This document shows, piece by piece, positions 1-64,000 of a stretch of DNA of 64,000 nt. Both the position numbers and the translations under genes were made by a program. The stretch covers positions 10,009,479 to 10,073,478 of the forward strand of contig NC_089278.1 of the NCBI RefSeq assembly GCF_963678975.1, given 5' to 3'. The DNA comes from Dysidea avara (lineage: Eukaryota > Porifera > Demospongiae > Dictyoceratida > Dysideidae). A model generated the notes under the pieces. The model saw only the letters and a list, made by a program, of their open reading frames with translations. It made no database searches and was not told the DNA's origin. Each line of letters begins with the position of its first letter. Positions within the stretch are counted from its first letter, which is position 1.

Positions 1-555
1 ACCCTGTTCTTAATAACAACACATGGTGAAACCTTGGATGATGCAACTTTCCGTTTCTTCCTACGAGACACCCTGTGGAGTTCATCAGAAGAAACATCAT
101 CCTCCTCTTCCAGCTCTGTAACAATAACACCAGAATGAGTCACAATTATTTCATTTGTATATAACTAGTGTTACAGTACCTGATATGTCCTCTCTCTTCT
201 TCATTTGCATTAGCCTAGCTCTCTTCTTGTCAGTTGGCCGGGGCTCACAGTGCTCACACATGTACTTATCTGGGACATTATTAGGGTCCACCTGCATGCA
301 TTCAATGTGCTGCCAGACGCTAGATGAGAGGGACTAGAAATAACCTTGATGACAATGTTATGCTTACCTACACCCATCACAGCAAATCATATAACCATCA
401 TCGTGCGTGAAGCCACTAAAACGTACAAGGGGAGAAACAATACTTCCCAAAACACTTTTCTCTCACGCTGTATAGCCTCCCTCAACATTTGCTTTAACGT
501 ACCAAATACATCTGGTGACGTATTCTTCGTTCGGGTCCCAATCGTCACCGCCCAT
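1..555 (-). CDS. KMT2E-like: KMT2E/MLL5-like PHD-finger protein, 5' part (partial)
   Basis: Four exons can be joined in one frame on the minus strand: 555-503, 415-368, 319-180 and 115-1 (open at the edge). The start is the ATG at 555-553. The product begins MGGDDWDPNEEYVTRC and goes straight into a PHD zinc finger (about residues 16-62) with motifs CICGFTHDDGYMICCDGC, VWQHIECM and YMCEHCEPRP, giving the Cys4-His-Cys3 ligand pattern. The block after it (TDKKRARLMQMKKRED) and the finger closely match the PHD of KMT2E/MLL5, which reads H3K4 methylation in chromatin. An acidic then basic stretch follows (ELEEEDDVSSDE, RRKKRKVASS). The SET domain expected in KMT2E would lie outside the window and is not seen. 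Junctions use GTACGT, GTAAGC and GTACTG donors. The family call is strong for the finger; which SET-family relative it is cannot be settled from this piece. Confidence 0.85.
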
Positions 556-1024
556 CCTAGTGATACATAATTAGAACATAAACAACAAAAGTTCTACGAT
601 ATGTTCAATTGTAAGCGATTTAAACGGTGAAAATATGTAGTACTGTTTTACTGGCGTAGTTTAGCAACAAAATTCAAGCGAGTAAGTGAATTAACAAGTG
701 TAGGACGCTAAAGGTCGCTCGCTATGCTAGAATAATTATTTCTGACTGCTATTTATGTTTATTAAATCACCGTACTGCTTACGTACTTTTAAATCAGCCT
801 TGGGTGCCCACAACAGCACGGATAGTTTTTTAAACTCATCGAACCTGCTCGTAAGTTTTTTTTCAACCGATTGCCGTTCAAAATTATTTACATTTGTGCT
901 TGTCCTAAAGTTGAATCTCCCGCTAGGAGTTTGTCTGGCTTCTCCATCATCAAATTAGCTAAAAACTTGTAGAGCAGAACAAAAGTGGATGCGTGGATCA
1001 TAATACCAGAATTATTGTAAAGCA
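556..1024. promoter_or_regulatory. Head-to-head intergenic region (probable promoters)
   Basis: The 469 bases between the divergent starts of the KMT2E-like gene (minus) and the matrix-protein gene (plus). No convincing coding exon is seen here; open frames in it have no family likeness. It must hold the 5' UTRs and promoters of both genes, possibly shared. No clear TATA box or other named element could be pinned down. Confidence 0.5.
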
Positions 1025-4000
1025 ATGCATTCGAACAGCATAGTTTTGCTAAGGCGAGTTTGTTTACTTGTTTGTGTAACCTTGGCGATATCGCCAGTTC
1101 AAAGCCAATGGACTGGATTTGTGAACAATCTAAGAGAAGATGTTGACTTTGCATGTCCTGGAAATGAAGCCATCATTGGAGTGGCTAGCGAGCACAGGTG
1201 AGCTTATGTCATTATTAGTTGCACGACATTTAGAAACAAAAGCCCCGCCTCCTTCTGCTCAAATATAATTTCCGTATTTTTATTCATTATCTCCGTATAC
1301 CTTTTCACTTTCTCTCATAGTCGTGGATTTGGTGACAGACGATGGGAGTTTTTGTGTGGCTCTGGCGGAGGTGTGGCGGGTGTGCTAACCTCCTGCAACC
1401 TTGAGGCGACCATTATTGAACCAACGCAAGAGGTCACCTACGACTGCCCAGGAAATGCCTACATCGGTGGATTCCAGAGCACGTTTGATGCGGCCACGAG
1501 TGACCGAAGATGGAGACCTTACTGTTGTACTCGACCACGAACTGCCTTAATTAATTGTGTGCAATCCCTGACCTGGGAGAACGTTGTTGGAGAACTCTTA
1601 AATTGGACAACCCCAGAACTCAGTGTTATCACTGGTCTTGAAACATTCTTTGATCCAGTAGTAAAGTAAGTCATGGCAGTAATTCCTTATCAATGTCTTA
1701 TCTTATATTTTACAATACTGTCAGTGATCGACGATGGAGATACCATTATTGTGATATTCAAGGTGATGCCATTGTTATTTAGTTTGTTATGTTGTGTTTG
1801 AATTTTCATTTTTTGTCTCAGTGGACTGTGGAGATCCTGGATTGCCTGACAACTCCGATCGACAAGGGGCTGACTTCTTGTTTACTGATACGGTTCAGTA
1901 CACCTGTAATAATGGATATTACCAGTCAAGTGGGGACAATAACTTGACTTGTCTTGACACGGGACTGTGGAATGGAACACTTCCTGTGTGCACAGGTGAG
2001 TGGATGTATTATATATGGGTGTTACTATTCAGTGGACTGGACTACTGGACTGACATATTTTTGGTTTTTGCACATTCTATGGTTGGATTTACGGAGTCTT
2101 GGTAGTAAACAGCCTTAGGGCACCTGCAGCCCACTTCTAAACGCTGAAGATGAACAGTGAAATATGCAAAAACTGTCTCTTAATAATTTCGCTACTGTTC
2201 ATGCCACTATACAACACTTATTCCTTACCCTGGTGTGTAGTAATTGAATGTGGCGGCAATAGTTAACCAGCAATCAACTAGCCAGTAGACAGTATCCTTC
2301 GAGTTATATCCTTACAGCAAGCTTGAGGAGCAAGCTAGTCTCGCCAGCATGGCCAGATCTCTATGTTTGCCTTTAGTTCAGTGCAGGGGCTTACCAATTA
2401 GAGGTTTTTCAGTATGGGTGTTTATAATCTTTAATAATTGATAAGCACTGATAAGCCTGGCCTGCACTGAAACAAAAATCTGGCAGCAATACTAGCTTGC
2501 TTGCTCCTTAAGCTTGCTGTAAGGATATACTGTAACTCGAAGGATATTGTCTACTAGCTAGTTGATTGCTGGTTAACTAATGCTGTCACTACACACCAGG
2601 GTAAGGAATAAGTGTTATATAGTGGTACGAACAGTAGCGAAATTATTAAGAGACGATTTTCACATATTCCACTGTTCGCCTTCAGCGTTTAGAAGTGGGC
2701 TGCAGGTGCCCTAAGGGTGTTCACTAGCAAGACTACGTAAATCCAACCATAGAATGTGCAAAAATCAAAAATATGTCAGTCCAGTGTTCCAGTCCAGTAG
2801 TCCAATACACTGAATAGTAACGCCCTATTTTATATATATATATGCATTGCATGCACACTCGTATCTACATGCAAAAGCATGTACACTACACTCACATACT
2901 GGATGCGTTCATACATGTTATACATTCTCTTACATATACCGACATGTACTACACATACTCAAAGAGACTTATACATCCCCCACTTATCATTCTTACCACT
3001 CTTACTATATAGAGTGCACTGATATTGCCAACTGTGAAGACATCAGATGTACTGATGAATTTGACCATGAGTGTTTTAGATGTCAATCTGAAAATGGTAC
3101 AGGATATGGAGAGTCAGGATACGTGAATGTTGTGTCAGAATGCCAACGTATGGTTCTACAAACATGGTTACATTATCATTTTTACCATATATCCTACAGC
3201 ATTGTGTTCATGGTTAATGCCATTTTGTTATCCTGGTGATTGCCTGAATGGGACAAACTCATGTAACTGTTCTCAAGGATTTGAAGGAGAAGACTGCCTT
3301 GACAGTAAGTAGCACCTTTTTGTCTATCAGAGAATTCACATATTCCATCTCTCAATCAGTCACTGATGTCCCGACTGTGATGAGCTGTCAGGCTACCATC
3401 AATGGTGCCTCTGGACAGTTTGCCTCTGTCATGTGTCTCAATGTATCTGATTTGGAGTTCATCAGTTTTTTGCCTACCCAAGTAGCTGCTACCTGGGAGG
3501 CTGTTTATCTACAGCCCAACCCTGCACCACGGCGACCAGCTTATGTGACTGGATTTAGTGTTGGTTTAGCTCACCTGTATGTGGAGGCCAATCTGTATAG
3601 AGCAGCCAGTAAGTCATCTCCTTATATGTCTAGTAGTAAACCTGTAATATTTGCACAGATCCAAATTTTGTTGTTTCAAGCAGCACACATGAGTGTAACA
3701 ATATTGTGGTCACTTCTGATTTACCACAAGAAGGACCATTAACTTGCAATGTGATGGACAACAATCTGTCATCGCATACATTTTTGCATGGAGACAGGTT
3801 AGTTAATATCCCTTGTACACATTAAACTTTTCTATTGTTTGATGAGCAGGTTTGAGCTGGTGGTGTATTCACAAAATGGAGGTTTTCTGGACATACTGAA
3901 CAGAGACACGTACATGACTACAAAGTACTACTACAATGGCAGTGCTGTGATGGGTAGCAGTCACTATCAGTTGGACCTTATGCCACCTTTTCATTGTGTG

Positions 4001-7000
4001 TTCCAACCTGTACCAGGTCCTAGTTGCACCCAGCCACTACTGTACATTGGAGATGAGTTGACAATATCAAATTTGACTACGGTTGTGTGGGGTGGCTGGG
4101 AAGATTCTCCTGCAGGAGTGGCAACCTACATGCTTGATGTATACCTGTTGGAAGAGATGGATGGTGAACTAAGAGAGCGAATTATGCCCAAGATTAATAC
4201 ATCACTTCATCAAAACTCTGGACTAGAGAGCTATTCTACTACAGTTTTGTTGCCACATGATGGGCCGTATTCATTTGTTATACAAGTGTCTGATGGTGCA
4301 GGCAACTTACAGTATGCTAGGAGGTTGCTATTGTTTGATGCAACCTCTCGTTTGACTGTCAACACCAATACCCCACTCAGAGCCACATCAGCTATTCCTC
4401 AGACTGGTTACATCTGGCAAAATTCCAGTGTGCCACTTGTTACTGTCACAGGCCAGGGTCATTTCTACAACACTAATTTGCAGACAAGCAACTGGCTGGC
4501 CCCTGTAGCAGACTTCGCTAGTGCTGCCATTGACTCGGCCTATGATCACCCCCTAAATGATGGCCAGTACCCCAGGAGTGGTACTAACAATGCACTGGGA
4601 GTGTTATCACTGGAATATGAAATTGTCATTGATCATGAAGGAGGACTGGCAAACACAAGTCTGGAAGTGCCCGTGAATTTCACCAATCAAATCAGTGATA
4701 TTACACTAGAGTCTGTTAGCTTTGACATTGCAGCATCTGATGGGGACAGTGCCAGGATCTGGTTCAAGGCAGTTGACTTTAAAGATCAGGAAATATATGA
4801 CTCACTAGTGGTACACTTTGACTCCTCTCCTCCAATGATCAGAGACCTGTGGCTGGAGTACAATGGAGAAACAGGTTTATTATTACACGGCAGTGCTGAC
4901 CTGACCACAATGGTAATCAGTTTTGAAGCCTGGGATGAACACAGTGGATTATGGTCTTTGGAATGGAGAATTGGAACATGGTATGGAGGTGATGACATAG
5001 GCTCAGGAAGAGCACCACTTCTCAACTTCACAACAGTGAGTTTTCAAATGTAGTGACTAACAATAAAATATAATTATACAGGATACTTGTGCTCCAGGAA
5101 ATTGCTTGTGTAACTCCCTTGACCACTGCTACTCACTGAGGCATCGTGTCTCCCCCTTATCGACTGACTTGATCCCCCTAACTGTATCACATGATACAGA
5201 TTATTTCATCACTGTTGTTGTTACAAACTGGGCCTACCTGCAGGCTGAGCTGACACAACAAATCACCATAGACACTACACCTCCTTTACGAGGGTTTGTG
5301 TTTGATGGGAGTACAACAGATGTTGACTACCAACAAGAACACACAGTGATAGCATGGTGGACTGGTTTCTTTGACAGAGAGAGCAGTGTTATGTTCTATC
5401 AGTATATTTTTGATGCAAGCTGTGCTGATGACACTATGTTTACTATCCCAGCATATCAAAATGTAAGCATCCACACTACACTGTATGTGACAGCTGTGTA
5501 CTTTATTTTGTGTAGGTTACCACCACTAACAGCACCACTGCTATGTGGACTGCTCCTGGGGAGGGAACATATTATGTAACTGTTGCTGCATTTAATACAG
5601 CTCTTCGTCACTCAGTCTCAGTATGTTCTGATGGTGTTATCATTGACAACACTCCACCTGATATTAATACTAACAGTCTTGTCATTGCTGGCAAACAGTT
5701 TGACCCAGCTGCAGAAATAAGCTACATTGTTGCAGAATATTCCCTCAACATCAGCTGGTCTGCCAGTGATAATTTCGGTGTATATGATTATTCAGTTGGC
5801 ATTGCAAGCTCAGATATGTTAGCTGCTACACCAGACTTGATCCCATTTCATACCACTACAAGACAACCCTTCATCTCATTGCACAGCAGTAACTTAACAT
5901 CTGGACAACAGTTTTATGTTGTCGTTACTGCAGAGGATCATGCCTTGCTGACAACTACAGCAGTGTTTGGGCCTATTGTGCTTGATACACGCCCACCTGT
6001 TGTAAATGGTACTGTGAGTGTTGACAGGGACAACAATATCATCACAGTGTCTTGGCCAATTGATTTGATAATAGATACCGAGCAAGTAGGACCTCTTACT
6101 GATTATGAGTATGCCATTGGTGAGTGTTTGTGTTGTGCAGGCATGTATGTGCGTTCGTTTACCTAAATGTACTTTATCATTACAGGTCGGACACCATATG
6201 GAACTGAGATACAGGAGTTCACTTCAATAGATGTCACAGATATGGCTGATTGTCCTAGTAACTATTACTGTATTATCATTGACACTACCTCACTACACTT
6301 ACTGGATGATCACACATATTATTTTCCTATAATAGTCACTAATGCAGCTGGACTGTCATCTATGGCATCCTCGGAGCTTTACACTCATGTATCTCATGCT
6401 CCAATCATTGACTTTGTATTTGATGTTGATCTATCAAGGATGTTTGATATCTCATCTGGTCGTAGTCTACAAATGGAAGACATTGATGCAGTAGTCACAA
6501 TAGACACCATTAGTGCTCACTGGGACTGTTGTGTTGATGGTGCGAGCTATACTGTTGGCTTAGGTTCCATGCCAGGGCTGGAAAATATTGTGAATTTTAC
6601 CACTCCCATGGACCAAGGCATGCACAGCTTTGTCAACATTTCACTTGGTAACTACAAAATGTACTATGTCACTGTGGTGGCCAGAAACAGCTTGGGATCT
6701 ACAAGAGCATCTTCAGATGGAGTGATGGTATTGCAGACTAGTGTACAGGATGTTCAGAGACTAGCCAGAGTACTGGATGGCTACAGCAGTGACAGTTCTG
6801 GTGTGGTGTATCAAGCTTCTCACACACATGCTGCAGCAAGATGGTTTTTCCCAACCACTGTTACACCGTTTGTATCTCACTACATGTGGGCTGTAATGGC
6901 CGCCAATAATGGTAACAGAGATGAACTAGTTATTGTGAAGGATTATGAAAATGTTGGAGACAATGGACAAGCGACTACTGCTGGACTTTCACTGATGACT

Positions 7001-10000
7001 AACCAGTTATACATCTCAGCTGTACAGGCCTGTCATTTATCTGATTGTTTAGCTCCAGTATATTCCAGTGGGTTTTATGTTGCTACAGCTCCAGTATCCA
7101 GCTCCATCTCATCAACATACAATCCTGCCACAGGTGTAGTGCAAGCTTCTTGGGAGCCATTTGAAGATCCAAGACTAGCGTATTATGAATGGAGCACCAG
7201 TGAAGAAATGGCGGGAACTAATCTGTTACTTCCATGGCAGAGAGTAGCTAGTGACGTCACTACATTACAATATGTTCTTGATGGTTACATCAGCTATAGT
7301 CCAGCACAAAGAATAGTATTTACCCTCAGAGGTGTCAATGTGGCAGGCTTGCAGGCGATCACATCAACTAGTGTTAGATGGTTAGTGAATGGAGAGGAAA
7401 TAGAACAAGACCAAGTTTTGTTTGAACCAACTGTTGTTTATGATGTACAAGAGAGTGATGTTAGCATGATTAGTACCACTGACTGGTCTGAGCTGGAGCA
7501 CTATGCAGTTGATCTACAAGATATTGACTATGTTGGCTCTAGTACTATACTCTATGCTTTCTGGCCTCAACTAAGATATCAAGTTTACTCGTGGTCTGTT
7601 TCAGAGAACAGCAGTTTTGAAGAGTGTGATTCTTTAGACAGCATCGCTTGTGGTAGTACAATTGCTAACTTTGTTGCTGTCGATGGACTCAACTTGACTC
7701 ATGGCCACACATATTACATTTGTGTTCAAGCTACCATTGATAACATTATTATTCCTAACACTGATTCAGTTTCGACACTCTTGACAGCATGCACTGATGG
7801 AGTCACTGTTGACCTAGCCCCACCCACTGCTGGATGTGTGCAAATTGTTGTACCAGAGTACAATGACGATGTAGAGTTGGGCAGTGCCAATGATGAGTAT
7901 GGTGGCAGTCCACCACAGGATGTGGCTTGTATGAATGTTGGAGGATTTCAGGCATCTAATTCAGAATTGGTATTGAAATGGGATGATTTTGCTGATGTAG
8001 AAACCACATACCATGTCAGAGCCATTACTCACTATGAATATGCTCTGGGTACATTTTCTTGTTTGTAGTAGTAGTACTGTATTGTTATGATGATTTGTTT
8101 GTAGGCACTGTTCCATGGGGAAATGACGTTGTGGATTTCACTGAAGTTGGTGTCACAAATCAGGCCGTGCTATCAGATCTTATGCTGACTTCTGGCCTCG
8201 AGTATTATGCAACAGTTAAAGGTATTGTCAATTATTTGTATAGTCAATAATGTTACTGTATATATACAAATTGTCTTTATACAGCTTATGATTTTGTGGG
8301 TTCTACGGCTCAAGCTACAAGTATGCCAGTCATTGTGGACACTAGTCCTCCCATCATTAACAGATTATGGATTGGTGAAATGTTTGACCATTCCCTCACA
8401 TCACTTTATAACGTTCGAGTCAGTTGGGACCCTATAGTAGATCCTGAAAGTGGTCTGGTGAGTATAGAATGGGCGATAGGTATGTAATATTAATTATTCT
8501 AATACAGCAGTCAGGTTGTTCTTGTAATGTACTAGGTTCTCAACCAGGCTGGGGTGACATCATAGCTTGGCAGCAAGTTAGTAATGACACTCACTCCTTA
8601 TCTACTGCAGAAATGTTGGATGTCAGTGATGGGCAAATGATCTTTGCCTCCATTTTGGTCAGTCACAGTTTATTCAAAATACATCTCGCACTTGCACTGA
8701 TACACCTATAGGCTATCAATAGAGCAGGATTGTCACAAGTGAAGAGTTCATTTGGTTACGTTATGGACACCACTTCCCCCTTGATGGAACAGGTTCTTGA
8801 TGGTGCCTACGGAGAAGACAGTGACTACTTGGAGGAGAGAACTTCCTTCAGTGCTCACTGGGTTGGATTTAATGACCCTCATTCTGACATATTGGAATAT
8901 GAGTGGGCAATTGGCAGTTGTACTGGATGTACTGATGTTCAGGGTTTTGTTTCAGTTGGCTTACTGACAGGTACAGTACAATCTTCTTCTACCTACAACA
9001 TTATTTGCTTTGTATAGAGTCAACCAGGGAAGGCCTTTCACTGATGGATGGACAGAAGTACTATACTACTGTGAGGGCTTGCAACTTGGCAGGGTTGTGT
9101 ACTATAGCTAGCTCCAATGGAGCTGTGGTGGATGGCTCCCCTCCCATTCCTGGGGTAGTACTAGATGGTTTAGATGGTACAGACATACAGTTCCAATCCT
9201 CGAAGTAAGTTGTTTGAAAATACCATGCATGAATTACTAGTGCTGTTGTTTATTGATTAAGGTACCATGTGACAGCTCACTGGACAGATTTTCATGATAC
9301 TCATTCAGGGATTGCCTATTATCAAGTTTATTCAGGATCAGTGCCTAATTCTGATGATGTTATTCCACCGTTCATTGTAGACTCCTCACAGACATCAGCA
9401 ACCATCAGACTTGCCATCCCGCTGGCTCCTGATACCACCGTCTTCACTACTGTAGTTGCTTTCAACGGTGCAGGTCTAAATGTAGCAGCTGTGTCAGATG
9501 GAGTTACCATCCTTACTGAAGCTCCTTTGATAGTAAATGACCCTTACATTGATGTCTCCTGGGCAGGGTCACTGTTGAGCGGTACACAATATGACCGTTC
9601 TCTGTTAAGACTTGTATCAAACTTTACTGACCACTCTAATACAATCAATCACTATTCATGGGCTGTATATTCTGATAGACAGATGTCTCTACCAACCCCA
9701 CTGTTTTTATCGTATATTGGTAACTATGCTACTTTTACTCATATCCATTTATCAGATGGACAGTCTTACTACGCTGAAATAGAGGCATGCAATGCTGCTG
9801 GACTGTGTTCAAGAGCTACTACACCGAGTTACCTGGTTGACTCTACACCTCCTAATGATGGTTACTTCGCTGTGCGCACTTCTTCAGTTGAGCAAATTGT
9901 GGGACGTGTTGAGACCATGACTTGGAGGAATAATCCTATAGCAGAGAATTCCAGATTGGGATTGTATTTTTCTGGGTTTTCTGATCCACATTCTGGCATT

Positions 10001-13000
10001 GCACACTACTACTGTTCTGTTGGAACTTCATACTCTTCTGCAGATCTAACTGATGGCTTTAAAATACTTGTAGTAGACCAGATTAATTCCCAAGGAACTT
10101 ACTTGACAAATGTAACTCTTTCTAGACAACTAAATTTGAATGAAATCATTTATATTTCACTGTGGGTTGAAAATGGAGTTGGTCTAAACAGCCGAGTGGT
10201 TCAAGGTAGCTTTACACTCACCTCTATCAGTAGCCTGGATGGTACTTTGGAATTGCGGAGGACGTCTACCTGTAGTATTGACAGCTGCGAGGGTCACTGT
10301 ACATGTGCTGCTCGTGGGGACTTGTGTGATGAAATGCCTACTTGTCAACCAACCAACATTAATGATCTACCACCAGATATGCATGTTAATGTGGTGGACG
10401 TAACACCTCAGATGCTCCATACCACTGATGATGGTAGCCTATTTACTGCATCCTCTAATAAGTTAGCCGCAAGATGGGAAGTGGCTTCACCAAGTACAGC
10501 ACAGTGGTTTGAATGGAGTGTGGGTACTGAAGGGTCTCCACCTGGCACTGGTCTGTTGGACGTCACAAGTGAACAAATTTGGTTCAACCCTGGAACAAGT
10601 CGGTCAGCAATCTTTACTGTATCCCCAGAGTATCCTCTCAATACTGGACAAAAATATGTTTTCCATGTACGTGTTTGGTACAACAGCACGTATAGTGCAG
10701 TGTTTAGTTCAGCTGGGGTTACGGTGGACCCAGTTGGGCCACAAATTGTGAGGGGATTTAGGACCAGAGAAGTGCGTACATTAGGATCAACAGCTGATGT
10801 GGACTACATCAATTCAGCATCAGCCATTGATCTCTACTGGTTTGGGGTGTTCTATGCAGATGCTGTCCAATACATTATGGCAATTGGAGATACCCCTGCT
10901 GGTAAGTAACGTAAAAAAGTACATTTATGTACTGTACTTTACCTATAGGATACAACATTCATGACTTCATCTCGTTGGATAGTGACACAGAAATGACAGT
11001 GACTGGGCTCAGTTTACAACAGAATCGATTGTACTATTCAACTATAATTGCTCACAACCCAATGGGAATGAGGGAAGTGTCCATATCAGATGGATTTGTA
11101 GTAGATACTACTACCCCTATTGCCGGTATTGTGCTAGATGGTTACTTGTACACAGACAAAGTAGCCCAGTCCAGCGGTGAGAATTACCTTGTCAGATGGT
11201 ATGGATTTGTGGACACAGAATCGACCATTGATCATTATGAAATAGCAGTTGGTGAACCAAGTAATCTTCCAGCTACCTTTATCAATGTTGGACTAAATCT
11301 GAAACACAACATTACCGGTCTATCACTTACTGAGGGATCATTATATCATGCTTATGTAGTTGCAGTGAATCAAGTTGGTATCACTTCTACTCAGCCAGTG
11401 ATTTCTAATGGTTTGATCATTGATAGTACCAGGCCTACTGGTGTTAACTGTACTCAACAATCCAATAACTTGTTGTTAAATCCTTCCTTTGACGGGCCTG
11501 AAATAAGTAATATCCATGGAAACTTAATTACAAATGATATTGCTTTGAACAGTTGGCAAAGTTCTCTTAAAGAAATTCAGGTGTTATCTGTGAACAATCT
11601 GTTAGCAGTCAGCGGACATTTCAGTCTTTTCATGGTTGGATCTATTTCCCAAACCATGAGCACTACACCTAATGTAGAGTACTTGATCGCATTCTATGTA
11701 CACAGGTGGAACAACAATGGTGATCTCTTGTCCGGCACAATAACTGCTCCTGGGCTAGACAGGAGATTTGATATTCTTCCTATGGTTACCACATGGACTA
11801 GAATATCTTACATGTTTACAGCCATGTCAAACACATCACTAATCACCATTAGCACTAGTGGTGACAGTCTTGGGTTTGCAATTGACAATGTAGAAGTGAC
11901 GTATTGTATGAACAGCAGTTCTGTAGTGGCTGCTTCTCCCATCATCAACTTGCCAGAAGCCATCAATATTGGTACTTCTAGGTACCTATCCAGTAGTACA
12001 ATGAGACTATATTGTAACTGGTATATTGAGGATTACGACAGTGGGATAGCTGAGTACCTGTGGGCTATTGGTACCACTCCAGGTGGTGACCAATTGATGA
12101 GGTACACATCCACTGGTAGTCAATCATGGGCAGTCAGTCCTGTGCTACACTTGCGTCACAACATGAGCTTGTTCATTAGTGTACTGGCATGGAATCATGC
12201 TGGGTTAGAGACACTGGTGCAGTCTGGAGAGTACATAGTTGACCTAACACCACCAGTGCTTGATGGCTCTTTGAAGAATACACAAAGTGATTTAGAACTG
12301 CATTACCAGCTAGCTGGTGCCTTATCTGTTGACTGGAGTGACTTTGTCGATGATGAAAGTGAAATCAGCTATTGCCTATGGGCAATTGGTAAGTGTACCT
12401 TGTAAGTTGTGTAGATTACATCTGTGACTGTCATTAGGATCTAGCCATGGTATTGATGATCTACAACCTTTCACCATGGTAGAGGGGACCACAGCCAACA
12501 ACACTGACCTTGTCCCAATCGGTGCTGTGTTCATTTCATTGACATGTACTAATCCTGGACTGTTACATACAACTGTTACTTCTGATGGTATAGTAACACT
12601 AAGCCTACCTCCTGACCACACCAGAGCAACATTGATGGTCTATAGCTCAGCTGACTCAACAGGATCCGTGTATGGAAATATGGACAATTATCTTCCTACA
12701 TCATCTCTGATTTTGAGTTGGACAGGATTTAGAGACTCCAACTCTAGCCAGCTGGAATACGAGTACAGGATATTTGAGTCTGATGGTACTGTCAATGATT
12801 GGGTTAATGTTGGGGCAAATCTACAAGTGTCACTATCAAATGTCAGTCTTATTGTTGATCAAGAACATCAAGTTGAAGTCAGGGCTAAAAATCCTGCTGG
12901 TTTAGTAAGCCAACCGATATCTGAAAACTTCACAATTTCCATGGAAATACCATTAGAAACAGGTACACTAATAGGGAATTATCCTCTAAGTTACAGTTAA

Positions 13001-14304
13001 TGTCCAAATGTGGTTTGTATGTTGGTATACTTGTTCCCATGGTAGTTAAAGTGGCCACCAAATAAGGCTGATAAAATTTTCACCAGTAATGTGATCTCAA
13101 ATGATAAAAGTAATTCCTAGAACTCGCACATCAAAGTCATTAACAGGGTATATACTTGATAAGAACAAAGTCTGTACAATGACATAAATTGCACTAACTG
13201 TGATAGGAATTACACATGGCTGGCTTGATTGCTATTGTGTGGTTTACTTGACTAGTTTGTCAAGTTTTTCCAGGAAGTACATGATGAAATAATTACATTC
13301 TTTGCTTGTGATAATCATAACGCTTTTTGTTATGTGGTTATGTGGGTTGGATACCTAAATATTATATTACACACCCACAGTCACACCCACACATACAGTA
13401 ACAAGGCTTCTAGCATATCTTGTACCTTGATTGCTACAACTTTACAGCCAAGTCACAACATAGTCCCTAATTTCATTACTACACATAACCACTAAAGTCT
13501 GTTGTTATGCAGTTTGTGGTAGACCTATTCTAATTATAATGCACTGTTGTGTATATTACTACTAATAGGTGTTATCATTTAACACTGTAAAGTTCTGATC
13601 ATGTTGGTTGCTTTTACACTAAGTTTAATAGAGGAAATATATAACAAAGAATTGGTTGCCTCTGTTTATTTACTATCCCACTGGACATACGTAAGCATAC
13701 AGAGAGTGTAAAGTGTTATTGTTCATCATTGTTCTAACTCTAAAGCAATGGTGGGACTGTGGAACATCCTGAGACTTTAGCAAATAATTACTGGTAATCA
13801 CTATAATTATGAATTTGTGATTCCAAAGAGAACTGTTATCTTTTACTTGGGCTAATACCTAGATGGGGAAGTTTTAAACCTGCTTTTAAAAATTTAATTA
13901 TAAAAAATCACAGTTAATTGCATCATATGTTACCACTATGCTTTGATGGTTCACATAAAAATATTATATTCCATGAGATTTCCAGGTGTGGAGAAGTGTG
14001 TTGTTTTTTTAATTTTATTTATGTAGGTACTCGTCCTAATGTTACTATTTCTCCCCCTACTTTACTGATTGAGTGGGCAGGCACGTTCACATCTGCTGTA
14101 CCGTTGTATTATGAAGTGTCATTTGGCAAGAGGATGGGTAGTGGTTCTGTGATCCGTTGGCTGGAGACGATGGACACATATCTACAGATCATTGATACTA
14201 AACTGAGCACAGAAGAAAGCTACTTTTTAACCCTGACTGCAGTTAGTTACGCAGGTTTACACACGACCACTACAGAATTTGTCCCAGAAATACGCATACC
14301 ATAA
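1025..14304 (+). CDS. Giant secreted matrix protein: dermatopontin, sushi, EGF and ~20 FN3-like modules
   Basis: 21 exons keep one frame (about 3,384 aa): 1025-1197, 1321-1665, 1725-1762, 1822-1995, 3013-3147, 3200-3304, 3360-3608, 3659-3797, 3850-5035, 5082-5462, 5516-6119, 6186-8048, 8105-8221, 8285-8479, 8536-8657, 8712-8970, 9018-9204, 9262-10901, 10949-12388, 12438-12962, 14027-14304. Order: signal peptide (1-28); dermatopontin domain (to about 185; repeated DRRW motifs); sushi/CCP with four Cys (186-243); Cys-rich and EGF-like segments (244-323); then about twenty beta-sandwich modules, FN3-like in look, each carrying a Y-x-W-A-I-G type strand, a Y-Y-x-T-V strand, N-x-A-G-L and a closing D-x-T-P-P. 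A Cys-rich insert sits near 2426-2454 and a DUF642/galactose-binding-like sandwich (NLLLNPSFDG ... GFAIDNVEV) near 2809-2958. No transmembrane segment, so probably extracellular matrix. AATAAA lies at 14341. Repeat naming is by appearance only. Confidence 0.9.
2017..2825. mobile_element. Long foldback (palindromic) element in intron 4 of the matrix-protein gene
   Basis: The 1,017-base intron 1996-3012 is mostly one inverted repeat of about 810 bases. Left arm about 2017-2395 and right arm about 2440-2825 are near-perfect reverse complements (ends GGGTGTTACTATTCAGTG and CACTGAATAGTAACGCCC). No open frame fits a transposase. It looks like a non-autonomous foldback DNA element; the flanks are TA-rich, so the target duplication is unclear. 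Confidence 0.8.
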
Positions 14305-15781
14305 CCAATAATAATTATTAATGTACATAGGGGGTATCAAAATAAATATAAATAATGGTGGTTTTGTACAATGGTCATTAATTTGTGTCCATTTTTAATA
14401 TTATTGTAAAGATTGTTTGTCAATTATGAGTACACTTCAAGCAACATACGCCTGACACTACCTCCACCTAGTGTTTCCAGTGTCACTAACTAAAGTCGGG
14501 GCTAGAAATCCTGCTGGTCTAGTAAGTCAACCGATATATCTCAAAACTTCACAATTTCCATAGAGAAACAGGTATGCTAATAGGGAATTTTCTCAGTGAT
14601 CAAATGATAGTGTCTGTTGTTACCTATCATTTAAGTACAGACAACGTTACCTATCAATAGATACACAAAGTCACTGCCTATCAAATGGTAACTAATGTAT
14701 TTTTTAAGCAAATGCTAATGTATGTGGTAAACTATTACGCAGAGCTGGTTTCTGTGGAAGTGGCAATTAAAAAGTGCTTGTTCCCATACCAAAAAATAGT
14801 GATTCATCTATAGAGAATCGTCATTACTTGGACCACCTCTCTATACACTTTAGCTATGTTTGGGACCTACATACTTGACATGGCCGCTGTTGTAAAATGG
14901 CCACTAAATGAGGCTTCACTGTGATGAACATTTCACTGGTAATGTGATCATCACAAATGATAAAGAAATCACACATCAAAGCTGCAAATCATTAATCAGG
15001 GTGCATGATATAATTTATTTTGAACAAGTCTAAATTAAGCAGTCACATAAAAGTAACTGTGCTATATAATCTAAAATATGTGCATGGCTGGCTCAATTGT
15101 TTTTGTGTGGTTTACTTGTCTAGGTTATCAACAGGAAGTGCAATAGTATAGTAATTACATTCTTTATGTGATTAGTCATAATAGTATTGCTAAGTGGTTA
15201 TAATGGATTTGATGTTCATAATTATATGTCTAAAATAATATATTATTACAAGACACACAGAGTAGCTAACTGAAGGTTCAGGCTGGTCCCATCCACCTTC
15301 TAGACTTGGCATTGCACATAATAACTTTATATAGTCCCTATTATCCCATTTCGTTACACCTAAAGTCTGTTGTATTTGCTGTTGGTGGTAGACCTCTATG
15401 GGTGCATAAACACCCATTGTGTTGGGTGTATATAAATAGTTCTTAGTTTTTAACACAAAGTATTGCTGCTAATAGTTCATAGTTGTCTTTTTTAATAACA
15501 CAAAGTGTAATACTAAGAGGCAATATAATAAAGAATTGCAAGAAGCTGTTTCCTGTACTATCCCAACAAGAGTTCATAATGAGGGCAACATTGGCAGTTA
15601 GACACTCTCCCTCACTACTTTTTTATTATGAACTCTTGATCCCTACTATAGAACTTGTCCCAGAAATACCAATACCATATTAATGTACATAGGAGGTATC
15701 AAAATAAAGTATAAATAATGGCAGTTTTTGTACAACGAATCATTATTTGTGTTCACTTTTTATAGATTGTTCATTTGTCAA
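14305..15781. repeat. Decayed tandem duplication of the matrix gene's 3' end plus the CtlX gene's 3' end
   Basis: 14490-14575 repeats the end of exon 20 (AATCCTGCTGGT, AGTAAG/CCAACCGATAT, AACTTCACAATTTCCAT). 14930-15230 resembles intron 20 (shared runs such as TGTGTGGTTTACTTG and AATTACATTCTTT). 15640-15730 repeats the end of exon 21 and its 3' UTR (CTTGTCCCAGAAATAC, AATGTACATAGG.GGTATCAAAATAAA). On the other side, 14424-14487 copies the last ~60 bases of the CtlX gene at 15782-15840. So a unit of about 1.35 kb spanning both convergent 3' ends was duplicated in tandem. The extra exon pieces are truncated and probably not coding. Confidence 0.8.
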
Positions 15782-16729
15782 TTACGAGTATACTTCAGCC
15801 AACATACACCTGACGCTACCTCCACCCAGTGTTTCTATGGTAGGAATGGGGGAATGTACAATCTTGTAGTAGTGCTCTATGAATTCCTTTTGACGGTCGG
15901 TAAGAGCATTGAATGCTGTTGATGACATACACATATGTAAATCACCTTCAATGTTGCTCACTGCAAGACAATTGCCACAGAAGTTGGCTGTCTGGTGCTC
16001 TGAGAGATGCAAAATTTGTTTGCCTGTTTCATTGAGAGTATCCAATACTTCTTTCTTGTTTTCAGTGATGCTATCCACACATATCATAGCGAACTCCCTT
16101 GTAATGGACATCATCACATTAGTATGGTAAATAGGAACACCGCAGTATTCAGCTTCAAACAAAACTGGTCTGTAGTCAAATTCCTTGCAGAAGGCATTTA
16201 GTACGTCTGGATGTGTTCGGGCCGATTTGCAAGCATAAGCAATCCTGTTGTCCCTATCCAGCACCATGCTCCCTGTGCCCTCCAAAAATTTCGACTCGTT
16301 TTCATAGTTTGTGTAGTCTACAACTTTATAGCCATATTCATTGACCAACCCTTGGATAATGTCCTTCCTTCTTTCCACTCGTCTGATTTTAGCGTACATG
16401 GGGAACAGCCCGATCCTTCCATCTTCATGAAAACTGATCCAGTTATTGGGGAATACAGCGTCTGGTTTCCTTGGGTGCTCTGTATCCTCAAATATACTTG
16501 TCTCTATCTTGTGCTGGCGTAACTTGGTAACAAGAGCGTCAAACTCTACTCTAGCCTTGCCTTCAGCTTCCTGATTTGTTACGCCGTATAGTGAGGTTTG
16601 ATACACGTTATTCTTCGCAGTCTCCGAATTTAGACTGAAACGTGCCGGCTTGATCATCAACAACTTCCGTGAGATAATCCTGGGTTCATAGTTATATCGT
16701 GTCACAAGTTTTATTAATTGCCGAGCCAT
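15782..16729 (-). CDS. CtlX-type amidinotransferase-family hydrolase (citrulline/arginine-derivative), intronless
   Basis: One uninterrupted frame of 315 aa. It matches the amidinotransferase/amidinohydrolase fold of the bacterial CtlX (citrulline utilisation hydrolase) group, related to DDAH and arginine deiminase. Likely catalytic residues are E150 in FLEGTGSMVLD, H202 in YHTNVMMS and C308 in GGGSVRCMLAE, the usual Cys-His-acid set at the guanidinium or ureido carbon; GNCLAV near 252-257 also fits. Bacterial members start near LMIKPARF, so residues 1-23 (Arg/Lys-rich, few acids) are an N-terminal extension that could be a mitochondrial presequence (inference). Every long neighbour except GPATCH2 is cut by introns, this one by none. 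The 3' end is convergent with the matrix gene. Substrate is not provable from sequence. Confidence 0.85.
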   Translation of the reverse strand: MARQLIKLVTRYNYEPRIISRKLLMIKPARFSLNSETAKNNVYQTSLYGVTNQEAEGKARVEFDALVTKLRQHKIETSIFEDTEHPRKPDAVFPNNWISFHEDGRIGLFPMYAKIRRVERRKDIIQGLVNEYGYKVVDYTNYENESKFLEGTGSMVLDRDNRIAYACKSARTHPDVLNAFCKEFDYRPVLFEAEYCGVPIYHTNVMMSITREFAMICVDSITENKKEVLDTLNETGKQILHLSEHQTANFCGNCLAVSNIEGDLHMCMSSTAFNALTDRQKEFIEHYYKIVHSPIPTIETLGGGSVRCMLAEVYS

Positions 16730-17100
16730 GGGACAGTTGGTCTTTAAAAGAAAAGCCGCTCGAGAAAAGCAATGGAACTGATGGGAGGGTAATGTGTTGG
16801 GTTGTTTATACAGTAGATCTATCGGAGCAGGTTGTACAGGCTCCCAAAGCCTGGTTTCAAGCCTGGTTTCGAGCCTGGTTTAACTAGTAATCCGGATATT
16901 AGTGTATACTACTCGTCAAACTGCCTGAACTGGCGGGTTTATCTGGTTTATCTTTATAGCGAAAGTATGACTGAGAAGTGTTATTTCGCGTTTTGAAGTG
17001 ACTTGGATATATGCAGCTAGATATAGTTCAATGGAAAACCTACTAAAAGTGTAAGAGAAATTTCTTCGACACACCTCTACCTCGCCCTCTACCTACCCAG
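16730..17100. promoter_or_regulatory. Upstream region of the CtlX-like gene
   Basis: No gene seen. It contains three imperfect copies of AGCCTGGTTTC at about 16848-16882. It should hold the promoter of the minus-strand CtlX-like gene; no element is identified with confidence. Confidence 0.35.
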
Positions 17101-17139
17101 CTTGTTCGTGGTCGGGATGTTTATTTTATCAATTTCTTT

Positions 17140-17392
17140 TATAAGCACACACGGAGTACGTTACACATACTCAGAATCTTTCGATCTAGTAGGATATTTG
17201 ATAAGTGGCACTAATCCGCAGAATGTGAAAAAAGACGGGCATGTGATGAGCGTGTTAGAGAGGTTGAGAGAGCTCAGTTGCTTTTCACCATTGGTGTTTG
17301 CAGCTACTGGTGGCATGGGGCCCACTGCTACAACGGTTTTCAGGAAGCTTGTTTCAATGTTGGCTGAGAAGCGTAGCATTAATTAGGGTTTC
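17140..17392 (+). mobile_element. C-terminal piece of a LINE-like retroelement (left part)
   Basis: The frame ends with FSPLVFAATGGMGPTATT and LVSMLAEKRS, a C-terminal signature of LINE-like reverse-transcriptase elements common in sponges and cnidarians. It is cut by a foldback insertion; the same signature resumes at about 18066. The reverse-transcriptase core is not present here. Confidence 0.55.
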
Positions 17393-18065
17393 CAACTCGA
17401 TATAGGAAGGTGCTTTCTTTTGTTGTTTCTGGAGATTTTCACATAGACTGACCTTTAAGATACAGCAAACAAGTGGTAATTTGTTATTGGACTGCTTGTA
17501 GCATTGGGCATCAACATAAGTTTAACACAAAAACATACAAAAGGTGGCCATGTGACCAAAAATACTATAATGGTTGTGGACAGCTTATTTGAAATTCTTG
17601 GCATTTTAAGTCACACTCAGTGTATTTCTTATCTTATAATGAAGACTTCTACATCTTCTAGCGTTATAGCATATCCTGTGTAGCTGTAATGGGATTATTG
17701 ACCACATGACCACTTTTTGGGTATTTACAGTCAAAACTGCACACAATACAGAGTTTAATAATATATTAACACTTGTTCATTTTATCTTAAGGTCAGTCTG
17801 TGTGAAAATCATCAGACACAATGAAAAGAGCTGAGGCATCATCCTATTTTGCAGTGAAAATCCTATATAAAGAGATTTTTGGTCACGTGACCACTTTTAG
17901 GATATTTACGTGTGTTAAAATTATGCTGATACCCAAAGCCGCAAACATTCTAATAACAAATTAGCACTTGTTTTGCTTTATCTTAAAGGTAAATCTATGT
18001 TAAAATCTTCAGAAACAACAAAATGAAGCATCTTCCTATTTTGAGTGGAAACCCTACATTAATTA
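17385..18065. mobile_element. Foldback MITE inserted into the retroelement piece
   Basis: The ends are GGGTTTCC and GGAAACCC, flanked on both sides by CATTAATTA (about 17376-17384 and 18058-18070), a target duplication of 7-9 bases that would fit a Mutator-like element. Left arm 17385-17580 pairs with 17870-18065. A second copy of the right arm lies directly before it (about 17700-17860), so the structure is L-R-R. It contains GGTCACGTGACC-like palindromes. No transposase frame. Confidence 0.65.
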
Positions 18066-18320
18066 CAGCAAATGCTTATTCTGGCTGCGATGTAGGCTTT
18101 GCTTTTCATTGTTAAGATCTGCAGTGATGTGTTTGAAGGGTCATCGCTCTTCAGTTGGCTGTCCATCAACCACTGATATTGATTTGGCCTACTCCGAGGG
18201 TCGCTTGGAGTCTGGTGGCCTTGTTTGATTGCTGGTATTTCCAGCTGTCCAGCACTTTAACACCTAGTGTTGGGGGTGGTGGCAAGGGCAGTCCATCTAG
18301 CCCGGGAATAAAAAAAAGAA
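18066..18320 (+). mobile_element. LINE-like retroelement piece (right part) with A-rich tail
   Basis: After the foldback the frame continues with VMCLKGHRSSVGCPS and DIDLAYSEGRLESGGL, which belong to the same C-terminal signature as 17140-17392. It ends near an A-rich run (AAAAAAAAGAAAGAAAAAAAA, 18309-18329), like a retroelement 3' end. Old and fragmentary. Confidence 0.5.
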
Positions 18321-18329
18321 AGAAAAAAA

Positions 18330-19990
18330 AAACTAATCTGCAGAATATTTGGCACTTGGTGAGTGCCAAAGTTACTGTCACAGTCTCGGTCACTGTGTCA
18401 ATTTCATCATGCTGCAAATGCCAAAACTTTCAAGTTTCAGTTACAAGGTACAAGTAAACACATGTAACAGCTAGTACAAGATAACATAGATACAACACAC
18501 TTAGCAACTGGCGCACCTGTAACGCATGCGTAGTTTTGCTAATGGTGATATTTTCCTGAACCAAAAATCAGGCCTGTCAAACTAGTTGATAACATTTTGT
18601 ATAAACAGATTACTAGTTTGGCTTCTTGTCTAGGGCTCGACGGAGACATTTGTTAGAAACAATGTTTTTAGTGCTTGTGATATGAATTTAAAAATTAATG
18701 TTGTGACCACAGTGTCTTGCTTTAGGCCATATTGTAGCAGCAACTATACACATTGTTCACAAATCCTCTTGTCAGCCCCTCCTCACAAGTGATGTTCTCC
18801 AAACCTTAAAATTGTTAGTGAATTCTCATGGTTCTTTATTGGTCTGGTTTTTGGTTCACAGTTTTCACTAATTGGCATGGGGACAACTCATGTTTCCATA
18901 ACAACATTTGAATTTCATGTCGATTAATGAGAAGTTAAGAATGCATAAATATTTGTTAACAATGGATTAAGAAAAATCAAAACCCTACATCATGAAAAAT
19001 GATTGATAGTGTACATGTGGGTTTACAGTATCCTGTAACCTTAACACACTAAATGTGGTTATACATAAAGGGATTATTATATGTGACCTAATTTTAGAAA
19101 ACCATCGATATCCGCACAATTTTCAAAATGCATTTTATTTGTTCTTTGTTTTTTACAGGGACAGAGGAATGGACTAGCTAAGTTTCAGCTTCATAAGTTA
19201 AGCAGCGTTGGAAATACAGCACTAGATAGCCGGACGAGCAAATAAATTGATATGTCAGAAGCTATCAAGAAAAGAATCTACAGGCGCTTACATAAACCAT
19301 CGTAACTTACTGATACAACGGAGTTAGAAAAAAAAAGTAGGGAACAAGGGAGGTCACCTACACGGTATAAGGTTTATATTATCTATGCCTATATACACCT
19401 GCAGATATAATAGTGAACATTTAATCCCTACTTTAGGATTAAAGATAATATCAAGAGTTAATAATAGTGAAACACTATTATTAACTCTTGATAATATATA
19501 CCTTACTGTGCATGTAATTCTATGATCCCTAATCGAACTTAAATTCCTAAAGTTTTCTACAATTCAGTCATACATCATTTGGGTTTAAGTTTATTAAATC
19601 ATCTCAGTTTGTGGTAGTCCTTCATTCTTGTTTGTGCCCCTCCCCTTGCCAGCTCCTGGATCCCTTGTGTTGATTACGTTTCATATATATGGGGAGCCCA
19701 AGAACAGACAGCATATTCTATAACTGTACATACATAGATCTGGTATAGATCACTGATCAGACATGCAGGCATATCAACATAATTTGTATAGGTGATATAC
19801 ACTGCAGTGATGATTAATTTTGTAGCATAATTGCTTTGTTACCCTGTTATAGCCTTCAAGCTAGGGCATGCACTCAGGTCATCACTGATAGTGTATGGGG
19901 TCAATGTTCATTTGCTGTGATCATTTCGATCTGAAAACTATTATACTGTTAAAACTGATGCATGTGCTATGGCAGCATCTTAAAATTATT
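18330..19990. other. Gene-free AT-rich stretch
   Basis: No coding exon with family likeness on either strand. Contains the perfect hairpin at 19449-19493 and a copy of the hAT-like right-end sequence (GCCCCTCCCCTTGCCAGCTCCTGGATCC) at about 19636-19663. Confidence 0.5.
19449..19493. repeat. Perfect 21-bp inverted repeat with 3-base loop
   Basis: TATCAAGAGTTAATAATAGTG at 19449-19469 is the exact reverse complement of 19473-19493, with AAA between. It lies in gene-free DNA. It could be the core of a small foldback element or a transcribed hairpin; nothing decides. Confidence 0.85.
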
Positions 19991-20405
19991 ATTATTAAAG
20001 CTTTACAGTGACTAGCACTGAAGGTCTGACAGCAACTTGCGCTGCAGCCTTAGGATTACCTAACCTAACAAACAGAGTTGGAGACTTGGTTAATACAAGT
20101 TAAAAACTTAACTAAGGTGAAACAGAAAGAAAGGAGAAACCCAGGATTTGAAGCACCCACATGCAACTACCTTCTCCTGGAGGGATGGATTTTTCCTTTG
20201 AACTTATTATTATCGAGTCCATAATAGAGAAGAAAGTGCAACTCAGTATTGGTCCATCAAAAATTAGCCCATTAGCTAATATGGTGCTATTGTAGTGTCA
20301 AAATTATAGCATATAAAGTTTTGTAACTATATATTTTTGAAAGTATATAATTCCTATTTTGTATTTAGGTATTACTTGTTTAAGTTCATGCTAATATTGT
20401 TACTT
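19985..20405. repeat. Dispersed repeat, second copy inverted at 30.8-31.5 kb
   Basis: 20238-20405 (AACTCAGTATTGG, TAATATGGTGCTATTG, AAAGTATATAATTCCTAT) reappears reverse-complemented at 30810-31122, where an extra ~120 bases is included. 19990-20150 (CACTGAAGGTCTGACAGCAACTT, GCTGCAGCCTTA) reappears in direct orientation at 31425-31490. These are probably old non-autonomous transposons of unknown family. Confidence 0.6.
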
Positions 20406-20525
20406 ATATATCATACAATGCAATAGTACTGTATATTAGGGATCATGGAGATTTGGGTTTTCCTAGCCAAAAAATTCACCCAAAAACCAGCTTCACAACT
20501 CCATCCTGGCACCTTGGCAGTATTG

Positions 20526-20987
20526 CAATGGCGGATCCAGGATGGGGCATTTGGGGCAAATGCCCCCCCCCCCTCTAACCTTGTGGAGGAGCTGGCTATA
20601 GCTAGCTACTTCTGATTACAATACTAAACTTTGCCAGGCCAAGATCAGTTTTTCTATAAAACTCATGAAAATATGCACATTTTAGTAGCATTTGGCTGAA
20701 ATCAAAGCAAACCAGCCAAACTAGTTGTAAAATTGTTACCCACCACCTTCGTGCATACTAAACTCCTCTAAAAAATTATTGTGTTGCTGTTTTTTTTATC
20801 AGGAAAACAGCTTTTATCAGCTTTTAATCAGCTTTTAAGACTTCACAACCATCTGGAAAGGCCAAAATTTAACAGTGAGACACTGTTGAGAGGTGATTAT
20901 TTGCTGCTTCAGAAATGCAGCAACTAACGAGAATCTGGTTCCTACTGTTTGTGCCCCTCCCCTTGCCAGCTCCTGGATCCGCCTCTG
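20526..20987. mobile_element. hAT-like non-autonomous element, 462 bp
   Basis: Terminal inverted repeats CAATGGCGGATCCAGG (left) and CCTGGATCCGCCTCTG (right), flanked by a perfect 5-base duplication TATTG (20521-20525 and 20988-20992). The CAGRGGCGGATCCAG end and 5-bp target duplication suit the hAT5-type group. No transposase is encoded. A related element is at 22475-22799. Confidence 0.8.
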
Positions 20988-20992
20988 TATTG

Positions 20993-21500
20993 GTTAGGTA
21001 CAACCAAGCCCAAAAGTGCCTTCAGTATAATCCTAAAGGCTTCCAATAAATAGTTACAAATTTTTTTAAAAATTAATTCAATGGAATTCCCTATACTGAC
21101 TATAGTATGTTCACGTTGAGCTGAATCCTGAAAAACAGCTAAAAATTAAAAGTGGATTTTTTCTCAACAGAGTTATAACATTTCAGCCAACTAGATGATT
21201 ATTGGTAACAGCAAAGGTGTCAACAACAAACATGTATGGTTTGGTTCCATTACAAGTTTGAGAAAGGGCTGTAATGGATACTGTGCTTATATGACTTCCC
21301 CATAGGAAATGTATTGTGAAAATTTTGATTGGCCATAAATATTATGTCAAACATTTGAACAAAAAGATTTTGAAATATTTTTAGCGGGTCAAGCAGTACT
21401 ACAAATGAACCAAATTTCAAGATCATGTGCAATTGCATCCATGAGTTATTAAATGTTTTTGAGGATTCAGCTCAACATGAACGTACTATAACTGCCTGCC
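20993..21500. other. Gene-free stretch
   Basis: No coding signal seen. GTTCACGTTGAGCTGAATCCT at about 21110-21130 and AGGATTCAGCTCAACATGAACGTAC at 21460-21485 are reverse complements, so this is probably another foldback element of about 375 bases (21105-21490). Confidence 0.5.
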
Positions 21501-21586
21501 TAGTCTGGCGGCGCCCGCCCCTTCGCATAGAATAAGGCTTACTCTATGCATATACTCTATGCGAAGGGGCGGGCGCCGCTAGACTA
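21501..21586. mobile_element. Short palindromic MITE, TAGTCTGG family
   Basis: 86 bp. Ends TAGTCTGGCGGCGCCCGCCC and its complement (GGGCGGGCGCCGCTAGACTA), with arms running through CTTCGCATAGA. Perfect 9-base flanking duplication CTGCCTGCC (21492-21500 and 21587-21595), as for Mutator-like elements. Confidence 0.85.
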
Positions 21587-21620
21587 CTGCCTGCCTGCGT
21601 AACTCAATAACGGCTAAGGT

Positions 21621-21708
21621 TTACTGTTAATAACCATGGTGGTTACTGTTAATAACCATGGTGGTTACTGTTAATAACCATGGTGGTTACTGTTAATAAC
21701 CATGGTGG
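21621..21708. repeat. Four tandem copies of a 22-bp unit
   Basis: TTACTGTTAATAACCATGGTGG is repeated four times without change. It runs into the start of the retroelement frame ending at 21937. Perfect identity suggests recent expansion. Confidence 0.95.
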
Positions 21709-22090
21709 TGAATTTTTTCCCCTGGTTTGCGAGTCGTTTGGTGTTTGGACACCCTTTGCTTTATCAACCTTATCCACGATTGCCGACCGTACCACTGTTA
21801 AAAGTGGTATTCCCAGACAGTTTGCAAGGAAACAATTGCTTCAGCGCTTGTCAGTTACTCTCTGGCGATATAATGCCAAAATGATCCTGAGGCATTATGG
21901 CTTATGCCCAGAAGATGGCATAGACTTGTTGAACTAAGTTATTAATTAAGGTTGTTTTGTAGTTAAAGTAGCTAGTTTTGTAGTTAAAGTAGCTAGTTTT
22001 GTAGTTAAAGTACTTAGTTTGGTAGTTAAGCTAGTTAGAATTTTGTATTTAATATATCTAATTATATAACGGCTAAGGCTATGGGCTTGA
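21700..22090 (+). mobile_element. 3' end of a LINE-like retroelement with 21-bp tandem repeats
   Basis: The frame ending at 21937 reads FFPLVCESFGVWTPFAL ... RLSVTLWRYNAKMILRHYG, the same C-terminal module as 23455-23655 of the next element. Downstream, 21955-22037 holds about four copies of TTTTGTAGTTAAAGTAGCTAG, probably in its 3' UTR. Only the last ~75 residues remain. Confidence 0.6.
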
Positions 22091-22279
22091 TTTTTTCACT
22101 ATTCGACGTCGCTTCGTCCTGAGACATGCCTTTTGGCATATACGTACACGCATCATGGAGTTACCTTTGTCCTCCTTTGTGTCCCATTTCTTTCTGCTGA
22201 CAGCCATGGGTGTCGATCCGCAGTAGCGTCAGTGAGCGTGATGCATGGCTTCCCTTTTGTAAACGGGAATCGTCCGTAT

Positions 22280-23772
22280 AACTGTTTTCCGTGGTGAATG
22301 GACTGATTGCAGAGAGGCTTTTCTCTTGGCAACAAGCTACTCTTCCTATGAGGTTGGGAGGTTTGGGCATTCGTCAAGCCTCAGGCATGGTCTATGCAGC
22401 TTACCTTGGCAGTTGTTCAGACTTCAAGGACATAGTTCGTCAATTATTGGGCATCCAGAGAGATAGCGATTTCACAGGGGCGGATCCAGAGGGGGTTCAA
22501 AGGGTTCCATGGAACCCCCCTTTTGAAAGAGCCTCTCTTACTCGAGATACTCTAATAGAGCAGTCAAATCGAGATACTCTAATAGAGCAGTCACAGTAGT
22601 CTTTTGAGGAGCAGTGTAGGAAGCTATGTATCTAGTTATAAATAAGGAAATATAGTTGGTGAGGGCATCTATGGTGAGGGGCAGCTATTGTCAGCAGGTG
22701 ATGACCTTTTTTTTTTTTTTGGTTTTCAACTTACAGCTAGGCTGAAGTTGCAATTCCAAAGTGGAAACCCCCCTTTTTAAAAGTCTGGATCCGCCCCTGT
22801 TTCATGTTGGTGGGAGAAGCTGCAGCACAGCAAAATATGATTGGTCTACTTCCATCCACTTTCAGCTTCTCCCCTGCTTCACAAACAGATCTGCAGTTAC
22901 ATCTTGATGAACATTTTTACTCTGAAGTTTTGCTTCAACGGAGTATACGTGATAGGGCTCGTTTACTAGCTTTGTCATATTCCTCTGGTTTAACTTGTGC
23001 TTGGCTTCAAGTGATACCTTGCCCCCAACTTGGGTTAGCAATTCTACCTGCTGAGTTTGTTGTTGCTCTCCGGCTTTGGCTGAGTATTCCAGTTTTCTCA
23101 GATGCAGATTCACCATTGTGTGTTTGTGGACAAATGTTTGATCATTTTGGAGATCACCTGATAGGATGTCCACTTCACATAAGACGACATAATGCTTTGT
23201 GTGACCTTATTTATTACGCACTTTTGGAGGATAATTCTGATGTCCGGAAGGAACAGAAGGTGTCTGGGGAATCTGCTGCTAGACCTGGTGATATTTTTCA
23301 TCCGGATTTTTACAATGATCATCCAACCTACTTTGATGTTTCTGTTCAAAGTGCCCTCCATTCTGGGGTTCTGTCACACTCAGCCATCACTCCTGGGTTC
23401 GCAGCTCTCAGAGGAGAGATGGAGAAAGATGCTAAGCACAAGGCGCTGATAGAAGCAGTAGGAGGTGATTTTTTACCCTTAGTAGTAGATAACTTTGGTA
23501 TTTGGACACCTTCAAGTGTAGAGATTCTTCGCTCAATTGCTCGGATTTCCACTGTATGGAATGGGCTGTCCACAGACAAGGCATTTTGCTACCTTGTTGA
23601 ACGGCTGAGTGTTCAATTATACTGTTATAATGCCAAAATGATTTTACATTTTTGGGCACTTCACCCCCACTCTGAAGATGATTGGTTGCAGGGTTGTTCG
23701 GTGGAGGAGGAGGAGGAGGATTTGCCCCAAATGTTGTTGAGGGAGATGACAGTCAGCCCTGTGTCGATATGA
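22280..23772 (+). mobile_element. LINE-like retroelement C-terminal region, interrupted by a hAT-like insertion
   Basis: 22291-22474 encodes ERLFSWQQATLPMRLGGLGI, a motif seen after the thumb of LINE-like reverse transcriptases. After the insertion at 22475-22799 the frame 22804-23772 carries a Cys/His knuckle (CVCGQMFDHFGDHLIGC, then PLHIRRHN), an RPGDIFHPDF segment and the C-terminal WTPSSVEILRSIARI ... YNAKMILHFW module. The knuckle plus RPGD pattern is the usual C-terminal domain of this invertebrate group. No reverse-transcriptase catalytic core remains in the window. Family assignment below LINE-like is not possible here. Confidence 0.6.
22475..22799. mobile_element. hAT-like non-autonomous element, 325 bp, inside a retroelement
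   Basis: Terminal inverted repeats CAGGGGCGGATCCAGA and TCTGGATCCGCCCCTG with a perfect 5-base duplication TTTCA (22470-22474 and 22800-22804). Inside are two copies of GATACTCTAATAGAGCAGTC, a motif found at the ends of other repeats in this window. No coding capacity. Confidence 0.85.
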
Positions 23773-24143
23773 GTGAACAAAGTTGTATAGAAGTATCATC
23801 TGGCTTCTGCAGGAACAACACAGTGTCTGATGATAACTTTCCTTCTGCAGTTCCTGTCACCAATAGGTTTTCATCGCTCTCAGTTGAATATGCTTCCTTG
23901 GACCCCAAAGATGCGGTTCCTCAAGACGTTGGTATTGAAGATTCACAGATTCAGTTCACTTTTGTGTCATCTCAAGGAGCTGTTACAACTGAGAACATTG
24001 GGCCAAATGATTTTGAGTTGCTTGAGGAGGCTATTGCTGCTGTTGCAGAGCAGAAGATTTCACATTTGGTAACTTCGGCACCCCCAGATGCTGTGAACTC
24101 TCCTTTAGTTGTTGCTAATGGGATTGCTTCTGAAACTGTGTGA
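23682..24143 (+). CDS. Uncharacterised acidic frame at the 3' end of the retroelement
   Basis: A 154-codon open frame overlapping the end of the retroelement frame in another phase: a glycine run (GGGGGGGF), then SQPCVDMSEQSCIEVSSG and acidic segments such as ENIGPNDFELLEEAIAAVAEQ. No family recognised. The Ser/Glu-rich composition is protein-like rather than repeat-like, so it may be a further part of the retroelement, or chance. Low certainty that it is translated. Confidence 0.25.
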   Translation: MVAGLFGGGGGGGFAPNVVEGDDSQPCVDMSEQSCIEVSSGFCRNNTVSDDNFPSAVPVTNRFSSLSVEYASLDPKDAVPQDVGIEDSQIQFTFVSSQGAVTTENIGPNDFELLEEAIAAVAEQKISHLVTSAPPDAVNSPLVVANGIASETV

Positions 24144-25190
24144 TGGACAACCACATGATTTGAGGCACTCTAGTTATCGAGCTCACTACCCGTTAGAATT
24201 GCCCCTTTATCATCCACCTACAGTTAGTAGTAGACCTTTAGCACTTTCCGGACCAGATCTATCTGTTTATGAACTGACTTCTGACTTTAATGCTACACAC
24301 TATTCCAATGTTTACCATCCATTCATCTCTTAATTCAATCCACTAGTACCTACCAGTTCCCACTTTCCCCCTTTACCTCCTTCCCCACTATGCCTAGCGT
24401 CTCCCTTCCAACTTGACTGTATATTTAGTATAAGGCCAGGCAAAGTTGATTGTTAGTTTCCCGTTTCAAGATTTTCAAAATATCACGCGGGCGGGTGGTC
24501 ATTATTCATTATGGCTAAAACCTTGAAGAAAACACTAAAATAAGCTAAAACCTTGAAGAAAACACTAAAATAAACCGGCCCACTATTACAATAATGAAAT
24601 TATTGTGAATATTTGAAAATCCATGCGGTGGAAATAGCCATATAATGAAAATTTTGTGGCATTTCTATTAAACCATGCGGGCGGAAACGGAAAACTAACA
24701 ATCAACTTTGCTTGGCTTAATTGTGATCCAGTCTGAGAAAACCGGTCTTATCGCCCATGTCAGCAGATTTGATTTTCCACCCAGGACACAAAGCTACATG
24801 AATAAACTATCTAATTCCACAATCAAAATCAGCTAGACTGACTTGAGTGGTCTGGTTTTGCTGGCTGCTCAGTTTTTCCAAGCCCAGTGGCGATCTGTAC
24901 GTGCGGTGTGGGGCCTTATTGGATCGAGCTCTGGTCAGCCTGGGGATGACTGTATGTGGCTGCACAGCTCTGTGGTGTTGAATAAGTACCTCTGCTGTGA
25001 ATTTCCTATCATTTAAGCCAATTTTGAGACCTCAATGGCCCAACACTTGGCGTAATTCATCCTTACGCCTTCCTTTCAATTTTTGAACACCATCTTGATT
25101 CGGATTGATTGATTTTTTTTAATTTAAGCTTGCCCGCCTCCCACCCATTTTGCAGCTCGCCTGATACAGTCAACCTTGGTTTAAAAATTA
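24144..25190. other. Gene-free region with foldback element
   Basis: 24431-24719 is an inverted repeat (TAAGGCCAGGCAAAGTTGATT / AATCAACTTTGCTTGGCTTAA, arms extending through GTTAGTTTCCCGTTTC), a MITE of about 290 bases containing a 30-base direct repeat (GCTAAAACCTTGAAGAAAAC, twice at 24512-24572). Nothing coding is seen in the rest. Confidence 0.6.
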
Positions 25191-25196
25191 TCTAAA

Positions 25197-25245
25197 ATGG
25201 CGGGAGACTTAGTTGTTGCTACTTGCACAGTGCATGCTGTGGAAG
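25197..25245 (+). CDS. Possible first exon of an unidentified gene
   Basis: ATGGCGGGAGACTTAG starts a short frame MAGDLVVATCTVHAVE that ends at a good donor (G|GTAAGG). It is preceded by a GC-richer stretch than the surroundings. No matching downstream exon was found with confidence; one weak candidate starts after TTATTGCAG at about 25487. It may be a dead or alternative first exon. Confidence 0.2.
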
Positions 25246-25805
25246 GTAAGGAATTGGTGTAAAACGTGAAAATTTGGTACACGGCGTAGCTACAACCATT
25301 GGCAAGCTACAACACACTAAATACTTAAAACCGTTTCTCGATACTTTTAAATAGGCGATAAGCCCGGTTTCCCAGACTGGGTAGCTAACATTTATTGTTT
25401 TAGCTCACATGTGTATGTTGTATTAAATAGTGGTACTGTTCATTTAATTATTTATGCTTTTCAAATCACTAATTACAAATTATTGCAGAGACGATTCTAA
25501 CACTGTTCTTCGTTTGTAACGCTGTGTAATGGGCTGAACATAGTTGAAAGCGAAGCGTAATGGCCACTGCACTTTCGAATTTTTGATAGCTGGGGCGCGC
25601 GTTCAGACGAAAATATTTATTCAGGCGCCATCCTTTTGATGCGGTATGCGTGGGTTCACCAGTAATAATGTTACAAAAAAGTAAGCAAACAAGTTTAAGG
25701 AAAAATTACTTTCCTTATTACTGTAGCTATTTTATTTCGTGTGGCAATTTTTTATTTCTCTGAATTCCTACAAGTGCCTATAATGTAGCCACGCGACACT
25801 ACCTA

Positions 25806-26222
25806 TAAGGCCACTCCAAATAAATTCTCTGTTTCCCGTCCTGGACTCAGGCATATTTGCATGCGAGCGGGCGGTCCATTTCCATTATTTCATAAGATTG
25901 GCTAGCTTTTCAAGCCATTGGCACAGCCAAAAAGGCTGCATAAAAGCATGCTTAAGCTTGTTCCTTCTTTGTAAGTTGCAAAAATAACTCATTGACCAAT
26001 TTGTGTTGACTTGATAGCACTGCTGACACTGTTTCAAGATAGCTTTTACTGAGCCTATCAGTATGCAAGAATAACAAAAAAAAACTTAGGTACTTAAAAA
26101 AAGTATGAAAGAATAACCGGATAATAATGGAAGAATACGGAATAATGGAATATTTAGAGCTGGCAGTATAACCAGATGCGGGCGGTCGACGGGAAACAGA
26201 AAATTTATTTGGAGTGGCCTAA
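25806..26222. mobile_element. Foldback MITE, about 415 bp
   Basis: TAAGGCCACTCCAAATAAATT at the left end pairs with AATTTATTTGGAGTGGCCTAA at the right; the next parts (CTGTTTCCCG, GCGGGCGG) also pair. Its GTTTCCCG and GCGGGCGG blocks are shared with the element at 24431-24719, so the two are probably one family. Confidence 0.7.
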
Positions 26223-26234
26223 TGGCATGCGCCA

Positions 26235-26560
26235 GCTCTATATGATCAACCACTTCCTCGATGACACTAGTACTGTTCTGATGTATAGTCTGTGTCTGTT
26301 GTGTCCACTGTTCTGCTGTATTCTGTGTGTCTGTTGTGTCAGTCCTCTAGTGTTACTCTGTACATCTGTTGGTGTGTCCTGTATCCACTGTGCATACTTT
26401 AGTGTCTGTAGTGTCCAGTATATCTGGTGCCCGTGTCCACTTTGTGTTATGTTTGCTGTGTCCAATGTGTCTGCCATGTCCACAGTTGACACCACAGACT
26501 CCATTGTGTCCACCGTTTCTGCATGTGGAAACAATTTTGCGACATCAGTGAATGTTCTAT
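26235..26560. repeat. Minisatellite (CTGTTGTGTCCACTGTTCTG-like), copy 1
   Basis: Imperfect tandem units built on TCTGTGTCTGTTGTGTCCAC. The flank (TATGATCAACCACTTCCTCGA) reappears reverse-complemented at the other end of the LINE region, beside copy 2 at 30165-30690. No real gene here: long frames through it are an effect of the repeat. Confidence 0.85.
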
Positions 26561-26865
26561 TAGAGTATTCATGGATATAAGCGCCGAAGGAGCATGATAC
26601 TAGTGGCCAACATTTGACTAATTACTTAAACCTCAGTCCATGTAGGGCATTCATCCTATATTCACTGCTACTTAGAGGTTTATTGCATCATCACCTTCAA
26701 GCTGTTTATCTTCAAAGGAAGCCATGATGAGTCTAAGTACTTGTGCGCTATCTGTAAACTAAAAGAAACTGAACAACTCTTAACAATGAACTAAGTAGCC
26801 ATATGTTTTGTAAGCTCTCTGTGCTGTACTGAGGACCAGAAACAGAGCTGTGTTGAAATAATTCT
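26561..26865. other. Gene-free spacer before the LINE
   Basis: No coding likeness on either strand. It begins after the minisatellite flank GTTCTATTAGAGTATTC, a motif shared with other repeats in the window. Confidence 0.4.
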
Positions 26866-29375
26866 TAGATATAGCTCTAACCAATTTTGATGGACTAAGC
26901 CATGTTGACACTTATACAAACCTGCCAGCGGCTAACCTGTCATCTGACCACTACATGATAATCTTTACTATTGAGCACATCACTGAAAAGCATTCACATT
27001 CAAATTCATTTGCCACAAGACTAGACTATAATCATGCTAACTGGGAAGACATGAATCAATTTCTTTATGAATATGACTTTACTTTAGCTCTATCATCGAA
27101 CAACACTGAGTTCATCTGGTCATACATTAAAACAGCCATCAACAGTTCTATAGACCTGTTCATCCCAATGGTCCCCATTAAAGACACAAATCAACCTATA
27201 GTGGTTTAATTCCACTATTCGCCACAAGATAAAATGTTTACATACACTGTAAAGGAAAAACACAACAGGCACCCTGCTAAAAACACAATGCTCAAAGTAA
27301 CTAACCTACAAGAAGAACTGCAATCAATGATTGCTGAAGCTAAATCAGAATTTGAATCCAATCTTGCACTAACCTATGCCCATACCAACAATAACAAAAT
27401 ATTTCAGTACATCTCTAGTATCAAAGGTCATGACCGTCATCCCAATCAGATGTTCTACAATAACAAGACTGAAAGCATCAACTGATTCTGAAAAAGCCCA
27501 GCTATTCAACAACTACTTCTACTCTGTATTCTCATCTAGTGACCAGCCAATAAACGACTTCGACACAACACCCAGCTCTGATGGTTCACTACATGACATT
27601 GTAATGTCTCAATCTGATGTTTTTGATATCCTTACATCCCTCGATGCAAACAAAGCAAGTGGAATTGATAACATTAGTCCCAAAATATTCAAATACTGTG
27701 CTGCACCACTGCTCCAAGTTATCTGCCACTTGTTCTCCACAAGTTTGCAGAATAACTCCATTCCACAAGAATGGCGTACTCATTGCGTGATCCCTATTTA
27801 TAAAGCTGGGGACAAGTCCTCTGTATCCAACTATCAACCCATTTCCTTACTGTGTATACTCTCCAAAGTTCTAGAAAGAATTGTTTATAACAACATCATT
27901 AGACACGTACAAGGTAAACTTACATAACTCAATTTGGATTTCTCCCAAATAGATCAACATTGCAACAACTGCTACTATTTACTGAAAAACTTCTTGAAGC
28001 CAAGTCAGAAGTATACATGGATTTCAGAAAGGCATTTGACTCAGTATCCCACAATGGCCTTCTCAATAAGCTCTACTCTATTGGAATAACAGGCAAACTA
28101 TGGAAGTGGTTTCAAGAATACCTGCTACAAAGATTTCAGTGTGTTAGAATTGCTCATTATCAACCTTCTGTAATGTCCTCTCCGGAGTTCCCCAAGGGAG
28201 TGTATTAGGACCCCTTTTGTTTGTCATATTCATTAACGACCTTCCTCAACACATTCAATCTGCATTACCCTTTGTATTTGCTGACGACACCAAATGTCTA
28301 CTGGCAATCAAATCCACAGAGGATATTGGTAAACTACAAAGCGATGTCAACAATACAGCTATGTGGAGCCACTCTACATACTTATTATTTAATGAAGCCA
28401 AATTTGTACATGTTTGTTTCTGGGTTAAACCACCCTTTGATCTGGACACCACAACTTACACAGTTAATGGAAACCCTATAAAGCGACTCCTACAACACAA
28501 GAATCTTGGTGTCATTTTCTCCTACAATCTCAATTGGACAGACCACTATAAAACTATCACTACTAAAGCATATCAGATTCTAGGCTTGATCAGACGTACA
28601 TTTAGGGTCAATTGTATAGAAGCTAAAAAGCAACTCTACATTTCCTTGGTTAGATCACAAATAATGTACTGCTCACAAATATGGAGACCTCAACTAATAA
28701 GAGATATGACTACCCTGGAACGTGTGCAGCGTACAGCTACTAAATTCATACTGAATGACTACATCTCATCTTATAAATCAAAGCTACAACAACTAAATTT
28801 ATTACCGTTAATGTACATCTATGAACTGAATGATTTAATGTTTCTGATCAAATCCTTGAACACACCAACAGACAACTTTGACATCAGAAATTTTATCTCT
28901 TTTAACACCAACAGCACTAGATCTGGAAGTCACTTAAAACTATGCCATCCAAGGACAGTATCCACCACTGATCATCATTTCTATTTCAATCAAATTGTAA
29001 GACTATGGAATCATCTACCTGTTATAAACTTATCTTACCACTTTATGTCATCAAACAAAAGCTCACTAAACATCTATGGGACCATTTTACAGTTAACTTC
29101 AACTCTGATCAATCCTGTTCATTTCATTTCTTATGTCCATGCCACCGATGCTCAAGACAACCAATCTCCACCAATTTTCTCCCTCTTTAATGACACTGAA
29201 CTACAAATTCGTAATAAGTACATAGTTACTATACATAGTTAAGTAATAAGTAATTGTAATATAATTAATGTATAGCTGTACATTTCTGGCTGTGGGCACA
29301 GGTTGCCCACAGACCTTTGATGCAGGTTCTCCTGCTTCAAAAAGCTTTACAAATAAATAAATTTTAAAAAAAATT
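26866..29375 (+). mobile_element. 5'-truncated CR1/Jockey-like LINE
   Basis: Starts in the tail of the endonuclease domain (LTNFDGLSHVDTYTNLPA, then LSSDHYMII), then a linker and the reverse transcriptase: LDANKASGIDNISPKIF, YQPISLLCILSKVLERI, YMDFRKAFDSVSHNGLL, SGVPQGSVLGPLL in the DNA at 28183-28219, and the catalytic FADDTK near 28280. The C-terminal part has LVRSQIMYCSQIWRPQ and RVQRTATKFIL. The 3' UTR ends in AAATAAATAAATTTTAAAAA (29351-29372), a LINE-type tail. Coding is split over several frames (26955-27209, 27234-27485, 27376-27927, 27960-28208, 28217-29242), so it is inactive. Confidence 0.9.
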
Positions 29376-30150
29376 CTTTTAATTACCCTACCAGCATTAC
29401 TGACACTCTATGGCTGCATATTAACTGCTAGCACCTGTTAACATAACCAAGCACAGCCCAGGAAATTACTGCTCTCTTTATAAGGACATGTTTCATTAAC
29501 AAAAGATAGAACACAGCTATACCCTGAGTGCTACGCTCCTTCCTGATATACATAACACCTTCAGAATGTTTGTGTGTATAGACACTTAGTAAAGTGCTAT
29601 ATACATCATATGGACCAATGAATTTGCTTTAATAATGAATAACATTTAAGAAACCAAATATGTCATACCTGTCTCATTGAGTGGTATGAATATACTTAAC
29701 AGTTGTAAGGATTTCATTACCTGAATAAGTAAGTAGCTGACCACTAAAGAAGGCAATACAGAGCAACTGACTTTAAGTACAATTATTTCTGATATACAAT
29801 AACAATTATTTTGAAGTTCTCTAATAAAGCAGTCGGCCAGGTTTGGATTAATTTGTTTACAGTAAATAGTGATCACTTGAAGAAAAATTGAAGGGTTTGC
29901 CTTGAAGACAATTATTATGTGCACTGTATGAGCTAATGAATTCCCTTCAATAATGAATCATGTTAAAGAAAATTAATGCGACATAGAAAAGGCTTACTGT
30001 TGCATATTGCCATATGAATATAATTTGTACTTATAGGCAACTGATCAACAACTAAAGATGTTTGTATACATCAAACATCTCTCAGTATGGCTATCTCTGT
30101 TATATGACAGAAAGATTTTCAAACACTCTAATAAAGCAGTCTGTCATTTT
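29376..30150. repeat. Diverged tandem duplication, unit about 300 bp
   Basis: 29600-29840 and 29915-30145 share the order CAATGAATT..CTTTAATAATGAAT, CATATGAATAT, AACTAAAGA, and end with CTCTAATAAAGCAGTC. No coding likeness. The final motif is the same repeat end seen at 22550-22590 and elsewhere. Confidence 0.55.
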
Positions 30151-30164
30151 TTTGTATTGAATTC

Positions 30165-30690
30165 TTCCATATGTGTGTCTGTCGTGCAACATGGATAGTG
30201 GACATGGCAGACACAGGGATACAGCAGACACAATCAACACATGTAGAGGACATGACAGATACGTTGGACACAACAAACGCAGCAAATGTAACATGTGCAG
30301 TGGACACAGTAGATAATGGACACAACAGATGCAGAGTATCAGAAGACACAACAGACACAGAGGATACAGCAAAGCAATTAATGGACACAACAGACACAGA
30401 GGATACAGCAGAACAGTGAACACAACAGACACAGAGGATGTGGACACAGCAGAACAGTGAACACAACAGACACAGAGGATGCAGCAGACCAGTGGACACA
30501 ACAGGCACAGCTAGAGGCTAGAATTAAGACACAACAGATACAGAGGATACAACAGAATAGAGGACACAATAGACACAGAGGATACAGCAGAACGACACAA
30601 CAGACACAGAGGATACAGGAGAACAAAGGATATAACAGATACAGAGGATACATCAGAACAGAGGACACAACAGATAGAACAGTGTCATTG
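30165..30690. repeat. Minisatellite (ACAACAGACACAGAGGATAC), copy 2, inverted relative to copy 1
   Basis: Tandem units on ACACAACAGACACAGAGGATACAG with spacers such as CAGAACAGTG. It ends in CATTGAGGAAGTGGCTGATCATA, the reverse complement of the flank of copy 1 at 26240-26265. Cys-rich minus-strand frames here are artefacts of the repeat. Confidence 0.9.
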
Positions 30691-30730
30691 AGGAAGTGGC
30701 TGATCATATGAGTTGCACATTCCATTAGGC

Positions 30731-33700
30731 ACTTGTATGAATTCAGAGAAATAAAAAATTACCACACAAAATAAAATACAGTAATAAATTTTATAAGTAT
30801 GTACTTAAAGTAACAATATTAGCACGGACTTAAACAAGCAATACCTAAATAACAAAATAGGAATTATATACTTTCAAAAATATATAGATACAAAAACAAA
30901 TTATATATGCTATAATTTTGACACTAAAATGGCACCATACCAGTAACTGTTTGACCACGTTTTTGCCATATTATTTTCAAAGAAGCCTTGCTATGAACTC
31001 AAAGTGTTTAAAGGGCTTCTGTCAAAACTCACTAGGTTTCTTTAGGCTAAAATATGGTCACACAGGGCAATTACCACTATGTACTTATGGGGCTCATTTT
31101 TGATGGGCCAATACTGAGTTAGACACCTCTCTATTATGAACCCTTGTTAGGGGGAATCTCCAAACTGATTTTGGTACATTTAACGTCATAATGACGTTAA
31201 GGGGGAGGGGGGTTCAGCCCATGATGTATGTTATTAAAGCAACTATAGTGTAAACAGCTAGGAATAGAGAAAGTGAAATGATTGAGCAGCAATACTGGTT
31301 GTAGACTATGTTTTAGTATGATGCTAAAGTAGGGGGTCTGAAGTTAGCATCATTAAGATGTTAAGCATACCAAAATCAGTTTGGAGATGCCCCCTTATTA
31401 TTAAAACCTATACAGTGACCATGGCCAGTACTGAAGGTCTGACAGCAACTTAATTGTGCTGCAGCCTTACAAGTACAAGGTGAAACAGAAAATGGGCCAA
31501 AGAAAGGGAAAAAATGCTGTATGGTATAGCACCTAAATATTGTCTGATCTTGTCTATATATGCATGCGCATGCAGGCTACACATTTGGATTTTTCAGTAA
31601 AGATGGAGCAATTCACAACCTTTAAGAGCAGCTAGTGGCCAAGATAATCCCTGTAGAGTTTCCCGCCATTTTATATAGGTTTTTTCACCAGTGTTGCTGT
31701 ATCACGAGTCCTCAAAAAGGGGTGGAGGGTGGGGGTGGCAGGGTGGGCAAGAGATAGACTACAAAATGGACTAACTGAAGGCACCAGACCACAAAACAGC
31801 CCAGCCCGTCAGAGGCAGGAAATAGACTGAAATCTACAAAACAGACATACATCACACGTTCAGCTCCCTGCTTGTCTGTCCACAGTGTATGAACCCCCTA
31901 AAGCACTTCCCTGTTATTCACAGACCTGTAAAGACGTCTGGGGTGGTTATACAGGCCGCCAGAGAACAGTCCACCAAAAGCAGACCCGACAAGTTGAAGG
32001 CGAGTTTGATATGGAAATTGTTAGCCTGATAGTGCAGCAATTTCATGCTGGTGTTATCTCACTTTTGGCTTTTGCACCCATATGGTTGATTTTGCTAAAT
32101 CCGGTCACATATATGCATGGTGCTATTTTTTGACTAGATCAGACAATATTTAGGTGTTTATACCATTAACATGCAGTGTATAGCCTTCAAGTACACGTAG
32201 CTATAGTTCACACCAGCTTCACTGTACACAATGACTTGATTAAATTCATGCAACCTGTATCACAATGGAACTCACAATATAGTATTGCCATGGACCACAT
32301 GCATGGCAGTTCTAACCTAATAAGATCATCCAATTGTATAGGCCCCAACCAACTATAATGTACACACTGAATTTACCATCACTATAAAATACTATAGAGT
32401 TTGTGAAGACATGCATAGCTATAATTATGATAATCCATTTAACATAAGATTCATTTATTACTGCTATAACTACTGTATCCATCGGTCAAACCTTGAACAA
32501 TATCAAGCATGAATCAAGACACACCGTAGGACCAAGAAAGTTGACACACCACACTGGGTGTATTGATATGAAAAAAGAAAATATGATTTTCACATGCACA
32601 TATGTAGCTCAGTGCTCCCTTCCCCACATGAAATGATTTTATGCTGCCAATTCCCTCCACCTTCATCACCCCATGTACCAAATTTGAGCAAGATCATAGT
32701 ATGTATTTGAGTAATACGAGCCCTCAAAGTTCAGGTTAATTTCTGTAAAAAGACTGATTTTTTGTCAGATCCCTACATTGCGGGGTCATTGTTATTTTTA
32801 GCATTTTCCCATGTTTTTGGCATAAATTTTAGGCTGTTTTCAAGCCTTTAAATTGCAAAAATCCTGCAGCTTCTGGGGGTTGCACTCCCAGACCCCCCTG
32901 AAATTCTACTTTATACTACCACCAAACAACAATAGCTATGCTGTTCCTTACTTGGCCCCCCTGAATATGAGGTCTAGAATTGCCACTGAACTATAGTAAC
33001 TAGTTATATTATTTTGAAGTATAAACTCTGCCCCCATTTGTAATTAATTCTATCTTTTGTACTAATTACATGATCAAAGAAAATACGCATATGGGCAAAC
33101 CAGACTTATAATTTAAGTATAGATTACAACACAAGTATACAAAATGAACTAAGACAGTTAAGATGTATTGTATATGATCAGGTCAAGTTGAACAATGTAC
33201 CTGTTGTTGCTATAACCCATGATCATGCACATTATACCAGTCAACATACCCATGTTTGTATGGTCCATCTATATAGCACTGACATCATCTATATAATTTC
33301 TGCGTAGTATAATAAATAACAATTATCTCACTAGTAAAAATGAATGCCATTTTATTGGACAGTAAATGAATTACTATATATGCATATGGCAGTGGCTCCA
33401 TATAGCAATAGGAGTATGGCTAGGCCTGTGCCTCTAAGATCTACAATAAACTAGTGAGATGTTGTACTGATACTGATAGTCCTCTAACAGTTCAGCATCA
33501 CCGCCATGTATGCATGCAATTGTCAAGAGCAACCTAGGTTGATCGACCACCAGATCAAGAAATGACGTGAAGTCAACCAACTTTTTTCCAATAACCATCC
33601 CCGAACTGATTGCCACAGATATTGTTCATGCTGACAAATTACAGAGTTTCAAAGATATACAAGCTGTAACATGTGATATAACCTTTATGGCCCAGGGTAA

Positions 33701-33970
33701 ATAATAACAATAGACTATAATAATCCAGCAAGCGGCTTCCAGAAGCTAGGGAGTTTTATACATTTTAGTGCTGAAGATTTTAGAATAGTTTTAGCCAAAA
33801 TATTATACTTTCCTTATTATAGTTTCTCATCCACTAATACTCAAATTTGCAATGTGAGTGGGCAGATTTAAATTTTATTTTTATACATGGCTGAATTTTA
33901 TATTATATATATCAGGCAAAGCACAAGTGACTGTGGTATAACTGATGTGTTCTACTTTGACACACTCGGC
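30731..33970. other. Gene-free AT-rich repeat field
   Basis: No exon with family likeness found. It holds the inverted repeat copy at 30810-31122, the copy at 31425-31490, a short palindrome at 31180-31200 (TTAACGTCATAATGACGTTAA), a G-rich run at 31718-31752, and a hairpin GGGGGTTGCACTCCCAGACCCCC at 32876-32898 of the kind often found in invertebrate MITEs. Confidence 0.5.
31180..31200. repeat. Palindrome TTAACGTCATAATGACGTTAA
   Basis: Reads the same on both strands with T/A at the centre. It lies within a larger inverted arrangement: CCAAACTGATTTTGGTA at 31160 and TACCAAAATCAGTTTGG at 31368-31384, so 31150-31392 is probably a foldback element. Confidence 0.75.
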
Positions 33971-33973
33971 TGT

Positions 33974-34266
33974 TATCTCTTCTCTTAGCTATATAGGAAA
34001 CCAGATAAGCTGTGATTGAGGGATTGAATTTTACCAAATAAGATGTGATTGTGGGATGGAATTTTAATGCAACAACAGTAGTTTATGCTAATACAGTAAT
34101 AAAAGGAATGTAGAGGTGTTAATTATGTTTCTTTTATTACTGTATATATGTATTAACAATAAAAACCATAAACTACTGTTGTTGCATTAAAATTCCATCC
34201 CACAATCACATCTTGTTTGGTAATATTCAATTCCACAATCGGTTTCCTACATTATAAGAGAAGAGG
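33974..34266. mobile_element. Foldback MITE, about 290 bp
   Basis: Left arm about 33974-34110 and right arm about 34150-34266 are reverse complements (for example GATGTGATTGTGGGATGGAA against TTCCATCCCACAATCACATC, and AATGCAACAACAGTAGTTTA against TAAACTACTGTTGTTGCATT). No coding potential. Confidence 0.85.
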
Positions 34267-37200
34267 CATCAAACATAACATAACAGAAATCTGATGATTT
34301 CTGGGTAAGATACTGCAAACCTATTAGGTATGCAATGTCTTGAGTTTACGAGACATACGCACTGCTTTAACGAGATATACGCACTTTTTACAGTGTGTAT
34401 ATCTTGTTAAAGCAGTGCGTATATCTTGCTAACATTTTGAGCCAGTGCAATATGTGATATATTATGTACTGGCTTTCCTTTGATCTGCATGAGGTGTGAA
34501 AGTGGTACATGTATATATATATAAGCTCACATGGCCAACTTTCTTTAGTTTGATACTAACACTTCATTCAGCTACCTATATAGTTTAAAAAATCATTGAT
34601 GCAGTGAGCCGGGAAAACAGCAAGGCTAGCGAGGATGAGAAATTATGCAGTTATTTGGTTTATGTGACCTATAACTGTGTAGTCACATGTGTAGTGACTG
34701 TTCTATTAGGGTATTACTATTTTATTAGAATATTATGTATGCCACTGCTATTATATCTATAATAGCTAGCTCATTGCATGCATGTATGATGCAGGTGAAT
34801 AGTCACTGCAAATCGCACTCCTGATTAATAATTGTGTACTGCATGCGGCTTTATGAAACTCACTGACAATTACTGGATGTCAGTTGCAAGCCAACCAGAA
34901 TGTTTATGACAAAAAAGGTTACTTCCAGTCTGAAATGGTAACTACATGATTAATATCTTGTGTACATAATATAGTTAAAGGTAATGAAAAATGTGTGTGC
35001 ATGTGAAGTTTTATACCCAGACCAATTTTGGTCTGGCTGGACTGTTTTTGGCATTCAAAAATGGTCAGGACCACTTTTGGTTGACCAAATTTGATCTGGG
35101 TGGATCAATTATGCTTACCAGAAATGGTCTGGTCGGACTGTTTTTTTCCCAGATCATTTTTTTTTCTGTGACAGCTAGGTCAACCACTGAAGAGAATAAC
35201 TTGAAAATCGGTCTATGTATAGGTTAACCATCATAGCTTAATTTTTTTTTGTGGTTGAAAAGAAATTGCAGTGAGAGCTATTGAGTTACAAGGAAAAACA
35301 ACCTGGTGTATATAATTGCTAGATACTATAATAGAACAGTCACAGGAAAAAATTGGCCACCAGGACTTGAGTCCGCAACTTGAAAAAGTCTTGTACAAGA
35401 TTAAAATTCTATGGCAAGATTTCAAGATTTCAGAGCAAAATCTAGAATAATTGGATCATAAGATGTTTGGTATACGTATGGAAATTCTTTTACAAGAAAA
35501 TCTCACATTCTCTAAGATGCTATACGAGAGTTATGTAGTCTTCATGAAGCTGCAAGGCATAACACAAGTGAAGCTGCATATATGGAAATATACACCAACA
35601 AATTTTTCAAGCATTTGAGATTAAATTTGTGACCATATTTGAAAAACCATACATTTGGGCACAAGCAAAATTTGTGGAAAAACTCAATTGAAAATTTCAG
35701 AGATTTTTTTAAATTTTTGCACATTCTGATGAAGCCATTATTAAGCCTTCTTGCTGTGAAGTTTCACACCCATAGCTTCTTTTATCTAGGAGATATACTT
35801 AATTATATCAGACTATGTAGCAGTTTCACATTGCGTGGGATAACAATTAACCTACAAATTGGGTGATTTGTTCATTTATAAAACCAAACATTGTTTCTCT
35901 TTAGACCATAGGCATAGTACATGTGATTTAATTGAAGAAAAGCACTAAGAGCACATAATTAAACTATCTAGGATCCCTTTTTATCCATTTTAAATTGTAG
36001 GAATGGAAATATATGTCAACAAAGTGATTTGTCATCATTTGTCCCACCTGATCACTATACAATACTATAAACTGATATTGAAAAGTTAGTTTGTTATGCA
36101 TTAGACAGTAAATTAGCCATAACTTTGGAATGCTTCATTGTATCATCACAAAATTTTCACACAAGGTAGATAACCACTCAGTGCTTCATTTTAGTAATAA
36201 AACAGAAATTTGACCAATTTGCCAAAATGTATGGTTTTCCAAAATAGTTAACTGTATGGGATTTCAAGGAGTTGCGGGCCCCTTGGAGCCTCACTCCCAA
36301 GCCTTGCACCACTGAACCACTGTTGTCAGCTGCTCAGCTCACTTATAAATCAAAATACTAGTTTAAATCTACTCAATACTAAAAGTGTGTAATTTCATAG
36401 ATCTACCAATGGAAAATCTAGATTGTTCTAGAGCATTTTATACGTGTTCTATACTTCTATTAGAAATCCTCCAAAAATTTGCACTCTATTAGAATATTAC
36501 AAAAATAATTACACAGTCAAATAAAGTCTGCAATACAATACTACCGTCTTCTATAATCATCATTCCATCTGCCAGTTTATGGTTGGCTTTGGGGGTATTT
36601 AAAATACACAAAGAGTGTAAAAAAGGGTAAAAAGCCCCATGCAGGTAAAAAAAAAGAAGAAAAATAGCAGTATCATGATGATAATGCTAATAAATATTGA
36701 TAATGTACAGCCTGTGGAACTAATTGCCACAAGATATCTTTGATCAACATTGCAAAGATTTACATGACTAATTCCTAATCTGTAGCAACATTATATACAA
36801 ATTTTGCACCAGTTTGGTAAATCAATTATTAAATATTAGCTAACATCATTGTAGCCATTTTTCTTAGCCGCTGACTTTGATTTTCACCCAAGGTTTTTAA
36901 AAGACTACACCCACTTGCATGCAGAGGTCTACATTTTTACAGTAAGAGCTATTCATTATCAATATTTTATCCAACCGCTTCCAACTTTATATAGTTGTTA
37001 TATAATTGCTATGCAATTATCAATTAGCTGATTGGTTTTTTGGTTTTTGTACAGGTCAAGTGTTACAAGACCAATTCAGTTTCTATAAAGTTTAATAATC
37101 TACCTGCCTGAATTGCAATTTTGAGTACACTGAGTATAAAGGGGAGACTTAAAACGATAATTTGAGTTAATTAGCATCATAATTAGAAAAACAAAACAGA

Positions 37201-37860
37201 TTATAGGGTACAACAACTAATCAAACTACATAACTATCTACTTACGTGTACTCTACATACTACTACTAATACAAGCAGGGGAATACAGCTAAAATTTGAG
37301 TTAATTGGCAGGTCAATCCACTGTGATTTTGGCCAATTAAAGTTTCAGCATTGGTGAATGATAAACTAGTAATTATTTTTACATGTCCTTACAAGTTAAA
37401 GGTTGGGTTGTACACTGACTGCTCTATTAGAATATATTATTTTTTGGTGGATGTTCCACTTCTTGATCCACCCCTAGGACTGTTTGGAATTAACAAATAA
37501 CCAACACATTTATGCTTAAAAAATAATCCATTTTTAGCAGTAAAATTATATAGCTAATGAGGTTTCACTGAACCTACGCCCATAGAGTAATATTGTTAAC
37601 TAACATGTATGCTACAGTATAACATGAGCTATTCAGGATGATGTTGCATTTATAATTAGGTATAGTAACTACTGCATTAGTTACTATACTCTTGCTATAG
37701 CTAACCACTAGCTCTGGCCACCAAGTTGACCACCAACGTTACTTTAATAATCTCAGTAAACCACAAGGTATATGCTATACACAAGCAGTGACATAAACCA
37801 TCATAATACACATTTGCTGTTACCATGTGCATAGGGCACGTATATATTATCTATGCCATG
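34267..37860. other. Gene-free AT-rich stretch
   Basis: No coding exon supported. Contains a small inverted repeat at 34366-34432 (TGCTTTAACGAGATATACGC / GTATATCTTGTTAAAGCA), a degenerate direct repeat of TGGTCTGGNNGGACTGTTTTT at 35026-35150, and several solitary CTATTAGAATATTA repeat ends (34700-34735, 36475-36500, 37420-37440). Confidence 0.5.
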
Positions 37861-37878
37861 TGATACCAGTCACAAGGC

Positions 37879-37929
37879 TAGTCTGGCGGTGCCCGCCCTT
37901 TATGTGAAGGGGCAGGCGCTGCCAAACTA
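37879..37929. mobile_element. 51-bp TAGTCTGG-family MITE
   Basis: TAGTCTGGCGGTGCCCGCCC ... GGGGCAGGCGCTGCCAAACTA, flanked by a perfect 9-base duplication TCACAAGGC (37870-37878 and 37930-37938). Almost nothing lies between the two inverted ends. Confidence 0.85.
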
Positions 37930-38040
37930 TCACAAGGCACAGTCATTTTGAACTGCTGTTGTTGTCGAGCTCCACGCCAAATATTGAACTGCTACATATT
38001 CTGGCTTTTGTACTACAAGTAGTATTGCCAACTTGCACAG

Positions 38041-38660
38041 TTATTATTATTATTTAATGGGCTTGTAGATACCCAGGCAATGATAAATTGTGGGCCAGGC
38101 TAGGCCGTAGGCCTTTGTAGGTGCCCATATCTAGATTGCTTCCAAAAATTATCCAAGCACTGCTTGAAGGTTGCAACTGTTGGTGCTGAAATGATGAAGT
38201 CAGGTAAGGAGTTCCATAAATTGACTACTCTATTTGTGAAAAAAGTTCTATCTAACAAGTAATTGAAATTGATAATGATGTACAAAATCATCCATGGACT
38301 AATTTATATCCAGCATAATTTACCACTAACTTACTCCAACTTAAACAACATCTCCCAAGACCATCTTTATAGATTCATTCAGCCAGCTACCAGGGTTGAC
38401 TCATATAAACATTCATTTTTTCCATCAACTATTTGTATGTGGAACAGGTTACCAAGTGTCGTGGTGATGTCAAAACCGTTGTCTCAATTCAAGAACAGTT
38501 TAAGTAATCTTTATAATTAATTTGTACTTTTACACTCAACTTTGAGTTCTGTACAATAATCACTAATAATAATCTCGATCTTTCTTTAAAAGCTTAAGAG
38601 AATGGCCCCTGGTGGTAGCAGTATTTAAAGTAAAAAATGTAGATGGGTCCAAGTAGTTGT
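38041..38660 (-). mobile_element. 3' end of a LINE (minus), with a second LINE nested in it
   Basis: (ATT)n tail at 38041-38055 next to TTAATGGGCTTGTAGAT, then a minus-strand C-terminal frame (VVNLWNSLPDFIISAPTVAT, then LDNFWKQSRYGHLQ). The same sequence is at 38934-39230 in a longer copy. The homology is broken at about 38262-38566 by a plus-strand LINE piece. Confidence 0.85.
38263..38566 (+). mobile_element. Nested LINE 3' fragment
   Basis: Plus-strand frame with IQPATRVDSYKHSFFPS and ICMWNRLPSVVVMS, the usual C-terminus of a CR1/L2-type LINE, followed by a short UTR ending in TAATAATAAT. It sits inside the minus-strand LINE copy between AAGTAAT and a second TAAT, probably the target duplication. 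Confidence 0.75.
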
Positions 38661-38933
38661 AGTAGTAATGTAGATGGGTCCAAGTAAATCAATGTAGTTG
38701 TAGTCATTTTCCCCACCTATGATTAAAACTGTATGGGAAAGTAGCTATGTTGGACTGGACAGAACCTCTAATGGAACGTACATGTGAACACAGGGTTTGA
38801 CCATAATCACAACTTGCTTCATTGTCAGGCACCACCCACTGCTGCTGCAGGAGATGCGTCGACCATATCTCAGATTAGATTCACAGGACGGCACGAGCAT
38901 GGAGGTATTCAGCACGTGATCATGACTATAATT

Positions 38934-40010
38934 ATTATTATTATTTAATGGGCTTGTAGATGCCAAGGCAAGCTAACTTGCCAGGCTAGGCCGCAGGCCT
39001 TTGAAGGTGCCCATATCTAGATTGCTTCCAAAAATTATCCAAGCGCAACTTGAAGGTTGCAACTGTTGGTGCTGAAATGATAAAGTCAGGTAAGGAGTTC
39101 CATAGATTGACTATTCTATTTGTAAAAAAGTTCTGCCTAACAAGTAATCTTGATCTTTCTTTAAAAAGCTTAAGAGAGTGGTCCCTGGTGGTAGCAGTAT
39201 TTAAAGTAAAAAATGTAGATGGGTCAAAGTCATAATGTCGTTTAAGTATCTTAATCATATCACCCCTTTGACGTCTGCAATACAGAGAATAGAGATCCAG
39301 AATTTCAAGACGGCTTTCATAAGTCAAGTGGGCTAATCCGCGAAGGTGTTTAGTTGCACGTCTCTGTACCTTTTCAAGGGTGTCGATGTCTCTGGCCAAG
39401 TACGGACTCCAAGATTGCACACAATATTCCAAATGCGGTCGAACATACATCTTATACAGAAATATAAACATATCAGAACATATCAGTAGAGTCAATTCTA
39501 AAAGATCGCCTAATAAGCCCAAGAACCTGTGTAGCCTTGACTGCAGCTTTTTGGCAGTGTAGAGATGGCTTGAGATCACTTGTGCACCACACTTCAAGGT
39601 CCTTCTCCTCGTTCACTAGTTCTAGGTCAGTAGATACATTTGTAGTGCCATCGTACATGGTGCATGATGCAGGAAGAGAGTTACCAATCTGCATTACTTT
39701 GCATTTGGCTGCGTTAAATCTAAGCAACCAAACACTTGACCATTGCATTAACTTGTTGATATCATGTTGTAGTTTAAGGCTGTCATGAAAAGATTTAATG
39801 ACCGAGTATATCTTGGTGTCATCTGCAAACATCTTCAAATTACTCTCAATGAGGTCAGGCACATCGTTGACATACAGTATAAATAATAAGGGACCCAAGA
39901 CTGAACCTTGAGGTACTCCACTCTGAACATTAACCCAATCTGACTGAGACCCATTAACCACTACTCTCTGAAAACGATCTGTGAGAAAATTGGTAACCAC
40001 AGGGACAAGT
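38934..40010 (-). mobile_element. LINE (reverse transcriptase C-terminal half), minus strand
   Basis: Reads from about 40010 down to the (ATT)n tail at 38934. The upper frame (40000-39473) begins in the palm: SGVPQGSVLGPLLFILYVND, then MFADDTKIY, the catalytic FADD box. The lower frame (39597-38986) has MYVRPHLEYCVQSWSPYL, VQRRATKHLRGL and the NLWNSLPDFIISAP end. The two frames overlap, so there is one frame break. Its 5'-truncated end lies only about 60 bases before the start of GPATCH2. Confidence 0.9.
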
Positions 40011-40068
40011 TTCCACGCACACCGTATGCTTCAAGTTTAGATATAAACTAATTTAATAGAATACACGA

Positions 40069-41361
40069 ATGATAGCCACGAGGGAGCACAGAAAGCGGAA
40101 AAAGCACCCCGTCTCGGTGCTAAGAAGGTGTAACAAAGCATTTAATGATTGGGATAGTAGAGCAAGCGAGGACGAGCAGTATAACGATACGAGGGTAGCG
40201 AGTGCTAATTATAGCTCACCAGCTGAAGAGTTAGAAGTAACTAAGAAACTGTCTTCTTTAAAATTCTCCGTTCGACCAGATGTTCACAACAGTTCAGTGT
40301 CCCGTACAAGCTTAACTGTACCAGTTCATATGCAGCCAGCTAAGTCTAGTAGCAGGAAACGACCAAAGCTAAGACGAAAAAGACTCCTCAAGTATAAAGG
40401 TCAAAAGAAAAGGAAATGGACAGGTTACATCAGTGATTCTAGTGTAGATAATTCACAGAGGAAACAGAGAAAGACTGAAAATTTTAAGAAAATGGCTCCA
40501 GTGTCAAGGACCAATACACAAACACCAAATGATATTGAGATGGAATGTAGCAGTGATGATGAATGGGAGGACATGCCAGTGGACCAGTGTGACTTGAGCT
40601 CTGATAGTGAACTAAGTGAAACTGCTGATGAACAAGGCCGTGATGGTGATGATGAAGAAAGTAGCTATGAACAAGCTATCACCATCAAGAACAAATGGTG
40701 GGAAAACCAGCACTCGGATTCTGATGATATGTGCCTTTCTGATGATGAAAAGGTTTTTCAGAAAGTCCTTACTGGTAGTTTTCAGCACATGTCAACTGAG
40801 AGTAAGATGAACTATAAGGAGCAAGTATTTACAGAATTCAAGATTCCATCAAGGGTCAGACTGAGAGATATCCACAGCTCCAAGCAGAAACCAAGGAGGA
40901 GTACTTCTAAGTCACATCTTCACAGTGCCAACCCAGTTGATATTAATGAACGTATCAAATCATTTGTGGGATGTAGTGGTCACCAGGAACTTAGACTGCC
41001 TCTGTTAACCAGAAGGGTTTACTCCATTATTGTAAAGTTAGCTGATTTGTACAATTTACAATATTCTATTGATGGTGGTATGCAGTCACCTGTAATATCG
41101 TTGACATTGTCCAAGACATCTACCACTAAACTACCAAGTGCTAGTGAAGTGAAGTCATTGTTGTGTTCAGATTCTCTGACATCAGCACCTATTGTTGTTG
41201 GAGGTGATGCACCACCACTTGGTGAGGCTAATATTGGGAGCAGAATGTTACAGGGAATGGGATGGACTCCTGGTACCGGCCTTGGACCCCACAGCAATGG
41301 GATAGTTGACCCGGTAACAGCAGTAAGAAGACCAAAACTGAGTGGATTAGGATTCCAATGA
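40069..41361 (+). CDS. GPATCH2: GPATCH2-like G-patch protein
   Basis: Single exon, 430 aa. The C-terminal G-patch (about 389-430: [18 protein letters not shown], then [10 protein letters not shown]) has the glycine spacing of domains that activate DEAH helicases such as DHX15 in splicing. Shared with human GPATCH2 are an acidic DDEWEDMP region, a WWE box followed by LTGSFQHMS, and basic nuclear-type stretches near the N-terminus ([29 protein letters not shown]). Residues about 290-340 ([10 protein letters not shown] ... [14 protein letters not shown]) look like an R3H nucleic-acid-binding domain. Start is the first ATG after an upstream stop-rich, LINE-derived stretch. The 3' end converges with the dynein light-chain gene 134 bases away. 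Likely nuclear, in RNA processing. Confidence 0.93.
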
Positions 41362-41495
41362 GCAAGCATCAGTCACTTAGCACAGTCACCATAAGTAGTG
41401 AATTTGATAGCCATGATTATCATATCTACAAAAATGTGTTAAATTCCTTCTGTGTAAGTCAGTTTAGATTTGATCAGTTCATCAATTGGTGGTTG

Positions 41496-42194
41496 TCATT
41501 CATAGTAGAGGCCATATACAGTGACCACAGCTATCATAGTGGAGTTGTGTTTGCTAACTGAGATGCAGCGATCTGTTTCAGTATTCCACAGGCACCTGCT
41601 CCCCACCATAACTCCTTGCTTCTTATCAGCCACAATACTGACAATACAAACTAGCTTAAACCTGTAGTGAAGAAATATTTAACTGTTAATCAACAGATTA
41701 CCTTGTCACCTTTGTTGATTAAATGGTTTAACCCTTTCCAGTAGCAAGTCTGCCAGTGTAAGACACAACTAAGAAAATAACAAAATTTTATGTAAATTGT
41801 GTACATGTGCATGTGTTACTTTTTTTGATTCTTGACCATCGTAAATTGCTGGCATAAAATGTTCTTCCAATGTTTCATCCAATACTTGCTTTATCTTGTA
41901 TTCCTGCAGTAGCTTGTCTTCAGGTGGACACAGTCGGTATGTGTTTTCATATATTGGACTAACTCTTGTACCTTTAAACCAGTTGGGGTAAGCATCAGTC
42001 TTCTTGTTTTTTGCAGTAAAATGTGTTAATGTGATGTTTGAGCTTTCGCTCACAGTAGAATATCGTCTACTGCTAGAGCTACCAGCAGTGAAAGTGCTTT
42101 GCCTTCTGTGGAATGGTATAGAAACAGTACTGTGGGTGTCTGTATCTTGTAATAAGTCCCTCTCCTCCATGTGGTCACCAATCCGCGTGTTCAT
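41496..42194 (-). CDS. DYNLT5-like: Tctex1-type dynein light chain (DYNLT4/5-like)
   Basis: Three exons on the minus strand, 42194-41820, 41768-41710 and 41661-41496, give 199 aa in one frame. The N-terminal ~80 residues are Ser/Thr-rich and probably disordered. The Tctex1 domain (about 84-199) starts at YENTYRLCPPEDKLL and includes VLDETLEEHFMPAIYDG, then LCLTLADLLLERVKPFNQQR, FKLVCIVSIVADKKQGV, VGSRCLWNTETD and the closing AVVTVYGLYYE. This matches the DYNLT5/TCTEX1D1 and DYNLT4 group of dynein light chains, which link cargo or axonemal partners to dynein intermediate chain. Splice sites are GTAACA, GTGACA and matching AGs. Confidence 0.92.
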
Positions 42195-42784
42195 GACCTA
42201 TTTACTAATGACATGTAAACTACGTAGGTATTATTTACCGCTAGTTTACGTTGCTCACGTGCGTCAAGAGGTAGGTTCGTGTTGATGTAGCGAGTGAAGT
42301 CCTATTCAAGGTTGAGTTTAATCGGTGTCCATTTTCTTGTTGTTCGACGTAACTGATTATTTATTCCTGTCCATCGATCGTTAGATGATTGTTTACCCGT
42401 CTCCATCGTAGCCAGGTCACATGAATGGCTTCGCTGATTGATGGCTTCGCAATCTAGAACTGTTTACCCGCGTGATTATAAATAAAGTACTTTGGCAGCA
42501 AGTGGTCTGCAATAAACCCAAAGTGCAGCTTTTCTAAATAGCTGGATTTTCATGTACTAAGCTAGACAGCATTTTGTAGGCTTGTACCGGACGACAGAGA
42601 AGGTGATTCATACAAAATTTAACTCAATTTTGCATTGTTCGTGATTTTTTGTTTTTTTGCAGTACAAGTGAAGGCATTGTAAGCCAGCGAGGAGCTAATG
42701 CGATTACAGCTGGCCAGCTTGTGTGGAAGAGTCAATTGACCAATTACAGTTAGCCACAAACTGTTTTCTTGTCTCGCGTGGAGG
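42195..42784. promoter_or_regulatory. Divergent intergenic region between DYNLT5-like and synphilin-1-like genes
   Basis: 590 bases between two divergent starts. It probably contains both promoters and 5' UTRs. The two ATGGCTTCGC-type matches (42425-42450) form a short direct repeat (AATGGCTTCGC / GATGGCTTCGC). No exon with a clear identity seen. Confidence 0.4.
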
Positions 42785-45700
42785 ATGTCTGGAGGCAATG
42801 CTGATTGCGTTCTAGCTCTGCCCGAAGATTACACAACCAAGTATGGTTTCCAGGTGAGTAATATCGGTGTGGTTATTATTTGTTAACGTGTGCTAAACGT
42901 ATTTCGTGCTCGTATTTGGTACACACGGTACAGGCCTGTGTTTTGCTTGAGCCAAGTAGTGGTAAGTCTGAGGTGAGAAATCTGGCGAAGCTTGATAGTC
43001 TTTTTGTGGTTATTCAATGCATTTTTATTGGTTTTGGGGTAGTAGTTTCTTTACAACCATGTGCTACAAGTTTACATACTACACTTCACTGTAACATATA
43101 CAACTACTTAACTGTAATGGTAGGTCCTATAAATCTTGGTATATTTCTACTGTTGTGTGTTTCTAAATAAAGTGCGCTGCTATATTTTGGATTTCTTTCA
43201 CAGTTTTCCCAGTTCTCGCCGATAGCAGAAGTTGAAGAGGAAGAACCTAGTGTTAATGATAAAAATCAAGATGAGCAGTGAGTTTATTTATGGTTGCTCG
43301 TTTCCAAAGTTGTATGAGATAACAAAGTTACCATACACTTGTTAAATACTGCACCTTTCCATGATGTACAGACCAATTGTCAGTGTGGTGACTTGTTAGG
43401 AGACTGGATCATTTAGAAACTGATAGCATACACAAGGGGGATAATATTACTGCAACACAGCTAACCACTTCACTATAATAGGAAGCAGTAGGTTTGAGAT
43501 GGTCATGAATATCGTAACAACTGCTTAAGATCATTAAGTGGCTTGTTTACTGAGTGAACCTGTCTGGTAATGTTATCCCAAGTGTCTAGGGGGTTAGTTT
43601 AGTTATTAACCCTTGTATAGCTCAGTCTTGTTTGTATGTGTACATTGCCTACATAGCCTACATAGTGATATGCTTGATGAGTGAAATTGTTATATGAACA
43701 CAACAAACCAAAGTTTGCCAGCAACATTCTGTTTCAACTCACCACTATGAAATTGTTTTAATTAGTGTGGATTGTGTTCACAAGAAAATTTAACCTGGCT
43801 TGTCACTATCAATCAACAAGATAGATGCTGTCAGTGCACAATTGCACATATAGTATTTTCTTGGATTCAGTCAGTTAGTGTTATTACTTTACACTGTGGG
43901 GTACTTATTGATGGCTACCTCATGAACACTTTTGTGATGTATTGGTATTGTTAATTTTACTTGTTGTCAAGGAAGATGATGTTATTAAGTGTGTCCTTTT
44001 GTAACTGCTGGTGTTTATTTTGTGCTAGGTCATTAATAGTGAAGAAGAAACAGCTGCTCTTATCTCACCAAAAGGCAAATTTGTACATTCCCTTGTCAAA
44101 GTCTCAGACACCACCCGTGAAGCACCCCAAGCCTACAGCAAAACAGCGAGAAGCTAACAGGCAACAGCAACAACAAAGACACCAACAACAACAAAATCAG
44201 CAACAACAGCAGCAGCAACAACAACAAAGTCAGCAACCCCTTTCACCAAAGTCACAAAAATCACCATTGTCACCTGTGCGATCTCCACCAGCCACTAGGC
44301 CAGTGCAACCAGTATTTCCCTTACCAGACAGACGGCCCGGAGAGGAAGGTGCCAGTCCTCCAGTTCAAGACGCTGCAGTGCATATGCAGCACTACAAAGT
44401 ACATCAATCCAGTCGGTCACCAAATAGTGGTTCACCCAATGGAAGAGCTCATATGTTGATCAGTTCACCTTCTTCGTCTGTAGAACACAGTCCAAATTCT
44501 GACAATAATTCTGGTACTTCCACCCCAATGTACAGTGAACGTAGCTCCCCATCTGGTAGCAGTTGTAACACTTCCACTGGTGTACACAACAAGTCATATG
44601 TTAGACCATCCATTGCTGTAATGCAACACTCTTATACCGCTGATCCCAGCAAGAGAGGTACTGACATTACTAAAGTGTATTCTTTTACTGAACCAATGGA
44701 TGGTATTAATCTCTCACAGTGTTCCAATAGTTCCAGAGACAGTAACTCTTCTAGTCGATCCAAACGAGAGATACGCTCGCCAGAATCTCAAAAACCTAAA
44801 TTCCCTTCCCCAGAAGGTCAGTACAGTATGGACGGACAGTTTAGGAGTACAGATATGCCAACAGCTGTTGTACGGCATCATGCTACTGGTGTACATAAGC
44901 AACGACAAAATAGAGATGAACAAGACATGTATACACGCCTTCATCCTAAGGGACTAAGTGGTTACATTTCTGATGGTGGAATGTCAGTAACTTCAAGCAT
45001 TGAAGAACTCTCGGCGATCAACCAAACCAGTGACTATACTGACCTATCTACACAACCTAATGTAGTGATAGTTAAGCCACAACCAGTGGCTGGTACTGCG
45101 TACTACCATCAAACTGGCTTCAAAGATCACATGCAGTCAACTAATGACCACAAGCAGCAATCTCGAGGTGGCATCCCCCCTCCGAATCAAGGTGTGATAT
45201 CACCACCAAACAGCAAGCAAGGAAATAGTAGTTACTCTTACCACACACAACCCCAGTTTTCCACTAAAGGCTTTCCACCCAGCCACCATGGCCAGTTTAA
45301 GCAGTCATATCCCCCTACACAAACTGTATCTGCTTCCCCACACTGGGCCACCCAAAGGCAAGGACCACCCAGCAACAACTATAGCAAACAGGGCAAACCA
45401 ATTGAGTACATCAAGACTGCTTCCCCTCCTGGTGTGAAGGAGGGAAAGGCAAGGAGCTACTTGGTAGCTGATGGGACTGATTACTCTAATGAAATGATTG
45501 TAAGTATTGTTGTTGATTTTGTAGGTATTCACATTATGTGTATGTGTGTGTTCCATGTACAGTAGCTAAATAGTTAAATCAACCATTCAGTTGTTCCCAT
45601 TGAAGGATGAAAGTGTTGTTATATAGTATTAATGATGTAATTCTCTTACTGATAGGCTGCTTATAGGGCACATGAAGCTGCAGTTAATGGTGATTTTATG

Positions 45701-47871
45701 TACCTGGTGAGCTGTGTATTGTATCATAGCAGTTTTGTTAGTTAAAAGGTATTTTTATCTTCTTAGTATCGTGTTGTGAGTTCTGGTGAGATTCCACCAA
45801 CGCTTGCTGACCACCACAAATCTACACTAATCCACAAGTCTGCACTAAATGGACACTTGAAGTGTCTATCATTTTTAGTGAAGAACAGTCATCCTGATGC
45901 CATTAATCTTCTTGATGACAACTTACTGACTCCAGTCTTGTTGTCTATCCAAGTGAGCTTGACTTGTTCTTTTGTTAAAGTAGGTCTCATTGGCTGTGTA
46001 ATATGTTCAGGGTGGACACCTTGACTGTGTACGCTGGCTGGTCGATGAAACAAATGTGGAGATGGTAGTACCTGATGCTGGTGGTGAGACCTTACTCCAC
46101 CATGCTGCATTTCACGGCAAGGTAAAGTTTAGACATTAAAATCTCCTGACTGATTTATATCCCATACACTGTTTTTGTTGTGTAGGTAAATATTCTTGAG
46201 TGGTTGATAGAGAAGATTAAGAGTCGGGGAGAACAGCTACCGGACATAGTAGACGACTCTGGTGTCACCCCAGCACATTTTGCCGCTCAACAAGGTCACT
46301 TAGATTGTTTACAAGTGAGTGAGTGTTACTGAGTAACCATGCAACCATGTTAGATTTGAGTGTTTCATTTATGTTGACTTGTATGCTTATTACAATATGC
46401 ATTGAGCCCAATAACTGTATGCTTTGTGAATTTAGAACCAGTTCATTAGGATAATTGGCGTACTAAGTGTCCCTTGTAGTCTAAGTATGTTTTTCCCTTG
46501 TGTATATTTCAGAGACCATCTGGTTTGCTTATGGGAATGATATTCACAACATGATTAATTACTATGAGCCAATATGTTAGGTGCTAGACTGGAAGTATAG
46601 GGTGTGTAGTTCAGTGATTTAATTTTATGTCACATTTGGGGTTTAGAATAATGGGGTTGTATTTCGTGTAGCTGCTTTATGATAAGGGCTGCTCACTTAC
46701 ATTCGCTGATCACGATAACCAGAGACCAATGGATTGGGCAGATGCCTCAAACCAGATGCTTTGCTCACACTACCTACTAATTGTAGAGACTTGTTGGCAG
46801 CTCTCCAATGACGTTGCTATGTTGAAACAGCAACTAATGAAGTTAGTTAAATGTGATTTGTTTTGATGTCATTTAAGAGTATCTTTCAAGGGTCCAGACT
46901 GAAAACCAGAGTCTAAAAGACATTATTGGTGGAATGGAGAAGGAGCACAACAAAAACATGAGTAAAATACAACTACAGTATGAGGCAAAGATTGAAAAAG
47001 TGAGATGCCTTGTGTAATGAGATTTGATGAGGTCACTAATTCAATGTACTAGATTCGTGAGAATTATGTCGACTTAACTGCAAAGTTGATTCAAGATGTG
47101 AAAGAGAACCAACAAGGTACTGGAAAACTACCAACATCACGAACAATGTCAGATTCCACCAAGTTAGTGGTGTGGTTAATTATTCATGAACATTTCCCTT
47201 CATGTGGTGGTTCTTATTATTTAGTGCTCACTATCATTTCCAGCAGGCTGATGTAGATAAGGCCAAAGTAAGTCATATACTTGTGTAGTAGTACTACAGA
47301 CATGTCTGCTATTCTTTTAGGTTCCAAAAGATACTGATTATGATGCCAATATTTCTGGCTTAGCACAAGAGGTGTTGAGGTACAAGCAAACAAACACGCA
47401 AACACACAAAACTAGTTGAGTACTTTGTTGTGTATAGGAAAAGACAATCAACAGTGGCACAGCGAATGCTGGAGAACCGTGAAGTCCGACGCAGGCAGCC
47501 AGTCCTTGCAGGCAGAGCATCGCCCCTCTCCCCTTCATTACATCGTATGGAACAATTTAACACAGAAGTGTGTTGTGCCATCTGTCATTATAATTTCATT
47601 TTAGTGTGTAATTTTTATATTTACAGAATGAGATGACCAAAAGCCATCAACCTCACCAAAAGTATGTTGTTTTTCAGTCACTTAGTTTGTTGATGTAACC
47701 TATTTTTGTACCTGTAGGAAGGCTGGTGGCCGGGTTGTCACTTTTGCTCCTCATGTTGAGGAATTTCCCAAGTCTCCGTCACCCAACTACACTGTAGACC
47801 ATGCCCTTCACACACTTACTGAAGAGCCACCCATACAACCAGATCAACGATATCATGAAAATACTGATTAA
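42785..47871 (+). CDS. SNCAIP: Synphilin-1 (alpha-synuclein-interacting protein) homologue
   Basis: 15 exons, 966 aa in one frame: 42785-42853, 43204-43277, 44029-45499, 45656-45706, 45767-45952, 46011-46121, 46186-46314, 46672-46841, 46891-46999, 47053-47162, 47225-47267, 47321-47379, 47438-47567, 47627-47661, 47718-47871. A disordered N-terminal half holds a polyglutamine stretch (about 87-115) and Ser/Pro-rich segments. Ankyrin repeats span about 570-735: STLIHKSALNGHLKCLSFL, GGHLDCVRWLVDET, GETLLHHAAFHGK, TPAHFAAQQGHLDCLQLL. Then comes LCSHYLLIVETCWQLS and a coiled coil (755-825). Human synphilin-1 as I recall it has GQLECVRWMVSET and LCSRYLVVVETCMSLA at the same places, and a VTFEE motif near its end; here VVTFAPHVEE. 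In vertebrates it is a cytosolic scaffold tied to synuclein, SIAH and parkin. Confidence 0.9.
44163..44236 (+). repeat. CAA/CAG polyglutamine tract in the synphilin-1 homologue
   Basis: Runs of CAA and CAG codons encode about 24 Gln with a few Arg, His, Asn and Ser breaks. CAA and CAG are mixed, which usually slows slippage. Confidence 0.95.
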
Positions 47872-48165
47872 AATAGTCATGTCTATAAATCACATTCCAA
47901 AATGTAACAAACCAAATCAAAATTGTGTACGAATCGTAATTACCTGCATAAGTTATATCGATACTGTACTCCTCAGCACGACAATTATACGCATGCGCGT
48001 TCCACAAGGGCGTGTCACTTGCTGCACCGGCTTGGGTGTGTCAGTTAACACGGCTGCTGCTTTTTTGAGAAGCAGGTATGTTCATCAGCGAACTCATATA
48101 ACATGATTTCATTATAGCTGTTTTCGTGTAGGCGTTGAGTGATCAATCCACACCTTGAAGCCGAA

Positions 48166-51100
48166 ATGGCGAAAAATCCGCCCCTGAAGAGGACTCAGAG
48201 CAGTGCTAGCTCACTTAACATCGAAGGATACTATAACTGTTCACGAGAAGAAGCTAAGGAGCTTTTCCAGCCATTCATACTTCTAGATGGCATGTACCTG
48301 GTTAGGCCAAGCGAAGCTCAGAGCTCGAACATTTTATACACCATGAGTATCACGTGAGTTTATGCGTTAGAAAACTTTGCTATAGTTAAATTGTGGTTGT
48401 AGGAAAGAACGAAAAGTGTACAATTATCGTATACAACAGGATCCCAAAACAAAACAATATTTTGTACAAGAAACAGACAAATTTGCTGATGTACCAAGCC
48501 TGATCAAAGCCTATAAAGAGAAGCCAATTAATCCCAAACTGAATGTCATACTAGTAGCTCCACTTGTGCAGGGAAAAAAGCGAAAGCAAAATTCACAGGC
48601 CTTTCTGGCTAACTTCAATAAGGGACATCAGCAGCAACAAGACTTTGAGGAATTGCCTGGGATGCATCAGTACTTGCCTAGATCTGAGGTAGCTAAATGA
48701 TGTATGTGAACCAGTTCCTGATCTTATTTTTTTTGCAGATTAAACATGTGATGGCAGGATACATGAATAGGCCAGGTACTTTCTTGCTTAGGCCAAGTTT
48801 GACTTCTGAGGGCAGTCTTACTTTAACAGTTGTGTAAGTACTAAGCTATACTAACTGGTAATAATGTAATGTAAATATCTTCATATAGGCATAAATATGA
48901 ACTTCTAAATTTTAAAATTACACAAGATCCTAATACAAGAGAAGTGTGTGTTGCAGCAAAGAAGTTTACAAATTTTAATGAACTATTAGAATTTTATAAA
49001 TATAATCCACTAAAGATAAAAAGTCGTCCAAATGAAAATATTTTGTTAACGTTTCCACTACCAGTTGACAAGAGCTTGGAAAATGTACACAAATCAGCAC
49101 AAGAGGAGTTGTATGCAGAACTATCTGGTAAGAGCTTAATACAAGTTTTTTTTCTCAGCACCATAACTAACTGAGTACCTGCAGTTATTGTTGCATTCAT
49201 CTATAGGTACTGTTGAATGTGTTGTTGCTATATAGTTACTAAAGGAAATGATATTTATTTTGTAGGTGTCCAGCCTTTACCACCAGATTGGACTGAACAT
49301 TATGATGATAGCTACAAAAGAAATTATTATTACAACAACAAGACAAGGGAAACAAGTTGGACAAAGCCAGTTCCTGGGCCACCCAAACTGCCAGCTAGAC
49401 CACCTGTGTCTCCCACAAGCTCAGTTGGTGCACCCAGTTTGCCACCTGCTAGAAAGCCTATCTCTCAATCTGTATCAGCACCTATTATAGCACCACCACG
49501 AAGCCGTGCATCACTAGCTGAGATTCCAAAAACAGATTTACCACCCACTGGAGATATGGATGCAGACTCGGAATATATTGCAGTTGGTGATATACCAGCC
49601 TCCCAATATAAACCAAACAAATTAAAACAACCAGATTTTGAGGAAGAGGACGAGTATATATTGGTGGGATCACTACCTCCTGTACCAGAAGACAGCGTTC
49701 TTTCTGATAACACTACAAAACTATCAAGAGCAACTTCTGCTCCAGTTACTGGAGTAAAAAGGATGAGTGTAATTAAAGCAAATAAAGATACCATGAAAGA
49801 AGAAAAAGAATTGTTGAAACAACAGAAACTGGATGAGAAAAACAAACTAAAACGGGAGAAAGAAGAAAAGAAAGAAGCTGCTAAAAAATCAAAGGAAGAG
49901 GCAAAAAGGCTAAAAGGTGAAGAAGCAAAAAAGAAAAAAGAGGAAGCTAAAAGATTAAAGGAAGAGGCAAAACAGCAAAAGGAAGAAGAAAAGAAAAGAA
50001 TCAAGGAAGAGAAGCAAAGGAAGAAGAGTGGAGCTCAATCACCAGGTCCAGAAAGTGTAACGTTGGAGAGTGCACCATCGTCATCACAGACAATGCCCGC
50101 TTCTATGAAACCTGGTCCCCCATCTCCACCTCCTTGTGTTGACCTAGGGGAGCAACCAAGTGCATCCCTTAGTTCTGGTCCTCCATCACCACCACCTCGT
50201 GTTGACCTAGAACCAGCTGAAGAAACTAAGCAAAGAGCTTCAACTATGTCGGGTCCCCCAGCTCCTCCACCACGCGTTGATCTTTTCCCTGAAGAAGACA
50301 AACCAAAAGCATTAACTATGGGTGGTCCTCCTGCTCCACCACCTCGTGTTGATCTTGAACCCCAAACAAATTCTGGTCCCCTTGCCCCACCATCACATGT
50401 TGATCTTGAACCTCAGACTAAAGCATCTGGACCCCCACCGGCACCCCCACCTCCACCGCTGTCTGAAACAGCCCTAAAAGCAGCTGCAAACACAAAGAGT
50501 AGTCAGCAGGTTGAAAAAGATAGAAAAGCTGCTGAAAAGAAAAGGAAACAAGAAGAAGAGCGCTTAAAGGAAGAAGCAGCAAAGAGAGAGAAAGAAGAAG
50601 CAAAAAGACAGAAAGAAGAACAGAAGAGAGAAAGGAAAATGAGCAAATCCCTTTCTAAGACCAGTACTACAACCTCTACTAGTGATGTTCCTACTACTGA
50701 TGTACCAGCTGCTACTACTGCTCCACCACCTCCTCCAGCTGGTAATGTACCAGCCCCTCCCCTACCTCCTCCAATCAGTGGTAATGAAACATCTGCTAGT
50801 AATGTTCCTTCTCCTTCCAGTACCACTCCAAGTCAACCAATACTGCCACCACAAACTACATCTATGCCACAAGTAGCTCCTACAACATCATCTGCTCCAG
50901 TTTCACCATCACCCCCTCCTGTGGCTCCTATCACACCACCAGCTGCACCACCAGCTGCACCACCACCCCCACCCGTGTCACCTATATCACCTGCTACTGC
51001 ACCAGCTGCCCCACCACCACCTCCTTTATCTCCTCCACCTCCACCTGTCTCATCTCCTACCTCTCCAACCTCACCATCATCTAGAGGATTTTCTGCAGAA

Positions 51101-51301
51101 GACCTTATGGCCGGCCGTAACAAGCTTACAATGGCAGCAGCTCCTATAGAGAAAGCCCCACAGAAAGCAGCAGGTTTGGGAGGCATAATGCAAAGTGCTT
51201 TTGATCAGTTTAATGATAAAATTGGTGCAATGCGATCATTTGTTGAATATTCTGATGATGAAGACTTTGAGGATATTGAAGAAGATGAAGACTGGGATTA
51301 A
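48166..51301 (+). CDS. SH2-SH2-WW-proline-rich-WH2/C/A protein: predicted phosphotyrosine-linked Arp2/3 activator (copy A)
   Basis: Five exons: 48166-48353, 48403-48688, 48739-48833, 48889-49127, 49266-51301 (947 aa). SH2-1 (22-120) has the phosphate-binding Arg R47 in GMYLVRPS; SH2-2 (150-255) has R176 in GTFLLRPS. A WW domain follows (273-305; W278, W301, P304). Two similar tyrosine motifs come next (SEYIAVGDIP, Y373; DEYILVGSLP, Y400). Then a Lys/Glu-rich coiled coil (445-525), about six GPPxPPPRVDL repeats, a second Lys/Glu helix, and polyproline for profilin or SH3 partners. The tail has a WH2-like segment (SAEDLMAGRNKLT, about 879), an amphipathic helix (IMQSAFDQFNDKIGAMRSF) and an acidic end (VEYSDDEDFEDIEEDEDWD). 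The last two parts resemble the WAVE central and acidic regions (VEYSD..., acidic, near-terminal Trp). Predicted role: cytosolic, coupling tyrosine phosphorylation to branched actin. The function is inferred. Confidence 0.93.
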
Positions 51302-51548
51302 CACTACTGCAAACTTTAATACTGAACTATAATAGTCATGTAAGTTAAGTGTCTTTTGTATAGAGAGTCGTTTATTGCATAAACTTCTATTTCTGGTTAA
51401 AGATAATAGGTATTACTGACTAGTCTGGCGCTGCCCGCCCGTTAATCTATCGGGTACATAATAAAAAGAATCACGTAGTTAAAATTAGGCGCCTAATATT
51501 ATGTGCGCTTAAAATTAAAAAGTGGGCGTAGCTACACGAATTGCAACT
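51302..51548. promoter_or_regulatory. Spacer between the two SH2 genes, with a TAGTCTGG repeat end
   Basis: About 250 bases. CTAGTCTGGCGCTGCCCGCCCG at 51420-51441 is a single end of the TAGTCTGG MITE family, with no partner arm seen. The promoter of copy B must be here or inside copy A. Confidence 0.5.
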
Positions 51549-53399
51549 ATGTCTGACGCTGGTGCAAAGAAAGCTAGCCTAGCTAGATCTCTCAACTTTG
51601 AAGGTTATTACAACTGTTCTAGAGAGGAAGCAAAAGAACTATTCAGACCTTTTGTGTTTTTTGATGGTATGTACCTAGTTAGACCAAGCGAGTCCAAGGG
51701 AGCCTTGTATACTCTCAGTGTAACGTAAGTATCGTAGATCTATAAACCAAGACATTTCTTTCAGCTCTTTCTTGTAGAAAAGACGAAGTTGTGTACAACT
51801 ACAGAATTCAACAGGACACCAAAGTAAACCAATTTTCTCTAAACGAACACGACAAATTCCCGACTATTGATGCTTTAATTCAAGGCCACAAGGACAAGCC
51901 AATCAACAGTCAACTCGACATCAAACTAATAGCTCCAGTAGTACAGGGGAAGAGAAGGAAGCAAAACTCGGATGGGTTTATTAACAACTATAATAAAAGA
52001 CAGGAGGGATATGGCACTATACCAGGCCTGCATTGCTTTCTACCTAGATCTGAGGTAACTGCACATTGATTAATAATTAAACACTGCACCAACTATTTAA
52101 ACTATAGCCACCACATAAAGTATAAGAGTCCTTCATTCAGTTGAATACGTAAACAAAACAAATCGTATTGCAGAACATTTCTAAGTGATGTGTTATACTG
52201 TGTTGATGACACTAGGTAAAGAAAGCCATGCAACCCTACAAAAGTATGAGTGGAGCATTTTTGGTACGACCAAGCTCTACAGATGAAGGAAGTCTCACCT
52301 TGAGTATTGTGTAAGTATATTTTGTATGAAGTACTACAAATCAACTCAGTTTCCTTTCAGGCACAATGGCACTATCCTCAACTTCAAATCTATTCAAGAT
52401 CCAGAAACAAGGGAGGTATTCATTGCTTCCAAGTCATTTTCAAGCCTAGAAGAAATGCTTGATTATTATACTAAACATTCACTCAAAGCTCGTGGTCGTG
52501 AAGCAGAGAAAATATTATTGAGATATCCTATTCCAGTTGACAAGAAGTTGGAGATGATTCACAGAATGGCACAAGATGAATTGTACACTACACTAGCTGG
52601 AAAGCTGCCTGCTGCAAAGCCTGCTCCACCGTCACCTTCAACTAAGCCAAGTCTTAAAAAGCTGAGTGTACAAATGGCAAATGAAGATGAATCAATTAGC
52701 AAAGAGAACGTTAAACGTCAAGAGACCACCTCAGTGACAGTTAACCCTCCCAAAGATAATTCTGCAGAGAACTTATTAGATCAAGCCTTACAACAACTTG
52801 AAAATTTTAAAGATGAGCTTAACACAGAAATAGCTACATTGTCTTCTGGTGCAACCCACCATGATGTTCCCAGTGTGCCATCTGAAGAAGTGGTAGTTGA
52901 AAAACCTGTATCTCCTCCTCCTGACAAAGTCACCACAATATCACCTCCAAAAGAAGCTGAATCACTACCAGCTACAATTCCCAGTGAAATTGTCAAACCA
53001 CCTGCTGCAAGTGAATCCATCACTCCTCCCTCAAGTGAACAAGTAGTGGCATCAACCACCAACAAAGGAGATGTAACAACAACCACATCACCTGTGCAAA
53101 AATCTAAGACAGCTCCTCCCCCAGCACCGCCACCCCTCCCTCCCATAGCTGAACCAACAGCAGCCAGCACACTTGTAGGATCAAAGATTCCGCCCACAAC
53201 TCCTGGAAGCGTTTCCTCTGAACATCTACTAGAAATGCAACAGAAATTGAAGAAGACACTGCCTAGAGATACGAGCCTTAGCAAGTCAGGTGGGGCTATG
53301 CATGATATATTTGCTCAGTTTAATGACAAGATCAGTTTAATGCGATCCATGGTAGAACACTCTGACGATGAGGATTACGAAGAGTTAGAATGGGACTAA
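51549..53399 (+). CDS. SH2-SH2-proline-rich-WH2/C/A protein: predicted phosphotyrosine-linked Arp2/3 activator (copy B)
   Basis: Four exons: 51549-51724, 51778-52054, 52216-52310, 52361-53399 (528 aa). Same plan as copy A but shorter: SH2-1 (20-116; R45 in GMYLVRPS), SH2-2 (145-250; R169 in GAFLVRPS), a helical segment (LLDQALQQLENFKDELN), a Pro/Ser/Thr-rich linker with TAPPPAPPPLPPI, then a WH2-like motif (SSEHLLEMQQKLKKTLPRD, 468-486), a central amphipathic helix (MHDIFAQFNDKISLMRSM, 496-513) and an acidic tail ending DDEDYEELEWD with the near-terminal Trp (W527). LLEMQQKLKKT is a better WH2 match than copy A's. No WW domain and no Lys/Glu coiled coil. Introns 1-3 have the same positions and phases as copy A, so the two arose by tandem duplication. 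Confidence 0.93.
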
Positions 53400-53454
53400 T
53401 ACACAAACACATTGCAGACATTTTATATTACATTTTAATACATTGTAGTGTTTC

Positions 53455-54818
53455 TTAAACTTTGTGTACTGCGAGTGTGATATCTCCATGAGATTTCATA
53501 AGTATATTGCTACATAAGAAAGAGACTCTAACACCAAGACATTACAAAGTAGGCTTACCCTGTGTCTAGTTCAATAGTTACAACTGGTTGATCATCAGGT
53601 GCCTTTCCATGTTTTAGTTCTTGTGCTTTACTCACTAATTCTTTGACTACACCAGCAGCTGATGGCTGTAGTGTGCCATGAGCTACACATGGTAACAATA
53701 GCACAATACTAAAAAAGTGTGTATACTACAAATTAAGTAGCAACTCTGCATGCGTGGGTGTATGTGTGAATTAGTACTAAAATTGTCAAGTACTAATATA
53801 ACTATCCTGTGTTTACAGTCGTCTCTTCATTACAATATAGCATCAACTACTATAAGCATTAAAGATATAACTCAAACGTGTATGTAGCTAAGGTCACTTC
53901 ACATGGATAGATTGAGTGAGCGTCTTTGCCAAATGGTTTGCTGATGGCACCAGTATTAAAAGTTCTTATGAATAAATAACCCATCACAGAGTCATCATAC
54001 AATAACGCATTGCAACCTCAAAATTGATCACTTGACCTTGTGACAGGAGATTGGTCACACGTCATTAAACATCTTGTGATCTCAAAGAAAAGTTAATAAT
54101 CCCATTCAACTCTGACACCTCAGTTTTGACTAGTCTGGTGCCAACACCCATTCGAAAAAAGGAAGGGTCTGGTGAAATACAAATATCAAATCATTTCAAA
54201 AGGAATTCAATTAGACAGTGTATGTAACTGCTTGTTACATCAGATGATTGCCCTTCAATTTGAACAAAAACATTGCATTGCCAAGGCGATTTCTGTGTGA
54301 ATGTAATTGGCACACATTAATTGGCTACTACTGAATCTGGATGGTAGAAATGATTTAGTATCTGTATTTCACCTACTTTTAAGGGGTGGGTGGTGCCAGA
54401 CTATGGAGCATTCTAGTGTACAAATTGATACTGACAAGTGACAGTTCCTAGAGCCCTTCTTGCAGATACCAACATTACTTTTGCATGCTAAGAAACAACA
54501 CTACTACATTGTGTGAATGTGAAAAAATTAAGACTTGATACTAACGATACCAATATCAACCACCATGTTTGGTTGTGTAATCACATGTACGTAGCAATAC
54601 GTCATAAGGCTATCCGATTAATGATATATATCACATATCTACAACACCCTACACAATACTAACCAGAAACACACAGTCCCTGGTCGTCTGCACATAATGC
54701 CCCTATGATACCAGGCTGGGCCATTCTGTAATGAAGAACACGCACGCATCTTTTAAATTGTTACACCATAAAAAAACACTCACATATCTTCCATCTGGTT
54801 TTCAACGGCTATCTCCAT
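53455..54818 (-). CDS. LAMTOR5: LAMTOR5 (Ragulator subunit, HBXIP)
   Basis: Four exons, 54818-54784, 54725-54664, 53682-53559 and 53509-53455, encode 91 aa in one frame, the same length as the human protein. It reads MEIAVENQMED, GIIGALCADDQGLCVSAHG, SAAGVVKELVSKAQEL, PVVTIELDTGNILMK, then GDITLAVHKV. It is a roadblock-type protein; human LAMTOR5 has GTLSDEHAGV and GITVAVHKMAS at matching places. LAMTOR5 is part of the pentameric Ragulator that anchors Rag GTPases and mTORC1 on lysosomes. Intron 2 carries a MITE at 54131-54403. Confidence 0.94.
54131..54403. mobile_element. TAGTCTGG-family MITE in LAMTOR5 intron 2
   Basis: TAGTCTGGTGCCAACACCCATTC at the left and AAGGGGTGGGTGGTGCCAGACTA at the right end form terminal inverted repeats. 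The 9-base flanks do not match, so this copy is older or altered. Confidence 0.7.
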
Positions 54819-54976
54819 ATCTCAGTTTGATGTCGGGTTTACCTTTTGGTACAATGGCCGAAAATATTAGGAACTTTAGGAACTTTAGGAAGCGCCTGTG
54901 TGCTCGTGACTGTCTCGTGCCCAGAGAAACAAAAACCTGATAAACTGGCTGACATTTAGACCTCTGCACTGACGCT
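54819..54976. promoter_or_regulatory. Compact bidirectional promoter region LAMTOR5 / PFKFB copy A
   Basis: Only 158 bases separate the two divergent start codons, so promoters and 5' UTRs must overlap or be shared. It contains a direct repeat AGGAACTTT (54870-54890). No TATA box evident. Confidence 0.55.
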
Positions 54977-60032
<5,056 letters not shown>

Positions 60033-60290
60033 ATGTTTTCCATACTCAGTACCTATTTATCAATGTACATAATACCAAGAGTAAATAATAGAGAATAATA
60101 CGTATGAACAAGGAACGATGAAAAAATATTTAGAAATTTTAACATGTGTGAAGTATAAAGGTAACGTCTCACGTGAGTTTACACCGGAAATGCCGTTAGT
60201 GTTAGCTAGTGTTGATCTGGACGGATCTAGAATTACGTGACAGTACGGATCAGTAATCGGTGAATGAACTAATTTATAACTCACGGAAAT

Positions 60291-63701
<3,411 letters not shown>

Positions 63702-64000
63702 GTATCTATACAGTCTTTATAGAACAGGGGGACAGTGTATATGGATGCTAGGCCATATTGACCTGTGACTCGCATCCATACTCTGTGTCTTCTATTAGAG
63801 TGTTCAGTATCCCATTGTTCTGATCCCACCAGCGTTGTTTGTTGCCTTACCAAGTTATCCCAGTTAGGCTTCCACAGTATACACACAACTAAATGTTTGG
63901 TGTGATTTGTAAAGCATGCATAAACTCAATTTGGCTGGAAGACAATTAATAAACTTATTTGCGAAATCATAATCATGCTATAGTCATTGACAATCTTAGT

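Follow-up and report, generated by a model that had tools for sequence, protein, structure and literature searches.

Results

Two adjoining genes encode SH2-SH2 proteins

The window analyzed here is a 64,000-nucleotide stretch of the Dysidea avara genome (NC_089278.1, positions 10,009,479 to 10,073,478, forward strand). Within it, positions 48166–53399 are filled exactly by two adjoining genes, copies A and B (Table 1). In both, splicing at GT-AG sites gives an open frame: copy A has five exons and encodes 947 amino acids in the order SH2-SH2-WW-charged/proline-rich region-tail, and copy B has four exons and encodes 528 amino acids in the order SH2-SH2-linker-tail. The three introns of B have the same phases as the first three of A, and both gene models are sound and of animal type. 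The linker between the SH2 domains and the tail is hardly alignable between the copies (422 gap positions in the alignment). A sequence-only reading of the locus had cautioned that the SH2 and tail exons might not be joined; at the level of the gene sequence this worry is largely settled for B, because the tail in full is encoded in one exon together with the latter half of SH2-2.

Table 1. Genes, domains, and tail segments of copies A and B, in window coordinates
Feature	Position	Strand	Description
Gene A	48166..51301	+	Exons 48166-48353, 48403-48688, 48739-48833, 48889-49127, 49266-51301; spliced open frame, GT-AG introns
A SH2-1	48223..48574	+	Residues 20-120, limits by eye; intron inside; YLVRPS; Pfam SH2
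A SH2-2	48665..48997	+	Residues 151-226, best Pfam SH2 stretch; introns inside; FLLRPS
A WW domain	49277..49369	+	Residues 274-304; Pfam WW 8.6e-10
A WH2-like candidate	51083..51136	+	RGFSAEDLMAGRNKLTMA; residues 876-893; helix in AF2 model; WH2 unsupported
A connector-like helix	51173..51241	+	GLGGIMQSAFDQFNDKIGAMRSF; residues 906-928; AF2 helix, block pLDDT 78-80
A acidic end	51242..51298	+	VEYSDDEDFEDIEEDEDWD; residues 929-947; net charge -13 over 19 residues
Gene B	51549..53399	+	Exons 51549-51724, 51778-52054, 52216-52310, 52361-53399; spliced open frame
B SH2-1	51600..51952	+	Residues 18-117, limits by eye; intron inside; YLVRPS; Pfam SH2
B SH2-2	52037..52469	+	Residues 146-219, best Pfam SH2 stretch; introns inside; FLVRPS
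B WH2-like candidate	53223..53258	+	HLLEMQQKLKKT; residues 471-482; contains LKKT; lacks the helix half of the WH2 pattern
B connector-like helix	53289..53351	+	GGAMHDIFAQFNDKISLMRSM; residues 493-513; helix inferred from alignment to A
B acidic end	53352..53396	+	VEHSDDEDYEELEWD; residues 514-528; net charge -9 over 15 residues

Pfam SH2 was matched at 7.6e-23 by A and 4.3e-26 by B, in two stretches per protein. The phosphate-binding arginine of the FLVR motif is present in all four domains, as the earlier reading had stated, and by sequence both proteins are SH2 proteins with intact FLVR arginines. The first SH2 domains of the two copies are 64% identical (dN 0.24). Among the 60 of 127 PDB matches listed for copy B, SHP2, PLC-gamma1, RASA1, and SYK aligned at SH2-2 and ZAP-70 at SH2-1, and two PLC-gamma1 chains covered both domains; for SH2-2, SHP2, PLC-gamma1, and RASA1 gave E values from 7e-10 among the matches listed. 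Pfam SH2_2 was matched weakly by B (1.7e-3; 18.2 bits against a cut-off of 27) and was not listed for A. An AF2 model of the SH2 pair, built from two sequences, had a mean pLDDT of 44 and was too weak for fold comparison. No kinase, phosphatase, or lipase domain was found among the Pfam matches of A or B, and an NCBIfam search returned nothing meaningful. The WW domain of A does not appear in the earlier reading; B has no Pfam WW match.

Both tails have a conserved helix and an acidic, tryptophan-containing end

The C-terminal peptides quoted in the earlier reading (FDQFNDKIGAMRSF, FAQFNDKISLMRSM, VEYSD/VEHSD, EEDEDWD, and DYEELEWD) are all present. Both proteins have the acidic C terminus ending in Trp-Asp that it described, with the tryptophan second from the end in each copy. 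The connector-like helix of A is identical to that of B at 13 of 21 residues, and across the helix and acidic end together (the C+A block) 24 of 36 aligned residues are identical (67%; dN 0.23; pN 0.19 versus pS 0.92). Because this identity persists although synonymous sites are saturated between the copies, conservation of the block exceeds chance, and its constraint matches that on SH2-1.

AF2 modeling headed by tail A predicted a helix, a loose linker, a second helix, and a disordered acidic end. The helix had been called amphipathic: a helix is indeed predicted for tail A, but the hydrophobic moments are not significant, since shuffles scored as high in 10% (A) and 17% (B) of cases. The moments of the hand-entered N-WASP and WAVE1 helices were likewise inseparable from shuffles.

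The acidic end bears a marginal resemblance to the CA region of WASP-family proteins

When tail A was searched against 177,635 distinct PDB sequences, three matches were obtained at E ≤ 10, all of them N-WASP CA ends (E 0.09–0.18). The alignments are gapless, place the connector-like helix on the N-WASP C region, and reach the penultimate residue of the chain; none of three block-shuffled A tails matched N-WASP. Trimmed to its 44-residue CA part, tail A matched N-WASP at E 0.98, beside unrelated proteins. Tail B found no WASP protein in the PDB but 11 other sequences (Rad50, elongation factor TFIIS, a splicing factor) at E 0.2 or worse, and its 40-residue end gave a single match, gp41-5 (E 1.2), again with no WASP protein. 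A joint A+B tail profile also found no WASP protein in the PDB and returned two chitinase sequences only (E 1.7 and 1.8).

CA blocks were also compared directly with reference CA sequences, all but N-WASP entered by hand. For A, block shuffles of the CA part reached the real score in 10 of 2000 cases against N-WASP, 40 against WAVE1, and 45 against WAVE2; WASP (545/2000) and WHAMM (573/2000) were unremarkable. For B, the counts were 10/2000 for WAVE1 and 85/2000 for WAVE2, with N-WASP (638), WASP (594), and WHAMM (855 of 2000) unremarkable. Five of these ten comparisons, uncorrected for multiple testing, are favorable. The WAVE-like VE[YH]SD junction pointed out in the earlier reading is present in both copies.

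Profile-profile comparison with CA gave a probability of 74–80%, and 3 of 300 block permutations did as well. When the helix alone was shuffled, 120 of 300 permutations did as well and the score stayed intact; the acidic end therefore carries the CA match, and it is the VE[YH]SDDED...WD end that bears the WASP/WAVE resemblance. The C domain is described in a passage of PMC3298513 as three large hydrophobic residues spaced 3 residues apart, an R/K doublet or triplet, and a further hydrophobic residue. Our encoding of this pattern with the basic doublet matched all three hand-entered controls (N-WASP, WAVE1, and WHAMM) and neither tail, also when aromatic residues were allowed; the tails have a different conserved helix.

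A somewhat unlikely alternative is that the tail is unrelated to Arp2/3 and is either another linear motif or an intramolecular lid, which would cover the basic SH2 pockets, possibly under control of the tyrosine in DYEEL. The W-acidic motif of kinesin light chain is L-[ED]-W-[DE], and B ends in the similar LEWD; the B and joint-profile searches recovered no WASP protein, acidic ends are common, and the helix is not significantly CA-like at profile level. Copy A, however, ends in EDEDWD without the leucine of the W-acidic motif, carries the VEYSDxED junction, and matches N-WASP alone at E ≤ 10, which the shuffled acidic tails did not reproduce.

A WH2 motif is not supported in either copy

No Pfam WH2 match was found at E ≤ 10 in the whole proteins or the tails, whereas hand-entered fragments of N-WASP and WAVE1, used as positive controls, scored 5.3e-19 and 1.2e-8. 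A published WH2 pattern, derived from 1080 WH2 sequences according to a passage of PMC3298513, was absent from both tails, as a whole and in its helix half; as encoded here, the whole pattern finds one of the two N-WASP WH2 motifs and the helix half finds both. The WH2-like stretches of A and B are identical at only 7 of 28 positions, and LKKT/V does not occur in the tail of A, whose single LKRT lies at residue 7. The WH2 motif of the earlier reading is therefore not borne out. By the refuting check that this reading had set, a lack of any match between the tails and WH2-CA, its proposal fails for WH2 and escapes only narrowly for CA, through tail A. Neither copy shows the one or more WH2 motifs expected of a WASP-family protein, and because the motif is unsupported, direct actin branching is hypothetical.

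We consider it improbable that these proteins are full WH2-C-A activators whose WH2, diverged to AEDLMAGRNKLTM in copy A and HLLEMQQKLKKT in copy B, would hand actin to CA-bound Arp2/3: LKKT in B, a 14-residue helix predicted at the WH2-like position of A ahead of the loose linker, and a helix-linker-helix-acidic order that is that of VCA favor such a motif, but the Pfam search, the pattern scan, and the divergence between copies argue against it. Because the acidic tryptophan end is present without a demonstrable WH2, the tail could also be an Arp2/3-binding competitor or branch stabilizer, for which we take Arpin and cortactin as models, with SH2 docking damping or stabilizing branching at phosphotyrosine sites. 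The CA-like acidic end fits this, but the conserved helix suggests a connector-type contact, a cortactin-type repeat is absent among the Pfam matches, and Arpin is not known to carry a comparable conserved helix ahead of its acidic end; we likewise think this reading improbable.

Searches for relatives of A and B in viral contigs, bacterial and archaeal genome contigs, and phage records found none; because these collections cover viruses, bacteria, archaea, and phages, the result is silent on distribution in eukaryotes. In the titles and abstract openings of the papers listed, no protein joining SH2 with WH2, VCA, WASP, or Arp2/3 was reported, a weak test because the slash in "Arp2/3" probably blocked matching.

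Discussion

Our leading, still tentative, reading is that A and B arose by tandem duplication and serve as phosphotyrosine adaptors with a CA-like Arp2/3-binding tail. The two N-terminal SH2 domains would bind tyrosine motifs phosphorylated at two sites, and the C terminus, an amphipathic-type helix followed by the acidic tryptophan-containing end, would bind Arp2/3. Docking at phosphorylated receptors or scaffolds would then concentrate Arp2/3 there, the proline stretches of A perhaps also gathering profilin-actin and SH3 partners, and this local concentration would promote or tune branching; a working WH2 is not assumed. The basis is a pair of SH2 domains joined at gene level to a constrained tail, with a WAVE-like VE[YH]SD in both copies and CA-like statistics for A, from which we infer Arp2/3 binding, phosphotyrosine recruitment, and the sign of any effect on branching.

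A stronger version, which we regard as somewhat unlikely, makes each protein a one-chain, phosphotyrosine-docked Arp2/3 nucleation-promoting factor with a WAVE/N-WASP-like tail that the tandem SH2 domains would bring straight to doubly phosphorylated receptors, bypassing Nck and Rho GTPases, and that duplication has given a long form bearing WW and SH3 ligands (A) and a short form (B). The earlier suggestion of a new class of Arp2/3 activator goes beyond the evidence; the architecture behind it, SH2-SH2 joined to a conserved helix-acidic-Trp tail, is real. What the data carry is an SH2 protein whose tail is CA-like and may bind Arp2/3, whether as an activator, a stabilizer, or an inhibitor: a new SH2 architecture outside the WASP family in the strict sense. 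A single chain holding both the phosphotyrosine reader and a tail that binds Arp2/3 would lead directly from the one to the other and, if real, would show how phosphotyrosine and actin modules can combine.

The WASP family, which we take to comprise WASP/N-WASP, WAVE/SCAR, WASH, and WHAMM/JMY, with WHIMP and the proposed WAML and WAWH, shares with A and B a long proline-containing middle and a C-terminal helix, acidic end, and near-terminal tryptophan. Tail A aligns without gaps to N-WASP, and the VEYSD junction resembles that of the hand-entered WAVE sequence. Unlike WASP-family proteins, A and B have no supported WH2 and no basic doublet in the helix, and their N terminus consists of tandem SH2 domains, plus WW in A. 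The tryptophan is second from the end in A and B and third in the mammalian WASP family, as stated in a passage of PMC7112243. SH2 is not among the domain names in the Figure 1 legend of that paper, and the term occurs 0 times in the main text of PMC3298513.

With the tandem-SH2 proteins SHP2, ZAP-70/SYK, PLC-gamma, and RASA1, A and B share two phosphotyrosine-type SH2 domains with the FLVR arginine; unlike these signaling proteins, they have no kinase, phosphatase, or lipase in Pfam and have a CA-like C terminus. SPT6 also has a tandem SH2 pair, one pocket of which lacks the arginine according to a passage of PMC3507883; we read this as its second SH2. All four pockets of A and B, unlike that one, keep theirs.

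The known routes by which tyrosine kinases reach branched actin in animals are relays (Nck, GTPases, the WAVE complex). Nck, an SH2-SH3 adaptor that passes the phosphotyrosine signal to N-WASP, is not known to have an Arp2/3-binding tail of its own. The job proposed for A and B, linking phosphotyrosine to Arp2/3, would be that of Nck; unlike Nck, they would combine recruiter and tail in one chain.

Gene models and domain organization

Both neighboring genes, here A and B, gave open frames after manual GT-AG splicing, and the coordinates proposed in the sequence-only reading (48166–53399) were correct. All three introns of B have the same phases as the first three of A. In A, the SH2 pair is encoded by exons 1–4, and the WW domain and tail both lie in exon 5. 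The last exon of B (52361–53399) is stop-free from residue 184, within SH2-2, to the terminal WD; joining SH2-2 to the tail therefore requires no splice. An AATAAA (51460) and an ATTAAA (51514) lie between the genes, and neither motif is present after B in 53399–53700.

Features of the two genes
Feature	Position	Strand	Description
Gene A	48166–51301	+	five exons, 947 aa
WW domain	49277–49369	+	copy A, directly 3' of the SH2 pair; Pfam WW 8.6e-10
Tandem repeats	50102–50410	+	copy A residues 549–651; five of GPP[SA]PPPxVDL type, last degenerate
Gene B	51549–53399	+	four exons, 528 aa

Pfam detected two SH2 stretches in each protein (E 7.6e-23 for A, 4.3e-26 for B), and the phosphate-binding arginine is kept in all four domains. 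Copy B matched 127 PDB sequences at E ≤ 0.001; among the 60 of these listed, SHP2 was commonest, followed by PLC-gamma1, RASA1 and SYK on SH2-2, and ZAP-70 matched SH2-1. When the SH2 pair was modelled with AF2 from a two-sequence alignment, the result was weak (mean pLDDT 44) but had an SH2-like order of helices and strands. No Pfam match to WW was found in B. To our knowledge, SH2-SH2-WW is an unusual domain order.

Copy A also carries a charged stretch, 12 proline runs of at least three residues and four PxxPx[RK] motifs: three of these, of the PxxPxR class II SH3 type, arise from the tandem repeats, and the fourth is PKLPAR at residue 309. Copy B has three proline runs and neither the repeats nor PxxPx[RK]. 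A candidate phosphotyrosine motif, YxxL, immediately follows SH2-2 in both copies (A 265, B 258); YIAV (373) and YILV (400) in A and YEEL (522) within the acidic tail of B are further candidates, and any of these could be used as phosphorylation sites.

A gene upstream of A, at 44000–47872 (+), encodes a poly-Gln, proline-rich region, and its later short exons show ankyrin-type repeats on visual inspection; a 491 aa part had no Pfam match at E ≤ 0.001. Two tandem gene copies of 6-phosphofructo-2-kinase/bisphosphatase type are probably present at 57472–57855 (Pfam 6PF2K, 6.2e-21) and 62365–62700 (similar by eye only). A G-patch protein gene, a DDAH (dimethylarginine dimethylaminohydrolase) open frame at 15782–16879 (−; Pfam 2.1e-96) and fragments of LINE-type reverse transcriptases in both orientations (27373–29242 and 38986–40030; RVT_1 4.3e-9 for 28148–29242, the others identified by eye) also lie in the window. 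These neighbors (DDAH, G-patch protein, 6PF2K and reverse transcriptase), together with the short introns, point to an animal genome, possibly that of a sponge.

A possible resemblance of the tails to connector-acidic regions, carried by the acidic end

Each tail comprises a WH2-like stretch, a helix and an acidic end. The sequence-only reading had noted a WH2-like motif here, but a WH2 found no backing: neither the full proteins nor their tails matched Pfam WH2 at E ≤ 10 (control fragments: N-WASP 5.3e-19, WAVE1 1.2e-8), and neither tail matched the published pattern, derived from 1080 WH2 sequences (PMC3298513, section 11), which in our scan detected one of two N-WASP WH2 motifs as a whole and both by its helix half. 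LKKT is present in B, with the hydrophobic pair nearer to it than in N-WASP. The C-domain pattern of the same source (three hydrophobics spaced by three, a basic doublet and a hydrophobic), in our own encoding, matched 0/2 tails versus 3/3 controls, also with aromatics allowed. Both tails have the acidic (A) element, with tryptophan second from the end. The N-WASP connector-acidic (CA) fragment itself matched no WASP-type Pfam entry, so a missing Pfam match is uninformative for CA.

Against the PDB at E ≤ 10, tail A (79 aa) matched three sequences, all N-WASP C termini (E 0.094, 0.12 and 0.18), in ungapped alignments extending to the penultimate residue of the chain; three block-shuffled versions gave none, none and one amylase (E 1.3). 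With a 44-residue A tail, an N-WASP chimera remained top (E 0.98), Cas9 and Sup35 chains outranked a second (E 9.4), and the last of the three N-WASP chains was no longer matched. Neither tail B, whole or as its shorter end, nor a joint A+B profile matched a WASP protein. All these matches are below conventional significance.

Ten comparisons of the CA part were made with 2000 block shuffles each, uncorrected. The real score was reached, for A, by 10 (N-WASP), 545 (WASP), 40 (WAVE1), 45 (WAVE2) and 573 (WHAMM) shuffles and, for B, by 638, 594, 10, 85 and 855, respectively. When only the helix was shuffled, A versus N-WASP was reached by 23/2000 and the remaining nine by 483 to 2000. Profile-profile comparison with five CA sequences gave probabilities of 79.8% and 73.5% in two runs, the second of which had permutations scoring as well in 0/300 (whole), 3/300 (block) and 120/300 (helix only). 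Because helix-only randomization often scores as well, the CA-like signal resides in the acidic end, including the VE[YH]SD at its start; the helix is conserved between copies but only loosely C-like. An AF2 model of tail A from a two-sequence alignment (mean pLDDT 63.5) has a helix at 12–25, a loose linker and a second helix at 39–65, into which VEYSD falls, with the acidic end predicted to be disordered; this predicted order is that expected of V-C-A.

Synonymous differences between A and B are near saturation (pS 0.85 for SH2-1, 0.78 for SH2-2, 0.92 for the helix plus acidic end), so their likeness is not recent. The helix plus acidic end (24/36 aligned residues identical, dN 0.23) is as conserved as SH2-1 (68/106, dN 0.24); SH2-2 with the ELY stretch has 65/124 (dN 0.38), and the linker is weakly alignable (57/192, 422 gap positions). 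On this two-sequence comparison, the helix-acidic block therefore behaves like a functional unit in A as well as in B. The WH2-like stretch with its spacer (7/28, dN 0.78) gains no such support from the same two sequences.

Discussion

The most economical account of A and B is a phosphotyrosine adaptor with a CA-like tail, possibly Arp2/3 binding. A role as Arp2/3 activator, the new class proposed in the sequence-only reading, would fit the tail, as would a competitor, a stabilizer or another partner altogether. No prior description of a protein combining SH2 with WH2/CA appeared among the papers listed by literature searches, a weak test; "SH2" has no occurrence in the main text of a WASP-family survey (PMC3298513) or of the WHIMP paper (PMC7112243). 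The WASP family is defined by a WH2-connector-acidic domain (PMC7112243), and A and B fall outside it in this strict sense: their tails have no supported WH2 or C-domain pattern, but they do share the acidic, tryptophan-containing end.
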